NCBI GenBank assembly: GCA_021108035.1
Contig: JAIORQ010000076.1
Span: forward strand, 1 to 64,000
Direction: 5' to 3'
Origin: Bacteroidales bacterium
GTDB lineage: Bacteria; Bacteroidota; Bacteroidia; Bacteroidales; JAADGE01
DNA length: 64,000 bases
Within the stretch, counting starts at the first letter, position 1; each line of letters begins with the position of its first letter. Of this stretch, positions 1 through 64,000 are shown in pieces. The notes under the pieces are model-generated. The model worked only from the letters and a program-made list of their open reading frames with translations. It was not told the origin of the DNA and did not search any database. Made by a program: the position numbers and the translations under genes.

Positions 1-2
1 AC

Positions 3-73
3 TTTAAAAAATCAGTTTTTATTAAAGAGATGCGTAAAAATTTGATAATCTGCATTATAACTGATTTTTTAAA
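3..73. repeat. 71-bp hairpin with 15-bp perfect arms at window edge
   Basis: The arm at 3-17 is the exact reverse complement of the arm at 59-73 (arm motif aaaaaatcagtt). The right arm runs into further T-rich sequence, so it could act as a plus-strand terminator of a gene left of the window, or be the remains of a small palindromic element. The rest of 74-289 shows only two short imperfect palindromes (130-148 and 154-168, the latter followed by a run of T) and no convincing gene. Confidence 0.5.
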
Positions 74-289
74 ATTTTTATGAATAATGCAGGGTAGAAC
101 ATCTAACAATTATAATCATAGTTTGTAGTTATGGTGAATATTACCATAGTTTAACATTCTACGAATGTTTTTTAATAAATAAATACGCATTAAACGGATA
201 AACCGGTAACATATGCTTCCCGGGTTACTTGCAAATTAAAAAAGAACCTAATCATGAAGTTTGTTTTTTAATATAACGAGGGACAATAA

Positions 290-2155
290 CTATAAGCAAT
301 ATTTCAGTAGTAATTTTCTTGCTTTCGTATGACCGATTGCAGATGCTCTTTTAAAATATATACATGCTCTCTCTTGATTTCCGGTATTCAATAAACATAA
401 ACCCATCGCAAAATTTGCGTTTGCATGATAATAATTGCAATTAAGGAAGACTGTATAATCTTTAACAGCGAGTTCATAGTTTTGTAAATAAAATCGTGCA
501 TTCCCTCTTTCATAAAAATATACCGGATTTGAACTGTCTTTTCTAATTGCAGAACTAAAATCTGCTTCTGCTTTTATGAACTTACTTAACATATTATTTG
601 TTAATCCTCTCATATAAAAGTATTCTGCACTGTCCGGAAACTGATTGATCAATATATTAAAATCCTGCAAAGCTTCATTATTATTATTTACATTAAAATT
701 ACAAATACCCCTTTGCTTTAATGCAGGATAATAATTCGGCTTTAATTCTAATGCTTTACTGTAATCTTCTGATGCAAGCATATATTTTTTTTCGTAAAAC
801 AGTATTGAAGCTCTGTTAATATAAAGCTGATAGTTTTCTTCATTTAATTCAATAGCTTTATAAAAGTCTTTTTTTGCATAATCAATCATCCCTTTTTTAA
901 GATAAGCATCAGCTCTTAAACTATAAACATCTGAATTATCAGGATTTAATTTCAGAACATGGTTCCATAAAGTCAGACTGTTTTTCCATTTTTGAGTTTG
1001 TAAATTACTTAAAAATATATAAATAAAAAGTAAGCTGATAATGCTTATGTAAATTATCAGCTTCCTCTTTAAAGAATTCAGTATTAAAACAACAGGATAT
1101 ACAATTCCAATCATTGCCAAATATAAATACCTGTCGGCACCTAATCGTCCGTCAGTAAAAAATACCGGAAACGTCAGACTGATACTTATTATAAAAAACA
1201 AAATCCCAAATATTATTTGATGCCTGATTTTTTTATACAGCCGCAAGAACAGAAAAAATATCAGTAATATTATTGGAGATAAATAATAAAATATCGATAA
1301 TAAACCGTTAATTTTTTCAGGAAATAAATAATAAGGAAATAAACCGGAAGGTATAATTAAATTCTTTATATAAAATATTATTACATAAAAAGATAAAAAA
1401 ACTTTATCTAAAAATGAATACTGTTCTGATATTGCCAATGAAGATGCTTCAACAGAATTTCTTGAATAAATTGCAATAATTCCAAATAAAATTGAAAGAA
1501 TAAAAAACGGGATTTTTTCAAGGATTTTTCTTTTTGTTATTCTGTTTTCATTCAGATAATCAATTAAAAATAATATCAAAGGCATAACAATTGCTGCCGA
1601 TTTTGAAAGAAGGGATAAAAGAAAAAATAAAATTGATAAGAGATAGTATTTCTTCTTATTGCTCTGAAAATAATTAATATAAGCAAGCACAGACAGCAAA
1701 AAGAAGAGAGAGAATATCAAGGTACTTCTTGCCGATATCCAGGCAACAGATTCTACTTGAACAGGGTGTGCAGCAAATATCAAACTCACAATAAGTGCAA
1801 CAAGCTTATTATTAGAAATTTTAAAAATAAATCCTAAAACTAATATTGAATTAAGAAAATGAAAGATTAAACTCATTAAATGATACAAACTTTCATTATC
1901 TTTCCACAGAGCATTTTCAAAGGCAAAAATCTGCGTTGTAACAGGCTGGTACATACCCACATAAAAGGATGTAAATATTTTTTTTGTATTTCGGAATGAA
2001 ATCTCTTTAATGTCCTTGTTATCAGCAATTTGACAGCCATCATCCCAATTTGTAAATTCATTTTTAACAACCGGTTTGAATGAAAAAAAACAAATAAAAA
2101 GGATGATTAATCCGGATTTAATTGTAAATCCTTTTTGTTTTAAGATGTGGTTCAT
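290..2155 (-). CDS. TMTC-like membrane protein with C-terminal TPR repeats
   Basis: The 621-residue product has about nine to ten hydrophobic segments over roughly residues 15-385, then six or seven tetratricopeptide repeats to the C-terminus. Near the start is an NWDDG motif (about residues 36-40) followed by a YQPVTT motif. These match the first extracytoplasmic loop of the GT-C-fold TMTC/PMT-like family, where acidic residues serve catalysis. By family it would be a polyprenyl-phosphate-sugar-dependent glycosyltransferase of the inner membrane with TPRs that bind the acceptor protein; this is inference, and the donor and acceptor are unknown. It lies 80 bp downstream of the sigma54 activator on the same strand and may be its last cotranscribed gene or an independent gene. 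Confidence 0.8.
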   Translation of the reverse strand: MNHILKQKGFTIKSGLIILFICFFSFKPVVKNEFTNWDDGCQIADNKDIKEISFRNTKKIFTSFYVGMYQPVTTQIFAFENALWKDNESLYHLMSLIFHFLNSILVLGFIFKISNNKLVALIVSLIFAAHPVQVESVAWISARSTLIFSLFFLLSVLAYINYFQSNKKKYYLLSILFFLLSLLSKSAAIVMPLILFLIDYLNENRITKRKILEKIPFFILSILFGIIAIYSRNSVEASSLAISEQYSFLDKVFLSFYVIIFYIKNLIIPSGLFPYYLFPEKINGLLSIFYYLSPIILLIFFLFLRLYKKIRHQIIFGILFFIISISLTFPVFFTDGRLGADRYLYLAMIGIVYPVVLILNSLKRKLIIYISIISLLFIYIFLSNLQTQKWKNSLTLWNHVLKLNPDNSDVYSLRADAYLKKGMIDYAKKDFYKAIELNEENYQLYINRASILFYEKKYMLASEDYSKALELKPNYYPALKQRGICNFNVNNNNEALQDFNILINQFPDSAEYFYMRGLTNNMLSKFIKAEADFSSAIRKDSSNPVYFYERGNARFYLQNYELAVKDYTVFLNCNYYHANANFAMGLCLLNTGNQERACIYFKRASAIGHTKARKLLLKYCL

Positions 2156-2235
2156 TTTATTAGTTGGTTCTAATTTGAATTTACCGGAATATTAGCAAAT
2201 GCGACACAGGCTATAAAAAATAACAGTTGAACCAT

Positions 2236-3603
2236 TTAATTAACGGCTATATCATATTTTGTTAATCTTCTGTGAAGAGCATTCCATTTTATATTCAGCA
2301 ATTCTGCAGCATAAGATTTGTTATTGCCGGCTTTTTTTAATGCCTTGAGAATTGTATTTTTTTCAACAATTTCCAAATCGAAAATATCTTCACCGTTTTG
2401 AGGAGCTGTATTATTATTCTGTATTACGGGGAAATATTCGGATGTAATCACATCATCATCACATAAAATAACAGCTCTTTCAACAAGGTTTTTTAATTCT
2501 CTGATATTTCCGGGAAAAGAATATCTTGATAGATTTTTTATTGTTTCAGCATCAATTTTCTTACTGTTTTTTTTCATTTTCTTTGTAAATATTTTTACAA
2601 AATGATTAAGCAAAAGCGGAATATCTTCTGTTCGTTCTCTCAATGCAGGTATTCTTATTTCAAATGTTGAAAGTCTGTGTAATAAATCCAGTCTGAAATT
2701 TTCATTCTCTGCCTCTCTGATATTCTTGTTGGTTGCTGCAACTATTCTTACATCAAATTTATGTTCTGATTGAGATCCTACTTTTACATATTTTCTGTCT
2801 TCTAAAACTCTGAGTAATTTAATTTGCAGATTATAAGGCATATCTCCAATTTCATCAAGAAACAAAGTCCCTTTATTTGCAATCTCGAACCAACCTGCTC
2901 TGTCTTTTATTGCACCTGTAAATGCTCCTTTTTTATGACCGAAAAATTCACTCTCAAAAAGTTCATTTGGTATGGCAGATGCATTAACTGCTGCAAAATA
3001 ATTTCCTTTTCGTTCGCTTAAATAGTGAATACTTTTTGCTACAAGTTCTTTACCGGTACCGCTTTCACCGGTTATTAACACCGATGTATCATCAGTTTGA
3101 GCAACTTTATATATAATTTCTTTTATCTTTTGCATTTCACTGCAAGAAGATATAATTTCAATATCATTTCTTCCTTTTAATTCATCATTAACAACAGATT
3201 TATACACTTCAAATTCATGAACTTGAGTTTTTAAAGATTTAAATTTTTTTGTCTTCTCAATTGAAAGAATGATATCATCGAAATTAAAAGGTTTGTTGAA
3301 AAAATCAGTTGCCCCAAGCTTTAATGCATCAATAACAGTATTTTTATCAGCATCAGCACTTATCATAATAATTTCTGTTTCAGGGTATAGTTCACTGACT
3401 TCTTTAATCACTTCTATCCCGTTCATTTCGGGTAAATGAAAATCACAAATAAGAATATCAATCTTTTTTTGTTTAAAAATATTGAATGCTTTAGAAGGCG
3501 AGAGTGCCACTAAAGGAGCAAAATCTTTCTTTAACATTCTGTGAGCCATAGTTGCATACAACTTATCGTCATCTAAAATTAATATTGTTAATTTGTCGCT
3601 CAT
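2236..3603 (-). CDS. NtrC-family sigma54-dependent response regulator
   Basis: The 455-residue product has three ordered parts. A receiver domain (about 1-125) carries the acidic DDD cluster at 11-13 and phospho-acceptor Asp54. An AAA+ domain has Walker A GESGTGKE at 179-186, the sigma54-contacting GAFTGA loop at 226-231 and Walker B GTLFLDEI at 245-252. A Fis-type helix-turn-helix lies at about 415-455. All catalytic motifs are intact, so it should activate RpoN-dependent promoters when phosphorylated. It is the only DNA-binding output encoded in the four-gene signalling cluster and is last in transcription order, 84 bp after the receiver-kinase. Its target promoters cannot be named from the window. 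Confidence 0.95.
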
Positions 3604-3687
3604 AATTATTATATTAATGAGTAAAAACTTATTGTTCCGGCAAGTTTTTCTTTGAACTTTAAAACTTTTAACTTGCTGTTTACTGCC

Positions 3688-4782
3688 TTATGCTTTTTTA
3701 AGAGAAAAATTAAATACTGAACCGCTTCCGGTATCACTGTTTACAGATATCTTTCCTTCATTCATTTCAATCAGTTCTTTACAAATCTTTAGTCCGAGTC
3801 CGCTGCCTTTTTCTTGATTTGTACCGTAAGTTGTGAAATGAACTTTATCGTTGAATAATTTATCAATGTCTTCTTGTTTGATACCTATGCCGTTATCCTG
3901 AATAAAAACAGAAACATCTCCGTTTTTTTCAGATGAATAAATATTAATTTCTCCGTTTTCGGGTGTAAATTTGATTGCATTTGAGATTAAATTTCTCATA
4001 ATAATCTTTATCATCTCAATATCACCTTTAACATTTATTGTTTCCGGAATACTACTGCTTATGATTAAGGGTTTTGTTGAAAATGTATGGTATTCATTAA
4101 TTAAATCATCTGTTAATTGTTTAAGATGAATTTTTTGAGGGCTTACTTTAATTTCCTTTTTTTGAGTTCTTGCCCACAGTAAAAGGTTTTCAAGTAACAT
4201 ATATATAATATCGGCTCTTTCTTTAAGCAGAAATATAAAGTCTTTTGCTTCACCTTTTGTAATTGTTTCAATATCAAAAGATAAAAATGTTGTTACTTCT
4301 TTAAAACCACCAATTGCGCCTTTCAGATCATGTGCAATAATTGAGAAGATTGTATTTTTAAAATCATTTAAAACACGAAGGTCTTCGGCTTGCTTTCTTA
4401 TAGTATCTTTTGATTTTTTTAATTCAATATGTGTTTTAATTCTAACCAATAATTCATCTTTTTTAAAAGGCTTTGTAATATAATCAACTCCGCCCTTTTC
4501 AAAACCTTTTACAATATCATCAGTTTCTGTTTTTGCAGTTAAGAATATAATTGGTATTTCCTTATTCTCATGCTTTTTTTTAATTATTTCACAGGCAGTA
4601 AAACCATCCATTTCCGGCATCATAATATCCAGTAAAATTAAATCGGGTCTAATTTTTTCAACAAGTCTTATGCCGTCTTTGCCGTTTGTTGCAACTGCAA
4701 TTTTGTATTTATCTTCTCTAAGAACATTACCTATTACTTGAAGGTTTTTTTTATTGTCGTCAATGATTAGTATTGTTTCCAT
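3688..4782 (-). CDS. Receiver-histidine kinase hybrid (REC-HisKA-HATPase)
   Basis: The 364-residue product is soluble, with no membrane segment. A receiver domain (1-120, Asp52) sits in front of a short coiled linker, a dimerisation domain with the phospho-accepting His151 in an H-D-L-K box, and an ATPase domain with N-box NLISNAIKF (near 270), DNGIGI and GSGLGL motifs. The order REC then kinase, with no sensory domain, suggests an intermediate relay kinase that is switched by phosphorylation of its own receiver. It lies 26 bp downstream of the REC-phosphatase gene on the same strand, so the two are probably cotranscribed. Confidence 0.93.
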   Translation of the reverse strand: METILIIDDNKKNLQVIGNVLREDKYKIAVATNGKDGIRLVEKIRPDLILLDIMMPEMDGFTACEIIKKKHENKEIPIIFLTAKTETDDIVKGFEKGGVDYITKPFKKDELLVRIKTHIELKKSKDTIRKQAEDLRVLNDFKNTIFSIIAHDLKGAIGGFKEVTTFLSFDIETITKGEAKDFIFLLKERADIIYMLLENLLLWARTQKKEIKVSPQKIHLKQLTDDLINEYHTFSTKPLIISSSIPETINVKGDIEMIKIIMRNLISNAIKFTPENGEINIYSSEKNGDVSVFIQDNGIGIKQEDIDKLFNDKVHFTTYGTNQEKGSGLGLKICKELIEMNEGKISVNSDTGSGSVFNFSLKKA

Positions 4783-4808
4783 CTTATTTTGTTTTTATTA
4801 ATTATAAA

Positions 4809-5990
4809 TTAAAATTTAAAACCTGCTATCAATATATCATCTGTAAGGTTTATTTGCTTTCTCCACTCATTAATTTTTTCAGTAAGAATTTGTTTCTGCT
4901 TATTTAAATCTAAGTTTGAAGCAAATTTTATTAATGACATCAATCTTTTTTGAGAAAACCTTTTTTTGTCATTATGATTATATTGATCTTGGTATCCGTC
5001 TGTTGACATGTAATATGTTTGATTATTCTTAATGTTTATTTTATGATTTGTAAACGGTTTCTCTTTTAGATAGATAGACAAGGGCATTGTGTCTGATTTA
5101 ACTTTTGTAATTGAGGAATTGTCAGCAATAAATAAACTAATATTCCCGCCGGCAAATTCAAATTCATTTTCTTCCGTTCTGTATGATATTAAACCCATAT
5201 CCAGACCGTCCAAAATGTCATTCGATAATGACTCTTGTCCTAAATTAAGCTTGATATAATTTCTTAATTCATCCAGAATTTTTGCCGGTTTTTCATAATA
5301 TAATTTTTTGAAATTATGATTCAGAAATGTAATTGCCATAATACTTAACAAGGAGCCGGGAACCCCATGCCCCGTACAATCTGCTACAGCAAACATTTTT
5401 ACATTTTTATATGAATTAACCCAATAAAAATCGCCGCTGACATAATCCTTAGGTTTATACAGAATAAATGAATTCGGAAATAATGATTTCAAAAGATTTT
5501 CAGACGGTAACATCTTTTTTTGAATTAAACTTGCATATTTAATACTGTCTGTCAACCTTTTATTGTAATCATTTAATTTTACAGACTGTTCTTCAATAAT
5601 CTCTTTATCGTCTTTAATAGTAAGATGTGTATGAACTCTTACCAATAACTCGTTTCTGTTAAATGGCTTTGCGATATAGTCAACACCACCAATATTAAAG
5701 CCTTTAACAATATCTTTTGATTCGTGTTTTGCCGTTAAAAAGATAATCGGTATTTCTTTAAAAAATTTATGATCTTTTAAAATTTTACAGACATCAAAAC
5801 CACTCATTTCCGGCATCATTACATCCAATAATATCAAATCAATCATGACTTTATTCAAAACACGAATACCTTTCATACCCGATTGAGCAATTGCGATTTT
5901 ATATCCTTCTTCCTTTAAAATATTTGCAACTACTTGGATATTCCTAATATTATCATCAATTATTAATATTTTCTTATTGCTTTTATCCAT
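4809..5990 (-). CDS. Receiver-PP2C (SpoIIE/RsbU-type) serine phosphatase
   Basis: The 393-residue product has an N-terminal receiver (1-125, Asp56) closely resembling the receiver of the next gene, a helical linker, and a PPM-type phosphatase domain from about 185 to the end. Metal-binding motifs are visible: GDFYW, ADCTGHGVPG and the C-terminal TDDILI. Family members dephosphorylate anti-anti-sigma or STAS-domain partners; no such partner gene is in the window. The gene starts 8 bp after the hybrid kinase stop, which strongly implies an operon. Confidence 0.93.
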   Translation of the reverse strand: MDKSNKKILIIDDNIRNIQVVANILKEEGYKIAIAQSGMKGIRVLNKVMIDLILLDVMMPEMSGFDVCKILKDHKFFKEIPIIFLTAKHESKDIVKGFNIGGVDYIAKPFNRNELLVRVHTHLTIKDDKEIIEEQSVKLNDYNKRLTDSIKYASLIQKKMLPSENLLKSLFPNSFILYKPKDYVSGDFYWVNSYKNVKMFAVADCTGHGVPGSLLSIMAITFLNHNFKKLYYEKPAKILDELRNYIKLNLGQESLSNDILDGLDMGLISYRTEENEFEFAGGNISLFIADNSSITKVKSDTMPLSIYLKEKPFTNHKINIKNNQTYYMSTDGYQDQYNHNDKKRFSQKRLMSLIKFASNLDLNKQKQILTEKINEWRKQINLTDDILIAGFKF

Positions 5991-5998
5991 TTATGTGT

Positions 5999-8900
5999 TT
6001 ATAATTCTATTTGATGTTTTTCTGTTAATTTCGGAAAATCGTTAATTTGTTTTTTTATTTGATCAATATCCAAACTTTCAGTATGATATTTAATTAACAT
6101 TGAATATTCTTGGATTAATTGCAGGTCATTTTCAAGGGCAAAGTCATATAATTCGTCACTGAATTGTTCTATTTCAAATATTATCAAATCATCTTTTAAA
6201 GAGTTCCATTTTTTATAAAACTTATTTGAAATTATTTCTTTTATTTTTGGAGAAACTTTAACAGGTTCAGATATTATATTTAAGTTTCCTTTCTTGTTGT
6301 TGTTTTTTGTTTTATCTGTTTTTTTACTGTATTTCAAGTATTTTGTAAGTTCTCGTAACACATCATTACCTGTTGCCGGTTTTCTTAAATATCCGTCAAA
6401 CACTTCATTAATTTTTGCTTCTTCTTTTGTTAAAATTGATGCAGAAAAAGCAATAATCGGAATATTACTGAGTTTAATATTTTTTCTTATAATTTCTGCT
6501 GTTTGATAACCGCTTAAACCGTGCATTTTTAAATCCATAAATATTAAGTCGGGTGTCTCTGATTCCAGAATGTTCAAAGCTTTTTCTCCCGAACTTGCTT
6601 TTAAAAAAGTAATGTTTTTACAGTCAATAATATTTTCAATCATGCTGATGTTTACATCTATATCATCTACTATTAAGACTGTCGATTTTTCGAATATATA
6701 TTTGCAGTTAAAATTTTCTTCTTTTTTTGGTTTTTTGGTGTAATCTTCTACAACTTCAACATTTTTTAGTTTAACCGTAAATTCAGAACCTTTCCCAAGC
6801 TCACTAACAACATTTACTTCTCCGTTCATTTTATTTACCAATCGTTTGGTTATAGCTAATCCAAGTCCGCTGCCACCGTATTTTCTGGTGTTTTGAGAAC
6901 TTTGTTGTGTAAATACATCAAATATTCTTGACAATTGTGATTGTGAAATTCCGATACCGGTATCTTTCACTGTTATAAAAAGGTTAACAAAATTTTTAAT
7001 ATTCGTTTTTTTAACTCTGCAACTTAAATCAATATATCCGTTTTCCGTAAATTTTAAAGCATTACCAACCAAATTGAACAGAATTTGCGACATTCTCACT
7101 TCATCAATCATAAGTACCGGCGGAACATTATTATCAATACTAAGCGTAAACATAATGTCTTTTTCATCCGATTTATGAAAGAAGATTTGCTGAATTTCTT
7201 CAAATAAAGTTTTAATTTGAATTGGTTCAGGCTCAATTTCCAGTTTCCCTGCTTCAATTTTTGAAAGATCAAGAATATTATTAATTATTGACATTAAGGC
7301 TTTCCCGCTTGAAAGTATTGCATTTAAATGATTTCTGTATTTCGGCGTTTCAATTTTGTTCAGCAGTATTTCGCTGAAACCTAAAATCGCATTCATAGGA
7401 GTTCTTATCTCATGAGATACATTTGCTATAAATTCACTTTTTGTTTTTGAGGCTTCTTCGGCCTTTTCTTTAGCGACTTTTAATTTTCTTTGGGTTGCTA
7501 TTAATTCGGTAATTTCAATTAAAATACCATATATCAGCTTTTTATCTTTTTTCTTATACCCTTTGGTAAATATTTTTATCCATTTTGTCTTTTTACTACC
7601 GGAAAGAATACGAATTTCATACGTTTTTGGGTCTTTGGAGAAACTATCATTATATTGTTTTTTTGCTTTTCCAATATCTTTCGGATGTACATTGTTAAAA
7701 AAATCATTAATATCCCAACTTAACATTTCTTCACGAGAACATCCTAATATATTTGCCATGCTTTCATTAATATAAATAAGCTTGTCGTTCTCAATAATAT
7801 ACATGCCCAAAATTTCTTGTTCTGTAAATGTTCTGAATTTTTCTTCACTTTCCATCAAATCTTGCCTGGCTTTTCTTTGTTGAGTAATATCACGTAATGC
7901 ACTTACTCTCACATTCTTGCCTTTATAATGTCCGTGTTTACCTTGTATTTCGACATAAAACTTTGTGCCGTCTTTTCTTTGAGCCAATACCTCATACGGT
8001 AATTCATAACCCGACATCATATTTTGCATAACAATATCATGATATTCAGGAGCAATCCAATAAGTTCCGAGTTTTCCGAGTGATTCTTCAAGTGAGTATC
8101 CGAACATATCTTCTGCTGCATTGTTTTGATTAATGCAAATCCCGTTTTCTGAAATAAATATGGCTTCAAAAGTAGCATTTGAAAGAGCCTTAAATCTTTC
8201 TTCACTTTCAAATAATGCTTCTTCTGCTTTTTTTCGTTCAGATATGTCCCTTATAATGCCGAATATTCCGATAAGTTTACCTTCTACTTTAAATGGTGCT
8301 GTTCGAATGTCCAAGTGAACGATTTCTCCTGATTTGGTAATCCCCCTTGATTCACCGGCTGTATGTTTACCTTTTTGTACATTTTTATGGTCTTCACTGT
8401 TTTTAAGATTTTTTCTTTCTTCGGGGTGAAGCAAGTCCCACGATTTCATTCCTATTACTTCATCTACAGTGTATCCTTGAATTTCAGCAAACTTATCATT
8501 TGCAAAAACTATTGTCCCGTCTAAATTTCTCAGATATATTCCGTCATTTGCATTTTTTACTATATTACTGAACTGTTCTTTGCTCTTAATCAATTCTTTC
8601 TCAATGTTTTTTTGCCAAGAAATATCTCTGACAGCAATAATTTTTACGTTTTTATCTTTATACCGGCTTTTTTGTATACGAACCTCTGCAAAAAACTCAG
8701 TTCCGTCTTTTTTTTTGGCAACTGTTTCAAAAGGCTTTTTTCTGTCAGATTTAAATTTTTCTATAAATTTATCTTTACATTTCGGGGCAACCCATTCTGT
8801 AATATTTTTTCCGATAATTTCTTTATGAGTATAACCGAAAAGTTCTTCCGAAAATTTATTTTGGTGTAAACATATATTGTTTTCAAATATTAAAATAGCT

Positions 8901-9472
8901 TCAAAAGTAGCATCTGATAATGATTGATAATTCTCTTCACTTTCTTTTAATGCTTTTTTACTTTCGATATTTGATTTTACATAATTCAAATACTTGTAAC
9001 CTAATCCTGATAAGTTAGATACAAATGTCAGCATTGAAATTTGTTCCTCAGAAAAAAATTCAACAGAGTTACTGCCAAGTTCAATAACTCCGACAGGTTC
9101 AAAATGAAACAATACAGGCAAATAAATAATTGAGTTAATATTTTGGTTTAAATAATTACTATGCTCATTATCAAGACTTTTTGATATTGTGGGTATGTAT
9201 TTATATTTCTTTGATTCATATGTTAAAATTAAATCCTTAAATTTATAATGTATCTTAATCGCTTTTTTACCTGTTTTTGTAAATCCTTTTGAGTAAAACA
9301 ATTTTAACGATTTTTCAAAAGAATTAAAGAAATATAATTTGATAAAATCAACAGATACAATTTCTTTTACTATTTCTTCAATTGTTGAAGTAAGGTCATT
9401 CAGATTCTTTACAGATGACAATCTAAATGCGTAATTGTCTAATTTTGAGATTATTTTAAGATTATTATTCAT
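5999..9472 (-). CDS. Cytoplasmic hybrid histidine kinase, GAF-4xPAS-HK-REC
   Basis: The 1157-residue product has a GAF-like domain (about 10-165), four consecutive PAS/PAC units (about 183-290, 299-413, 426-535 and 545-660), a HisKA domain with His687 in SHEIRTPMNA, an HATPase_c domain (N-box around 800, DTGIGI near 837, GGSGLGLAI near 866) and a receiver with Asp980. A helical tail of about 95 residues has no obvious HPt motif. No transmembrane segment is visible, so the signal is probably cytoplasmic. PAS1 and PAS3 resemble each other closely, which suggests internal duplication. It is the first gene of the signalling operon and likely feeds the receivers downstream. Confidence 0.95.
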   Translation of the reverse strand: MNNNLKIISKLDNYAFRLSSVKNLNDLTSTIEEIVKEIVSVDFIKLYFFNSFEKSLKLFYSKGFTKTGKKAIKIHYKFKDLILTYESKKYKYIPTISKSLDNEHSNYLNQNINSIIYLPVLFHFEPVGVIELGSNSVEFFSEEQISMLTFVSNLSGLGYKYLNYVKSNIESKKALKESEENYQSLSDATFEAILIFENNICLHQNKFSEELFGYTHKEIIGKNITEWVAPKCKDKFIEKFKSDRKKPFETVAKKKDGTEFFAEVRIQKSRYKDKNVKIIAVRDISWQKNIEKELIKSKEQFSNIVKNANDGIYLRNLDGTIVFANDKFAEIQGYTVDEVIGMKSWDLLHPEERKNLKNSEDHKNVQKGKHTAGESRGITKSGEIVHLDIRTAPFKVEGKLIGIFGIIRDISERKKAEEALFESEERFKALSNATFEAIFISENGICINQNNAAEDMFGYSLEESLGKLGTYWIAPEYHDIVMQNMMSGYELPYEVLAQRKDGTKFYVEIQGKHGHYKGKNVRVSALRDITQQRKARQDLMESEEKFRTFTEQEILGMYIIENDKLIYINESMANILGCSREEMLSWDINDFFNNVHPKDIGKAKKQYNDSFSKDPKTYEIRILSGSKKTKWIKIFTKGYKKKDKKLIYGILIEITELIATQRKLKVAKEKAEEASKTKSEFIANVSHEIRTPMNAILGFSEILLNKIETPKYRNHLNAILSSGKALMSIINNILDLSKIEAGKLEIEPEPIQIKTLFEEIQQIFFHKSDEKDIMFTLSIDNNVPPVLMIDEVRMSQILFNLVGNALKFTENGYIDLSCRVKKTNIKNFVNLFITVKDTGIGISQSQLSRIFDVFTQQSSQNTRKYGGSGLGLAITKRLVNKMNGEVNVVSELGKGSEFTVKLKNVEVVEDYTKKPKKEENFNCKYIFEKSTVLIVDDIDVNISMIENIIDCKNITFLKASSGEKALNILESETPDLIFMDLKMHGLSGYQTAEIIRKNIKLSNIPIIAFSASILTKEEAKINEVFDGYLRKPATGNDVLRELTKYLKYSKKTDKTKNNNKKGNLNIISEPVKVSPKIKEIISNKFYKKWNSLKDDLIIFEIEQFSDELYDFALENDLQLIQEYSMLIKYHTESLDIDQIKKQINDFPKLTEKHQIEL

Positions 9473-9552
9473 TATATTCTGATTTTAGATAAGCTTAAAT
9501 TTTGATAATAATTCTATAATATTCATTTTTCAAAATCCAAATTCTTTTTTTT

Positions 9553-9560
9553 CAAAATTA
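9553..9560 (-). promoter_or_regulatory. Bacteroidota -7 box upstream of hybrid kinase
   Basis: On the minus strand the bases read TAATTTTG, an exact TAnnTTTG match, about 80 bp before the kinase start codon. No clear TTTG -33 box lies at the usual spacing, so the assignment rests on the -7 box alone. The rest of the 9473-9770 gap contains only AT-rich sequence and the terminator listed separately. Confidence 0.4.
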
Positions 9561-9714
9561 CGCCCATATTATCAGTATTATATGAGTAAAAAAACTCAAT
9601 ATCTGTTAGAAATACATTTTTAGTATTTATACTCAAGAACTATTATTATATAAATTTTTTGATTGCTAAAAAAAACGGGGCAAACTATATTTTTCAGTAT
9701 TGGTATTACAAAAA

Positions 9715-9740
9715 AAAGCAAGCTCTGATGAGCCTGCTTT
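9715..9740 (-). terminator. Rho-independent terminator of the 9771 gene
   Basis: The hairpin arms aagcaagctc and gagcctgctt surround the loop tgat with one mismatch. Read on the minus strand, the hairpin is followed by a run of U. It lies just downstream of the stop codon of the secreted protein gene. Confidence 0.7.
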
Positions 9741-9770
9741 CAGGAATTATGAAAAAGCTGTTATGCTGTA

Positions 9771-10361
9771 TTAGTCGATAACTTCTGTTGCGATGAATTC
9801 TACTTTTGTTGAATAAGAACCTTTTTTTAAGTTTTGTTCGAAGATGCTTTCTGCATTCATGTCGCCTTCTTTTGTTCCCATTTCCCAGTATATTACGAAT
9901 TCGTTTGCGTCATCGTCTCCTGCGTTTGAGTTGCTTCCGTCATAGTCTAAAAGAATAACTTCACTTAAAGATAATGCTATGGGGTCCGATGATGCATTGT
10001 TTTCAATCGGGTTAGAACCTGTGAATTCAACACTTACTCCTGCATTATCCAAAGGCATAGCAGTATTTCCGTCAGAGTGCAAGAAATCACCTTGTGCTTT
10101 GTATCCTAATTTCCAGTTTGAAGTAGATGATACACTTCCGGCTGATTCATAATCGCCTTTGTAGTCGCCCAAACCGTCTTTGTATTCGTTAAGAGTTGTA
10201 AAATCAAAAGTGATTCCGGCAGTTTCCATACTTAAAGAAAGAGTTGTGTTTAAGTTAGCTGTTAAAGTGATAACTTCTGTGTCTTGAACTTGTGCGAAAG
10301 TATTGTTACCAAGACCGATTACGAATGCTGCTGCGAGAATAATTGTTGTTAATTTTTTCAT
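9771..10361 (-). CDS. Small secreted protein of unknown function, beta-rich
   Basis: The 196-residue product begins with a clear signal peptide (basic MKK, hydrophobic core, cleavage after about residue 23 at FAQ). The mature part is acidic, lacks cysteine, is rich in Ser, Asn, Asp and Gly, and looks like a beta-sandwich. The C-terminal stretch KGSYSTKVEF resembles the last strand of fimbrial-like DUF4402 or WxL-type domains; that resemblance is weak. The gene stands alone with its own terminator and a long 5' gap, so it is probably an independently expressed abundant envelope or extracellular protein. I do not recognise the family with confidence. Confidence 0.75.
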   Translation of the reverse strand: MKKLTTIILAAAFVIGLGNNTFAQVQDTEVITLTANLNTTLSLSMETAGITFDFTTLNEYKDGLGDYKGDYESAGSVSSTSNWKLGYKAQGDFLHSDGNTAMPLDNAGVSVEFTGSNPIENNASSDPIALSLSEVILLDYDGSNSNAGDDDANEFVIYWEMGTKEGDMNAESIFEQNLKKGSYSTKVEFIATEVID

Positions 10362-10685
10362 TTTTTCTAATTTTTAAAGATTTATAAATTGTTTATTTGT
10401 TTGTTCGCTGTTAGTATTTCAAATTAAATGCCAAAGCGTGCAATATCCTGTACTACTGAATGTTGCAGACATTGCATCGGCTTCTGTTTCAGTAATATTC
10501 TTTCAAAAACGAAGAGTAAATTCTGTTATTTTTTCATGAAAAAATCTTACCGGACTCATTAATACGTAATTGAGAAATTTTTTCAAAACTGAACAGGAAT
10601 TATTTAAATGAAGAGTTGCATTTTACAATACTTATTCGGAAGAGTGTATTTTTACATTTAGCTAATATTTAAAAATATTAAACTA

Positions 10686-10818
10686 TGAGACTACTCCGAA
10701 AAGGTGCAAAGCAACTAATTCTGCAAAAACCCAACAATACAACAGGCTTATTGCCAGTCAATTAAAAAAGTTGCTATGTACCTTTTTTTGCAAGATATTA
10801 CTTTTCGGAGTGGTCTCA
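10686..10818. mobile_element. MITE-like hairpin element, copy 1, with 4-bp target duplication
   Basis: The terminal repeat tgagactactccgaaaag (10686-10703) is matched in reverse complement at 10801-10818 with one mismatch. A second inner pair (aggtgcaaagcaact near 10702 and agttgctatgtacct near 10769) continues the hairpin. The element is flanked by the direct repeat ACTA (10682-10685 and 10819-10822). It has no coding capacity. A second element with the same ends occurs at 19949-20101. The rest of the 10362-10946 gap holds a further hairpin (10832-10883) and otherwise nothing I recognise. Confidence 0.75.
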
Positions 10819-10831
10819 ACTATATATAAAA

Positions 10832-10883
10832 AAAGGAAGAAAACTCAATAAATTTGTATGATAAATTGAGTAAACTTCCCTTT
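10832..10883. repeat. Imperfect hairpin downstream of sigma/TM operon
   Basis: Arms aaaggaagaaaactcaat (from 10832) and attgagtaaacttcccttt (to 10883) pair with a small internal bulge around an AT loop. It lies downstream of the two-gene sigma operon on the minus strand, next to the MITE, and could be its terminator or a small palindromic repeat. Confidence 0.45.
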
Positions 10884-10946
10884 ATTAAGAAAATTGAAAT
10901 GGAAAAAGAGCAATGCTTGGTACGAAAGTTCATGCTTGACTTGACA

Positions 10947-11399
10947 CTAATCTTTCACCTCATTATCATCTGCAACTTCATCTGATTTTTCATCAGAATC
11001 AACTTCATTATTTTGCTTCTCAATATATCTTTTATATGAATCTTCTCCTTCATCTTTCCAATATTTATCATAATGTCTCCATTTTGAGAAGCCGGTCTTA
11101 AATGTTTTTGTTCCTATATGCCTTCCGGGTCTTTTATCTCTGTCAGATTTAGAATATTTATGATGTCCTCCGAAACCTCCGAATAAAAGCTTTGCTAAAA
11201 TAATAATTCCGACAGCTTGCCAGTAACTGATCTCTGTCAACCCGAAAATCATCGGCATCAGCCAATTCCATAACAGCATAATAACATAGCCGAATAAAAA
11301 TGCAAATCCGACTGCCGCAATAATTCCTAAAACTACCCATCCTGCAATTATTCCTACTCGTTTTGTTCTCGCTTTATGTTTAAAATATAATCTTTCCAT
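10947..11399 (-). CDS. Two-TM protein encoded with ECF sigma factor
   Basis: The 150-residue product has a short basic N-terminus, two hydrophobic segments (about residues 15-46 and 60-77) linked by a Trp-rich loop (LWNWLMP), and a long charged C-terminal tail ending in acidic repeats. It starts 5 bp after the sigma factor stop codon, so the two are surely cotranscribed. Proteins of this shape are common beside ECF sigma genes in Bacteroidota. An anti-sigma role is possible from context, but no zinc-binding anti-sigma motif is visible, so function stays open. Confidence 0.7.
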   Translation of the reverse strand: MERLYFKHKARTKRVGIIAGWVVLGIIAAVGFAFLFGYVIMLLWNWLMPMIFGLTEISYWQAVGIIILAKLLFGGFGGHHKYSKSDRDKRPGRHIGTKTFKTGFSKWRHYDKYWKDEGEDSYKRYIEKQNNEVDSDEKSDEVADDNEVKD

Positions 11400-11404
11400 A
11401 ATTT

Positions 11405-11941
11405 CTATTTTTTAAATTTTTTAGTTAATAAAGACAGTGCCCTGTGGTGTCTCGAAAGCAAAGTTCCGACAGGTACATTCATCTCATCGGAAAGTTCTTG
11501 ATAAGTATAAGCTTCAAAATCAACAGCAATTATAATCTCACGATAATCCGGTTTTAAGTCTGAAATTGCCTTCATTAATTCCTTTTTCATTTTTTCAGTA
11601 TATTCATTATCTGACTTTCCGTAGAACAGTTCCGCAAAATCATTAATCACAGCTTCAAAATGATATGTTTCTTCAAATTCATAATAGTTTTTACCCTTTT
11701 TTGTTCTGAATGTATCAATGATCTTATTTTTGATTGAATGATAAACAAATGCTGCAACATTATTTATAGGTGAAGAATAATCTGATCGCGATAACATTTT
11801 TAATGCAACATCTTGAATGATATCATCGGCATTTCTGTCAGCGGCATCATCAATTCTTGAACGAATATATGCTTGCATGGCATTGTATTCTTCCTTAAAA
11901 AATTTCTTAATCTTATTTTTATTCTCAATTTCTGTTGTCAT
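11405..11941 (-). CDS. ECF-type sigma-70 family RNA polymerase sigma factor
   Basis: The 178-residue product has sigma region 2 (about 15-85, with the -10 recognition helix ADDIIQDVALKML) and region 4 (about 125-175, with the helix-turn-helix segment YQELSDEMNVPVGTLLSR). Length and domain order fit group IV sigma factors. It is translated just before the two-TM protein on the same operon and is divergent from the lipoprotein at 12087, with about 145 bp between starts that must hold both promoters. Confidence 0.9.
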   Translation of the reverse strand: MTTEIENKNKIKKFFKEEYNAMQAYIRSRIDDAADRNADDIIQDVALKMLSRSDYSSPINNVAAFVYHSIKNKIIDTFRTKKGKNYYEFEETYHFEAVINDFAELFYGKSDNEYTEKMKKELMKAISDLKPDYREIIIAVDFEAYTYQELSDEMNVPVGTLLSRHHRALSLLTKKFKK

Positions 11942-12086
11942 TTCTGTTATTATTGACGATCAAATCTTTTCTTCAACTGTTAAGACGAAGATTTTTAAAA
12001 TTATTGCATTTTTAAAATATCTTTTTTTCTTCAATGTTATCTTTTTAATTTCGCACTCTGTCAATAATAAACAATATTTAAAAATA

Positions 12087-12866
12087 ATGAAAATGAAAAT
12101 CAATTTAATTTTAACAATATTAATATCAAGTATTCTTTGGTCTTGTAAAACGGAGATTGAAACTGAACCTATTGTAGTTGATTTTGAAATAACTTTAACA
12201 GGCGAAGCTCCTAATGCTGAACTTACTTTAATCAACAACTCGCAAAACGGCACTTCTTATATATGGCTATTCAGCGAAGGTGCAGAAATTGAAACTTCTA
12301 CTGAAAAAAATCCCGTAAAGATAAATGTTGATAAAGTTGGGGAATTAACTGTTATTCTAAATGTTATTAATGATACAGAAGAAAAATATGAAGAAAAATC
12401 TGTTAGTGTGTTTGGATACAATCCTATATATTCATACACTGATATTGAATTTTCACATAATCCTGCCATAGGAAGATTTTTTTCTACTGAAACAGGTCAA
12501 ATGTATCCGGATCATAAAGTGGATAATAATAACGGTCCCTTAATAGATTTGGCATTTGTCAGTATTGACAATTCTATGTATTATTTTGAAAGTCCTGATG
12601 AAGAGGAATTTAATATTCCGGAAGCCACACACACCTTAGTTATGAATTATGATAATACAGAACTGAGTATTCTCGGTTTCGATTCAATAACAGATGATCG
12701 ACTACTGAAAAATCTATATATTTATGATGATGATAACAGTTTCGGAAATTCTGTGATCCCTCATATCATTCTTTTTCAGAATGATGACGGAAAAAAAGGA
12801 GCTATTAAAACAAAAAATGTTAACAGTGCCGGACTGTTAGTTGATATAAAAGTTCAAAAATATTAA
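12087..12866 (+). CDS. PKD-like domain lipoprotein
   Basis: The start at 12087 (MKMKIN) is preferred over upstream in-frame codons because it gives a proper lipoprotein signal with the lipobox Cys at residue 20 (SILWSC). The 259-residue product then has a PKD-like beta-sandwich (about 28-105; key features are an N-N-S segment followed by Y-I-W and a final ILNV strand), as in extracellular surface lipoproteins. The remaining 150 residues are of unknown fold. It is probably anchored to the outer membrane; the ligand is unknown. It is divergent from the ECF sigma factor operon and may be one of its targets. Confidence 0.8.
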   Translation: MKMKINLILTILISSILWSCKTEIETEPIVVDFEITLTGEAPNAELTLINNSQNGTSYIWLFSEGAEIETSTEKNPVKINVDKVGELTVILNVINDTEEKYEEKSVSVFGYNPIYSYTDIEFSHNPAIGRFFSTETGQMYPDHKVDNNNGPLIDLAFVSIDNSMYYFESPDEEEFNIPEATHTLVMNYDNTELSILGFDSITDDRLLKNLYIYDDDNSFGNSVIPHIILFQNDDGKKGAIKTKNVNSAGLLVDIKVQKY

Positions 12867-12983
12867 TTAAAGTTTTTACAATTCAACCACATTTTGACTG
12901 TTACTGTTATCATCACATACTATTAGTTAAAAAAATTCAAGAGTATATATTTTATTGTATTTTTTTATCCTATTTTTATTGAT

Positions 12984-12991
12984 TATTTTTG
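12984..12991 (+). promoter_or_regulatory. Putative -7 box (TATTTTTG) before fur-like gene
   Basis: An exact TAnnTTTG match ends only 4 bp before the ATG, so if used the mRNA would be nearly leaderless. A T-run 19 bp upstream is a weak -33 candidate. Treat as tentative. Confidence 0.4.
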
Positions 12992-12995
12992 AGTT

Positions 12996-13475
12996 ATGGA
13001 TATTATTGACGTAAAAAATACGGTAACACAAATCTTTACAGAATATCTTGATGATAAAGGTCATAGGAAAACCCCGGAAAGATTTGCAATATTAGAAGAA
13101 ATATATTCACAAGAGGGACACTTTGATATTGATACTTTATATATTTCAATGAAAAATAAAAATTACAGAGTAAGCAGAGCAACAATATATAATACAATAG
13201 ACTTACTTCTTGAAAGCAGTTTAATTATCAAACATCAATTTAAAAAAAACATAGCTCAATTTGAACGATCATATAAATATAAACAACATGATCATTTGGT
13301 TTGTGACAATTGCGGAAAGATCATTGAATTTTGCGATCCTCGAATACAAAATATTCAAAATACCGTCAGCAAACTTATGAAATTTGAAGTAAAATATCAT
13401 TCACTGTATTTTCACGGACTTTGTGAAAACTGTCAAAAAAAAGAAGATAAATCTATCCAAAAGAAAAGTAAATGA
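12996..13475 (+). CDS. Fur family transcriptional regulator
   Basis: The 159-residue product has the winged-helix DNA-binding domain (about 10-88; KTPERFAIL and [10 protein letters not shown] recognition region) and a C-terminal dimerisation domain with the H-D-H metal-site segment at 98-100 and two CxxC pairs (Cys103/106 and Cys143/146) that would hold structural zinc. The metal or peroxide specificity cannot be told from sequence. The stop codon overlaps the purA start by 4 bp (ATGA), so the two genes are translationally coupled, a pairing seen in other Bacteroidota. Confidence 0.93.
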
Positions 13476-14743
13476 AAATTGATGTATTGTTAGGCCTTCA
13501 ATGGGGCGATGAAGGTAAAGGAAAAATTGTAGATGTATTAAGCCCTCAATATGATATTATTGCCAGATTTCAAGGTGGACCGAATGCCGGCCACACCCTT
13601 ATATTTAACAAGCAAAAATATGTGTTGCACTTAATACCTTCCGGAATTTTCAGGGATAATACCATAAATGTCATAGGAGACGGTGTTGTGCTTGATCCTG
13701 TTATTTTTGCCGAAGAAGTTGAGAAAATTGAATTATCCGGAAGAAATCTAAAAAACAACTTGTTTATTGGTAATAAAACCACCTTGATATTGCCTACACA
13801 CAGAATATTAGATGCAGCCAACGAAAATGAACTCGGGAAATCAAAGATAGGCTCTACCGGAAAAGGTATCGGTCCGGCATATACCGATAAAATTGCTCGT
13901 TATGCATTACGTGTCGGTGATATACTTTCAGCTGATTTCAAAGAAAAATATGAAAAATTAAAACAAAGGCATTTAAACCGTTTAAAAAGTTACGATTTTA
14001 ATTTTGAATATGAAGAATATGAAGAAAAATGGTTTGAGAGTATAGAAAAGTTAAAACAATTCAAATTTATAAATTGCTGCAGATTTTTTAATAATGCTTT
14101 AAATGAAGGGAAAAAAATATTAGCTGAAGGAGCTCAAGGAACTTTACTTGATATTAACTCCGGAACCTATCCTTTTGTTACATCTTCAACAGTAACCACA
14201 TCAGGTGTATGTTCAGGATTAGGAATTGCTCCTAACAAAATTGGTGAAGTTTACGGTATTTTTAAAGCATATACTACACGAGTAGGCAGCGGACCTTTTC
14301 CAACTGAACTATTTGATGATGAAGGTAAAAAGTTGCAAGAATCAGGACAAGAATTCGGTGCTACTACCGGCAGAGAAAGACGTTGTGGTTGGTTAGATAT
14401 GATTGCTCTGAAATATGCAATTCAAATTAACGGGGTAACTCAATTAATTATGACTAAAGTTGATGTATTGCAAGGTTTTGACAAATTCAAAGTTTCTGAA
14501 AAATATAAAATCAAAGAAGAGATAATTGATTACTTCCCATATGAGATAACAGATGATTTGGAACCGATTTTTTTGGAATTACCGGCATGGGAAGAAGACC
14601 TGAAAAATATTAAATCAAAAAATGATTTCCCTAAAGAACTGAAAGACTACATTTCTTATATTGAAAAAGAAACCGGTGTACAAATAACTGTCGTTTCAAC
14701 CGGACCGGACAGGGAGGATACTGTGTTGATAATGAAAAAATAG
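13472..14743 (+). CDS. purA: Adenylosuccinate synthetase
   Basis: The 423-residue product matches the usual length of PurA. The N-terminal GTP-binding loop is WGDEGKGK (about 11-18) with catalytic Asp14, followed by the catalytic His42 in PNAGHT. The IMP-binding [11 protein letters not shown] segment and the C-terminal guanine-binding STGPDR motif are present. It joins IMP and aspartate with GTP to give adenylosuccinate, the first committed AMP step. It is translationally coupled to the Fur-like regulator. The convergent gap to the TonB receptor (14744-14840) shows no clear terminator. Confidence 0.98.
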
Positions 14744-14840
14744 TCCTGTAATAAAAATTATAATATATATGTGCAGAGTTTTAAAAAAGTTAAATGTGTT
14801 TAAAAACCGAACTCAAATGTAATTTCTATTATTCTTATAT

Positions 14841-17195
14841 TTAAAATTGAAACCTCAAAAGGAACACATAAAATAAACCTAATTGATAATCATAAACAAC
14901 AGAATTAGAATCAACATCATAGGTTTGCAAAAGTATATTCTTACGTTTGGTGAGGTTTTGAACATCAAAAGCAAATTCAGCATTGAACTTCTTTCGGTTC
15001 ATTTTGAATCCGAGACGACCGTCTAACCTGAAATAATCATCAAATTTCGGTTCATATGCTTGAGAATAGTCTAAAACTTTTTCTCCGGCTGCTTCAGATT
15101 TTTCAAAATCAACAGGGATGTAATGTTTTCCGCCGGCATAAACGGTTTTAAAATCTATGTTAAGTGTATTGTATTTACCTGTTTTAAAAGAATATCCGAC
15201 AAGGAAGTTAAAAACATAATTCCCGTTGTAAATTGTATTTCGCTTAATATCATCGCTTCCTTTGTAGTTTGATTCAAAAAGTGATGAAGTGAATAAGAAA
15301 TAGTAATTCTTACTTAAAAACTTTTCAAAGGTTAGCTCAAGTCCGTAGTTTTGTCCGGTTCCTTCATTCACTAAACTGTCCGGCCTTACTTCAAAAAAAG
15401 AAGTTCCGTAGTTAATCATTGAAAAGTGAGACGGATTTTCTTTAACGGGAATATTGTTTAGGTATTGATAATAAGTTTCAAACTTCAATCGTAAGTTTCT
15501 GTTTATTAAATAATCATAAGACAAAACTGCTTGATTACTTTTCGAAAAATCCAGTTCTGTATTAGTTTGAATTGTGCTGTCTCCGATTTTAGTTGTTTGA
15601 TAATAGAATAATCTCGGCTGCAACTGACTGTGAATCCCTGCTCCGGCACTTAAAGTATGCTTCGGAGATATTGTCCATTTCAGCCCGAGTCGCGGCTCAA
15701 AAGAATATGAACCGTTAAGAGTAAAATCTTGGAAATAAATACCTCCGGTCAATGAGAGTTCATTTGAAAATCTGTGTTTGAATTGAGAATATGCACCGAT
15801 TAAAGTCATTATTTCATCACTTGCATCTGAAAGATAATAATAAGTTCCGTCAGAAATTATTACACTGTCTTCATATTTAACATTATACAAATCAATATTA
15901 AAACCTGTATTAAAACTGTTCTTTGCATTAAACTTCTTGGTATATTTTGTTGATGCCGAATATTTTATTTCATGCGAATTATCTCCGTAATATACTGTTT
16001 TATTTTCCGCTAAAGCTGAATCAGCTCTTACCGAAGATAAAGTACCTGAAACAGCAATAACTGTTTTTAAATATGATGTTTTATTAAAAGAATAAAAATG
16101 TGATGCTCCGGCAACTCCCATACCGGATTCAAAGCGAAAATCTAATGCATCTCTGCCGAAAGTCCAATCATCTTCCTTCTTATCTTCATAAAACACTTCA
16201 ATTGTACTGATTCCGCCAACACCGAATAATGAAAAAGTTCCTGCTTTTTCTGTCGGCAAATTAACTTTGTATGATAAATCTTGAAATTCAGGTACACCGC
16301 TCACACCAAAATGAATATCTAAATAATCAAATATTGCTAATGTTGAATAACGATAATTAAATAAATATGACCCTTTAGATTTTTTTGAAAAAGGTCCCTC
16401 TGCACCAAATTCAAGACCATTCATACCGGCTTGAGCAGTGAATTCATAATTCTCATTATTCCCTTTTCGTAATTTCAAATCAAAAACACCTGATAAAGCA
16501 TTACCGTATTCTGCCGGAAACGCTCCGGTAAAAAAATCAGAATTATCTAAAAGGTTATTATTCAGAATACTAATGGGACCGCCTGTTGTTCCGAGCGTTC
16601 CGAAATGATTAGGATTCGGAATACTCACACCTTCCAACTTCCAAAGTAACCCCAGCGGAGAATTACCTCTGATTATTATGTCGTTACGTTGGTCCCCTAC
16701 TGCCATTACTCCGGCATAATTTGCTGCCATACGAGCAGGGTCAAGCCATGTTCCTGCATATCTTTCTGTTTCCTCAACTGTGAATGAGCGAGCACTCACT
16801 GATGCCATTTCATTAATAGGCTTATCTTTTCTGTTTGCAGTTACTACAACCTCATCAATATCTTCAACTTTTTCAGTCATTTCTATTGTAAGTACCATTT
16901 CTTTTCCGGATTTTAATTCTATATCTCGGAATTCCGCAAAATCATAACCTATAAGCATTGCTCTTACGGTTATTCTTCCTACCGGAACATTTTCAAGACG
17001 AAAAATTCCGGCTTCATTACTGACAGAAACAATTTGAGGCTCCGAATCGGCAATCATAACCATCACCCCGGGTATAGGACTTTGTGATTCAATATCAATA
17101 ATTTTACCTCTTACGGTTTGAGTAAAATGAGTTTGTCCGGATACAGATACTGAAAATAAAATGAGAAGTATTATTATTAATCTGCTTTTATTCAT
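14841..17195 (-). CDS. TonB-dependent receptor with carboxypeptidase-regulatory-like N-domain
   Basis: The 784-residue product has a signal peptide (cleaved near residue 20 at VSGQ), a beta-sandwich CarboxypepD_reg-like domain (about 25-115; GKIIDIESQSPIPGV), a plug domain (about 125-245, with IIIRGNSP and the EYGNALSGVFDLKLR segment) and a beta-barrel ending in Phe (FLLRFQF). It is an outer-membrane energy-coupled transporter. No SusD-like partner is adjacent, so a polysaccharide substrate is not supported; the substrate is unknown. It stands alone between convergent purA and a 577-bp gap. Confidence 0.93.
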   Translation of the reverse strand: MNKSRLIIILLILFSVSVSGQTHFTQTVRGKIIDIESQSPIPGVMVMIADSEPQIVSVSNEAGIFRLENVPVGRITVRAMLIGYDFAEFRDIELKSGKEMVLTIEMTEKVEDIDEVVVTANRKDKPINEMASVSARSFTVEETERYAGTWLDPARMAANYAGVMAVGDQRNDIIIRGNSPLGLLWKLEGVSIPNPNHFGTLGTTGGPISILNNNLLDNSDFFTGAFPAEYGNALSGVFDLKLRKGNNENYEFTAQAGMNGLEFGAEGPFSKKSKGSYLFNYRYSTLAIFDYLDIHFGVSGVPEFQDLSYKVNLPTEKAGTFSLFGVGGISTIEVFYEDKKEDDWTFGRDALDFRFESGMGVAGASHFYSFNKTSYLKTVIAVSGTLSSVRADSALAENKTVYYGDNSHEIKYSASTKYTKKFNAKNSFNTGFNIDLYNVKYEDSVIISDGTYYYLSDASDEIMTLIGAYSQFKHRFSNELSLTGGIYFQDFTLNGSYSFEPRLGLKWTISPKHTLSAGAGIHSQLQPRLFYYQTTKIGDSTIQTNTELDFSKSNQAVLSYDYLINRNLRLKFETYYQYLNNIPVKENPSHFSMINYGTSFFEVRPDSLVNEGTGQNYGLELTFEKFLSKNYYFLFTSSLFESNYKGSDDIKRNTIYNGNYVFNFLVGYSFKTGKYNTLNIDFKTVYAGGKHYIPVDFEKSEAAGEKVLDYSQAYEPKFDDYFRLDGRLGFKMNRKKFNAEFAFDVQNLTKRKNILLQTYDVDSNSVVYDYQLGLFYVFLLRFQF

Positions 17196-17254
17196 TTCAT
17201 CAGTTTATATTATCATCAATTTTGAATTAAAACATTATTTTTTTCACGGAAGTT

Positions 17255-17392
17255 TCATTGAATTTGAACAGCTTTACCTCTATTCGCCAAAATAGCTTCA
17301 ATTGCATATTTAACAGCCGTTTTATGATTGTTTGTTGTTGCAAATTTTTCTTCATAGTTCAAGTGGCGGATAATAATGACAAATCGTTTCAT
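17255..17392 (-). CDS. Possible 45-residue small protein
   Basis: An open frame on the minus strand begins MKRFVIIIRHLNYEE and ends in KAVQIQ. Amino-acid make-up is normal for a folded or helical peptide and codon choice resembles neighbouring genes, while the overlapping plus-strand frame is Cys/Phe-rich and unlikely. No strong promoter or partner gene supports it. It could be a real small gene or the tail of a decayed one. Confidence 0.35.
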   Translation of the reverse strand: MKRFVIIIRHLNYEEKFATTNNHKTAVKYAIEAILANRGKAVQIQ

Positions 17393-17570
17393 GGTTATGT
17401 CTTTGTAAAGTTAAAAAATTATTTTCCTAATAAAAATGTTATTGATGAACAATCAAAAAGACCGGTTAATTATAAAAATCTGTGATGTTACTTACCTTAA
17501 GTTTGACTATTTCAATTGTATTACACATGACTAAGGATTTCCCCTGATTTGATATTGATAATATCAACCA

Positions 17571-17711
17571 ACGACTTCAGTCGTGGGAGATTGATAATCA
17601 ACAAAACAGCATTAACCGTTTTAACGGTTTTGAACTTGCAACTAAAAACATTAAAATCTCCTTTTGACAGTTTATAAATAAATTATATCTTTGGAAAATA
17701 CACCCCGGTGT
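17571..17711. repeat. Cluster of short hairpins
   Basis: Within 140 bp there are three small palindromes: acgacttcagtcgt (17571-17584), aaccgttttaacggtt (17614-17629) and acaccccggtgt (17700-17711). Their style (six- to seven-bp stems and two- to four-base loops, spaced by unrelated sequence) is like the hairpins of the element at 33936-34183, though sequences differ and no outer inverted repeat is visible. Confidence 0.45.
17663..17693 (+). promoter_or_regulatory. Bacteroidota-type promoter of the OmpA-like gene
   Basis: A TTTG -33 box (17663-17666) and a TATCTTTG -7 box (17686-17693) are separated by 19 bp, the spacing of the primary-sigma consensus in this phylum. The inferred 5' leader is about 70-75 nt. 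Confidence 0.75.
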
Positions 17712-17772
17712 GTATACAAACATTGGAAGTAATATTTTAAAATATAATAATTAACATTTTAAAAAAATTAAA

Positions 17773-18687
17773 ATGAAAACAAAATTAATCTTAATGGTAA
17801 CAATGCTTATTGCATTTACAAGTGTAAATCTTTTTGCACAAAAAACAAAAGACATTATTTCTATTTATCCCGGCAGCCATGTTGCATATGACGATGACCT
17901 TGGCTATGACGAATTTTATGTTTGTACAGGCAAAACCTCTGATGACAAGATAAAAATTGATACAATAGAAGGGTATATTCATCATAGATTTTGTTATTTT
18001 CCAAAAGGATGTTCCTGTTTACAAATAATAAGAAATTATGAAGAAGTTATATCCAAATATGGTGGCAGCGTATTACATTCAGCCAATACCAAAGAATGCA
18101 TAAAATCTTTTTTGAAAAAAGGAAATCCCAACCGTACTTCGCGAAATTTTGAATATCAATTTTTCCGCGACCAAGCTTTCAAATATTTTTCCGCTAAAAT
18201 ACCTTCAGACACATTAGATTATTATGTAATGATAGTTATCGCAAATTGTGCCGGAAAACCGGTATATTCATTGGTAACTGTCAAAACAAAACCAATGGAA
18301 ATGGGAATGATCTCAGTTGAAAATATACATGACGGCATGTCAACCAAAGGTCATATTGCTGTTTACGACATACTTTTTGATACAGGTAAATCTGAAATAA
18401 TGGATGAATCTGCCGATGCTTTAAAAAATATAGCTGAATACCTCAATGCACATTCAGATAAGAAATATTTTATTGTTGGTCATACAGATAATGTCGGTGA
18501 TTTTGAAGCAAACATAAAACTTTCAACCGAAAGAGCAAACGCTGTGGTAAATGAGTTAATTATAAAATACAGTGTTAAAAAAGAGCAGTTGAAGCCATAC
18601 GGAGTAGGCCCTGTTTCTCCTGTTGCACTTAATTCAACTGATAAAGGAAAAGCAAAAAACAGACGAGTAGAAATAGTGGAACAATAA
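17773..18687 (+). CDS. OmpA-family outer-membrane protein
   Basis: The 304-residue product has a signal peptide cleaved near residue 22 (LFAQ), an N-terminal domain of about 170 residues of DUF4892-like character with several cysteines, and a C-terminal OmpA/MotB peptidoglycan-binding domain (about 195-304). Diagnostic residues are FDTGKSEI, VGHTDNVGD, LSTERANAV and KAKNRRVEI. It likely links the outer membrane to peptidoglycan. A well-formed promoter lies upstream. The 18688-18946 gap that follows has one small hairpin (acggt-ataata-accgt near 18719) and no gene. Confidence 0.9.
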   Translation: MKTKLILMVTMLIAFTSVNLFAQKTKDIISIYPGSHVAYDDDLGYDEFYVCTGKTSDDKIKIDTIEGYIHHRFCYFPKGCSCLQIIRNYEEVISKYGGSVLHSANTKECIKSFLKKGNPNRTSRNFEYQFFRDQAFKYFSAKIPSDTLDYYVMIVIANCAGKPVYSLVTVKTKPMEMGMISVENIHDGMSTKGHIAVYDILFDTGKSEIMDESADALKNIAEYLNAHSDKKYFIVGHTDNVGDFEANIKLSTERANAVVNELIIKYSVKKEQLKPYGVGPVSPVALNSTDKGKAKNRRVEIVEQ

Positions 18688-18910
18688 GAATACTATTGCT
18701 AATTGAATAGGCGGCTGACGGTATAATAACCGTTGGTACGCCTTTCACTATATATCCTGTATTTAATATCTTATACTTAAAAAATCGCTAAAGAAGTTCG
18801 GGAAGTACGGAACAAGCAGTTTATATTTTTTTGATAACGGTATAAACCCTTTATTTTGCAAACAGGTAAATATTTTAATAAGAATCATATAGTTTTTTAA
18901 GCGATATGTT

Positions 18911-18918
18911 TACTTTTG
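18911..18918 (+). promoter_or_regulatory. -7 box (TACTTTTG) upstream of wtpA-like gene
   Basis: An exact TAnnTTTG match lies 28 bp before the start codon. No TTTG -33 box sits at the expected spacing. Confidence 0.45.
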
Positions 18919-18946
18919 CATAACCAATAGTTTACATTTTAAAAAT

Positions 18947-19909
18947 ATGAACTTTATAAAACCTTTAATTTTATACATTCTTGCATTATTCATTTTGTTT
19001 ATGTCGTGTAATCAAAAAAATTCACAACAAAAACTCATAATCTTTCATGCAGGAAGTTTATCTGTTCCTTTTAAATTAATTGCAAAAGAATTTGAGAAAG
19101 AGAATCCGAATGTAAAAGTTATGCTTGAAGCAGACGGCAGCAGAAAATGCGCTCGCAAAATTACTGATTTAAACAAGAAGTGTGATGTAATGGCTTCTGC
19201 AGATTATACAGTAATTAATGAATTATTAATTCCCGAATATGCAAAATGGAATATCAAGTTTGCAAGCAATGAAATGACTATTGTTTACCATGAAAGCTCA
19301 AATTATTCTGAAGAGATTAATGCAAACAACTGGTATGAAATACTTTTGAAAGACGATGTTGCATTCGGACGCTCTGATCCGAATTCAGATCCTTGTGGAT
19401 ACCGTGCTGTTTTAACATGCAAACTGGCTGAACAATATTACGGCATTACCGGATTAGCCGATAAATTTTCATCAAAAAACAAAAATTATATCAGACCAAA
19501 AGAAACAGATCTGTTAGCATTGTTAGAATCAAACAGCATTGATTATATTTTTTTATACCGATCAGTTGCTCAACAACACAGACTGAAATTTCTTACTCTT
19601 CCGGATTCGATAAATTTAAAATTACAGGCACTAAAAGATCACTACGCAAATGCAAGTATTGAAATTACAGGTAAGAAACCGGGTGAAATAATCACAAAAA
19701 CCGGTGCTCCCATGGTGTATGGGATTACTATTCCTAATAATGCACCAAACTCGAAATTGGCTGAAAAATTTATAAAATTTGTTCTTGAAAAAGAAAAAGG
19801 AATGAGCATAATAGAAAAAAAGGGACAAGCTTCACTTATACCTTCAACAAGTGAAACTTATAATAATATCCCTGAAACTTTAAAAATATTTGCCAAAAAA
19901 ATAGATTGA
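18947..19909 (+). CDS. wtpA: Tungstate/molybdate ABC transporter substrate-binding lipoprotein
   Basis: The 320-residue product has a lipoprotein signal with Cys21 in the lipobox FMSC. The mature protein is a type II periplasmic-binding protein of the WtpA/ModA branch: HAGSLSVPF near the start, a C-A-R-K-I segment, ASADYTVI, FGRSDPNSDPCGYR and the late GAPMVYGITI. It captures oxyanions for the permease encoded downstream. The WtpA rather than ModA assignment follows from the archaeal-like length and the DPNSDPCGYR motif; tungstate versus molybdate preference cannot be told. A MITE copy lies between this gene and the permease gene. Confidence 0.88.
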   Translation: MNFIKPLILYILALFILFMSCNQKNSQQKLIIFHAGSLSVPFKLIAKEFEKENPNVKVMLEADGSRKCARKITDLNKKCDVMASADYTVINELLIPEYAKWNIKFASNEMTIVYHESSNYSEEINANNWYEILLKDDVAFGRSDPNSDPCGYRAVLTCKLAEQYYGITGLADKFSSKNKNYIRPKETDLLALLESNSIDYIFLYRSVAQQHRLKFLTLPDSINLKLQALKDHYANASIEITGKKPGEIITKTGAPMVYGITIPNNAPNSKLAEKFIKFVLEKEKGMSIIEKKGQASLIPSTSETYNNIPETLKIFAKKID

Positions 19910-19948
19910 TGAAAGATTGATGATCTGTATATTAAATCATTTTATCAT

Positions 19949-20101
19949 TGAGTCCACTCTGAAAAGCTAAAAAATAAAAAATGCCACAAAAACACCAAGC
20001 CACAAAAACCCACAAAACAGTTATTATCAATAAATTAACTTCTGTGAAATTTTGTGTTTTGGTGCTTTAGTGGCTAAAAAACACTTTTCGGAATTGACTC
20101 A
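19949..20101. mobile_element. MITE-like hairpin element, copy 2, with 4-bp target duplication
   Basis: The left end tgagtccactctgaaaag (19949-19966) pairs with cttttcggaattgactca (20084-20101). The ends match copy 1 (10686-10818) in the pattern tgag-c-actc-gaaaag. The direct repeat TCAT flanks it (19945-19948 and 20102-20105). The interior holds repeated ccacaaaaac-type segments that pair with ttttggtgctttagtggc on the right arm. It is inserted between wtpA-like and wtpB-like genes of one operon. Confidence 0.78.
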
Positions 20102-20134
20102 TCATTTACACATTTAATCATTATTTTAAAAAAA

Positions 20135-20950
20135 ATGAAATTTAATCCTTTACATTTAATATTTTCATTTCTCGGAGGCTTGGTCTTACTTTTTATTATA
20201 GGCCCTTTAATAAGTATGTTTATTGCCACATCACCTCTTGAGATTATTGATACTGTCAATGATAAAGAAGTGCAATACAGCATAGGATTAACAATTGGCG
20301 TGTCAATGGGTGCAACTTTATTTTTTGCCGGCCTTTCAATTCCGTTTTCTTACCTTTTGGCAAGAAAAGATTTTCCGCTTAAAAAACTTGTAAAAGGAAT
20401 TATTGATTTACCGATTGTTATTCCGCATTCGGCAGCAGGGATAGCAATTCTGGGAATAATCTCAAGAGACTCAATGCTTGGAAAAGTTGCCGATTCTGTG
20501 GGTTTGAACTTTGTTGGTCATCCGGTAGGCATCGGATTGGCAATGGCTTTTGTAAGTTTGCCCTTTTTAATAAATGCCGCACATGACGGCTTTAAAGCTG
20601 TACCAATACGGTTGGAACAAGCAGCAATGACTTTAAAAGCATCACCGATAAGAGTTTTCTTTACAATTTCCTTGCCCTTAGCCCGAAGAAATATTATATC
20701 CGGTTTAGTTATGATGTTTGCTCGCGGAATGAGTGAATTCGGTGCTGTTGTGATTGTCGCATATCATCCGATGATTACACCTGTTTTAATTTATGAACGT
20801 TTCGGATCATTCGGACTGAAATATGCTCGACCGGTTTCAGTTGTATTCATAACCGTATGTATATTGTTTTTTGTTGCACTTCGTATGTTATCAGATAAAG
20901 GAAATCAATCAAAAACTAATAAAAAAACTAATCTTGCTGAAATTAAATAA
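20135..20950 (+). CDS. wtpB: Tungstate/molybdate ABC transporter permease
   Basis: The 271-residue product has about six membrane segments and the binding-protein-dependent permease signature in the cytoplasmic EAA loop (LEQAAMTLKASPIRVFFTISLP). It also carries the ARGMSEFGAVVIVAYHP segment typical of ModB/WtpB/CysT permeases. It forms the channel between the upstream binding protein and the downstream ATPase. A tail of about 20 hydrophilic residues follows the last helix and overlaps the ATPase reading frame. Confidence 0.9.
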   Translation: MKFNPLHLIFSFLGGLVLLFIIGPLISMFIATSPLEIIDTVNDKEVQYSIGLTIGVSMGATLFFAGLSIPFSYLLARKDFPLKKLVKGIIDLPIVIPHSAAGIAILGIISRDSMLGKVADSVGLNFVGHPVGIGLAMAFVSLPFLINAAHDGFKAVPIRLEQAAMTLKASPIRVFFTISLPLARRNIISGLVMMFARGMSEFGAVVIVAYHPMITPVLIYERFGSFGLKYARPVSVVFITVCILFFVALRMLSDKGNQSKTNKKTNLAEIK

Positions 20951-21980
20951 TATAAATATAAACTATAACGACTTTTCTTTAACAAATTTTTCTTTAAATA
21001 TTGAAAAAGGAGACTATTATGTTATTCTTGGTGAATCCGGTGCAGGCAAATCAATTATATTAGAACTTATTGCCGGTATAATACATCCCGATTCGGGAAC
21101 AATTCATCTTAACGGTAAAGACATAACAAAAGTGAGCATTCAAAAAAGAGAGATCGGTATTGTTTTTCAAGATTATGCTGTTTTTCCTCACTTAAACGTT
21201 TTTGACAATATCGCCTACCCTATTCGCAGCAAACGTTTATCTAAAAAAGACATCAGGAATAATGTCCTCAAAACAGCTGAAAAATTAGAAATAAAACATT
21301 TACTCAAAAGAAAAACCAACGATCTTTCGGGTGGTGAATTACAAAGAGTAGCTTTAGCACGAACCCTGATTCTTAAACCCAAATGCTTATTATTAGACGA
21401 ACCTTTAGTTTCTTTAGATGTAAGATTGAGAGAAAATTTACGAGAATTACTCCGAAAACTGAATAATCAAGGGCAAACTATTGTTCATGTTACGCATGAG
21501 TATGAAGAAGCCTTGTCTTTATCCGGAAAAATTGCAGTAATGCATAACGGAAAACTTATTCAGAAAGGTAAACCCGATGAGATTTTTCATAATCCAAAAT
21601 CAGAGTTTGTTGCAAAATTTACAGGAGTAAAAAATTTCTTTAAAGCAAGATATACTTCAGCAAATAAGGTTTTAATTAATGATGTTGTTACAATCCAAGT
21701 TAATCCCGATAAAAAAATGTGCGAAGGTTATATAATGATACCAAGCGAATCAATTGTTATTTCTTTAAATAAACAAAAGTCAAGTGCAATTAACAATTTT
21801 AATGGTATTATAACAAGTATATTTTCATCACGATTCGGAAAAGAAATTGTCGTAGATATCGGGCTTAAGATTTCAGTTAATATAACGGAGGAATCTGTTC
21901 AGAATTTAGAATTAAAAGAAAACAAAGAAGTTTGGATAAGTTTTAAAGTAAATTCTGTTAAATTTGTAAGTAAAAAATAA
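20934..21980 (+). CDS. wtpC: Tungstate/molybdate ABC transporter ATP-binding protein
   Basis: The frame is open from 20871, but a TTG at 20934 gives the usual N-terminus (LKLNNIN) with a 17-bp overlap on the permease gene; no ATG is available in the region. Walker A is GESGAGKS, the ABC signature LSGGELQRVALART, Walker B LLLDEPL and the H-loop VTHEYEEA. The last 120 residues resemble a TOBE/MOP-like ligand-binding domain, as in ModC/WtpC. It powers oxyanion import. The stop codon is 1 bp before the next gene. Confidence 0.88.
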   Translation: MLKLNNININYNDFSLTNFSLNIEKGDYYVILGESGAGKSIILELIAGIIHPDSGTIHLNGKDITKVSIQKREIGIVFQDYAVFPHLNVFDNIAYPIRSKRLSKKDIRNNVLKTAEKLEIKHLLKRKTNDLSGGELQRVALARTLILKPKCLLLDEPLVSLDVRLRENLRELLRKLNNQGQTIVHVTHEYEEALSLSGKIAVMHNGKLIQKGKPDEIFHNPKSEFVAKFTGVKNFFKARYTSANKVLINDVVTIQVNPDKKMCEGYIMIPSESIVISLNKQKSSAINNFNGIITSIFSSRFGKEIVVDIGLKISVNITEESVQNLELKENKEVWISFKVNSVKFVSKK

Positions 21981-21981
21981 T

Positions 21982-22515
21982 ATGCTAACAATACACTATT
22001 CAGGTTCAGTAGAAGAAACCAAGAAAAGGTCTCTTATAAATGAATTAACTGATATCAGTAACGAAATGAAATGGAACCATACGGTTATTGATGATGAAGA
22101 CTTTCTCGGTATTATTATGAATGTTCATAAAGATTGTGAATCTTTTGCAATTTTAACTGACAGTGATAATAAACTCGTCAGTATGATTGCTTTAATGAAA
22201 GAGTTACAACCCGGAGATGAAAGATTTTATGTTTCCGTAAAAACTAATTTTGCAACTACAGATATTCACATTACTATAATTAAGTTGCTGAAATATCTTA
22301 AAAAGAAATACATACCTAATTTACAAGTTCTTGATGAAGGTGATTATTGGCAAACAGAAGACAAAGAATTATTGCAAGAAAAATTTGATTTCTTACTGAA
22401 AAAATTAGATGAAATAACTGATGCTTTGGAACAAGAATCAGTACCTAATGACAAAACACTTTCGGTTGATGATTTAGCTAAACGGATTGAAGATATTTTG
22501 AGAAGGAATATGTAA
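21982..22515 (+). CDS. Unknown protein at the end of the wtp operon
   Basis: The 177-residue product is cytoplasmic (no signal or membrane segment). Residues 1-115 look like an alpha/beta domain, and the C-terminal part is a charged helical region likely to form coiled coil. I do not recognise the family. It begins 1 bp after the ATPase stop codon, so it is cotranscribed and probably translationally coupled with the transporter. A link to molybdenum or tungsten handling is inference from position only. Confidence 0.75.
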   Translation: MLTIHYSGSVEETKKRSLINELTDISNEMKWNHTVIDDEDFLGIIMNVHKDCESFAILTDSDNKLVSMIALMKELQPGDERFYVSVKTNFATTDIHITIIKLLKYLKKKYIPNLQVLDEGDYWQTEDKELLQEKFDFLLKKLDEITDALEQESVPNDKTLSVDDLAKRIEDILRRNM

Positions 22516-22535
22516 AATCCGGCAGTTTCATTTAT

Positions 22536-22568
22536 ACCGAAGACTTCGCTTGAAGCGAAGGCTTCGGT
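22536..22568. repeat. 33-bp palindrome downstream of the wtp operon
   Basis: The left half accgaagacttcgctt and right half aagcgaaggcttcggt pair with one mismatch around a central G. Length (33 bp) and the T-G-A centre are the same as in the RAYT-linked REP palindromes downstream, although the sequence differs. It could serve as terminator of the wtp operon or be a second REP type. Confidence 0.6.
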
Positions 22569-22582
22569 TAGAACAGACTAAC

Positions 22583-22663
22583 AGTCATCGGATGAATTAT
22601 AAAATTAAAGTGAAACAATCTGTTTTATATATTGCTTTTTATAAACAAATTCATCTGATGACT
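22583..22663. repeat. 81-bp imperfect hairpin
   Basis: The 16-bp arm agtcatcggatgaatt (22583-22598) pairs with aattcatctgatgact (22648-22663) with one mismatch, and inner ATAAAA/TTTTAT segments continue the pairing. It lies in the 323-bp gap before the next gene, which otherwise has a repeated cattggaaaac segment and a TATTTTTG -7 box (22772-22779). Confidence 0.5.
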
Positions 22664-22838
22664 TGCGGATAAAGTAAACATACTTGGATTTTGACCAAAA
22701 AACACACAAAACACCATTGGAAAACAGCCAAAAAACATAAAAACACCCTTGTATTTTGTCCGGAAAATGTGTATTTTTGCATTGGAAAACCTTCAATCGT
22801 CCGCAGGGCATTGAAACTTTAAATTGAAAAATAAACAG

Positions 22839-23357
22839 ATGAAAAAATACACAGAACAACTTATTTCAGACCTTAAAGAAACTGAAAAAAGAGCACCTAA
22901 ACAAAAGAATCATGAAGATATGACCGAAAAGGAATTTTTGGCAGAACTTATTGAAACAGACAGAATAATTGACGAAGAACCCGAGATTCCGATGCACAAT
23001 GTATTCGGTATAGACCCGAAAGTTTTCCCGCCCGTTGACAAACTTACAACAGAACAGGCAAAATTACTTGCAGAAAAAATCCTGCAACTTTGGGCAGCTT
23101 TTAACATGGATGCTGTTTATCCTGATAACTTTCCGCTTGAAAAACTATATCCGCTTTTAGTAAAAAAGTTCAAAGAACCGTTTCTATACTTTCCTATGGG
23201 GCAAACAGGAATAGAATTCTGCGATTACGAACCCGAAAATTGTCCTTTCGGCGAAGAATATTGCGATTGTAAAGAAATTGCAGCAGAAATAGAAAAAGAT
23301 GAAGCAAAATTTGAAGAAAAGATGAAAAATTTGGGAGATGATGAGCTGCCTTTTTAG
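22839..23357 (+). CDS. Conserved acidic cytoplasmic protein, Cys-rich C-terminus
   Basis: The ATG at 22839 is chosen over the upstream in-frame TTG. The 172-residue product is strongly acidic, has no signal or membrane segment, and carries a four-cysteine segment (FCDYEPENCPFGEEYCDCKE) near residue 135, which could bind a metal. I recognise the general type as a hypothetical protein of mobile regions in Bacteroidota but know no function. It is preceded by a -7 box at 22772-22779 and followed by a gene remnant and the first REP. Confidence 0.65.
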   Translation: MKKYTEQLISDLKETEKRAPKQKNHEDMTEKEFLAELIETDRIIDEEPEIPMHNVFGIDPKVFPPVDKLTTEQAKLLAEKILQLWAAFNMDAVYPDNFPLEKLYPLLVKKFKEPFLYFPMGQTGIEFCDYEPENCPFGEEYCDCKEIAAEIEKDEAKFEEKMKNLGDDELPF

Positions 23358-23494
23358 TTGCCTCATTATTAGATGTTTGCAGGCAGCCAAAAACAATAAA
23401 AGCCACAATTACCCCGTCGGAACTATACGACAACACAGCAAATAAATTTAACGAATTAATTGATAAATATAATGGCTTGAGGAGAAAGGGATAA
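23345..23494 (+). pseudogene. Start-less open frame, possible gene remnant
   Basis: An open frame of 49 codons overlaps the end of the preceding gene and ends at 23494. The last 30 residues (TPSELYDNTANKF then NELIDKYNG) have normal protein composition, but there is no usable start codon or ribosome site. It reads like the 3' end of a deleted gene, perhaps lost when the REP and cassette arrived. Confidence 0.25.
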
Positions 23495-23504
23495 AACATA
23501 TCAA

Positions 23505-23533
23505 ACCCTGCGGGTTTTGAAAACCCGCAGGGT
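23505..23533. repeat. REP palindrome A
   Basis: A 29-bp palindrome with half-site accctgcgggtttt around a central G, identical in core to the copies at 25345-25377 and 26074-26104. It is the left boundary of the three-gene cassette. A TATTTTTG -7 box (23533-23540) starts at its last base. Confidence 0.85.
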
Positions 23534-23540
23534 ATTTTTG
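23533..23540 (+). promoter_or_regulatory. -7 box adjoining REP A
   Basis: TATTTTTG matches TAnnTTTG exactly and overlaps the last base of REP A. It lies 54 bp before the first cassette gene. A -33 box at the consensus distance would fall inside the palindrome and is not a good match. Confidence 0.4.
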
Positions 23541-23594
23541 CTGTAAATTAAAATGGAAAATTAACATAAACAAGTATTATAAAATAAACATATT

Positions 23595-24143
23595 ATGAGA
23601 ATATTTACAACAACAGAGCAACAACTAATAAGAAGGCTTAATAGTTCTTCTGGAAGAAGTCTTTATAGTCTTATAGATCCGTGGATATATGGTGTAAGTT
23701 TTCAAATAAATACACAAACTAATACTGTTAAGTTTATTTTTGAACAAGGGCAAAATTTAAATTCAAGATTGAATGAAATTCAAGAAATCGTAATTCAATC
23801 TGTAAACATAATAAAGTTATTTGAAGATAATGGTTATATTTTCACATTTATTAATGCCAATCAACTACCTCCAAGTCCTTATGTCTTTGGGCAGGCTGCA
23901 ACAAATAAACCTTCTATTAGTTATAGCTTCCCCGACCCAACAATATCAAAACTATTCATTAAGTATGCGAACAACGCATTCCTTGTTACACCTGAATTAT
24001 CAAGATTTATAAAAGATGATTTTATATCAAGAGAAGAAGTTCGAGCCAATAGACAATATCGTATTACAAAATACATATTATTTGCATCATTATTTGCAAT
24101 TATTGCAAGTGTTGTTTTTAATATCTTTAATTTAATTTACTAA
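23595..24143 (+). CDS. Unknown protein with C-terminal membrane anchor
   Basis: The 182-residue product has a soluble N-terminal part of about 155 residues and one hydrophobic helix at the extreme C-terminus (about 158-178), so it is probably tail-anchored in the inner membrane with the bulk in the cytoplasm. No known domain is recognised. It is the first of three genes bracketed by REP copies A and B; spacing to the next gene is 11 bp, which supports cotranscription. Confidence 0.65.
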   Translation: MRIFTTTEQQLIRRLNSSSGRSLYSLIDPWIYGVSFQINTQTNTVKFIFEQGQNLNSRLNEIQEIVIQSVNIIKLFEDNGYIFTFINANQLPPSPYVFGQAATNKPSISYSFPDPTISKLFIKYANNAFLVTPELSRFIKDDFISREEVRANRQYRITKYILFASLFAIIASVVFNIFNLIY

Positions 24144-24154
24144 AAAAATAAAAA

Positions 24155-24448
24155 ATGATACCAGGAATAGAATTATTAGAGAGTAATCACGCAGGAGCTA
24201 TGACATTAAAAGATGGCAGAACTATTAATTATGGAATTATCCGAATTGATAAGAATAAAGATATTGTTGTTTTTTATACAGGAAAAGCTTTGCAAGAGAT
24301 ATGGAATACAGATATTTCACCTGAAGAAAAAAGAAAATCAAATGAATTAAAAGAGATACTGGAACAAGAAAATGGAGAACAAAAACTTATTAAATTAGGA
24401 TATATAGAAATTATAAGTATCAATGATATTGAAAAAGTAATTTTTTAG
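24155..24448 (+). CDS. Unknown 97-residue protein
   Basis: This small soluble protein starts MIPGIELLESN, has a beta-rich first half and a charged helical second half. It has no cysteine, signal or membrane helix, and I recognise no family. It sits between the tail-anchored protein and the nuclease-like gene and is likely part of the same transcript. Size and position would suit an antitoxin or adaptor, but nothing in the sequence proves this. Confidence 0.6.
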   Translation: MIPGIELLESNHAGAMTLKDGRTINYGIIRIDKNKDIVVFYTGKALQEIWNTDISPEEKRKSNELKEILEQENGEQKLIKLGYIEIISINDIEKVIF

Positions 24449-24483
24449 TAAATATTGCTAATTTTACATCATAAACAAAAAAC

Positions 24484-25323
24484 ATGAATAATAAAGGACA
24501 AATTGATTTTTTAAAACAAACTTGGATTGAAGGATATAAAAGTATAAAAGTTACAACTGCTAAAAATGAAGGTTTTGATACTTCAAAAAAAGAAATTATT
24601 ATTGGGAATTACAAATTAGTAAAAGACGGATTGTTTTATGATTATTATAAAATAAAGCTAATCAATATTGATAATGATTTAGACAATAATCCAATTTCTG
24701 AAAACAACAAAGCGTTTAAATACATTCAAACTCTATATAATCAAGGAACGACTGAAATTCATTCAAAAGATTTATATCCGTTTAATTTAAATACAAAATT
24801 AGGAAAATTTAGCATTGGAAATGTTCAGTTAACTCAAATTGGAATTTCAGAGAAATATAGAATAAGTTTATTAAATCCAGAAATGAGTACTGACGGAAAA
24901 TTAAAAGATGAATCCGTTAATTATAAAAATGTTATTCAAGTATTGCAAGAATTTAGTATTTCGAAAAAGAAACTACAAGATATTAATGAAGTTAAACTTA
25001 ATGATGAGCTTGAAAAACATTTCAGAAAACATTTTGAAAATGCACATAAAAGCACTGGAAAATTGCGTGGATTATTTGATTTAGTAATTGGCAATTTAGA
25101 CTTTGTAATTGAACTTAAACTTTCAAAATCTATAAAAAATTCAGGTGCAAGACAAAGAGCGTCAGGTCAAATTAAACAATACTTAAAAGAGTATCAAAGT
25201 AAAAACTTTCTGTTATTAGTTGTAGGTAATATAGATGATAAACAGGATAAAAATATCAAATCATTAGAAAAAGAGATAACAAAAGAATATAAATGTTTTT
25301 ACCATTTTTTAGAAACAGAATAA
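24484..25323 (+). CDS. Putative PD-(D/E)XK nuclease-like protein
   Basis: The 279-residue product has an unrecognised N-terminal part (about 1-165) and a C-terminal domain with the layout of PD-(D/E)XK nucleases: an upstream acidic helix (Glu175 region), FDL with Asp199, the core strand FVIELK giving Glu210-x-Lys212, and a later GQIKQY helix (Gln229) as in restriction-like endonucleases. The active-site residues appear complete, so DNA cleavage is plausible. No methylase is nearby. It closes the REP-bracketed cassette, and REP B follows its stop codon by 21 bp. The assignment is by motif only. Confidence 0.6.
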   Translation: MNNKGQIDFLKQTWIEGYKSIKVTTAKNEGFDTSKKEIIIGNYKLVKDGLFYDYYKIKLINIDNDLDNNPISENNKAFKYIQTLYNQGTTEIHSKDLYPFNLNTKLGKFSIGNVQLTQIGISEKYRISLLNPEMSTDGKLKDESVNYKNVIQVLQEFSISKKKLQDINEVKLNDELEKHFRKHFENAHKSTGKLRGLFDLVIGNLDFVIELKLSKSIKNSGARQRASGQIKQYLKEYQSKNFLLLVVGNIDDKQDKNIKSLEKEITKEYKCFYHFLETE

Positions 25324-25344
25324 ATCAAGTCTTCCTCAAAATAC

Positions 25345-25377
25345 AGACCCTGCGGGTTTTGAAAACCCGCAGGGTCT
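25345..25377. repeat. REP palindrome B, upstream of RAYT
   Basis: A perfect 33-bp palindrome (half-site agaccctgcgggtttt, central G) lies 22 bp before the RAYT start codon, in the position of the 5' REP that such transposases recognise. Confidence 0.9.
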
Positions 25378-25399
25378 AGCTGATACATAAAAAAAGAAC

Positions 25400-26059
25400 A
25401 TGGCAAACAAACGTATTCCAATGGAAGCAGATAAGTTTTATCATATTTATAATCATGCTGTCGGTAATGAAAATCTTTTCAGAAATGATGATAACTTCAA
25501 TTATTTCATGCTGAAATATAAAGAATATTGTAATCCGATTGTTGAAACATATGCCTATTGCTTAATGCCTAATCATTTTCACTTATTAATTTCTATGAAA
25601 AATGATACTAAACTTATAAGATTTTACAAAAATAAATATCCGAAGTTTAAAGATATTGCAGAAAAAGACCCTACGGATTTTGAAAATCCGCAGGGTCTGA
25701 ACAATCTAATATCTTTACAAACAAGCAAACATTTCGGCAATTTTTTTAATGCTTATGCAAAAGCATTTAACAAACAACAACAAAGAAGAGGTTCATTATT
25801 TGAAGCTGATTTCAGACGTATTGAGGTAAGTAGTGATGAATATTTACGAAAATTAGCACATTACATACATTACAATCCTATACACCATGGCTTTACAAAT
25901 GACATTAAAAATTGGAAATTCTCATCTTACAGAGCATTTTTAAGTAGTAAAAAAACACATTTAGCAAAACAAGAAGTTATAAATTGGTTTGATGATTTAG
26001 AAAACTTAATTTACTTTCATAAAAAAGATATTGATAATTTTAAATCCGATTTTGATTAG
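25400..26059 (+). CDS. REP-associated tyrosine transposase (RAYT, Y1_Tnp family)
   Basis: The 219-residue product carries the HUH metal-binding motif His59-Phe60-His61 in the typical YCLMPNHFHLL context and the catalytic Tyr155 in YIHYNP. These are the hallmarks of single-strand Y1 transposases related to IS200/IS605 TnpA. Family members cut and rejoin REP hairpins. REP copies stand just before (25345-25377) and just after (26074-26104) the gene, and a third palindrome lies inside it, in frame, coding for residues 89-100 (KDPTDFENPQGL). The insert lies in a loop-like region between the HUH strand and the following helix, so the enzyme could still be active. Confidence 0.93.
   Translation: MANKRIPMEADKFYHIYNHAVGNENLFRNDDNFNYFMLKYKEYCNPIVETYAYCLMPNHFHLLISMKNDTKLIRFYKNKYPKFKDIAEKDPTDFENPQGLNNLISLQTSKHFGNFFNAYAKAFNKQQQRRGSLFEADFRRIEVSSDEYLRKLAHYIHYNPIHHGFTNDIKNWKFSSYRAFLSSKKTHLAKQEVINWFDDLENLIYFHKKDIDNFKSDFD
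25666..25698. repeat. REP palindrome C, inside the RAYT gene
   Basis: A 33-bp palindrome with one mismatch (half-sites agaccctacggatttt and aaaatccgcagggtct) matches REP A/B in outer and central bases. It is within the RAYT coding sequence and keeps the reading frame. Confidence 0.85.
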
Positions 26060-26073
26060 AACTTATAAAAATT

Positions 26074-26104
26074 GTCCCTGCTGGTTTTCAAAACCCGCAG
26101 GGTC
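26074..26104. repeat. REP palindrome D, downstream of RAYT
   Basis: A 31-bp imperfect palindrome, 15 bp after the RAYT stop codon. The right half is aaaacccgcagggtc and the left half has two changes. The central base is C instead of G, so it is in opposite orientation to copies A and B, as in paired REP (BIME-like) arrangements. It overlaps the 3' side of the convergent TPR gene's end region. Confidence 0.85.
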
Positions 26105-26112
26105 TTATCTGA

Positions 26113-28785
26113 CTAATCCAACCTTTTCCATTGCTTTTTATAAGCTTTACTGAAATATTTTAAAAACTTATCTCCTCCTGCATATTTTGCAATATTAGAT
26201 TTATAATTTCCGTTTGGATTTTGATTGAAATCATATGTTGCCAAATCAGTTCCCAGAGCAACTTGAACATCTTTTGAATATTTACTCTTTGCTTGTCTTC
26301 TGCTGACTTCCTTCAATAAATTTATTGCTTTTTCAAATTCTTTATTATGATTATAAAAACCTGCCGAATAAATAATAAAATCCGTATTATTTGCTGATAT
26401 AAAATCATATAAAGGTGTGTGTGAAATTCCGAATTTTCTTATTGCTTGAGCTTTATGATAAGTCTCGGCTGACATATATTCCTCAAGGGCAGATTTGTAA
26501 TTCTTTCTTTTAATATTATTATTTACAGCACTAACCTTTTTGGAATAATTTACTGCCGATGAAATATAATCTTTTTTATTTTTTGCTTGCTTGGTATCAA
26601 TTTCACATTGAAAATAACTGACGGCATAGGACAAAGCATCATTAAGTTTATTATCCGCCGAAATATATTTTCTGTCTGCTATAAGATCCAGTGCTTCTTG
26701 GTAATAATTATTATAATCATTTTGTGCATTAATGCATTCGCGTTTAAAAATCTGCCCTTTAAGATCAGAAACTGCATTATTTACAATATTATCTTCTAAA
26801 GAATACTTTGTTACAAGAGCTTTTGCATCGTTATATAACTGTTTGGCAATCTTTAAATTATTTACTTTAACTTTATTTTTGCCTTCATCTGTTATATTTA
26901 AGACCAAACTATTAGCAGACTCTTCAATATATTTTCGTAAATTTATGTTTGCTCTTATTGAATAACTTTTCTCAATTTGTTTTGCATTATCATATTTACT
27001 GAGAGCTTCTTTATAATTTCCTGAAGTATTATATGAATTTCCGTCTTCAATAAATCCTGCGTATATCGACTGTTTTATATCTAAAAATAAACGATCTTCA
27101 CTTAAATCTTGTTTCAAATTATATTTTTTTCTGTATGCAATTGCTTTTTCGATTTTCCTTTCTGCTTCATAATTTTTGCCTGATCTGAATATTTGTTCTG
27201 CATCATTAATATATAAAGTGTAAATACCGGTTCTTGCATTAAAGTATCCTTTGTTCAACTCATCAGTACAATTTATTTCACGATAATTTTTACAAATTCG
27301 GGATGCTTGATTATATTCTAAAACAGCCTTATCAAAACTTCTCTTCAAAGTTAATTGATCTCCTCTTTCCACATAAATAAAATACAAATCTGAAATACGT
27401 TCTGCAACTTGAGAATTATCAGGTATAAAAGCCCTGCTGTTTTCTGCAAAATCTATTGCAGCTTTAATAATACGTTCTGCTTCTTGTAGATTTTTATTGC
27501 TTAAATTAATATCAATATCATTTAAGATTATTTTATACTTACCGTTCACGGCACGAGACATTTCAACATCCATATTAGATCGACAAATCACTTCCGGAAA
27601 ATCTCTGCAAATATCTCTTGCTCTTTGAAGAATACTTATTGCTTCATCATATCTTCCGGTATTATTCAATTCTCCGGCATCCAACAAGAAATCATTATAA
27701 ATCCCTCTTGCCAATTCAACAGTTTGCATCTTTGTTTCCTGATCCGGATTCATTCCTCTTATTTCAAAAATTTTATTTACAGCTTTATCAATATAACCGC
27801 TGTTATAATATAATCTTGCCAATTGAAAATGAGAAGGTGCAAACATCGGATTAACTTCCAATGATTTATTAAAATAGTAATCTGCTTTACTCGGATTATG
27901 CCTTGCCAACATTTCTATTCCTCTTTCATAATATATTTGATCTAAATTTTCCAAAATATCAGTACACACATCTCTTAAAGCTTTAGCTTTATTATTAATA
28001 TTAGATAACTTATTTTTTAAACCTTTAGGATCATTTGCATTTAACGGCAAACTTTTGAAAAATGATTTTTGCCTGACAGAATTAACATAAGCCGTCACAT
28101 TATTAGCTGTATCTCTCAGTATATAAATATCATTCAAATTCTCCAAATGAATTAAATAATCTCTGTCTGAATTAATATTATTGAGATATCTTAATTTGTT
28201 TCTTGCAATAAGATTTTCATTATAATATTTATCAATGAGATTAACTTTGCGATCAAATTGCTGCTTATTTTGTTGTGTGTAATCAAACACTTTATCAGTT
28301 AATCTTATCTTATTGTTATTTGCTTGAACAGAATCGTTTACAGTCATATTTACAATCGTTACATTATTCCCGGAAACGGAAACATCATTGAACATAAACT
28401 CGTTTACAACTGTATTTCCTCTTAACCACTTTAATGTAAAAGAGGTTTTACCCGGAATCAATGTTTCTCCTACATCAAATTCTCTATACATTTTATCTCC
28501 TGAAATAGTAATATCCCTTAATTTTACAATGAACTCAAGTTTATTTCCTCGTCTTAATATTTGCCTTCTTTGCTTATAGGAAAATGTTAAACTGACATTT
28601 GAAACAGGTTTATTGTAAGCTTTGGCAATCTTTGTAAATATCATTTTCTTGATATCACTTTCTCCTTGCCTGTATCTCATCAAAAAAGATTGTGTATCTT
28701 CTTTATCAAAAATAATTTGGCTTTGTCCGAAGACTGAAGATGATAACATTAAAAAAATAAAAATTAATAAGAATGTATTTTTCAT
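26113..28785 (-). CDS. Secreted TPR-rich protein
   Basis: The 890-residue product has a signal peptide cleaved near residue 20 (VFGQ), an N-terminal beta-rich region (about 22-175), then a long alpha-helical region with degenerate tetratricopeptide units; the clearest is around residues 290-350 (PSKADYYFNKSLEVNP). Asn, Lys and Tyr are abundant. It is probably periplasmic or outer-membrane-associated and acts as a protein scaffold; I do not recognise a specific family. It is convergent with the RAYT gene and divergent from serC, with no cotranscribed partner. Confidence 0.82.
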   Translation of the reverse strand: MKNTFLLIFIFLMLSSSVFGQSQIIFDKEDTQSFLMRYRQGESDIKKMIFTKIAKAYNKPVSNVSLTFSYKQRRQILRRGNKLEFIVKLRDITISGDKMYREFDVGETLIPGKTSFTLKWLRGNTVVNEFMFNDVSVSGNNVTIVNMTVNDSVQANNNKIRLTDKVFDYTQQNKQQFDRKVNLIDKYYNENLIARNKLRYLNNINSDRDYLIHLENLNDIYILRDTANNVTAYVNSVRQKSFFKSLPLNANDPKGLKNKLSNINNKAKALRDVCTDILENLDQIYYERGIEMLARHNPSKADYYFNKSLEVNPMFAPSHFQLARLYYNSGYIDKAVNKIFEIRGMNPDQETKMQTVELARGIYNDFLLDAGELNNTGRYDEAISILQRARDICRDFPEVICRSNMDVEMSRAVNGKYKIILNDIDINLSNKNLQEAERIIKAAIDFAENSRAFIPDNSQVAERISDLYFIYVERGDQLTLKRSFDKAVLEYNQASRICKNYREINCTDELNKGYFNARTGIYTLYINDAEQIFRSGKNYEAERKIEKAIAYRKKYNLKQDLSEDRLFLDIKQSIYAGFIEDGNSYNTSGNYKEALSKYDNAKQIEKSYSIRANINLRKYIEESANSLVLNITDEGKNKVKVNNLKIAKQLYNDAKALVTKYSLEDNIVNNAVSDLKGQIFKRECINAQNDYNNYYQEALDLIADRKYISADNKLNDALSYAVSYFQCEIDTKQAKNKKDYISSAVNYSKKVSAVNNNIKRKNYKSALEEYMSAETYHKAQAIRKFGISHTPLYDFISANNTDFIIYSAGFYNHNKEFEKAINLLKEVSRRQAKSKYSKDVQVALGTDLATYDFNQNPNGNYKSNIAKYAGGDKFLKYFSKAYKKQWKRLD

Positions 28786-28920
28786 ATCCTATATTTTTAA
28801 AAACATTTTATTTAAAAATAAAATTCTGATAAAAATCATTCAAAAACAGTTCCGTTATTTGTTAAATTTTTGCAAATTTGCAAAAATGATTTTAACAATA
28901 TAAATTTAATATCAATAAAT

Positions 28921-29979
28921 ATGAAAAAACATAATTTTTATGCAGGTCCGTCAATATTGCCTCAAAAAGCAATTGATGAAACAATAAAGGCATTACAAAA
29001 TTTTGCAGGAACAGGATTAACTCTTGCTTCTGTTTCACACAGATCAAAAGAATTTGATGCTGTTATGAATGATGCTGTTGCAATGTTTAAAGAATTATTG
29101 GATATACCTGAAGGTTATTCGGTATTGTTTCTCGGTGGCGGTGCAAGTACACAATTTGCAATGATACCTTATAACTTGATGAAGAAAAAAGCCATGTATG
29201 TGAATACAGGAACTTGGGCAACAAAAGCCATTAAAGAAGCAAAAATGTTCGGCGAAGTTATTGAAATTAAAAATGATGATTTCTTCTCTATTCCAAAAGA
29301 TTATGACATTCCCGATGATATAGATTATCTTCATATCACAACAAATAATACAATTTACGGAACAGAACTTCTTGAAGATCTTGATGTAAATGTACCTTTG
29401 ATTGCTGATATGTCATCTGATATTTTCAGCAGGAAAGTTGATGTATCAAAATATGCAATAATTTACGGCGGTGCACAAAAAAATTTGGCACCTGCAGGTG
29501 TAACTTTTGTTATTATAAAAAATGATATATTAGGAAAAACAGATCGTAAGATTCCCTCAATGTTAAATTATCAAACACATATTGATAAAAACTCAATGTT
29601 CAACACACCTCCGGTAATTCCTGTTTTTACGGCTTTGCAAACATTAAAATGGATTAAAGCAAACGGCGGAGTTGAAGGAATGAATAAAAGAAATACAGAA
29701 AAAGCCGACACATTATATAATGAAATAGAAAGAAATAAATTATTTAAAGGAACTGTAGCTAAAGAAGACCGTTCAATAATGAACATTTGTTTTATAATGA
29801 ATGATGAATTTAAAGAATTAGAAAGTCAGTTTGGCGAATTTGCAGCATCCAAAGGAATGATTGGTATTAAAGGACATCGTTCAGTAGGCGGTTTCCGTGC
29901 ATCAATTTATAATGCAATGTCAATTGACAGTATTAATGCATTGGTTGATGTTATGAAGGAATTTGAAGGGAAATATTAG
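28921..29979 (+). CDS. serC: Phosphoserine aminotransferase
   Basis: The start at 28921 ([11 protein letters not shown]) is used because the family N-terminus begins here; the in-frame extension upstream is unlikely. The 352-residue product has the class V aminotransferase fold: [18 protein letters not shown] for PLP phosphate, and the Schiff-base lysine in [12 protein letters not shown] (about residue 190). The C-terminal [15 protein letters not shown] segment is diagnostic. It converts 3-phosphohydroxypyruvate and glutamate to phosphoserine. In related genomes it is followed directly by serA and a DUF1015 gene; here these are pushed apart by inserted genes. Confidence 0.97.
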
Positions 29980-29980
29980 T

Positions 29981-30248
29981 AAAGTTAGTGAATTAGTAAT
30001 TTAGTGAATTTAGCGGAAGCGTAGAGATACTAAATTTGAGTATAATTTGAAATATTACAATAAATATTATTCCGTCAAATTATATAATCACAAAACAAAT
30101 TATTGTCCGGAATCCAAATTTATTATTGACTATTTTACTAAAACCCTATATCACTAATTTACTATCTTACTAAATGACTATATCACTAAATGACTATATC
30201 ACTAAACTACTATATCACTAAATGACTATATCACTAAATTACTGACAG
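29981..30248. repeat. AT-rich short-repeat arm left of S23 gene 1
   Basis: The segment begins with gttagtgaattagtaattt-type units (29984-30011) and ends in units of the opposite strand sense, including four tandem 16-bp copies of tgactatatcactaaa-like sequence (about 30174-30240). No gene is seen. It mirrors the arm on the other side of the S23 gene. Confidence 0.75.
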
Positions 30249-30659
30249 ATGAAAAAAACATATTCAAATAAAACCGGTGTTTTTGATTTTGAGAGTTTAG
30301 AACTTTATCAAAAAGCATTAGAATATATTGATTTTGTTTTTGAATTGACAAAGAAGTTTCCGAAAGAAGAAATGTTTGGTCTCACTTCACAGTTCAGAAG
30401 AGCTGCTGATTCAATTGCTTTAAATCTTGGAGAAGGATATGGTGAAACATTCGGTTTATTTTTCAGATATATGAAAATTGTAGCAGGTTCTACAAGAGAA
30501 TGTGTAGTTTGTACAACATTAGCATACAGAAGAAAATATATAACAGAAACAGAAAAAAATAAATCAAGAGAAAAATTAGTTGAATTATCAAAAATGTCAT
30601 CAGGACTAAAAAAGTATGTAAGAAAAAAAGAAGCAGAAGCGAACCAAAGAGTGAAATAG
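30249..30659 (+). CDS. Four-helix-bundle protein (S23/IVS family)
   Basis: The 136-residue product is all-helical, with the family signature FGLTSQFRRAADSIALNLGEG near residues 39-60. Members were first seen inside intervening sequences of 23S rRNA genes and are related to the bAvd accessory protein of diversity-generating retroelements; their own role is unsettled. The gene sits between serC and serA and is framed on both sides by inverted arms of short AT-rich repeats, so it looks like an inserted cassette. The C-terminus is very basic, which fits nucleic-acid binding. Confidence 0.9.
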   Translation: MKKTYSNKTGVFDFESLELYQKALEYIDFVFELTKKFPKEEMFGLTSQFRRAADSIALNLGEGYGETFGLFFRYMKIVAGSTRECVVCTTLAYRRKYITETEKNKSREKLVELSKMSSGLKKYVRKKEAEANQRVK

Positions 30660-30875
30660 GATTAGTAAAATAGTAAATTAGTAAAAATAGTAAAATAGTA
30701 AATTAGTAAGAATAGTAAAGCATGATTCTAAAAAAACTATTTCACTAAATAACTTAAACCCTAGTTCACTAAATTACAATAATCCTATTTCACTAAATTA
30801 CTATTTTACTAAATAACTAATTTACTATTTTTACTAACTCACTATTTTTACTAATTTACTAAATAACTATTTGAC
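30660..30875. repeat. AT-rich short-repeat arm right of S23 gene 1
   Basis: Units of agtaaaatagtaaatt (30661-30715) are followed by units of the opposite sense (actaaattacta, actatttcactaa) to about 30870. Together with the left arm this makes long imperfect inverted repeats around the S23 gene. The serA start codon follows directly. Confidence 0.75.
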
Positions 30876-31796
30876 ATGAAAATAACAGTAGCAACAGAAA
30901 AACCATTTGCTCCAGCAGCAGTTGGGCGAATAAAGAAAGCAGCAGAAGATGCAGGATACGAATTTGCATTACTGGAAAATTATACAGATAAGCAAGATTT
31001 TATCAATGCAGCGAGAGATACAGACGCATTAATTATTAGAAGTGATAAAGCAACAAGAGAAGTTATTGAAGCAACCGACAGATTGAAAGTTATTGTAAGA
31101 GCCGGAGCAGGTTATGATAATATAGATTTGGAAGCAGCAACTGAAAAAGGTATTGTTGCAATGAACACACCCGGACAAAATTCAAATGCAGTTGCTGAAT
31201 TAGCAATGGGGATGGCTGTATTAATGGCCAGAGGAAAATACAACGGAAAATCCGGAACTGAATTATTAGGTAAAAAAATGGGTATTCATGCTTATGGAAA
31301 TGTTGGTAAACGAGTAGCAACCATAGCAAAAGGTTTCGGAATGGAAGTATTTGCTTATGATGCCTTTGTTTCTAAAGAAGATATTGAAAAAGACGGTGTA
31401 AAAGTATTAGATTCTGCTGATGAATTATATAAAATTTGTCAATATGTTTCTTTGCATATTCCTGCAAATGAGGATACAAAGCAATCAATAGATTATAAAT
31501 TACTGTCAAAAATGCCGGAAGGTGCAGTACTTATAAATACTGCCAGAAAAGAGGTTATTAATGAAGATGAAATGATTAAACTTATGAACGAAAGAAATGA
31601 TTTTACTTATATTTCTGATATTGCTCCGGATAAGAGAACAGAATTTGAAGAAAAATTTGAAAATCAAGTATTCTTTACACCAAAGAAGTCAGGAGCACAA
31701 ACTGTAGAAGCAAATTTGAATGCAGCTTTTGCATCTGCCACTCAAATTATTAATTATTTTGAAAACGGTGATACTACTTTTCAGGTGAATAAGTAA
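30876..31796 (+). CDS. serA: D-3-phosphoglycerate dehydrogenase, short form
   Basis: The 306-residue product is a D-2-hydroxyacid dehydrogenase with the substrate-site segment RAGAGYDNID, the nucleotide-binding loop HAYGNVGKRVA, the conserved INTARKEV with catalytic Arg, and the Asp/Glu region DIAPDKRTEF. Where most family members have the catalytic His, this one reads TPKKSGAQT, a variant I associate with Bacteroidota SerA. There is no ACT regulatory domain, so serine feedback is not expected. It makes 3-phosphohydroxypyruvate for SerC. The gene is separated from serC by the S23 cassette. Confidence 0.88.
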   Translation: MKITVATEKPFAPAAVGRIKKAAEDAGYEFALLENYTDKQDFINAARDTDALIIRSDKATREVIEATDRLKVIVRAGAGYDNIDLEAATEKGIVAMNTPGQNSNAVAELAMGMAVLMARGKYNGKSGTELLGKKMGIHAYGNVGKRVATIAKGFGMEVFAYDAFVSKEDIEKDGVKVLDSADELYKICQYVSLHIPANEDTKQSIDYKLLSKMPEGAVLINTARKEVINEDEMIKLMNERNDFTYISDIAPDKRTEFEEKFENQVFFTPKKSGAQTVEANLNAAFASATQIINYFENGDTTFQVNK

Positions 31797-31882
31797 TTTT
31801 TGCATTGTTTGTTAAATTACTTTATTGTTTCATTGATGCATTGTAATTTCTTTAAATTAAATGATGCAACAATATAATTAAG

Positions 31883-31890
31883 TAAATTTG
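31883..31890 (+). promoter_or_regulatory. -7 box (TAAATTTG) before the nucleotidyltransferase gene
   Basis: An exact TAnnTTTG match 35 bp before the antitoxin-like gene suggests that the toxin-antitoxin pair has its own promoter inside the serine operon. The -33 box is not evident. Confidence 0.45.
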
Positions 31891-31925
31891 TAAAAAATCA
31901 CTTCCAACAGTTTAGCATAAACATA

Positions 31926-32246
31926 ATGATAAAAACTGAAAATCAAAATACTGCAGATTTAATTAAAAAGAACATTCTTGAAACAGACAAGAATGCTGAA
32001 ATAATTCTTTACGGTTCAAGAGCAAGGGGCGATGATAAGGAAGACTCTGATTGGGATATTATTGTTTTAACCGATTATCCTGTAAGTTTTAAAATTGAAA
32101 GTAAATTTGTTAACCATCTGTATAAACTGGAATTAGAATTAGAACAAGTTTTTTCAATTTTTGTTTACTACAAAAAAGATTGGCATACAAAGCAAAGGAT
32201 TACACCTTTTTATCATAATGTAAAAAAAGAAGGAGTTTTATTATGA
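31926..32246 (+). CDS. MNT-type nucleotidyltransferase, likely antitoxin
   Basis: The 106-residue product has the minimal nucleotidyltransferase motif GSRARG (Gly30-Ser31) followed by Asp42-x-Asp44 in SDWDI, the metal-binding signature of the Pol-beta superfamily. In MntA/HepT systems the partner of this type adds AMP to the HEPN toxin and silences it. The stop overlaps the HEPN start (ATGA), so the pair is translationally coupled. It lies between serA and DUF1015. Confidence 0.9.
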   Translation: MIKTENQNTADLIKKNILETDKNAEIILYGSRARGDDKEDSDWDIIVLTDYPVSFKIESKFVNHLYKLELELEQVFSIFVYYKKDWHTKQRITPFYHNVKKEGVLL

Positions 32247-32635
32247 CCGATAAAGAAAGAGAACAATATATCAGTCATCGAATCAATTCGGCTAAAACAA
32301 CTTTTGAAGCAGCAAAATCTTTGATTGACAATGGATTTTATAATTCTGCTGTTAACAGATTATATTATTCAATATTTTATGCTGTTAATGCATTGCTTGT
32401 AAAGAATAAAATAACTGCAAGAACACACTCCGGAATTAAACAGCAATTTTCTCTTCATTTTATTAAGAACAACAAAATGGATACAAAATACGGAGAATTA
32501 TTAGCAAGACTTTTTTTTCTGAGACAAAAAGCAGATTACGATAATATATTTGAAATTACAGATGAAGATGTTGTTTCATTATTAATTCCCGTAAAAAATA
32601 TGATTAATGAAATTGAAAAATTAATAACAAACTAA
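32243..32635 (+). CDS. HEPN-domain protein (UPF0332 type), likely toxin partner
   Basis: The 130-residue helical protein has the UPF0332 HEPN pattern: SAVNRLYYSIFYAVNALL (about 34-51), a THSGIKQQF segment and LRQKADYDN (about 92-100). The canonical RX4-6H ribonuclease motif of HepT toxins is not seen, so whether it cleaves RNA is uncertain. It is coupled to the nucleotidyltransferase gene upstream. The pair may be a toxin-antitoxin or an abortive-infection module inserted in the serine operon. Confidence 0.85.
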   Translation: MTDKEREQYISHRINSAKTTFEAAKSLIDNGFYNSAVNRLYYSIFYAVNALLVKNKITARTHSGIKQQFSLHFIKNNKMDTKYGELLARLFFLRQKADYDNIFEITDEDVVSLLIPVKNMINEIEKLITN

Positions 32636-32648
32636 ATATCAAATAAAT

Positions 32649-33896
32649 ATGTCAATACTAAAACCATTCAAAGGAATAAGACCTAAAGTTGAACTTGCTG
32701 AAAAAGTTGCATCAAGACCTTATGATGTATTAAATTCGGCAGAAGCCAAAAAAGAAGCGGAAGGAAATCAGTATTCGTTTTTGCATATTAATAAACCGGA
32801 AATTGATTTACCGGAAAGTGTTGATATTCATTCTGCTGAGGTTTATGAAAAAGCAAAAAATAACTTTGAGAAGTTATTTAAAGATGCATTAATTCAGGAT
32901 GAAAAACCGTCATATTACATTTATGCCCAAACAATGTTCGGAAGAACACAGTACGGACTTGTAGCAGGTGCTTCTATTGAAGATTATGCGAACAACATAA
33001 TAAAGAAACATGAATTAACCCGCCCGGATAAAGAAGAAGACAGGATGAATCATGTGAGGGTTTCTAACATTAATGCAGGCCCTGTATTTTTTGCGTATAA
33101 AGATAATGCAACAATTGATGCAATAGTTTCAGAAAAAACAGCAAACAAACCGGAATATGATTTCACATCAAATGATGACATAAGACATCAAATGTGGGTT
33201 GTTAATAATGAAGAAACTGTTAGAAAAATTGAAGAAACTTTTGCAAACGAAGTTGAATACATTTATGTAGCAGACGGTCATCACAGAACTGCTGCTGCTG
33301 CTTTGGTAGGGAAAGAACGCAAAGGACAAAACCCGAATCATACCGGAAATGAAGAATACAACTTCTTTTTATCCGTGAATTTTCCGGCAAGCCAATTAAC
33401 TATTATTGATTATAACAGAGTGGTTAAAGACCTTAACGGATTAAGCAATGATGAGTTTATTGAAAAACTGAAATCAAGTTTTGAAATTGAAAAAGTAGGA
33501 AGTGAAGAATACAAACCTTCAAAACTTCATGAATTTTCAATGTATTTGGATAATAATTGGTATAAACTAACTGCAAAATCAGGAACTTTTAATGAAAATG
33601 ATCCTGTAGGTGTTTTAGATGTTACTATTTTAACTGAGCAAGTTTTGGCTCCGCATTTAAACATAAAAGATCTTCGTCGTTCAGAACGAATTGAATTTGT
33701 AGGAGGAATCAGAGGACTCGGTGAATTGAAAAAAAGAGTGGATTCAGGTGAAATGAAAGCAGCATTTGCATTATTTCCTGTTTCAATGGAGCAACTTATG
33801 GACATTGCTGATAATGACATGATTATGCCGCCGAAAGTAACTTGGTTTGAACCGAAATTAAGAAGCGGGTTGATTATTCACAGTCTATTGGACTAA
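32649..33896 (+). CDS. DUF1015 family protein
   Basis: The 415-residue product begins with the family pattern FKGIRPK and RPYDVLN, and carries VADGHHRTAAA (about residues 205-215), a conserved His-rich motif of unknown catalytic meaning. Length and ending fit DUF1015. In Bacteroidota this gene commonly follows serC and serA, which suggests a role in serine or phosphoserine metabolism; this is inferred from neighbourhood only. It follows the HEPN gene by 13 bp. Confidence 0.92.
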   Translation: MSILKPFKGIRPKVELAEKVASRPYDVLNSAEAKKEAEGNQYSFLHINKPEIDLPESVDIHSAEVYEKAKNNFEKLFKDALIQDEKPSYYIYAQTMFGRTQYGLVAGASIEDYANNIIKKHELTRPDKEEDRMNHVRVSNINAGPVFFAYKDNATIDAIVSEKTANKPEYDFTSNDDIRHQMWVVNNEETVRKIEETFANEVEYIYVADGHHRTAAAALVGKERKGQNPNHTGNEEYNFFLSVNFPASQLTIIDYNRVVKDLNGLSNDEFIEKLKSSFEIEKVGSEEYKPSKLHEFSMYLDNNWYKLTAKSGTFNENDPVGVLDVTILTEQVLAPHLNIKDLRRSERIEFVGGIRGLGELKKRVDSGEMKAAFALFPVSMEQLMDIADNDMIMPPKVTWFEPKLRSGLIIHSLLD

Positions 33897-33935
33897 CAAG
33901 TTAAAAAGTTATCAGTAAAAAAAACAATAAATATT

Positions 33936-34183
33936 GGCTATGGTTTAGGTATTCTTGGATGATTTTGCAATTACTGCGAAGCAGTGAAACAATAGTAACC
34001 ACAGGTATAACCTGTGGATAATCTACGAATATAAAACATCAACACCGAAAGGTGTTGAACTCCTGTCGGAGTTCTTTTTATCTATCCTGTTCCTTCCATA
34101 GGTTGCACCTATGGTTACTATTGTTAAATCCCGTTCGGGATTATTACAATATACATATTTCACAGAATACCTAAACCATAGCC
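33936..34183. mobile_element. 248-bp multi-hairpin element with nested inverted repeats
   Basis: The ends are a perfect 20-bp inverted repeat (ggctatggtttaggtattct at 33936-33955; complement at 34164-34183). Inside is a second perfect 13-bp pair (aacaatagtaacc at 33988-34000 and 34113-34125). Between them are six local hairpins: 33973-33985, 33999-34017, 34040-34057, 34057-34074, 34096-34114 and 34127-34142, each with 5- to 8-bp stems and 2- to 6-base loops. No reading frame of note is present. The form suggests a non-autonomous element moved or processed as a folded single strand, or a structured RNA. Confidence 0.75.
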
Positions 34184-34184
34184 T

Positions 34185-34218
34185 AAATATTCCGGCTGCC
34201 TGAGCAACCGGAATATTT
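34185..34218 (-). terminator. Terminator of the envelope-protein gene
   Basis: An 11-bp perfect stem (aaatattccgg at 34185-34195 and its complement at 34208-34218) lies just downstream of the minus-strand stop codon. Being symmetrical it may also stop plus-strand transcription coming from DUF1015. Confidence 0.6.
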
Positions 34219-34223
34219 AACAA

Positions 34224-35336
34224 CTAATTATACTGTTTTTTCTTTACATTAAAGCCGAAAGTAAGGCCGAATCGCATCCCGCTTTTAGACGGTATTACAA
34301 AAGCATTAACAGGAAAATTCATACTTCCTGATTTGAATGATTTTCCGAAAGCAAATACAAATCCTGTATGATAAGTTATATCTCCTCTGCTGTCCATACG
34401 CTTTTCAATAAGATACGGATTAGCTGTGCTGTCATTCCAATCACTTGCTAAATGCCATATATCTCCCTCTGAATATACGTTTGCTTTTTTAGTTAATCCG
34501 GCTGTGGGTCCTAATGCCAATTCCCAACCTCCGATATTATGTCTGAAACCCATAAGAATTGATAAATTCGGCATCAATAAACCTTGATCAACACCTGTAA
34601 TTGTAGGAATGAATTCAAAAAGTGCTTGAAAATTTCCGGAATTAAGATATTGAACTTCAAACTGATAACCAAACATAAACATAACAGGAATTACATCATA
34701 ACCTCCTTTATGTTTATCTTCTTGCATAATATCAGCAATAGTTCCGTGAAAATATGTCAAGCCTAATCTCGGACCTGATAGATTAAGCTTATTCTTATCA
34801 GGATTAATTAATACATTTTCATATTGTTCTTCATTGGTTAAACTTTTAATTTGATTTACTAATTCATCCATAGGAAGTTCAAACATTTCATACATAACAA
34901 TTCGAATCATAGTTTGAATTTCATTCGGATACTTTAAGAACTCTTTCACTTGTGCTTTTTCTATTTTTTCTGATTTAACATCAACTAATCTTAAAGATAA
35001 TATTATCTTATCACCATACAATTCAGCACTGCCACTCATCATTTTATCTGATTTTAACAATTTGCCTATTTCAACTAAACAAATTTTCCCGTAGCAATTA
35101 TCAATCTTTAAGTTGTGTTTTTCAACAAGGTAGGCTACATCATATCTGTCCGTAACTTCAAATTTATCAAGCTTCTCAACTTCCATCCTCATCAAATTTC
35201 CTAATTGTTTGGGTGTGTACTGTAAACCTTGCGAATCCATATTTAAAACCGTTAAACTCGGCTTCTGAGCAAATATATTCAATGATAATAAAATGAATAA
35301 ACTTGCAATAACTGAAATCTTAACAAACTTTTTCAT
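34224..35336 (-). CDS. Predicted envelope protein with C-terminal barrel-like region
   Basis: The 370-residue product has a signal peptide cleaved near residue 23 (IFAQ). Residues 25-150 look like an alpha/beta domain similar to the N-terminal TolB/CsgG-like fold that reads out FEVTDRYD and GDKIILSLRLVD segments. From about 190 on, alternating hydrophobic strands end in FGLTFGFNVKKK, as expected for an outer-membrane beta-barrel or a periplasmic beta domain. Exact function is unknown. It is monocistronic, with a good promoter at 35367-35397 and its own terminator. Confidence 0.75.
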   Translation of the reverse strand: MKKFVKISVIASLFILLSLNIFAQKPSLTVLNMDSQGLQYTPKQLGNLMRMEVEKLDKFEVTDRYDVAYLVEKHNLKIDNCYGKICLVEIGKLLKSDKMMSGSAELYGDKIILSLRLVDVKSEKIEKAQVKEFLKYPNEIQTMIRIVMYEMFELPMDELVNQIKSLTNEEQYENVLINPDKNKLNLSGPRLGLTYFHGTIADIMQEDKHKGGYDVIPVMFMFGYQFEVQYLNSGNFQALFEFIPTITGVDQGLLMPNLSILMGFRHNIGGWELALGPTAGLTKKANVYSEGDIWHLASDWNDSTANPYLIEKRMDSRGDITYHTGFVFAFGKSFKSGSMNFPVNAFVIPSKSGMRFGLTFGFNVKKKQYN

Positions 35337-35366
35337 AAGATTATAATTTAGTTTATAAAATCAAAA

Positions 35367-35397
35367 CAAAGTTATGGCAACATGATTGATTATCAAA
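35367..35397 (-). promoter_or_regulatory. Bacteroidota-type promoter of the envelope-protein gene
   Basis: On the minus strand a TTTG -33 box (35394-35397) is followed after exactly 19 bp by TAACTTTG (35367-35374), a full TAnnTTTG match, about 30 bp before the start codon. Confidence 0.78.
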
Positions 35398-35473
35398 ACG
35401 GATATTTGCAATAAGATTTGAAATCCTACGGATATAAACAAATATTTTACTTATATAGATATGAAGATTTTGG

Positions 35474-35540
35474 AATTTGCGAATTTTGCAAACACAAACT
35501 GCTTATTTGCGAATTTTGCAAAATTTTGTGCGAATTTTTT
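35474..35540. repeat. Direct repeats of a gcgaattttgcaaa unit
   Basis: Two copies of the 17-bp tttgcgaattttgcaaa and a partial third (gtgcgaatttt) occur within 70 bp. The unit is itself a near-palindrome (TTTGC...GCAAA). Possible operator array or a decayed small repeat. The rest of the 35398-35867 gap shows a GC-richer patch with the sequence ggtataataacggttg near 35589 and no gene. Confidence 0.5.
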
Positions 35541-35867
35541 CGATTTTTAAGTTTTTTTAACAAAAAATGAATTATTTGTTTGGGAAGGTGGTATAATAAC
35601 GGTTGACTAAAAATCGTGCAGTTTTAAAACTACAACTTCTCAATTTGCTCAATAGCCAAATTTTTTATTTCCCTTTAAAATTATTTGCAAAATCAAATTA
35701 AAGATTTTGCGGTATTTCTTTCATATTCTTGCTATCAATTTACTACTTTGTCTGCATGATGTTTTAGCTGGTGTTATTAGGCGTTTACAATCTTTTTATC
35801 CGTCAGACATAATAAACAAATTGCTGTGTTTCATTATTTTAAAGTATTTATTTATCAATTAATAATA

Positions 35868-38018
35868 CTATATTTTTATGAAACTTTTTGTTATTATTCC
35901 TGCGGTAGAATAAATTGAAACATAATAGACACCTGATATAAGTTCTGAAATATCAATATTTAATTGCCTTTTATTAGTCATTGCTGTAACTTTTTTAATT
36001 TCTCTACCATATAGATCATTAATTATAATTGAAATATTATTCCAATTTCTTTGATGGAAATTTGATTGTGTAATAATAGTCAAATTATCACTTGCGGGAT
36101 TTGGAAATACTAAAATTTTATCAAGGTCGATTTGTTGACGCTGTTTTATATAGAGACTAATACCATCCTCATTAAAAACAGAAATCCCTCCAAAACCAAC
36201 AAACCACTTATTATTATTATTGTCTATATTAATTGATTTAATACCCATACTTGCAATACAAGAATTTAACTGATTATATATATTCCAATTTGTGCCGTCA
36301 AATTCTGCTACTCCATTATTAGTCCCAAACCATTTAATTCCGCTGTTATCTATTACAATTGAATTGACATAATTATTAGGTAAATCTGAATTTGATGTAT
36401 TATAAATAGTCCAATTTGTTCCATCAAATTTTGCTACTCCGTTATTGGTTCCAAACCATTTATTTCCGCTATTATCTATTGTAATGCTGTGTATACAACT
36501 TCCCGGAGGCAAATCCGGATTATAAATAATCCATTCTAAACCGTCAAATTTTGCTACTCCTAAATTAGTACCAAACCATTTGTTTCCGTTATTGTCTATT
36601 GTAATACAATATATTCTTCCAGGTGGTAAACCTGAATTAGAAGAAGTATAAGTAGTCCAATTTGTACCATCAAATAATGAAACACTATGAAAACCACCAC
36701 CAAACCATTTATTCCCAATATTATCAATTGCAATTGCTTGGATATAATCACTATGCAAGCCAGAATTTGATGTATTATAAATAGTCCAATTGGTGTCATC
36801 AAATAAAGCAACACCTTCGTAAGTACTGAACCATTTATTGTTACTATTATCTATTGCAATTGAAGTTATACTGTTAGCAGGCAAGTCAGAATTTGTAGTA
36901 TTAAAAATAGACCAGTTTGCACCATTAAAATTAACAACGCCACCATCAATTGTACCAAACCATTTATTTCGAATATTATCATTAACGATTGTACTAACAT
37001 AGTTATTCGGTAAACCTGAATTTGATGTATTATGAATTGACCAGTTTATATCATCAAATTTAACTATACCTCCATCCATTGTTCCTATCCATTTATTCCC
37101 ATTATCATCTTTTGTAATTGCTAAAATAGTATTATCCGGTAAATCTGAATTCGATGTATTATAAATAGTCCAATTTGTACCATCAAATAAAGATAAACCA
37201 CCAAAGTATGTTCCTATCCATTTATTCCCGCTATTATCTATATAAATTGAAAAAATATTATCATCAGATAAATCTGAATTTAATGTATTGTATATAGTCC
37301 AATTTGTGCCGTCATAAAGAGTAATACCATTAAAAGCTGTTCCTATCCATATATTTCCCGCATCATCAACTGCAATTACATTAATATCATTATCAGATAA
37401 TCCAGAATTTGATGTATTATAAACAGTCCAATTTGTATCATCAAATTTAACCATACCTCCATCCATTGTTCCTATCCATTTATTTCCAATATCATCAATA
37501 GCTATTGTTTTGATAAAATTGTTAGGTAATCCAGAATTTGATGTATTATAAACAGTCCAATTTACTCCGTCAAATTTTACCAAACCTCCGCTACCTGTTC
37601 CAATCCACTTATTGTTATCATCATCTATCGTAATTGATTTGATAGTTGTAAATGGAAGTCCTGAATTTGAATAATTATAAATAATCCAATTTGTTCCGTC
37701 AAACTTTACAATATTATCGCCGGAGACAAACCATTTACACCCATTATTGTCAATAGCAATTGAATAGATATAATTTGATGGTAATCCCGAATTGGCTTTA
37801 TTAAAAAAAACTTTTTCTCCTGTTGTATTATTTATTTTAACTACTCCACCATAGGTTCCAACCCATAAAAATCCTTCATCGCAGGCTATTGCTTCAATTC
37901 TTTGTCCGTTAGTGTAATTAATCCATTGTGGATTTTGAGAATAACTTAAAATGATACTTTTTATAAATATAAACTGCATAAATAATAATACAATAAATAA
38001 TTTTGATATATTTTTCAT
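35868..38018 (-). CDS. Exported beta-propeller (Reg_prop) protein with T9SS sorting domain
   Basis: The 716-residue product has a signal peptide (about 1-28) and about 13 repeats of roughly 45 residues with the pattern FDGTNWTIYN...SGLP...IDN.GNKWIGT, as in two-component-regulator propellers. That number would make two propellers or one large one. The C-terminal 75 residues form a type IX secretion sorting domain (VFPNPASDNL at its start, GVYYVSIY near its end). The protein should be secreted across the outer membrane and probably attached to the cell surface. The repeats are also similar at DNA level, so they can shrink or grow by recombination. No kinase domain follows, unlike most Reg_prop proteins. 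Confidence 0.92.
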   Translation of the reverse strand: MKNISKLFIVLLFMQFIFIKSIILSYSQNPQWINYTNGQRIEAIACDEGFLWVGTYGGVVKINNTTGEKVFFNKANSGLPSNYIYSIAIDNNGCKWFVSGDNIVKFDGTNWIIYNYSNSGLPFTTIKSITIDDDNNKWIGTGSGGLVKFDGVNWTVYNTSNSGLPNNFIKTIAIDDIGNKWIGTMDGGMVKFDDTNWTVYNTSNSGLSDNDINVIAVDDAGNIWIGTAFNGITLYDGTNWTIYNTLNSDLSDDNIFSIYIDNSGNKWIGTYFGGLSLFDGTNWTIYNTSNSDLPDNTILAITKDDNGNKWIGTMDGGIVKFDDINWSIHNTSNSGLPNNYVSTIVNDNIRNKWFGTIDGGVVNFNGANWSIFNTTNSDLPANSITSIAIDNSNNKWFSTYEGVALFDDTNWTIYNTSNSGLHSDYIQAIAIDNIGNKWFGGGFHSVSLFDGTNWTTYTSSNSGLPPGRIYCITIDNNGNKWFGTNLGVAKFDGLEWIIYNPDLPPGSCIHSITIDNSGNKWFGTNNGVAKFDGTNWTIYNTSNSDLPNNYVNSIVIDNSGIKWFGTNNGVAEFDGTNWNIYNQLNSCIASMGIKSINIDNNNNKWFVGFGGISVFNEDGISLYIKQRQQIDLDKILVFPNPASDNLTIITQSNFHQRNWNNISIIINDLYGREIKKVTAMTNKRQLNIDISELISGVYYVSIYSTAGIITKSFIKI

Positions 38019-38180
38019 AATTAAATTTTGTTACTAATTTGAATTATTTCGACGACTTTTCTTTCTTATGCCTTATAACATCAATATAAATGCAACTTTT
38101 ATTATCTGTTGCATTTATTTCTTTAATGTCAGTTTGTTTCAGGCATCTAATTTAATGATTTTTAAATAAAATAAAAAAAT

Positions 38181-38201
38181 ACCCCCGATGCCATCGGGGG
38201 T
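38181..38201 (-). terminator. Rho-independent terminator of the pyrG-yidC operon
   Basis: A perfect GC-rich stem (acccccgatg and complement around one base) is followed on the minus strand by a run of U. It lies just after the yidC stop codon. Confidence 0.88.
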
Positions 38202-38208
38202 TACAGTT

Positions 38209-40134
38209 TTATCTTCTTTTTTTCTTTTGTTGATCTTGATTTTTTTTCATATCATCAATTCTATTTTGCCATTTAGATTTTTTCTTTACTTTTTTCTTCT
38301 GTGCATTTAATTTTTCCAATAAAGCATCTTCATCTATCATTCTTCTTATTACCAATGTTTGTATAATAGTAATAACATTAGATAAAAAATAATAATAGCT
38401 TAATCCGGCAGAATATTTATTGAACCAAAGCAACATCATAACAGGCATTAGATATAACATAAACTTCATGCCGGGCATTTGTGTGCTTGTGCCTTGCATT
38501 TGTGTTTTGTTAAGCATTGTGCTTATAAGCATTGCTCCTGCCATTAATAAGGTAAACAAACTTATATGATCGCCGTACATCGGTATCTCAAATCCACCGG
38601 GAAAATCCCATATTGAATCATAAGATGATAAATCGTCTGCCCAAAGGAAACTTTTTTGTCTCAATTCTATAGAAGCCGGGAAGAAACGGAACATTGCAAT
38701 TAATATCGGCATCTGGAACAACATCGGCAAGCATCCCCCCATGGGATTTACTCCTACTTTTTTGTATAAAGCCATGGTTGATTGTTGACGTTCCATTGAC
38801 TTTTCTTTCGGTATCTTTTTATTAATCTCATCAATTTGCGGTTTTAAAACACGCATTTTTGCAGATGAAGTATAAGATTTGTATGTAAGCGGGAATAATG
38901 CTAATTTTATAAGGATGGTCATAATAAGAATAATCAAACCCATATTAGTACCGAAAATTGACCCCAAAAAGTTAAATAAAGGAATAACAATTATCTGATT
39001 CACCCACCTGAATATTGCCCATCCAAGCGGAATCATACGTTTAAAATTCAGATCATCTCCTTCTTTCAAAGAAATTTTTCTGAGAACATCATAATCATTA
39101 GGTCCGAAATAATAAACGAATTTATATTGTGTATCATTTGATCTGTTAAAAGGTAAAACAATATTACTTTCAAAATCTTTTAAATATTCTTCTTGCAGTT
39201 CATCTTTTACATAACTCATTTGAGCCTCATCAATATATTCTTCGGCAATCAATATTGTAGAAAAGAAATGATCTTTATATGCAATCCATTTTAATCTTGT
39301 ATCTACTTTTTCTTCTTTGTCGTCAGACATTTCAGATAAATACTTAACTTCATCTTGATAATGTTTATAATAAATAGTAGTATTTTGATTTTCCCATTGT
39401 GCACCTTTTTCTTGCTTTCGGGATTTCAATTTCCATAAAATATCAATATAACTTGAATTTGATGCTAATTCCTTTTCAAGCCCGTAAAATCGGATATCAT
39501 ATTTTACAAGATAGCTTTCAGGTTCAAGTGTATATAAATACTCAATATATTTTCCGTCGCCGGCATTTACTCTTAATACAACTGATTTTTCAGTTTCGTC
39601 TGCAATATAAACAGAATCTCCGTTTACATTTTCAAAAAATAAGCTGTCTGAATTTATTCCTTTATTATCTGAATAAAACTTCAATGCAAAGGTGTTCTCA
39701 TTCTTATCAAAAAGGACTAACGGTAATGAATCGTGGGTTTTAAACTCCTTTAATTCAGCATAATAAGGATAAGCCCCTTTAGTTGTGAATTTTATTTTTA
39801 TAAATTGATTTTCAAGTGTTACAAATTCTTCTTTTCCGGTTGCTGCATGAGCAAAAACACCGTATTCAGATTGTAAATCAATATTTTTAACTGAATCAAG
39901 AATTATTGTATCAATTTGGTTCACTTTTTCAAGTGCAATTCTCTCTGCTTCTGCAATAGAATCTTGTATTTTTTTAACAGAATCTAATCTGTTTTGCTCT
40001 GACAGAGCTCTTCTCATTGAATCTTGCTTTCTTTGCATTTCCATTTTTTCCTCCTCTGAAGGGGATTGATAAATGCCGTAACCGACAAGCAAAGCAAAAA
40101 TTATTATAATTCCTATTATTTGATTTTTATCCAT
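38209..40134 (-). CDS. yidC: Membrane protein insertase YidC
   Basis: The 641-residue product has an N-terminal membrane anchor (residues 4-22), a long periplasmic beta domain (about 60-360), and the conserved insertase core with five membrane helices (about 375-600), including MGGCLPMLFQMPILIAMF and the hydrophilic-groove region. The C-terminal tail is very basic (KKKVKKKSK, ending KKKRR) and may touch ribosomes. It inserts and folds inner-membrane proteins. It usually follows pyrG directly in this phylum; here an S23 gene is between them. The terminator is at 38181-38201. Confidence 0.96.
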   Translation of the reverse strand: MDKNQIIGIIIIFALLVGYGIYQSPSEEEKMEMQRKQDSMRRALSEQNRLDSVKKIQDSIAEAERIALEKVNQIDTIILDSVKNIDLQSEYGVFAHAATGKEEFVTLENQFIKIKFTTKGAYPYYAELKEFKTHDSLPLVLFDKNENTFALKFYSDNKGINSDSLFFENVNGDSVYIADETEKSVVLRVNAGDGKYIEYLYTLEPESYLVKYDIRFYGLEKELASNSSYIDILWKLKSRKQEKGAQWENQNTTIYYKHYQDEVKYLSEMSDDKEEKVDTRLKWIAYKDHFFSTILIAEEYIDEAQMSYVKDELQEEYLKDFESNIVLPFNRSNDTQYKFVYYFGPNDYDVLRKISLKEGDDLNFKRMIPLGWAIFRWVNQIIVIPLFNFLGSIFGTNMGLIILIMTILIKLALFPLTYKSYTSSAKMRVLKPQIDEINKKIPKEKSMERQQSTMALYKKVGVNPMGGCLPMLFQMPILIAMFRFFPASIELRQKSFLWADDLSSYDSIWDFPGGFEIPMYGDHISLFTLLMAGAMLISTMLNKTQMQGTSTQMPGMKFMLYLMPVMMLLWFNKYSAGLSYYYFLSNVITIIQTLVIRRMIDEDALLEKLNAQKKKVKKKSKWQNRIDDMKKNQDQQKKKRR

Positions 40135-40178
40135 ATTCCTTATTTAATTTCCTGTTATTTTAGTGAGTATATATTTAA

Positions 40179-40277
40179 AATCTCAAATTACAAATTACAA
40201 ATTACAAATTACAAACTCCAAATTACAAATCTCAAATCTCAAACTCCAAATTACAAATCTCAAATTACAAATCACAG
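40179..40277. repeat. AT-rich short-repeat arm left of S23 gene 2
   Basis: Tandem, slightly varied units of caaattacaaatctcaaa fill about 100 bp directly after the stop codon of the minus-strand S23 gene. The units are the reverse sense of those on the other side of the gene. Confidence 0.8.
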
Positions 40278-40278
40278 A

Positions 40279-40632
40279 CTATTTTGATTTTTCTAAAATA
40301 GCTGAAAATATCTTTTTTAACTCTGTTGATTCTTGAATTAGTTTTTCTGCAGGTTTTATATCAGAAATTTCATTAGTTTCTTTTATTAATCTTAACCAAT
40401 AAGAGCTTTCTTTTGCTTCTTTTCTGCATATTTTAATTCTGTAAATAAAGTCTTTTTTACTGAAAGATTCATTTGCTTCAATATAATTTGCTCCTACTGA
40501 ACCTGATGAACGAACAATTTGTTTGGAATCTTCAATATTTGCAATTGTTTTTTGTAAAGTTTTAATAAAAAGTCTGACTTCTTTTGCAAATTGAAAAGTT
40601 CTTTCTTCTAAATCATATATTTTATTTGCCAT
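40279..40632 (-). CDS. Four-helix-bundle protein (S23/IVS family), second copy
   Basis: The 117-residue product is all-helical, with the signature QIVRSSGSVGANYIEANES near residues 38-56 and FIYRIKICRKEAKESSYWL after it. It belongs to the same family as the gene at 30249 but to a different subgroup (low similarity), so it is not a recent duplicate. It interrupts the pyrG-yidC operon in the sense orientation and is framed by inverted arms of short repeats, as is the first copy. Function is unknown; a role in nucleic-acid binding is possible by analogy with bAvd. Confidence 0.9.
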   Translation of the reverse strand: MANKIYDLEERTFQFAKEVRLFIKTLQKTIANIEDSKQIVRSSGSVGANYIEANESFSKKDFIYRIKICRKEAKESSYWLRLIKETNEISDIKPAEKLIQESTELKKIFSAILEKSK

Positions 40633-40634
40633 TG

Positions 40635-40752
40635 AGATTTGTTATTTGTGATTTGAATATTGTGATTTGTTATTTGAATATTGAGATTTGTTATTTAAAT
40701 ATTGAGATTTGTTATTTGAATATTGTAATTTGTAATTTAAATATTGTTATTT
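40635..40752. repeat. AT-rich short-repeat arm right of S23 gene 2
   Basis: Units such as gagatttgttatttgaatatt repeat five times across 118 bp between the S23 start codon and the pyrG stop codon. With the left arm they form long imperfect inverted repeats. Confidence 0.8.
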
Positions 40753-42357
<1,605 letters not shown>

Positions 42358-42360
42358 TTA

Positions 42361-44373
42361 TTAATTCACGATTTTTTCCAGTTCATTAATGTTATGTTTC
42401 AGTATTGCAACTTTGCTTTTTGCAGATTCTATCTTATCGTTAATATTTTTGATCAATGATTCCGACTTATCAGAGTTTGCAAAGAATCCAATGTTATTTT
42501 CCCAAACTTTAATATCATCATTCAACTTATCTATCTTACTTTGAATTTTTAATAACTCATTTGAAGCGATTCTTTCAGCACCGGGTGAATTTTTTATTAT
42601 CTCAAGATTTTCATTAAACTTAAATTCATCTCTTTTATCTTTGCTTATATCTAATTTACTAAACTTACTGTCTGTTGCTTGATGATACTTTTCATATATT
42701 TCATCTTTATTCTCGTATGGAACAAAACCAACAGAAGTAAATTCATTTTGCAGTTCTTTAAGTTTTTTAAGATTTTCTATTTGATTATCCGAAAACTCTA
42801 AATTCTCAATCATCTCAATAATCTGTTCTTTCTTAATTAGGTTTTCTTTCTCGCTGCTTTTCTTATCTTTAAAGTATTCTTTCTTTTTATTAAAGAAATT
42901 ATTACAAGCTTTTCTGAATCTTTTCCATATTTCATCTGAATGCTTTTTCGGAACAGGTCCTATCTTTTTCCATTCAACTTGAATATTTTTATAAATGTCT
43001 GTTGTTTTATTCCATTCAGAACTTTCTTGAAGGCTTTCCGCTTGAATACATAAATCTAATTTTTTTTGATAATTATCGTCTCTGTGTTTCTCTGTTTCAT
43101 CATAAAATTCTCTAATCCTTTCAAAAAACATATCGCAAGCAGTTTTGAACAGATTATAAATTTCATTATTGAATTCTTTCGGTACATAACCGATCTTCTT
43201 CCATAATTTTTGCAATTGAACTACTTGATTTGATGCGTCTTTCCATTCAAGATGATTTGTATATTCACCGGATGCATATTCATTTGCTTTTTCAACAAGA
43301 AATCTTTTTGACTCCAGATTTTTTTCTTGTTGTTCTTTTATCGATTCAATATGAATTGCATAATTTTCATTGACTTTAATGGTTGCATTTTGAAACCTGC
43401 CCCATAATTCATCTCTGCTCTCATTAGAAACAGGCCCTGTTTCTTTCCATTTTTTGTGTAATTCTTGAAGTTCTTTTTTAGCAGTTGAATAATTTGTTTC
43501 CAACAATAATTCTTCCGCCAGTTCACAAAGTTTAATTTTTATGTCAAAGTTTTTCTTAAAATCAAGTTCTCTTAATTCTTTATTTACTTCAACATATTCG
43601 TAAAATTTTTGAACATTTTTATTATATTCATCCAAAAGATTTTTTACGTCATTTTTTGGAACTAATCCTATGCTGTTCCATCTTTTTTGAAGATCCCTGA
43701 ATTTATTAAATGTTTTATTAAAAGATTCAGGTTTGTTTATCAACTCCTTAACATCTTCAATAACCGCATATTTTAATTCAAGATTTTTTTTCTTTTCTTC
43801 TCTTTGCTGCTTTTCAATTGCTTCTTTTTTACCGGAGAACTTCTTTAAAAGTTCTTTTAATGTTATATCTGCAGGGTCTTTTACAGGTTCGTATGAATCT
43901 TCATCTCCTCCGTCTTCAATGTATTTATTTTTTCTTTCAAGTTCTTCTTCTTCAATAACAGTATAAAATCTTTTGCATATTTCTTTTATGTTATCTTCAT
44001 TTTTTAATACATCCGGTTGATTTAAAATATCATTGAAGTTCTTTAAAAGTTCCTTTTTTGAATATTGAGAATAATCAATTGTTTCTGCAACAGTTTCATT
44101 CTTTTCTTCAATCTCCGGTTCTTCAATTTCTTTTAACTTAGTATTCTCTGTTTCTTCAGAATTTAAAATTTCTGTATTATCTGTAGAAGTTACCGGTGTT
44201 TCTGTGATATTATTATCAATTTCAGTTTCAACTTCTTTAATATCTTCATCAATTGTATTTGCTTCTTTCTTATCTTTAATTTTTTGTAGAATTTTGTCAG
44301 CACTGCTGATTTCTTCATCCTTTTTTAAAGGTTCAGATACATTTTCTTCATTTTTAATTTCCTTGTCAGACAT
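42361..44373 (-). CDS. DUF349 domain-containing protein
   Basis: The 670-residue product has an acidic, Glu/Thr-rich disordered N-terminus (about 1-100) and at least five helical DUF349 units with the motif W..IG.VP (for example WKKIGPVPKKHSDEIW), plus a predicted coiled coil at the C-terminus. There is no signal or membrane segment. Function of the family is not established; nucleic-acid or ribosome-related binding has been suggested by its composition. It is the first gene of the pyrG-yidC transcription unit. Confidence 0.92.
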   Translation of the reverse strand: MSDKEIKNEENVSEPLKKDEEISSADKILQKIKDKKEANTIDEDIKEVETEIDNNITETPVTSTDNTEILNSEETENTKLKEIEEPEIEEKNETVAETIDYSQYSKKELLKNFNDILNQPDVLKNEDNIKEICKRFYTVIEEEELERKNKYIEDGGDEDSYEPVKDPADITLKELLKKFSGKKEAIEKQQREEKKKNLELKYAVIEDVKELINKPESFNKTFNKFRDLQKRWNSIGLVPKNDVKNLLDEYNKNVQKFYEYVEVNKELRELDFKKNFDIKIKLCELAEELLLETNYSTAKKELQELHKKWKETGPVSNESRDELWGRFQNATIKVNENYAIHIESIKEQQEKNLESKRFLVEKANEYASGEYTNHLEWKDASNQVVQLQKLWKKIGYVPKEFNNEIYNLFKTACDMFFERIREFYDETEKHRDDNYQKKLDLCIQAESLQESSEWNKTTDIYKNIQVEWKKIGPVPKKHSDEIWKRFRKACNNFFNKKKEYFKDKKSSEKENLIKKEQIIEMIENLEFSDNQIENLKKLKELQNEFTSVGFVPYENKDEIYEKYHQATDSKFSKLDISKDKRDEFKFNENLEIIKNSPGAERIASNELLKIQSKIDKLNDDIKVWENNIGFFANSDKSESLIKNINDKIESAKSKVAILKHNINELEKIVN

Positions 44374-44488
44374 CGGGTTTAAATTTTAGTTAATTATAGT
44401 TATAGAACATAAAATTATTTCAAACTGCGAAATTAACATTTTAAGTCAAAATCATCAAAAAAAATTTGGATTATCCAATAACCAAATA

Positions 44489-44518
44489 TTTGTAAATTGT
44501 TTTTTAAATTTATATTTG
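44489..44518 (+). promoter_or_regulatory. Promoter of resB-ccsA
   Basis: TTTG (44489-44492) and TATATTTG (44511-44518) are separated by 18 bp. The promoter lies inside the most upstream open frame of resB, which shows that translation must start downstream, most likely at GTG 44536. Confidence 0.65.
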
Positions 44519-44535
44519 TCAGAAAAAATTTTAAA

Positions 44536-45816
44536 GTGGTTGAAAAAAATAAGCGTAAACTGTTTAATTATCCGTGGAAATACAAGGAGGGATTTGTGAT
44601 TTCCGGAATATTGATTTTATTGGGGTTAATTATCGGTTATTTTTATAAAAATCCGGTATCATTTCCGAGTTTCCCCACAAATCTTTCAATTGTAATTACA
44701 TATACTTTATTGTTAGCTGCATTTTATAAATTTGAAAATAACAATAAAATAATTCAATGGTTGGCAAGTATTCCGGCTGCAATTACTTCGACTGTTTTGT
44801 TTACAATCTTATCAGTATTATTAGGTTTTATATTACAAGTAAGTTCAGGAACAATTAATACTGATGATATTTGGTATCGACTTGGCTTTACTCATCTTAC
44901 AACCAGCTGGTTATTCGTTTTTGCTTATTTATTTTTCATAACATCTTTGGGTTTTGCAACCGTTAAAATGTTTATGCCTTTTAAAAGGAAAAAAATAGGA
45001 ATATTATTCAGTCATGCCGGTTTATATATAATTATTTTAGCAGGTATTGCAGGCAGCGGCGACAATATCAGAAGTTATTTTGTTTTGGGAAGCAATCAAG
45101 ATTTTACTGACAAGGTTAGAGCCTTTGATTCAGATATTTATTATAAAACACCTTTTAAGTTACAATTATTAAAATTCGATATTATTGAGTATAATCCGAA
45201 AGTTGTTTTAGTAGATGCAAAAACAGGATATCTTATTTTGCCTGATAACAACAAGCATTTTATTATTGATAAAGGAGAAAAAGCCGAATTTTTAAATTGG
45301 AGAATAGAAATAAAAGAATTTTTAAAATATTCCTTTCCGAAAGATACATTATTATCATCATTTACAGAATGGAATATGATTCCGGCACTTCCTTCAGCTT
45401 ATATTGAGATATATGATAAAAATAACAATTTAATAAATAAAGATTGGTGTACATGCGGTAATTTTTCTATACCAAGAAAAAACGTCAGGGTTAATGAAGA
45501 TTATTATTTTGCAATGCTTTCACCGGAGCCTAAAGAATACAGTTCTGATATTAAAGCAATATTACCCAACGGCAGTGAAGAGCGTTTTACCTTAAAAGTG
45601 AACAGCCCAAAAACAATTTCAGGATGGAAGTTATATCAAACAGGCTACAACGAACAAATGGGTAAATGGTCTGATTACAGTATTATTGAAGCAGGACGTG
45701 ACCCATGGCTTCCTGCTGTTTACACCGGTATCTTTTTATTGATTTTCGGTGCTTTCTATTTATTTTGGTTAGGAGGTAAATCAATAAACGGTAATAAACA
45801 AAAACACGAAAAATAA
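44536..45816 (+). CDS. Cytochrome c biogenesis protein, ResB/CcsB-like
   Basis: The open frame extends to a TTG at 44497, but that codon is upstream of the promoter; GTG 44536 (VVEKNKR) is the better start and gives 426 residues. There are four membrane helices near the N-terminus (from about 25 to 170), a long periplasmic domain, and a last helix near 400, as in ResB family proteins. With CcsA it forms the system II machinery that delivers haem to apocytochrome c. The GHxx-type ResB ending is replaced by a shorter tail. The ccsA gene follows after 15 bp. Confidence 0.85.
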   Translation: MVEKNKRKLFNYPWKYKEGFVISGILILLGLIIGYFYKNPVSFPSFPTNLSIVITYTLLLAAFYKFENNNKIIQWLASIPAAITSTVLFTILSVLLGFILQVSSGTINTDDIWYRLGFTHLTTSWLFVFAYLFFITSLGFATVKMFMPFKRKKIGILFSHAGLYIIILAGIAGSGDNIRSYFVLGSNQDFTDKVRAFDSDIYYKTPFKLQLLKFDIIEYNPKVVLVDAKTGYLILPDNNKHFIIDKGEKAEFLNWRIEIKEFLKYSFPKDTLLSSFTEWNMIPALPSAYIEIYDKNNNLINKDWCTCGNFSIPRKNVRVNEDYYFAMLSPEPKEYSSDIKAILPNGSEERFTLKVNSPKTISGWKLYQTGYNEQMGKWSDYSIIEAGRDPWLPAVYTGIFLLIFGAFYLFWLGGKSINGNKQKHEK

Positions 45817-45831
45817 TTTAAATTAAAAACA

Positions 45832-46719
45832 ATGAACCGGATAAATTTTTCATATATTGCAATTTCAGGTATCATCTTTTTAGTTTTATCTTTTTTAGTA
45901 TTCTTCTTACCAATTAAAAAGAAACGAAAAAGGATGCTTGCAAATTTTTTCTCAATCGCAACTGTTTTATTGTTTGTATATTTCATTATAACTTTATGGA
46001 TAAATCTTGAAAGACCTCCGATGAGAACTCTTGGAGAAACACGATTATGGTATGCAATTTTTCTTCCGATAATCGGGCTTATTACTTTTTACAGATGGAA
46101 ATATTTTTGGTTTCTTGCATACAGTAATTTAATGGCTATTTTGTTTATTTATATAAATTTAATACATCCTGAAGTTTATAATAAAACTTTAATGCCTGCA
46201 CTTCAAAGTCCTTGGTTTGTTCCTCATGTAATTGTATATATTTTGTCCTATGCAATTTTAGGAGTTTCATGGATTGTTTCAATAACAGGTTTATTAAAAG
46301 CCTATCCGAATCTTTCAGGTTTCGCAAAAATTATTTCTGTAATTTTAAGCCCTTTATATTTTTTAATTCATCTGTTTTCAGAAGATGATGATGAAAGCAG
46401 TGAAAAAATTCTAATAATGGCTGATAACATTGTATTTATCGGCTTTGCATTTTTAACATTAGGATTGTTATTCGGTGCTTTATGGGCTAAAGAAGCATGG
46501 GGACATTATTGGACATGGGATCCGAAAGAAACATGGGCATTATTAACTTTTTTAGTTTACCTAATATATATACATATCAGATCTTATCATAAGGAAAAAA
46601 CAAAATTACATTTATGGATTTTGAGCATCTCATTTGTGTTTTTGTTAGCAGCGTGGTTTGGCGTTAATTATATGCCTTCAGCCAAAAACAGTGTTCATAC
46701 ATATTCTCAACAAAATTAA
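45832..46719 (+). CDS. ccsA: Cytochrome c biogenesis protein CcsA
   Basis: The 295-residue product has about eight membrane helices and the tryptophan-rich haem-handling motif WGHYWTWDPKETWALL (about residues 223-238), plus conserved His residues in flanking loops (VPHVIVY and NSVHTY). It moves haem across the membrane and attaches it to apocytochromes with the ResB-like partner encoded upstream. It ends 9 bp before the convergent lptD-like gene. Confidence 0.95.
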   Translation: MNRINFSYIAISGIIFLVLSFLVFFLPIKKKRKRMLANFFSIATVLLFVYFIITLWINLERPPMRTLGETRLWYAIFLPIIGLITFYRWKYFWFLAYSNLMAILFIYINLIHPEVYNKTLMPALQSPWFVPHVIVYILSYAILGVSWIVSITGLLKAYPNLSGFAKIISVILSPLYFLIHLFSEDDDESSEKILIMADNIVFIGFAFLTLGLLFGALWAKEAWGHYWTWDPKETWALLTFLVYLIYIHIRSYHKEKTKLHLWILSISFVFLLAAWFGVNYMPSAKNSVHTYSQQN

Positions 46720-46728
46720 TCTCTCGAA

Positions 46729-49416
46729 TCAATAAATATTATCTTGCCATGCTTTTTTCTTATTATATTCAATTCCTTTAAATACATTGGATTTTATGTT
46801 AATTCTGAATGAATAACCTTTCATTGTACCAAAAGGAGTAGCATTAAAACTCATTTCCCAACAATGCAGATCTCTGCTCACTGAAAATTGAACATAAGAT
46901 AATTTTCTTGCAGAAAAATCATAGGTAGTCTTTGCCGTCATATTCCAGTTCTTTGTAAGGCTTATATTACCGTTTAATTGAAGAGTTTGAGTAATATCTA
47001 TAATATTAGTTAAAGATTCTTTATCAAATTTGTTATAAATATTAAAAGTATAACTTGCACTTATGTTCCAAGGCAAGTCAAAATCTGCATACGAAATATC
47101 CGGATACGGATAATAATAAAATGCATCTTGCGGATTTAAAAAATTAACACCGGATGCTTCTTTACCCGTATTAGGTTTCAAAGAACCTGATAACGAAATT
47201 GAACCTTTTTCAAATCTGGTAAGTTTATTTTTTTCATTTATCATAAATTTGTTTATTCTAACACCTGTTAAGCTGTCAATACTGTATGGATCAAAAGTCG
47301 CTCCGAGTCTTAATCCGAAGGTTTTAAATAATCTGGTATTCCCTGAAATATTTATCTTTGAGAGATTTAAAGAATCTGCCGCTAAATTATAAGATGTACT
47401 AACAGACAAATTTTCAATTATCTTTACTTTTCTTGATTCTTGAGCTGTATCACTTTTACTTTTAAGCTTCATCTCTAAATTATTACCAATATTTAAACCG
47501 ATAGATCCTGATCTTCCTTCCGGAGGTGCTCCATATATATATCCGTTATAATAAGAATAAGTTACGGTTTCCATAGTATTAGGATCTTCTCTTGTTCCGT
47601 AACTGTTCCATGGTTTAATACCAAAATCCGGTCTGTATGTATATGATAATGAGGGAGAAAATACATGCCTGACAGCTTCTACTTTACCTTTCTTGAAATT
47701 TAAAATTCCATAAACTTTTGTTGAAAACGGAACTGATATATTAAAATCAAACGGATGTGATATTTGCTGTAAAGTGTCTTTTCCAACTTTATTATCTACA
47801 ACATCATTATTAGGTAATAAAATATTATGCTCAATAATTCTGCTTGAATACAACCTGCCTGTATAATTAAACGACGGTGATACGGTAATATAATTCAATA
47901 AATTAAAAGAAGTTGAAACCGGAATTGAATATTTCAAACCGTTTTTCATATCATACAAGGTTTGCTTTGTAAACAAGAGAGTATCTATGGTATTTATTGA
48001 GTTCTTTGCATTAATATTTAATGTAACGCCTATCTTCTGATACCATTTTGATGTTCCCGAACCCAAGTTTTTAAAAGGAAATTGTCTTTGCATATTCAAT
48101 GAAACTGTCGGAAGTTCTAAACTTACCTTTTTAATTGTGTCCATAGTATTTTGGCTGCCTCTGATATTAGCAGAAAAATTAAAAATACTTCCGGGTTTTG
48201 ACCATCTGTATGATATACTTGAAGATTTTTGATTATCGGTATAATCATGCATATCTATTGCATTTAATGAATTGTGTTCAGAACTTCCGAAATTAAGTGA
48301 TGTTGAAAATGTACTGTTTGGATTTGCTTTTGTATCTTGCATATATGAACCGTTTACCCAGAAGGTTGTAAGTTCAGATGAACCGGGTAAAATTCTTTCA
48401 TCAGTTCTGTTTTTATTATATTTCAACTCCAAATTTCCTGAACGCTTATATTTCTTTTTAAAGTTGGTTTTAAAAGTCAACCCCCAACTTCCTTTTGAAT
48501 AAATATCTCCTAATATTGATGTATTAATATTATCGTTTATTGCCCAAAAATAACCTCCGTTTCTTAAAAAGAAACCTCTTCTTTCTTCTTCACCATACTC
48601 AGGAATAATTAATCCGGATGTATTATTTTTTTGATTTGGTATCATCCCGAAAGGTAAACCAATAAAATACAAAGGAATATCAGCAATAACGAAATACATC
48701 GGACCTGAAATAACATGTTTATCAGGTATTTTTTTTGCTTTTGTTAATCTGATATAAAAATGCGGATGATCAAGATCGCAAGTTGTGAATTTTCCGCTTT
48801 TAATATGAAACTCTTTATTTGTTTGCATTTTAGCAATATCGCTGTGCAAATAACCTTGTTCTTGCTCTGTTTTTACATCTTTAACTATAGCTCTTTTTGA
48901 TTTAAAATTATATTTTATACTCTTTACGACAAAAGTTTCTTCATCTTGATTTAAAATCGGCTTTTGATAATTATTCCCTGTACTGTCTAAAACACTTTCT
49001 GAAATTAAATAACTTTCAGCTGTGCTTATCTCAACATATGCTGATTTTAAATTCATTTCTTTTGAAGTAATTTCACCGGTACCGTATAAAAACATTTTTT
49101 CATTTGCCAAAGAAAACAAAATTGAATCTTTACTGTCGTAATCAATCACCTGATCTAATGCATCAGGTGAAATCCCGCTTTGTTCAACTGAATCAATTTT
49201 TAAACTTTGATCAGTAATTGTATCGTTAACATTTTTATAGTCTGTTAATGTATCACTTACTAATATTACTTCATTAGTATCATTATTATTAATTTTTAAG
49301 GAATCTGTTTGTGCATTTATTCCGGAATATAAAATTAATAATAATAAAAACGCAAAAGACTTTATCAGAATTAATCGCATTTTCTTAATTAATATATTAT
49401 TTTTGTTGGATATCAA
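46729..49416 (-). CDS. LPS-assembly outer-membrane protein, LptD-like
   Basis: The 895-residue product has an N-terminal signal/anchor (about 12-35), a region of about 110 residues with the OstA/LptA-like beta-jellyroll pattern (EKMFLYGTGEITSKEMNLKS), and a long beta-barrel with many aromatic-ending strands. The segment YFIGLPFGMIPNQKNNTSGLIIPEYGE is a landmark of the putative LptD of Bacteroidota. It should place lipopolysaccharide in the outer leaflet. It is convergent with ccsA; a possible -7 box is at 49436-49443. Confidence 0.88.
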   Translation of the reverse strand: MISNKNNILIKKMRLILIKSFAFLLLLILYSGINAQTDSLKINNNDTNEVILVSDTLTDYKNVNDTITDQSLKIDSVEQSGISPDALDQVIDYDSKDSILFSLANEKMFLYGTGEITSKEMNLKSAYVEISTAESYLISESVLDSTGNNYQKPILNQDEETFVVKSIKYNFKSKRAIVKDVKTEQEQGYLHSDIAKMQTNKEFHIKSGKFTTCDLDHPHFYIRLTKAKKIPDKHVISGPMYFVIADIPLYFIGLPFGMIPNQKNNTSGLIIPEYGEEERRGFFLRNGGYFWAINDNINTSILGDIYSKGSWGLTFKTNFKKKYKRSGNLELKYNKNRTDERILPGSSELTTFWVNGSYMQDTKANPNSTFSTSLNFGSSEHNSLNAIDMHDYTDNQKSSSISYRWSKPGSIFNFSANIRGSQNTMDTIKKVSLELPTVSLNMQRQFPFKNLGSGTSKWYQKIGVTLNINAKNSINTIDTLLFTKQTLYDMKNGLKYSIPVSTSFNLLNYITVSPSFNYTGRLYSSRIIEHNILLPNNDVVDNKVGKDTLQQISHPFDFNISVPFSTKVYGILNFKKGKVEAVRHVFSPSLSYTYRPDFGIKPWNSYGTREDPNTMETVTYSYYNGYIYGAPPEGRSGSIGLNIGNNLEMKLKSKSDTAQESRKVKIIENLSVSTSYNLAADSLNLSKINISGNTRLFKTFGLRLGATFDPYSIDSLTGVRINKFMINEKNKLTRFEKGSISLSGSLKPNTGKEASGVNFLNPQDAFYYYPYPDISYADFDLPWNISASYTFNIYNKFDKESLTNIIDITQTLQLNGNISLTKNWNMTAKTTYDFSARKLSYVQFSVSRDLHCWEMSFNATPFGTMKGYSFRINIKSNVFKGIEYNKKKAWQDNIY

Positions 49417-49435
49417 ACTTTAATATTTTTTATTG

Positions 49436-49443
49436 CAAAATTA
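49436..49443 (-). promoter_or_regulatory. -7 box upstream of lptD-like gene
   Basis: The minus strand reads TAATTTTG, an exact TAnnTTTG match 20 bp before the start codon. The -33 box is weak (a GAAA on the plus strand in the expected region). Confidence 0.4.
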
Positions 49444-49511
49444 TAATAATAACGATACATTGAAAGATGTTTTTTATTAATATTTGTTAAATTATATTTA
49501 TAATTCTTAAA

Positions 49512-50576
49512 ATGATAAAATTCTTAAAAATTATATTTGTTATAATTTCCGTTATTTTTATTGATAATACAGTATTTTCTCAAGATAAAAATGATAATGT
49601 TGATATAATTGTTATTGATGCCGGGCACGGAGGAAAAGATCCCGGAGCATTAGGAAAATTAAGTAAGGAAAAAGATCTTGCTCTGGCAATTGCATTAAAA
49701 TTAGGCCAATACATAGAAGAAAACTTGCCCGATGTTCAAGTTATATATACCAGAAAAACAGATAAATTTATTGAACTTCATAAACGGTCTGATGTTGCAA
49801 ATAAAAATAATGCTGACCTTTTCATATCAATTCATGTTAATGCCAGCAGGGCATCACATGTTACCGGAACATCAACTTTTGTAATGGGCCTCAATAAATC
49901 TGATAAACAACTTGAAGTCGTAAAACGAGAAAACTCTGTAATCTTAATTGAGGAAGATTATAAAACTAAATACTATGGTTTTGATCCTAATTCACCTGAA
50001 TCAGAGATCATTTTTTCATTATATCAAAATGCTTATTTAGAACAAAGTATAAAAATTGCCGAATTGGTTCAATATCAATTCAAAGAGCGTGCAAAACGTG
50101 AAAACAGGGATGTAAGACAAGCAGGGTTAGTGGTGCTTTGGAATTGCTCTATGCCAAGTATTTTAATTGAAACAGGATTTATTACAAATCCGGAAGAAGA
50201 AAAATATTTAAGAAGCAAAGACGGGCAATCAATAATTGCATCTGCAATTTACAGAGCAGTGAAATCATATAAAAATACTGTTGAAGGCAACAAAGATATT
50301 TCAAAAGTTGATAATAACATAGTTTTCAAAATACAAATTGCCTATTCAGCTAAAGAAATTGATACTTCTCCTGAAAATTTCAAAGGAATTAAAAATATTG
50401 AAAGAATTGAAGACGGCAAATACTTCAGATACTTTACCGGAAATGCAAAAACTTATGAAGAAATTGCAGAATTGCAAAAAGAAGTAAGAAAAAAAATTCC
50501 GGAAGCATATGTAATAGCATTAAATAACGGGAAACTAATTACCGTAAAGGATGCTTTACAACTAATGAATAATTAA
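49512..50576 (+). CDS. N-acetylmuramoyl-L-alanine amidase (Amidase_3)
   Basis: The 354-residue product has a signal peptide cleaved near residue 24 (VFSQ), then a zinc amidase domain (about 32-255). The landmark motifs are VIDAGHGGKDPGA (first zinc His), FISIHVNAS (third), and IETGFITNPEEEKYL (catalytic Glu). The last 90 residues look like a SPOR-type peptidoglycan-binding domain. It cleaves the amide bond between MurNAc and L-Ala during cell separation. It is divergent from the LptD-like gene and followed by the mlaD-like gene. Confidence 0.95.
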   Translation: MIKFLKIIFVIISVIFIDNTVFSQDKNDNVDIIVIDAGHGGKDPGALGKLSKEKDLALAIALKLGQYIEENLPDVQVIYTRKTDKFIELHKRSDVANKNNADLFISIHVNASRASHVTGTSTFVMGLNKSDKQLEVVKRENSVILIEEDYKTKYYGFDPNSPESEIIFSLYQNAYLEQSIKIAELVQYQFKERAKRENRDVRQAGLVVLWNCSMPSILIETGFITNPEEEKYLRSKDGQSIIASAIYRAVKSYKNTVEGNKDISKVDNNIVFKIQIAYSAKEIDTSPENFKGIKNIERIEDGKYFRYFTGNAKTYEEIAELQKEVRKKIPEAYVIALNNGKLITVKDALQLMNN

Positions 50577-50660
50577 TTGTGAACTTATGGTAGAAAATTA
50601 AGAAATGAAAAACAAAATTAAGACCTAAAACTCTAATTTCTACAATCTAAATTAAAAATC

Positions 50661-53677
<3,017 letters not shown>

Positions 53678-53736
53678 AAGCATTTTCATTTTCCGATTAC
53701 ATTTTGTAATATTGTAAGAATAAATAATTTATAACT

Positions 53737-54258
53737 GTGGCTCTCAAAAATATTATTATTAAACGCAACATTAAGAAATCTGTACGAAAAGTACAATTTT
53801 TTAACTATGAAACTGCAAAATCCGTAGGTGTTTTGTATTGTATTGACAGCAAAACAAATTTTGATCGAATAAAGCAATATATTTCTGATCTGTCAAACAG
53901 AAATTTAAAAGTACATGCTCTCGGATTTGTAAAAAAACCTGATGAAATAGGTAAAACTTATTTCGGACAAGGAAATTTTAACTTTTTTTCTGAAAAACAT
54001 ATAGGTAAAACAGGAAAAATAAAGGAAATTTGTATCAGCGATTTTATAAATGCTGATATTGATTTAATAATAAACTTTACGACTTCCAATAATTTCTATT
54101 TGGAATATGTATTTGCACTATCGAAAGCAAAATTTAAAGTTTCAAGTATTATTGATTGCAAATATTCTGATTTAAATATTAATTATGACAGAAGCAAAGA
54201 CTTGAATTACTTTATATCACAAGTTGATCACTATTTAAGTACTATTAAAAAAGCTTAA
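53737..54258 (+). CDS. DUF6913 family protein
   Basis: The start is a GTG; no ATG is near. The 173-residue product is cytoplasmic and alpha/beta, with a conserved CxxDxK-type segment and the DLIINFTTSNNFYLEY region. In related Bacteroidota this gene usually lies between ligA and dapA. Here an ATPase/TOPRIM pair is inserted before dapA. Function is unknown. Confidence 0.85.
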   Translation: MALKNIIIKRNIKKSVRKVQFFNYETAKSVGVLYCIDSKTNFDRIKQYISDLSNRNLKVHALGFVKKPDEIGKTYFGQGNFNFFSEKHIGKTGKIKEICISDFINADIDLIINFTTSNNFYLEYVFALSKAKFKVSSIIDCKYSDLNINYDRSKDLNYFISQVDHYLSTIKKA

Positions 54259-54261
54259 ACT

Positions 54262-55350
54262 ATGATAAATCAATTAAGTATAAAAAACTTTAAATCAATA
54301 AAGGAATTAGATTTTAACCCCAAGCGGATAAATGTATTTATAGGTGCTCCTAATGTAGGCAAATCCAACATCTTGGAAGCTTTATCATTATTTAACGTTC
54401 CTTATATTGAAAATTCTGAAAACAAGTTTGAAGGTTTAATCAGACATAAAAATTTGAAAAATTTATTTTACGATAATATACCGAATGAAAAGATAGAAGT
54501 TAAAACAAATATTGGTGTTGCACAATTAAGATACAGATATAATCTTGATACATGTGATTTATTTTTAGGCAAAGATTCTTTGAATGATAAAGATTTAGTT
54601 TTAGAAAAAGATTACTCAACTTTAATATCAAAATTAAACAAATTAAATGAAAGGCATCCTAATGCTTTTAATTCTGATGAAATAACGTTCTTTTTCAGTT
54701 ATTTCAACCAATCCGGTAAAATATTTCAAACAGATGTTTCAAATCATTACAGTTCAATCAGAAAATATACTTTCAAAAAAGATATAGAAGGTATTAACGG
54801 TTATTTTAAATATTTACTGCCTCCTCACGGAGAAAATATAAATACAATAATTTTAAGAAACAAAGAAATTCATAAAGAAGCAGCATCTTTCTTTGAAATC
54901 TATGGTTTAGAATTTTTATATGATACAGAAAACAATCTTTTCGAAATTCAAAAAAAACAGGAAAAACTTATATATAAATATCCATATAAACTAATTGCAG
55001 ATACTTTACAAAGAATAATTTTCTATTTAACTGTTGTAGAAACAAATAAAAATACAAGCATATTACTGGAAGAACCCGAAACACATTCATATCCTCCATA
55101 TACAAAAATGCTTGCAAAACGAATTGCTTTAAGTGATACAAATCAATTCTTTATTACTACACACAGTCCGTATTTATTGTATAATTTAATTGAAAATACT
55201 GAATTTGAAGAACGAAACATTATTATTGCAGATTATAAAGATTATCAAACTAAAATAAAGATATTAAGTAAAGATGAAATTATAAACAGAATCTTGGAAG
55301 ATAAAATTGAAATATTCTTTAATATGGATAAATTCCTTTCTGATGAATAA
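54262..55350 (+). CDS. AAA (SMC/OLD-like) ATPase of a putative defence pair
   Basis: The 362-residue product is an ABC-type ATPase of the AAA_15/AAA_21 group. Walker A is GAPNVGKS (28-35), Walker B region SILLEEPETH (about 267-276) and the switch motif ITTHSPYLL follows. The usual Asp of Walker B is Glu (EEPE), and the signature loop before it (DTLQRIIFYL) lacks a canonical LSGG. The insert between the two halves is about 220 residues and has no coiled-coil heptads of full SMC length. It starts 3 bp after DUF6913 and overlaps the TOPRIM gene by 8 bp. This pairing resembles OLD-family and PARIS-type (AriA/AriB) antiphage systems. Confidence 0.85.
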   Translation: MINQLSIKNFKSIKELDFNPKRINVFIGAPNVGKSNILEALSLFNVPYIENSENKFEGLIRHKNLKNLFYDNIPNEKIEVKTNIGVAQLRYRYNLDTCDLFLGKDSLNDKDLVLEKDYSTLISKLNKLNERHPNAFNSDEITFFFSYFNQSGKIFQTDVSNHYSSIRKYTFKKDIEGINGYFKYLLPPHGENINTIILRNKEIHKEAASFFEIYGLEFLYDTENNLFEIQKKQEKLIYKYPYKLIADTLQRIIFYLTVVETNKNTSILLEEPETHSYPPYTKMLAKRIALSDTNQFFITTHSPYLLYNLIENTEFEERNIIIADYKDYQTKIKILSKDEIINRILEDKIEIFFNMDKFLSDE

Positions 55351-55882
55351 AAGCAAAATCAGAATCTTTACAGAAGGATATACAGATAAAATGCTTCTTG
55401 ATATCTTGGAGATTCATCCGAGGTATATTGAAGAAATTGGATCTGTTTCTCAGTTAGAAAGGAAAATGAACAAGGAATTAGACAAAAATTATCACAAAAC
55501 TATTGTAGGCATTGCAGATTTTGACAAAGGAAAGAGTTTGGAGTTTTTCAATGAATTTGAACTTTGTTCAGATCCTGATAATATCCTTTTAAAGAAACGA
55601 CCGGATTACAAACAATACATTATATTTATTAAACCTAAAGCGATTGAACGTTGGATTTTAGATGCAGCTGAGAGTGTTGGAATAAAACCCGAAGATTATA
55701 AACTTCCCTCAGAAATGAAAAAATTTAAAAAAGAAACTAAAAGTATCAATGTATCAAAAAATGAAAAACTTATCAGATTCATAAGAGCCATAAAAAAGAA
55801 AGAAGCAGAACCTTTTGAATATTTACAGGAAATATTACAAAAATTATTAACAGAAAATAAATATCCATGCAAAACAAATTAA
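55343..55882 (+). CDS. TOPRIM-like protein of a putative defence pair
   Basis: The ATG at 55343 is chosen: it overlaps the ATPase stop and gives a TOPRIM start, while the longer frame from 55307 adds residues without likeness. The 179-residue product shows the three TOPRIM acids: Glu11 in FTEGYTDK and Asp59/Asp61 in GIADFDKGK. The middle KPKAIERWILDAAES and Lys-rich C-terminus suit a DUF4435- or DUF4276-like nuclease. It overlaps dapA by 16 bp, so the pair has slipped neatly into the operon. Target and trigger are unknown. Confidence 0.78.
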   Translation: MNKSKIRIFTEGYTDKMLLDILEIHPRYIEEIGSVSQLERKMNKELDKNYHKTIVGIADFDKGKSLEFFNEFELCSDPDNILLKKRPDYKQYIIFIKPKAIERWILDAAESVGIKPEDYKLPSEMKKFKKETKSINVSKNEKLIRFIRAIKKKEAEPFEYLQEILQKLLTENKYPCKTN

Positions 55883-56745
55883 CAGGAACCGGAGTAGCAT
55901 TAGTAACTCCGTTCAGAAACGATGACAGTATTGATTTCAGTTCACTAAAAAAATTAGTTGAACATGTTGTAACCGGCGGTGTAGATTTTCTGGTTGTTAT
56001 GGGAACTACCGGTGAAAATCCGGTTTTATCACAACAAGAGCAAAAAACCGTTTTAGATTATATTATTGAAGTATCCGATAAGAAACTTCCTGTTGTGTTC
56101 GGTATAGGAGGCAATAATACACAAGCTGTTATCAATACCATAAAAGATACCGACTTTACTAATATTGATGCAATACTTTCGGCTACACCTTATTATAATA
56201 AACCTACTCAAAAAGGTTTATATATTCACTACAAAACAATTGCAAGTGCATGCCCTGTTCCGATTATATTGTATAATGTACCCGGAAGAACATCCGTAAA
56301 CTTAAATGCTGAAACAACGTTGAAATTAGCAAGTGATTTTAAAAATATAGTTGCAGTTAAAGAAGCATCCGGTAACTTTAATCAAATTATGCAAATTATA
56401 AAAAATAAACCTGATGATTTTACGGTGCTGTCCGGTGATGATACTTATACAATGCCATATATTGCAATGGGAATGGAAGGAGTTATCTCCGTTACTGCAA
56501 ATGCTTACCCCAAAGAATTTTCAGATATGGTAAGGGCTTCTCTTAAATATGATTTCAAAACTGCACAAGAGCTTCATTATAAACTTCTTGATTTATCAAA
56601 CAGCTTATTTCTTGAAGGAAATCCGGGAGGAGTTAAAGCAGCATTAGAAATTCTGGGAATCACCTCAAAATATGTTCGTTTGCCTTTAGCATCAGTCAGT
56701 AAAGGGACTTATAAAATTATTGAAACCCATATGAAAAATATTTAA
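55867..56745 (+). CDS. dapA: 4-Hydroxy-tetrahydrodipicolinate synthase
   Basis: The 292-residue product is a class I aldolase TIM barrel with GTGVALVTPF at the start, GTTGENPVLS for the pyruvate-binding loop, the catalytic Tyr in YNVPGRTSV (about 135), and the Schiff-base Lys in VAVKEASGN (about 163). It condenses pyruvate with aspartate semialdehyde in lysine and diaminopimelate synthesis. Its first 16 bases overlap the TOPRIM gene. Confidence 0.97.
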   Translation: MQNKLTGTGVALVTPFRNDDSIDFSSLKKLVEHVVTGGVDFLVVMGTTGENPVLSQQEQKTVLDYIIEVSDKKLPVVFGIGGNNTQAVINTIKDTDFTNIDAILSATPYYNKPTQKGLYIHYKTIASACPVPIILYNVPGRTSVNLNAETTLKLASDFKNIVAVKEASGNFNQIMQIIKNKPDDFTVLSGDDTYTMPYIAMGMEGVISVTANAYPKEFSDMVRASLKYDFKTAQELHYKLLDLSNSLFLEGNPGGVKAALEILGITSKYVRLPLASVSKGTYKIIETHMKNI

Positions 56746-56772
56746 TTTTTTGAAATTTCTTGCATCAATAAA

Positions 56773-57783
56773 ATGAATAAAAAAGAAAACATAAAATTCT
56801 CATTTATAATTCCTGTTTATAACAGACCACAGGAAGTTGAAGAATTACTTGAAAGTATGCATAAACAATCAAAAAAAGACTTTGAAGTAATTATTGTTGA
56901 AGACGGGTCAAATATAAAGTGTGATGAAATTGTTGAGAAGTATAAAAACTTACTTAATATTAAATATTTTTTCAAAAACAATACAGGCCCGGGGCAAAGC
57001 AGAAATTACGGAAGCGAAAGAGTTACCGGGAATTATTGTATTTTTTTGGATTCTGATTGCATTTTACCTGCGGATTATTTTGAAATTGTTCAAAATTCAT
57101 TAACGAAAAGTTTTGTTGATGCTTACGGCGGACCTGATAAAGCAGACAGCAGTTTTACTTTACTTCAAAAAGCTATTAATTATTCTATGACTTCTTTTTT
57201 TACTACAGGAGGAATACGAGGAGGCAGTGAAAAGATTGATAAGTTTCATCCTCGAAGTTTCAATATGGGGTATTCTAAAGAAGTTTTTAATCTTACAAAA
57301 GGGTTTTCAAAAATGCGATTCGGAGAAGATATTGACATGAGTATTCGCATTTTAGACAACGGATTCAAAACTAAATTACTTAAAGAAGCTTATGTATATC
57401 ATAAAAGACGTACAAATTTCAGACAGTTTTTCAAACAAATATATAATTCAGGAATTGCCAGAATAAACTTATCTAAAAGACATCCGAAGTCTTTAAAACT
57501 TGTTCATCTTGCACCGGCAATTTTCTTATTCGGTCTGATAAATTTGCTTATTCTGATTTTTTCCGTTTCAGTTTACTTTGTTATTCCGATTATAGCTTAT
57601 ACATTTATGATTTTTATTGATTCTTGGATAAAAAACAAAAATCTAAAAGTTGGATTATTATCGATATTAACAAGCTATTGTCAATTAACAGCTTACGGTC
57701 TGGGATTTATTACTGCTTTTTGGAAAAGAAATATCCTAAAAGGAGATGAATTTTCAGCATTTAATAAAAATTTTTACAAATAA
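56773..57783 (+). CDS. Family 2 glycosyltransferase
   Basis: The 336-residue product has a GT-A fold catalytic domain (about 8-235) with the SFIIPVYNRP start, an FLDSDC metal-binding motif near residue 94, and a GEDIDMS segment near 191. Two to three membrane helices lie at about 245-325, so it works at the inner membrane. Likely role is transfer of a sugar to a lipid carrier or polysaccharide; substrate cannot be named. It follows dapA by 27 bp on the same strand and is probably cotranscribed. Confidence 0.92.
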   Translation: MNKKENIKFSFIIPVYNRPQEVEELLESMHKQSKKDFEVIIVEDGSNIKCDEIVEKYKNLLNIKYFFKNNTGPGQSRNYGSERVTGNYCIFLDSDCILPADYFEIVQNSLTKSFVDAYGGPDKADSSFTLLQKAINYSMTSFFTTGGIRGGSEKIDKFHPRSFNMGYSKEVFNLTKGFSKMRFGEDIDMSIRILDNGFKTKLLKEAYVYHKRRTNFRQFFKQIYNSGIARINLSKRHPKSLKLVHLAPAIFLFGLINLLILIFSVSVYFVIPIIAYTFMIFIDSWIKNKNLKVGLLSILTSYCQLTAYGLGFITAFWKRNILKGDEFSAFNKNFYK

Positions 57784-57792
57784 CCGGAAATT

Positions 57793-58800
57793 ATGAAAAC
57801 ATTTTATGAAAAAACTAAACCAAGATTATCATTATTAAAGATGAGAACAATTTTTTTAAAAATTACCGGAACTCCACTTTTAATTTTGTTAATGGCTGTT
57901 GTATTATTATTCTCATGTAAAAAAATTAAAGAAGTAAATCAAGATCCTGAAATTGAACCATTGAAACATGGTTTTAAAGTATCTGCAGCAGTAGGATATT
58001 GTGCCTCATTAGCAAATTCACTTTTTAGAGGTGAAGAGTTACCGGATAATGTATTATTTCAATCTTCCCAAAATGATGATTATTCAGGATCAGGAATAAT
58101 GTATGTAACAATTAATGACAACTATCCTCTTCCTTTTAACAGCAATATCGGTCAGATAATTATCCCTTGCTTATGGGATGTAAATTATGATCAAAGTGAA
58201 TATAACGGAGTAATAACAACAATATTTACAGATATTAATATTTTAGAGGGAAAATACAAGTTCAGAGGTATTCATACTGTTCCTGTAATTGAAATTGAAG
58301 GAGGAAAAATACTGACCCTCTTTGCAGAACAAGATATAATTATTGGTGAAGGATCAGACACACTATTAAACTTAAACTTATCTAATCCGCAATTTAATTT
58401 AGAAATAGCCAGATCAGAAACAGAACAACCCAATAATACTTTTGCTGCAGTTAAGCAAAATGTTTGGTTTATTACCATAGATCAAAATAATACTATGTCA
58501 AACATTTATGATGACGAATTTACAGTCAACGGCGGAGGGCAAATTGCAGAGGTTTCAAGTGAAAGCGGCGGAATACTGTACCATGCCATGATAAATGCAG
58601 AATTCATCCCTAACATATGTAAACTTAACCCTATTACAGGTGTTGGTTTTATTCAAAATTTAAAAGTAGGCACTGATATAGACTTGGGAAATATTACTCT
58701 GAATTTTCATGACAAATGTGACGGAAAAGCATATGTTGAATTTGCAACCGGAAAATACATAGGTTCAAGCCGCAGAGATGTAAACCTTAATTTTTATTAA
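57793..58800 (+). CDS. Unknown lipoprotein
   Basis: The frame begins at 57793, but a start at 57841 (MRTIFLKI) gives a standard lipoprotein signal with the lipobox Cys at residue 26 (LLFSC) and is the more likely start. The mature part (about 290 residues) is beta-rich with no recognised domain; it has four further cysteines. It is expected to sit at the outer membrane. It lies 9 bp after the glycosyltransferase gene, so the two may be functionally linked; this is inference. Confidence 0.72.
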   Translation: MKTFYEKTKPRLSLLKMRTIFLKITGTPLLILLMAVVLLFSCKKIKEVNQDPEIEPLKHGFKVSAAVGYCASLANSLFRGEELPDNVLFQSSQNDDYSGSGIMYVTINDNYPLPFNSNIGQIIIPCLWDVNYDQSEYNGVITTIFTDINILEGKYKFRGIHTVPVIEIEGGKILTLFAEQDIIIGEGSDTLLNLNLSNPQFNLEIARSETEQPNNTFAAVKQNVWFITIDQNNTMSNIYDDEFTVNGGGQIAEVSSESGGILYHAMINAEFIPNICKLNPITGVGFIQNLKVGTDIDLGNITLNFHDKCDGKAYVEFATGKYIGSSRRDVNLNFY

Positions 58801-58846
58801 TTTTTTTGAAAAAGATTTAACCTCAAGTTCTGAAAAATATGAAATT

Positions 58847-59836
58847 ATGATATCAATTAATGAAGCAATTAACAGTAAAATTATTGATATTAATGAACTC
58901 GAAAATTTCAGATTAAAAAAACTTAAAGAAAGAAAACAAAGGACATTAACTGCTTTTATTTCAAGTATATCTGTTACTATAATCTCAATTGTATTAAGCA
59001 TAATTATTTATAACGGTTGGGTAATGATAACAGGAATTATTATTGCCGGTATAATATTTTTTATTGTAAGAGGCAGTCAACTTGTTAGTATTGAAAGGAA
59101 TATAAGAAAAAATTTGTTACAATCTTTTTTCAAGGCTGTTATTCCGGAAATGTCTTATTCAACATATGATTATGTCAGCAGAGAACAATTTGAAAAAAGT
59201 AAATTTATTTGGTCTTATACACATCACAGCGGAGAAAACCTGTTTGCCGGGAAGCTCAATAATTTTAATGCAGTATTTTCTGAATTAAGGCTTTATGAAA
59301 CAAATGACAAAATCAGGTTTACAATTTTTAAAGGGGTTTTCATTTTAATAACTTATCCGGATCAATTTAAAGGCAGAACAGTTGTAAAACCATTCAGCAA
59401 AGAAACAACAGCAGACAGAAAAATAGGGAATTTCATACAAAAGATTATAAAATCCGGTGATCCGGAAATAAGCATTAATGATAAATCATTTAATGAAGAG
59501 TTTAAAGTTTTCTCAACAAATGAAAATGAAGCTAAAAATATATTAACTAAAGAATTTAGGAGCTTTTTGTTATCATACACTCTTAATTCAAAGACTGAAG
59601 CTTTTTTTAGTATTAATGAAAATAAAATTTATTTCGGCTTGAATAAATTTGAAGACCTGTTTAAGATTGAAGTTAAAAAGCCGATAAATAAAAATTTGCT
59701 TGAGAATTATTATAACAATCTTAAAACACTGACAAATATTTCAGAGAAGTTATTTAGATTGGTAGATTTTGCATATAAAAACCCGAAAATTCATGATAAC
59801 AGATTTTTAAATTTTGATAATGAACTAAAATATTAA
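58847..59836 (+). CDS. DUF3137 domain-containing membrane protein
   Basis: The 329-residue product has a charged N-terminal helix, two hydrophobic segments (about 37-75) and a DUF3137-like cytoplasmic region with HHSGENLFAGKLNNF and FKGVFILITYP. This pattern is typical of the family, whose function is not known. It ends 115 bp before the convergent propeller gene, with a bidirectional terminator between them. Confidence 0.85.
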   Translation: MISINEAINSKIIDINELENFRLKKLKERKQRTLTAFISSISVTIISIVLSIIIYNGWVMITGIIIAGIIFFIVRGSQLVSIERNIRKNLLQSFFKAVIPEMSYSTYDYVSREQFEKSKFIWSYTHHSGENLFAGKLNNFNAVFSELRLYETNDKIRFTIFKGVFILITYPDQFKGRTVVKPFSKETTADRKIGNFIQKIIKSGDPEISINDKSFNEEFKVFSTNENEAKNILTKEFRSFLLSYTLNSKTEAFFSINENKIYFGLNKFEDLFKIEVKKPINKNLLENYYNNLKTLTNISEKLFRLVDFAYKNPKIHDNRFLNFDNELKY

Positions 59837-59895
59837 GTTTATTACAAACTTCTGAAAAAAAAGGACTTAACAGACAATTAATACCCAACATACAA

Positions 59896-59928
59896 AAAAG
59901 AGGCTGCCCGAAAAATGCAACCTCTTTT
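59896..59928. terminator. Bidirectional terminator between convergent genes
   Basis: A 12-bp stem (aaaagaggctgc and gcaacctctttt, one G-U pair) with T-run on each side separates the plus-strand DUF3137 gene from the minus-strand propeller gene. Confidence 0.85.
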
Positions 59929-59950
59929 AAAAACAATTATAATAAATCTG

Positions 59951-61966
59951 TTAATCAGCAAACTTAAAGCAAGATATATTTTCGGGTTCTTTGCGGTAAT
60001 AAATCTGATTAGAAATATTATCCACCTCATAGCTTGGCTTCTTGTCTTTTCCGAGACTTACAAAATCCATAACTTCACCTGTATCTTTATTTACACGTAT
60101 TAGTCGATTATCTTTTCGACCGTCGCCTACTGTCATCATAAAAATAAAGTCAGGCGAGTTGGCTGTAGCCTTAAATCGCTGATTCACAGCCTTCATGTAC
60201 TTTTTTGCATAAGAGAAACCTGCGGCACCCAACTCTCCGTATGCTTCTGTTACAGCGACCCCTATCTCTTTCTCTATGGGATCATCTGCATATTTTGCAG
60301 TAGTAGCCCCAACTGCCGCAGCTGTCATAGAAGCAGCTATGCCAATATAAGCTGCCCTTACTGCCATTGCCGCATTCAAGGCTTTCATAATTCCGGAGAT
60401 AGTGGGTGCAGGATAATACTCTTGAAACTTATGACTACCGTCAAAACCAACCAGAGCAATGTTCTGCATACCCAAAATTATTACTCCGTCTTCTCTTAAT
60501 TCTAATGCATTTGGGGTTTCCTTGCCTTGAAACTTAATATCTTCTGTAGAAAGCTGCTCAAAACTTTCAGTATTTTTATCAATCTCGAAAAGAGCCTTGC
60601 TTCCGGGAGAAAACACATAGATCTTATCATCTCCGGAAACATTCATATTAGAACCGGTTTTGATTGATTTAGCAAATTTAGGCACTCCGGTAGAAAGATT
60701 CAGAATATTTGCCTCTCTGTCAGTTGAATAAAATAAACCGTCATCTAATAATTCTATTTGTTCTATGTTACCTTTCAACTTAGCATATTTATCGAATTTC
60801 AATGTTCCGCCGGCAGGATCAAGCATATTCACCATATAGGCAGGATTACTTCCACTACTGCCATCTTTAGCCAATATCAGCAAAATTCCCTCATTGGTGT
60901 ATTTGTAATCAATAACACCTCCTTTTACCTTAAATCCCCTGCCGTTCTTACCCCATTTTTTTTCACCTGTGCTGTAATCAACCATATTTACCATAGTGTT
61001 AAGACCTGCATCCGGACAAACAATCAATCCGTCTTTATCAAAAATAATCTGTCCTCTCTTGCCGGCAAAACTCACTCCTTCAGTCCATACAAACTTGCCG
61101 TCGGCTAAATCTATACGCTGATAACCGCTTTTATATTTAACAGTAGTTACTGTTTTTCCGTCACTTGTCTTTTTTGTAGAAGTTGATTTCGACTCGAAGC
61201 CGAAAATAAAATCTTTATCGTCCTCCAACATATAAAAGTCAGCAAGAACATCACCCGGCTTTATCGAATTTTCAGCTAAATTTTTAAGTAAATTACCTAC
61301 CCCTTTCATTTTCTCCATTAATTCAGCAGCCTCCGGATCCATTGCTTGCTTCCAATAAATCTCTCCGGTCCTTGAATTAATCTTATAAATATTCCACAAG
61401 GTAGCCAACAAAAATTTATCGCCGCCTAATTCACGAAAAGCAGTAAGCATACCAAACTCATCGTGCTTTTCCCAAAGCTTCTTACCACTTGCAAGATCTA
61501 TCGAATACAACGACGGACTATTATTACCTGCCTGATAACCTTGTATCAGCAAGCACAAATTCCGTGACAACACATAGCTGTCTTTTACCCTGTCTATACC
61601 GGCTTTTTTCGAATTGAACACTAATGTTCCTTCAAAGGGCTCAATGATAAACACCGTAGGGTTTTCATCTGCAGAAGACAACTGTATAAAGGGACTACCG
61701 TCTATCGGCAGATAACCGGACTCCGGCAAATCGGCTAATTCATTTTTAGTCCACAGTACATTGCCTGTGGCAGGGTCCACCCCATGCAAGCCGTCTGTTG
61801 TTGCCACAACAAGCATACCGAAAGAAGTAACTCTCTGCCATATTACATCCTCTCCAAAACTTGCTACCCAGTCAGCATCATTGCGTTCCTGAGCCATAAC
61901 AGTTGCACTTAGTAAAATTGAAAATACTAATGCAACAAGCACTTTAATCCTTGTAACTGTTTTCAT
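59951..61966 (-). CDS. PQQ-like beta-propeller protein
   Basis: The 671-residue product has a signal peptide cleaved near residue 25 (VMAQ), and repeated propeller blades with the WTK/W-K and D-P-A-T-G-x-x-x-W motif (DPATGNVLW, DLASGKKLW, NSRTGEIYW), typical of PQQ-like repeats. A second hydrophobic Ala-rich stretch (about 530-570) interrupts the last part and may be a membrane hairpin or a helical insert. No cofactor residues are identifiable. The protein is likely periplasmic or surface-exposed. It is transcribed toward the terminator at 59896. Confidence 0.82.
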   Translation of the reverse strand: MKTVTRIKVLVALVFSILLSATVMAQERNDADWVASFGEDVIWQRVTSFGMLVVATTDGLHGVDPATGNVLWTKNELADLPESGYLPIDGSPFIQLSSADENPTVFIIEPFEGTLVFNSKKAGIDRVKDSYVLSRNLCLLIQGYQAGNNSPSLYSIDLASGKKLWEKHDEFGMLTAFRELGGDKFLLATLWNIYKINSRTGEIYWKQAMDPEAAELMEKMKGVGNLLKNLAENSIKPGDVLADFYMLEDDKDFIFGFESKSTSTKKTSDGKTVTTVKYKSGYQRIDLADGKFVWTEGVSFAGKRGQIIFDKDGLIVCPDAGLNTMVNMVDYSTGEKKWGKNGRGFKVKGGVIDYKYTNEGILLILAKDGSSGSNPAYMVNMLDPAGGTLKFDKYAKLKGNIEQIELLDDGLFYSTDREANILNLSTGVPKFAKSIKTGSNMNVSGDDKIYVFSPGSKALFEIDKNTESFEQLSTEDIKFQGKETPNALELREDGVIILGMQNIALVGFDGSHKFQEYYPAPTISGIMKALNAAMAVRAAYIGIAASMTAAAVGATTAKYADDPIEKEIGVAVTEAYGELGAAGFSYAKKYMKAVNQRFKATANSPDFIFMMTVGDGRKDNRLIRVNKDTGEVMDFVSLGKDKKPSYEVDNISNQIYYRKEPENISCFKFAD

Positions 61967-62035
61967 AATTATATTTTTAATTAGTATTTATTACCCTTTC
62001 TTAATTACAAAAATTGTGCTAAATTATTAAACAAT

Positions 62036-62068
62036 GAAAGCAAGAACCTTATCAAGATCCCTGCTTTC
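62036..62068 (-). terminator. Possible terminator after the thioredoxin-fold gene
   Basis: Outer arms gaaagca and tgctttc pair exactly around a partly pairing interior. Read on the minus strand, it is followed by AT-rich sequence, though without a strong U run. Confidence 0.4.
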
Positions 62069-62113
62069 TTTCAATCTCCTTCAAATTTTGTTTGCTTATT
62101 AAATAACCACGGG

Positions 62114-62524
62114 CTATAGATTCTTTAAAATTATGGCAAGCATCTCATCCAAAGATTGTTCTGTTGTTAAAACAGCTTTTCTCTTTTTACTTTTTGCATC
62201 TACTAATACTATAAAACCGGTTCCCTGATTAGAAACTAATATTCCGTTAATCCCAAGTTTATTTGCGGTTTTATGGGTCTTTTCTTTTGATGATACATCA
62301 GAAAAATCGAATTTTACAAATTCTACTTTCTTGTCTTTCAGTTTTTCTTGCAAGTCTTTAACTATAGGTATCATTAACTCGCTGTCAATACAGTCATCAG
62401 CATGGAACATTACTGCATACAGCGTTGCTGATTCATTTTCCTGACTAAAAACATTTGAAACACTAAATCCTGTTAAAAAGATAAGTACAAGAGCAAGATT
62501 TTTTACTTTTTTTACAAATTTCAT
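62114..62524 (-). CDS. Small exported thioredoxin-fold protein
   Basis: The 136-residue product has a signal peptide cleaved near residue 27 (VFSQ). Its mature part follows a thioredoxin pattern: strand LYAVMFHADDCIDSELM with one Cys where the CxxC would be, strand VEFVKFDFSD, and a later GINGILVSNQ with FIVLVDA. The second Cys of the redox site is absent, so it cannot form an internal disulfide. Substrate handling without redox or a mixed disulfide is possible. It lies between the propeller and anti-sigma-like genes. Confidence 0.75.
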   Translation of the reverse strand: MKFVKKVKNLALVLIFLTGFSVSNVFSQENESATLYAVMFHADDCIDSELMIPIVKDLQEKLKDKKVEFVKFDFSDVSSKEKTHKTANKLGINGILVSNQGTGFIVLVDAKSKKRKAVLTTEQSLDEMLAIILKNL

Positions 62525-62701
62525 ATTACTGATTTTTTAAATTAAATTAATAAAAATTACATTATGACCAAAAGTCTGTATTAAAGATTAACTTAATTGA
62601 AAATGGTTGGGTTAATGATTGATTTTAATATTAATAATCTTATCTGTTTCTTCTGAATTCAGTATTTAATATAGGTGTTGTTTCAGTATATACAGATAAA
62701 C

Positions 62702-63181
62702 TTATTTTGATGTAACTCCCGGAGAATTATTTTTTTCTATATAATTATCAGTTTCTTGATATAAAATAATTTCTAAAGAATTGGTATCATTGGTATCATC
62801 AATATAATTATCTGCTTCCAAAATATCTTCTTCTTCTTGCTCTTGATTAGATATGATGACTTTACTAACCGAATTCAAATGTTTTTCGGATATAGATTCG
62901 GCAGGTAAATCGGGTATTGATTGTTCTTGTAAATCTATTGTTGTATTTTTTTGTTTAAATGTACCTGTTACAATGAGAGTTATTGTTCCGATAAGGGCAA
63001 AAGCAAGAACTGCAACAGCAATCCTTAATTGTTGTATTTTTCTTAAAGAGAAAATAATCTTTTTATTGTTCATACGGGAATTGATTTTTTCCCACATTTC
63101 TTTTTCAGGAGAGATTGTATGTTTTTTATATCTGTCTTTGAAGAAATTATCAAAATGCCTCTTTGGTATAGACTTATTCAT
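62702..63181 (-). CDS. Probable anti-sigma factor (single TM)
   Basis: The 159-residue product has a cytoplasmic N-terminal segment of about 45 residues with FKDRYKKHTISPEKEMWEKI, one membrane helix (about 50-70), and an acidic periplasmic tail. This shape fits Bacteroidota anti-sigma factors. It starts 1 bp after the sigma gene's stop codon, so it is coupled to the sigma factor, which supports the role. The conserved anti-sigma zinc motif is not present, so the assignment is contextual. Confidence 0.65.
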   Translation of the reverse strand: MNKSIPKRHFDNFFKDRYKKHTISPEKEMWEKINSRMNNKKIIFSLRKIQQLRIAVAVLAFALIGTITLIVTGTFKQKNTTIDLQEQSIPDLPAESISEKHLNSVSKVIISNQEQEEEDILEADNYIDDTNDTNSLEIILYQETDNYIEKNNSPGVTSK

Positions 63182-63182
63182 A

Positions 63183-63728
63183 TTATCCGTACAAATTAAT
63201 TTTTTTTATAATAATATTATGTTGTAATTTCTTTCTTGCATCATGTAAATGGGATTTTGATGTACCTACGGAAATCTCTAACATATCAGCTATTTCCTTA
63301 TGAGAAAAACCTTCAATACTATACATGTTGAAAACAATTCGCATTCTGTCAGGTAAATTTTGAATAATCCGAGTTAGTTCATCTGTTTCTATGTTACTAA
63401 AAATATTATTATTACTTATATTATCATTTATGCTGTTTCCCAATAAAGTAATATCATCAACAAGGTATAATCTTGTTTTCTTTTTATAAAGTTTAAATGC
63501 TTCATTCACAAATATTTTTTTCATCCACCATTCCAAAACTTCAGGTTTTCTTAATTGTGAAATATTCTCATATACCTTAAGAAATCCTTCTTGGAAAATG
63601 TCTTCTGCATCCGGTTTGTTTTTTGCATACCTGTAACAAAGGCTTAACATTATTGGTGCAAACCTATCATACAAATCTTTTTTAGATTTGGCATTACCTT
63701 TTTTACAGCCCGCAATAATTTTCTTCAA
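63183..63728 (-). CDS. ECF RNA polymerase sigma factor
   Basis: The 181-residue product has region 2 (about 10-80; AEDIFQEGFLKVYENI) and region 4 (about 115-170; SHKEIADMLEISVGTSKSHLHDARKKL). It is the first gene of a probable operon with the anti-sigma-like gene. No -10/-35 promoter motif can be derived from the window. It lies 73 bp after the mazG stop codon on the same strand. Confidence 0.92.
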   Translation of the reverse strand: MKKIIAGCKKGNAKSKKDLYDRFAPIMLSLCYRYAKNKPDAEDIFQEGFLKVYENISQLRKPEVLEWWMKKIFVNEAFKLYKKKTRLYLVDDITLLGNSINDNISNNNIFSNIETDELTRIIQNLPDRMRIVFNMYSIEGFSHKEIADMLEISVGTSKSHLHDARKKLQHNIIIKKINLYG

Positions 63729-63800
63729 ACTCCTATTTCTATAGTTCTGTTCTAAATTAAAGATAATTTAACAGCTAAAAGGTTGGGTGTAACATTATTA

Positions 63801-64000
63801 TTACTCATCAATTTTTGCCTGTTGCCAAATAACTTCCATTTCATCCAAACTCATATCTTTTAAAGATAAACCTTTTTTAATGGTATTATCTTCCAAATAA
63901 TTAAATCGTTTTATAAATTTTTGATTGGTTTTTTCCAATGCATTATCCGGATTAATATCATATAATCGAGCAGCATTGATCATGGCAAACATCAAATCAC
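63801..64000 (-). CDS. mazG: Nucleoside triphosphate pyrophosphohydrolase MazG, C-terminal part
   Basis: Only the 3' end is inside the window; the reading frame runs on past base 64000. The visible residues read GDLMFAMINAARLY, then EKTNQKFIKRFNYLE, then MSLDEMEVIWQQAK, the characteristic end of MazG. This enzyme hydrolyses noncanonical or excess NTPs. The partial gene has no stop or frameshift. Confidence 0.85.
   Translation of the reverse strand, partial: DLMFAMINAARLYDINPDNALEKTNQKFIKRFNYLEDNTIKKGLSLKDMSLDEMEVIWQQAKIDE

Follow-up and report, generated by a model that had tools for sequence, protein, structure and literature searches.

In the genome of a Bacteroidales bacterium, two short genes stand between a DUF6913 gene and dapA, and the question raised by this locus is whether they form an antiviral system and, if so, how it relates to those already described. 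The locus lies in a stretch of 64,000 nucleotides, referred to here as the window (assembly GCA_021108035.1, contig JAIORQ010000076.1, positions 1-64,000, forward strand). A preliminary description of this DNA had recognised an ATPase gene followed by a gene for a TOPRIM-like protein in front of dapA and had proposed a compact defence system; the pair itself is confirmed, and the interpretation placed on it is, overall, partly supported. The genes for DUF6913, the ATPase, the TOPRIM-like protein and DapA form one row on the forward strand (Table 1). Open reading frame calls agree with the overlaps given earlier, 8 bp between the ATPase and TOPRIM genes and 16 bp between the TOPRIM gene and dapA, as well as with the protein lengths of 362 and 179 residues, so that the two genes make up a cassette of about 1.6 kb. 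No transposase or integrase gene lies within the pair, no repeat or target-site duplication flanks both of its borders, and a search for RNA elements at the locus found none. A scan for promoters and terminators returned 13 promoter-like sites, against 16.1 expected, and no terminators.

Table 1. Genes and sequence features at the DUF6913-dapA locus, in window coordinates.
Feature	Position	Strand	Remarks
DUF6913 gene, left flank	53737..54258	+	GTG start; Pfam DUF6913, E 1.8e-30
OLD-type ABC ATPase, predicted sensor/regulator	54262..55350	+	362 aa; Pfam AAA_15/AAA_21
Walker A GAPNVGKS, residues 28-35	54343..54366	+	N31, G33, K34 and S35 invariant in 70/70 rows
Variable ATPase insert, proposed to sense the trigger, residues ~81-165	54502..54756	+	from the family alignment
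EEPETH, residues 270-275, OLD-type Walker B with the loop after it	55069..55086	+	E270, E271, E273 and H275 invariant in 70/70 rows
Stand-alone TOPRIM-like protein, predicted metal-dependent nuclease (effector)	55343..55882	+	ATG start; 179 aa
Motif E11-x3-D15, predicted metal A/metal B ligands	55373..55387	+	E11 in 73/73; D15 in 69/73, plus 3 Glu
Motif D59-x-D61, predicted metal A ligands	55517..55525	+	D59 in 73/73; D61 in 72/73
E102, likely second metal B ligand	55646..55648	+	61 Glu and 12 Asp (n = 73)
dapA, right flank	55867..56745	+	Pfam DHDPS, E 4.7e-82

The first open reading frame of the pair is not a chance one, since its product matches the Pfam families AAA_15 (E 2.5e-14, 54.1 bits) and AAA_21 (E 7.1e-10, 39.9 bits). 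Its AlphaFold model (pLDDT 93.4, pTM 0.92) has the fold of an ABC head: Foldseek places the Septu protein PtuA and the OLD nuclease of Thermus scotoductus (TsOLD) jointly in the lead, both at E 6.3e-12 and with low TM-scores of 0.40-0.44, and SMC heads score equally well or higher, heading the VIA-align matches with a Z-score of 17.8 versus 16.0 for TsOLD. A search of the PDB with the ATPase profile matches RecF at E 7.4e-6 and, better, a retron-associated AAA ATPase at 2.8e-11. The three motifs on which the preliminary description relied are borne out (GAPNVGKS at residues 28-35, EEPE at 270-273 and THSP at 300-303). In an alignment of 70 rows, consisting of the window protein and 69 of the best 80 ATPases (without L127, L135, L142, L152, L153, L158-L160, L165, L170 and L172), the Walker A motif, the glutamate-type Walker B motif and the H-loop histidine of an OLD-type ABC ATPase are invariant or nearly so; alignment A3 was made without the more distant L009 and L010. 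The Walker B motif had been called altered and hence a possible mark of novelty, which was an error: EEPE is usual among OLD proteins, and TsOLD likewise has Glu in place of the Walker B Asp, according to the available text of PMC7049728, so that we reject the motif as such a mark. Among PADLOC models the window ATPase matches HEC-01A best (E 1.9e-19). As all 70 family ATPases match the AbiLi, AriA, GajA, Old and HEC-01A models, and the PADLOC families matched by the ATPases number 141, these matches mean only that the protein is OLD-like; together with the Foldseek matches they support the suggested kinship to OLD, PARIS and similar systems.

The second protein stays below every Pfam family cut-off and has no match in PADLOC or NCBIfam. 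The gene is not a chance frame, because relatives of it adjoin the same ATPase in other genomes, the one in a congener (G013) being found at E 8.2e-64. For its AlphaFold model (pLDDT 93.8, pTM 0.88) Foldseek alone gives no match at E ≤ 0.001, and the top five VIA-align matches are OLD Toprim regions from three proteins (Z 8.5-9.1), with TsOLD in first place (Z 9.1, 125 aligned residues, 3.0 Å) and BpOLD and XccOLD at 8.5-8.8. PH0156 (Z 7.7) and GajA (up to 7.4) follow. Unrelated MogA/gephyrin folds occur from Z 7.0 down, which puts OLD only about 2 above a background from which GajA, PARIS AriB (6.6) and retron Eco2 (6.0) do not stand apart. The modelled protein is therefore TOPRIM-like, as had been expected of it, and resembles OLD nucleases best, by a modest margin over background. 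In PDB sequences, the TOPRIM profile has 9 matches with no TOPRIM protein among them; the best, a helical DnaJ-family segment at E 0.0023, was taken as chance.

The acidic residues provide a further line of evidence. Glu11, Asp59 and Asp61, singled out in the preliminary description, are present, and the conserved set to which they belong also includes Asp15 and Glu102. We aligned 73 TOPRIM rows, the window protein and 72 of the 80 loci, leaving out L111 (127 aa), L135 (seemingly split), L143 (extended) and L167 as well as the damaged or missing L158, L165, L170 and L172; the acidic set of the OLD two-metal site (E, D at +4, D-x-D, E) is found in 69-73 of the 73 sequences. In TsOLD this site consists of E377, D381, D431, D433 and E480, as given in the available text of PMC7049728, and these residues would correspond, when matched by motif order, to E11, D15, D59, D61 and E102. 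K133, which is Lys in 50 of the 73 rows, is a candidate for the catalytic residue that is R487 in TsOLD and K562 in BpOLD. From motifs and model together we infer that the second protein is a metal-dependent TOPRIM nuclease. Scattered PADLOC matches among the 73 TOPRIM sequences, to SIR2 (2 sequences, 0.0015), PDC-M02A (1, 2.9e-4), a cyclase (1, 0.0015) and others, were regarded as chance.

The pair is not an isolated case. Of 591 candidate stretches from a scan with the ATPase profile over one genome per GTDB species, at least 460 were confirmed (E 1e-3), a number that will cover other OLD-like ATPases as well. A gene with TOPRIM motifs lies directly downstream in 76 of the best 80 of these at least 460 ATPase loci (73 by the motif test and L097, L098 and L146 by eye), and the two genes overlap in 54 of the 73 motif-test loci. 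ATPase and TOPRIM gene are thus a real, conserved and widespread two-gene family. The exceptions among the best 80 are L158 and L170, where the TOPRIM gene is damaged, and L165 and L172, where none was found; counting L135, one of the 76, in which it is seemingly split into two frames, 5 of the 80 loci combine an open ATPase frame with a damaged or missing TOPRIM gene. Within these best 80 the pair occurs in Bacteroidota, other bacteria and archaea, with isolates of Hymenobacter, Spirosoma and Larkinella among the carriers and a shorter form in Stahlbacteria, Thermococci, Methanophagales, Methanoperedens and other archaea. It is also found in one archaeal virus, the pleolipovirus Geoglobus ahangari pleomorphic virus 1, in which the ATPase (36% identity, 99% coverage) precedes a protein of 149 aa that carries the TOPRIM motifs of the family.

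In genomes closer to the window the counts are low. Among 148 related genomes, the window genome counted, the ATPase matches 8 (E up to 1e-20) and the TOPRIM sequence 11, of which G001 and G109 match only at E 0.008-0.009; in the six other genomes with both genes (G013, G017, G019, G036, G055 and G090) these are adjacent. Within the order the TOPRIM profile matches 16 of 393 genomes, two of them only at E 6e-4, and within the phylum 10 of 395, each count including the window genome; in one family selected for having carriers it matches 19 of 121. The sampling was of one genome per species, with many metagenome-assembled genomes. Phages, searched for the ATPase at E up to 1e-10, yielded the one virus, and plasmids, searched at E up to 1e-20, one partial match. 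Sixteen loci in viral contigs that match the ATPase profile do so at 23-29% over short Walker B stretches and were set aside as generic. The window TOPRIM has no match in phages, plasmids or viral contigs, and a pattern search of genome contigs with it alone confirmed nothing. A literature search, with most subscription papers and the ABC-ATPase classification outside its range, recognised no published description of this TOPRIM family.

The site between DUF6913 and dapA had been said to be usually free of such genes, and in the genus this holds: in 12 of the 13 other congeners (G001-G012) the two flanking genes are 4-19 bp apart with no insert (in G011 the contig starts within DUF6913), and G013 is the sole other congener with the pair in this place. 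The comparison of gene order thus reveals a rare, polymorphic insertion, not one shared by nearly all relatives. Between the window and G013, ligA, DUF6913 and dapA are 95-96% identical at the protein level (DUF6913 96%, dapA 95%), versus 65% for the ATPase and 62% for the TOPRIM protein, and nucleotide identity drops at the start of the ATPase gene and returns at dapA. Synonymous divergence (dS) follows the same borders, with 1.65 in the ATPase and 1.28 in the TOPRIM gene versus 0.14-0.25 in ligA, DUF6913 and dapA, and is even along the ATPase (1.64-1.69); these Nei-Gojobori values are rough and unreliable above about 1. Because faster protein evolution alone would not bring about a five- to twelve-fold rise in dS, the divergent cassette appears to have been received as a unit, and it was probably replaced as such in at least one of the two lineages. 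The gene after dapA, which from its sequence we take to be a glycosyltransferase, likewise has a high dS of 1.28 between window and G013.

A second, independent site is found in Larkinella isolates, where metG and an epimerase gene flank the pair. Across six Larkinella pairs, dS is higher than in both flanks in 6 of 6 for the ATPase and in 5 of 6 for the TOPRIM gene. Between L. punicea and L. humicola (L119/L156) it amounts to 2.28 and 1.50, respectively, versus 0.25 in metG and 0.31 in the epimerase gene; in L119/L136 the TOPRIM dS is 0.71, no higher than in the flanks. Five further metG-site pairs, which come from other genera, say little, the dS of their flanks being above 1.2. In the full set of 11 hand-chosen pairs, dS is higher than in both flanks for 10 of the ATPases, the eleventh being saturated, and for 8 of the TOPRIM genes. 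A metG match was obtained in 60 of 61 genomes, and at the 30 best-scoring metG loci, which we viewed, the pair is present in 4, the epimerase gene follows within 0.5 kb in 10 and at about 1.1-1.2 kb in 3, and neither is seen in 13. Remnants of the ATPase 5' end remain in 3 of the 10 metG-epimerase loci without the pair, so the cassette can be deleted at this site. Two genomes of different families, G017 and G036, have an ATPase dS of 0.41 while their SufB is saturated, which points to horizontal transfer between families; the TOPRIM gene of G017 contains an in-frame stop between the two Asp codons of D-x-D.

Across clades the neighbour genes of the pair are diverse, with apparent core genes among them, to judge by their sequences presumably those for MurD, FtsW, EF-P, MetG, SucB, MutS, SufB and others. 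In a scan without control of 131 of the 223 neighbour proteins, from 68 loci (none from 10 of the 11 metG-site loci and two others), the matches to any one PADLOC family numbered 3 at most. We see no sign that the pair belongs to clear defence islands; its sites are mostly among ordinary genes, and searches based on islands may for this reason overlook it.

The ATPase contains a variable segment. Mean pairwise identity is 0.10-0.15 in the blocks covering residues 81-160 versus 0.62-0.79 around Walker A and B, and blocks 101-140 contain 38-46% gaps. L. punicea and L. terrae (L119/L136) are 98% identical in the N-terminal 52 residues, 37% in residues 53-172 and 93% in the rest of the ATPase, and their TOPRIM proteins are 85% identical. 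The exchange between these two is not cleanly confined to the insert, because dS is raised to 1.40 in the core following it. A compensated frameshift, considered for their insert difference after DNA scoring (73%), was ruled out by alignment. Fifteen ATPase pairs have a core identity of at least 75%; in 10 of them the insert is below 40%, and in the remaining five, of the short form, it is 44-92%. The Hymenobacter pair L109/L120 combines an insert identity of 15% with a core identity of 80%. This pattern fits a specificity segment, with weak constraint on this part of the ATPase as an alternative.

Together, these observations make it, in our judgement, reasonably probable that the pair is a split OLD-like antiviral conflict module with a variable and possibly sensing segment, the defence role being assigned by analogy. 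Complex formation, trigger sensing, nuclease activity and its substrate, antiphage protection and co-transcription are all predictions within this reading. The ABC ATPase would bind and restrain the small stand-alone TOPRIM nuclease, as in PARIS, where AriA holds AriB until a phage protein releases it and tRNA is cut (PMC11455837; available text of PMC12409363). The variable insert would sense a trigger derived from the invader. Once released or activated, the TOPRIM protein would cleave nucleic acid, either host RNA (the target of AriB) or DNA (the target of OLD), and so halt the growth of the phage, probably at the expense of the cell. Seated between ordinary genes, often near enough to them for shared transcription, the cassette would be gained, lost and swapped for other alleles, for which recombination in the flanking genes would be the simplest route.

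The general kind to which such a module would belong, an OLD-ABC ATPase with a linked TOPRIM protein, is already published as the TOPRIM-linked OLD-ABC dyads of Aravind and colleagues (available text of PMC12839542). With the OLD family (TsOLD, BpOLD, P2 Old, GajA) the pair shares the ABC ATPase with its Walker B glutamate and H-loop histidine, the E-x3-D and D-x-D acids of the TOPRIM part, and the best structural matches of the TOPRIM model. OLD proteins, however, are single chains, whereas here two short proteins are encoded by separate genes, in the window as in 76 of the best 80 loci, which sets the pair apart from the fusions of OLD classes 1-3 and Gabija; nor did we notice a helicase of the GajB type next to the pair in the window. 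Septu is similar in its ATPase, PtuA being a joint best Foldseek match, but differs in its partner, the HNH nuclease PtuB, since the TOPRIM-like window partner has no HNH match in Pfam, PADLOC or NCBIfam. That the pair is a divergent PARIS or HEC-01 system we consider quite unlikely. PARIS also combines an ATPase with a stand-alone TOPRIM protein in two genes, and its detection rule, in the available text of PMC9122126, asks for an AAA_15 or AAA_21 match above the thresholds of 32 and 27 and for a DUF4435 (PF14491) partner, the family of AriB. The window ATPase exceeds both thresholds, but of the 28 TOPRIM proteins scanned (E up to 1) none matches PF14491, in agreement with the earlier view that the pair is not PARIS itself; the proposed likeness in mode of action is independent of this. 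HEC-01, a PADLOC candidate system, provides the best PADLOC match of the window ATPase, and DUF4276/HEC-01B open reading frames carry an E-x3-E motif near their start; in the one frame where both models were found, HEC-01B and DUF4276 coincide. The window TOPRIM, in contrast, matches neither the HEC-01B nor the DUF4276 model. Two HEC-01B models each match 2 of the 73 TOPRIM sequences at E ~0.005 and DUF4276 matches 1 of 18 at E 0.08, while a kinship to DUF4276 is weak by profile comparison (hhalign probability 10.7%). That every one of the 70 ATPases matches AriA and HEC-01A speaks for this rival, but such matches are generic, as their spread over so many PADLOC families indicates. The available text of PMC8565338 makes no mention of HEC.

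RecF is an ABC ATPase and RecR a TOPRIM protein, and the pair might accordingly be an accessory to DNA repair or chromosome maintenance, RecF/RecR-like or Cran1-like, with no immune role. The profile match to RecF, though exceeded by that to the retron-associated ATPase, and the top VIA-align scores of SMC heads agree with such a function, and Cran1, an OLD relative that is reportedly not antiviral, as it seems, and acts in the archaeal cell cycle (available text of PMC12796447), is a precedent for a cell-cycle role of OLD proteins. A patchy distribution, with 12 of the 13 other congeners lacking the pair, divergent alleles exchanged at fixed sites, a variable insert and repeated TOPRIM damage are not what is expected of a maintenance gene, and for this reason we hold this role to be unlikely. 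Compactness and gene overlap, a position between core genes whose reading frames remain intact, and divergence that begins and ends at the borders of a pair devoid of mobility genes would also suit a selfish cassette, toxin-antitoxin-like or homing, in which the TOPRIM protein promotes its own upkeep or its spread to unoccupied sites by copying, any immunity being no more than a by-product. Damaged TOPRIM genes next to open ATPase frames would also be expected from a toxin and its restraint, but do not decide the matter, because the toxin of such a pair can be the first to disappear. The ATPase remnants at the metG-epimerase site, which attest deletion of the cassette, and the differing neighbours of the clades, with no common target seen, argue against a selfish cassette, which we judge quite unlikely; so does PARIS, in which deletion of either gene is reported to be non-toxic, taken in the available text of PMC9122126 to exclude a toxin-antitoxin system, although a commentary places PARIS among toxin-antitoxin systems (PMC11455837).

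The absence or exchange of the pair in close relatives points to an interchangeable immune cassette, with a nuclease part that goes unrecognised by the Pfam, NCBIfam and PADLOC libraries searched. If it is immune, it would be a compact two-gene system of ~1.6 kb with an effector that the models of these libraries miss in the window and match at best marginally in relatives, and finders built on them would, because of this unrecognised effector, miss or misfile the system in Bacteroidota and archaea. More tentatively, and with doubt prevailing, we propose that the pairs of bacteria, archaea and the archaeal virus constitute a separate split OLD immune class, for which housekeeping operons would serve as fixed docking slots and in which whole sensor-effector cassettes, and at times chiefly the sensor segment of the ATPase, would be swapped by recombination through the core genes on either side. 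Close relatives would in this way come to differ in specificity at the same locus with no mobile element involved. The allele pairs of Larkinella and Hymenobacter, with the same flanks, a similar core and different inserts, represent a natural swap series for an OLD-type sensor.

Compared with the congener G013, which carries a divergent pair at the same site, the window holds a second divergent islet, the gene directly 3' of dapA. Its product, which from its sequence we take to be a glycosyltransferase, shares 55% protein identity with that of G013 at a dS of 1.28, and the genes on either side have dS values of 0.25 and 0.07 in the same pairwise comparison. Between ligA and DUF6913, G013 has a longer spacer than the window, and the alignment of the two places 318 gap columns within one 200-base bin around this spacer.

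At the metG-epimerase site, three loci from which the pair is otherwise gone retain short stretches of the ATPase 5' end in the spacer. In L238, 126 bp share 94% identity with locus L236, against 80% for the metG stretch.

The carrier genome G019 contains two pairs, the long form on contig C183 and the short form on C288, the latter adjoining an apparent leuC. In the archaeal virus GahPV1, the hypothetical protein gp16 displays TOPRIM-like motifs and follows the annotated AAA ATPase of the virus, with a winged-helix regulator on each side. The window's own genome (G000) yields two matches to DUF4276 that exceed the family cut-off, both of them partial. Upstream of the pair in the carrier G036 lie an ATPase-like gene and a 392-aa gene, which, judged by eye, possibly constitute a further ATPase-based conflict pair.

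Coordinates of the features discussed
Feature	Location	Remark
Gene directly after dapA	window 56773-57783	glycosyltransferase, by sequence
Gap-rich bin around ligA-DUF6913 spacer	window about 53660-53860	alignment with G013
Short ATPase 5'-end remnants	metG-epimerase spacer	L237, L238, L239
Short form of pair (329 and 148 aa)	L022 / L090, G019:C288	second copy in G019
TOPRIM-like hypothetical protein, gp16	L266 3966-4415	GahPV1, archaeal pleolipovirus
DUF4276 match, partial	G000 C37:9216-9692	above family cut-off
DUF4276 match, partial	G000 C77:27659-27853	above family cut-off
ATPase-like gene (509 aa), then 392-aa gene	L071 321-3042 (G036)	judged by eye
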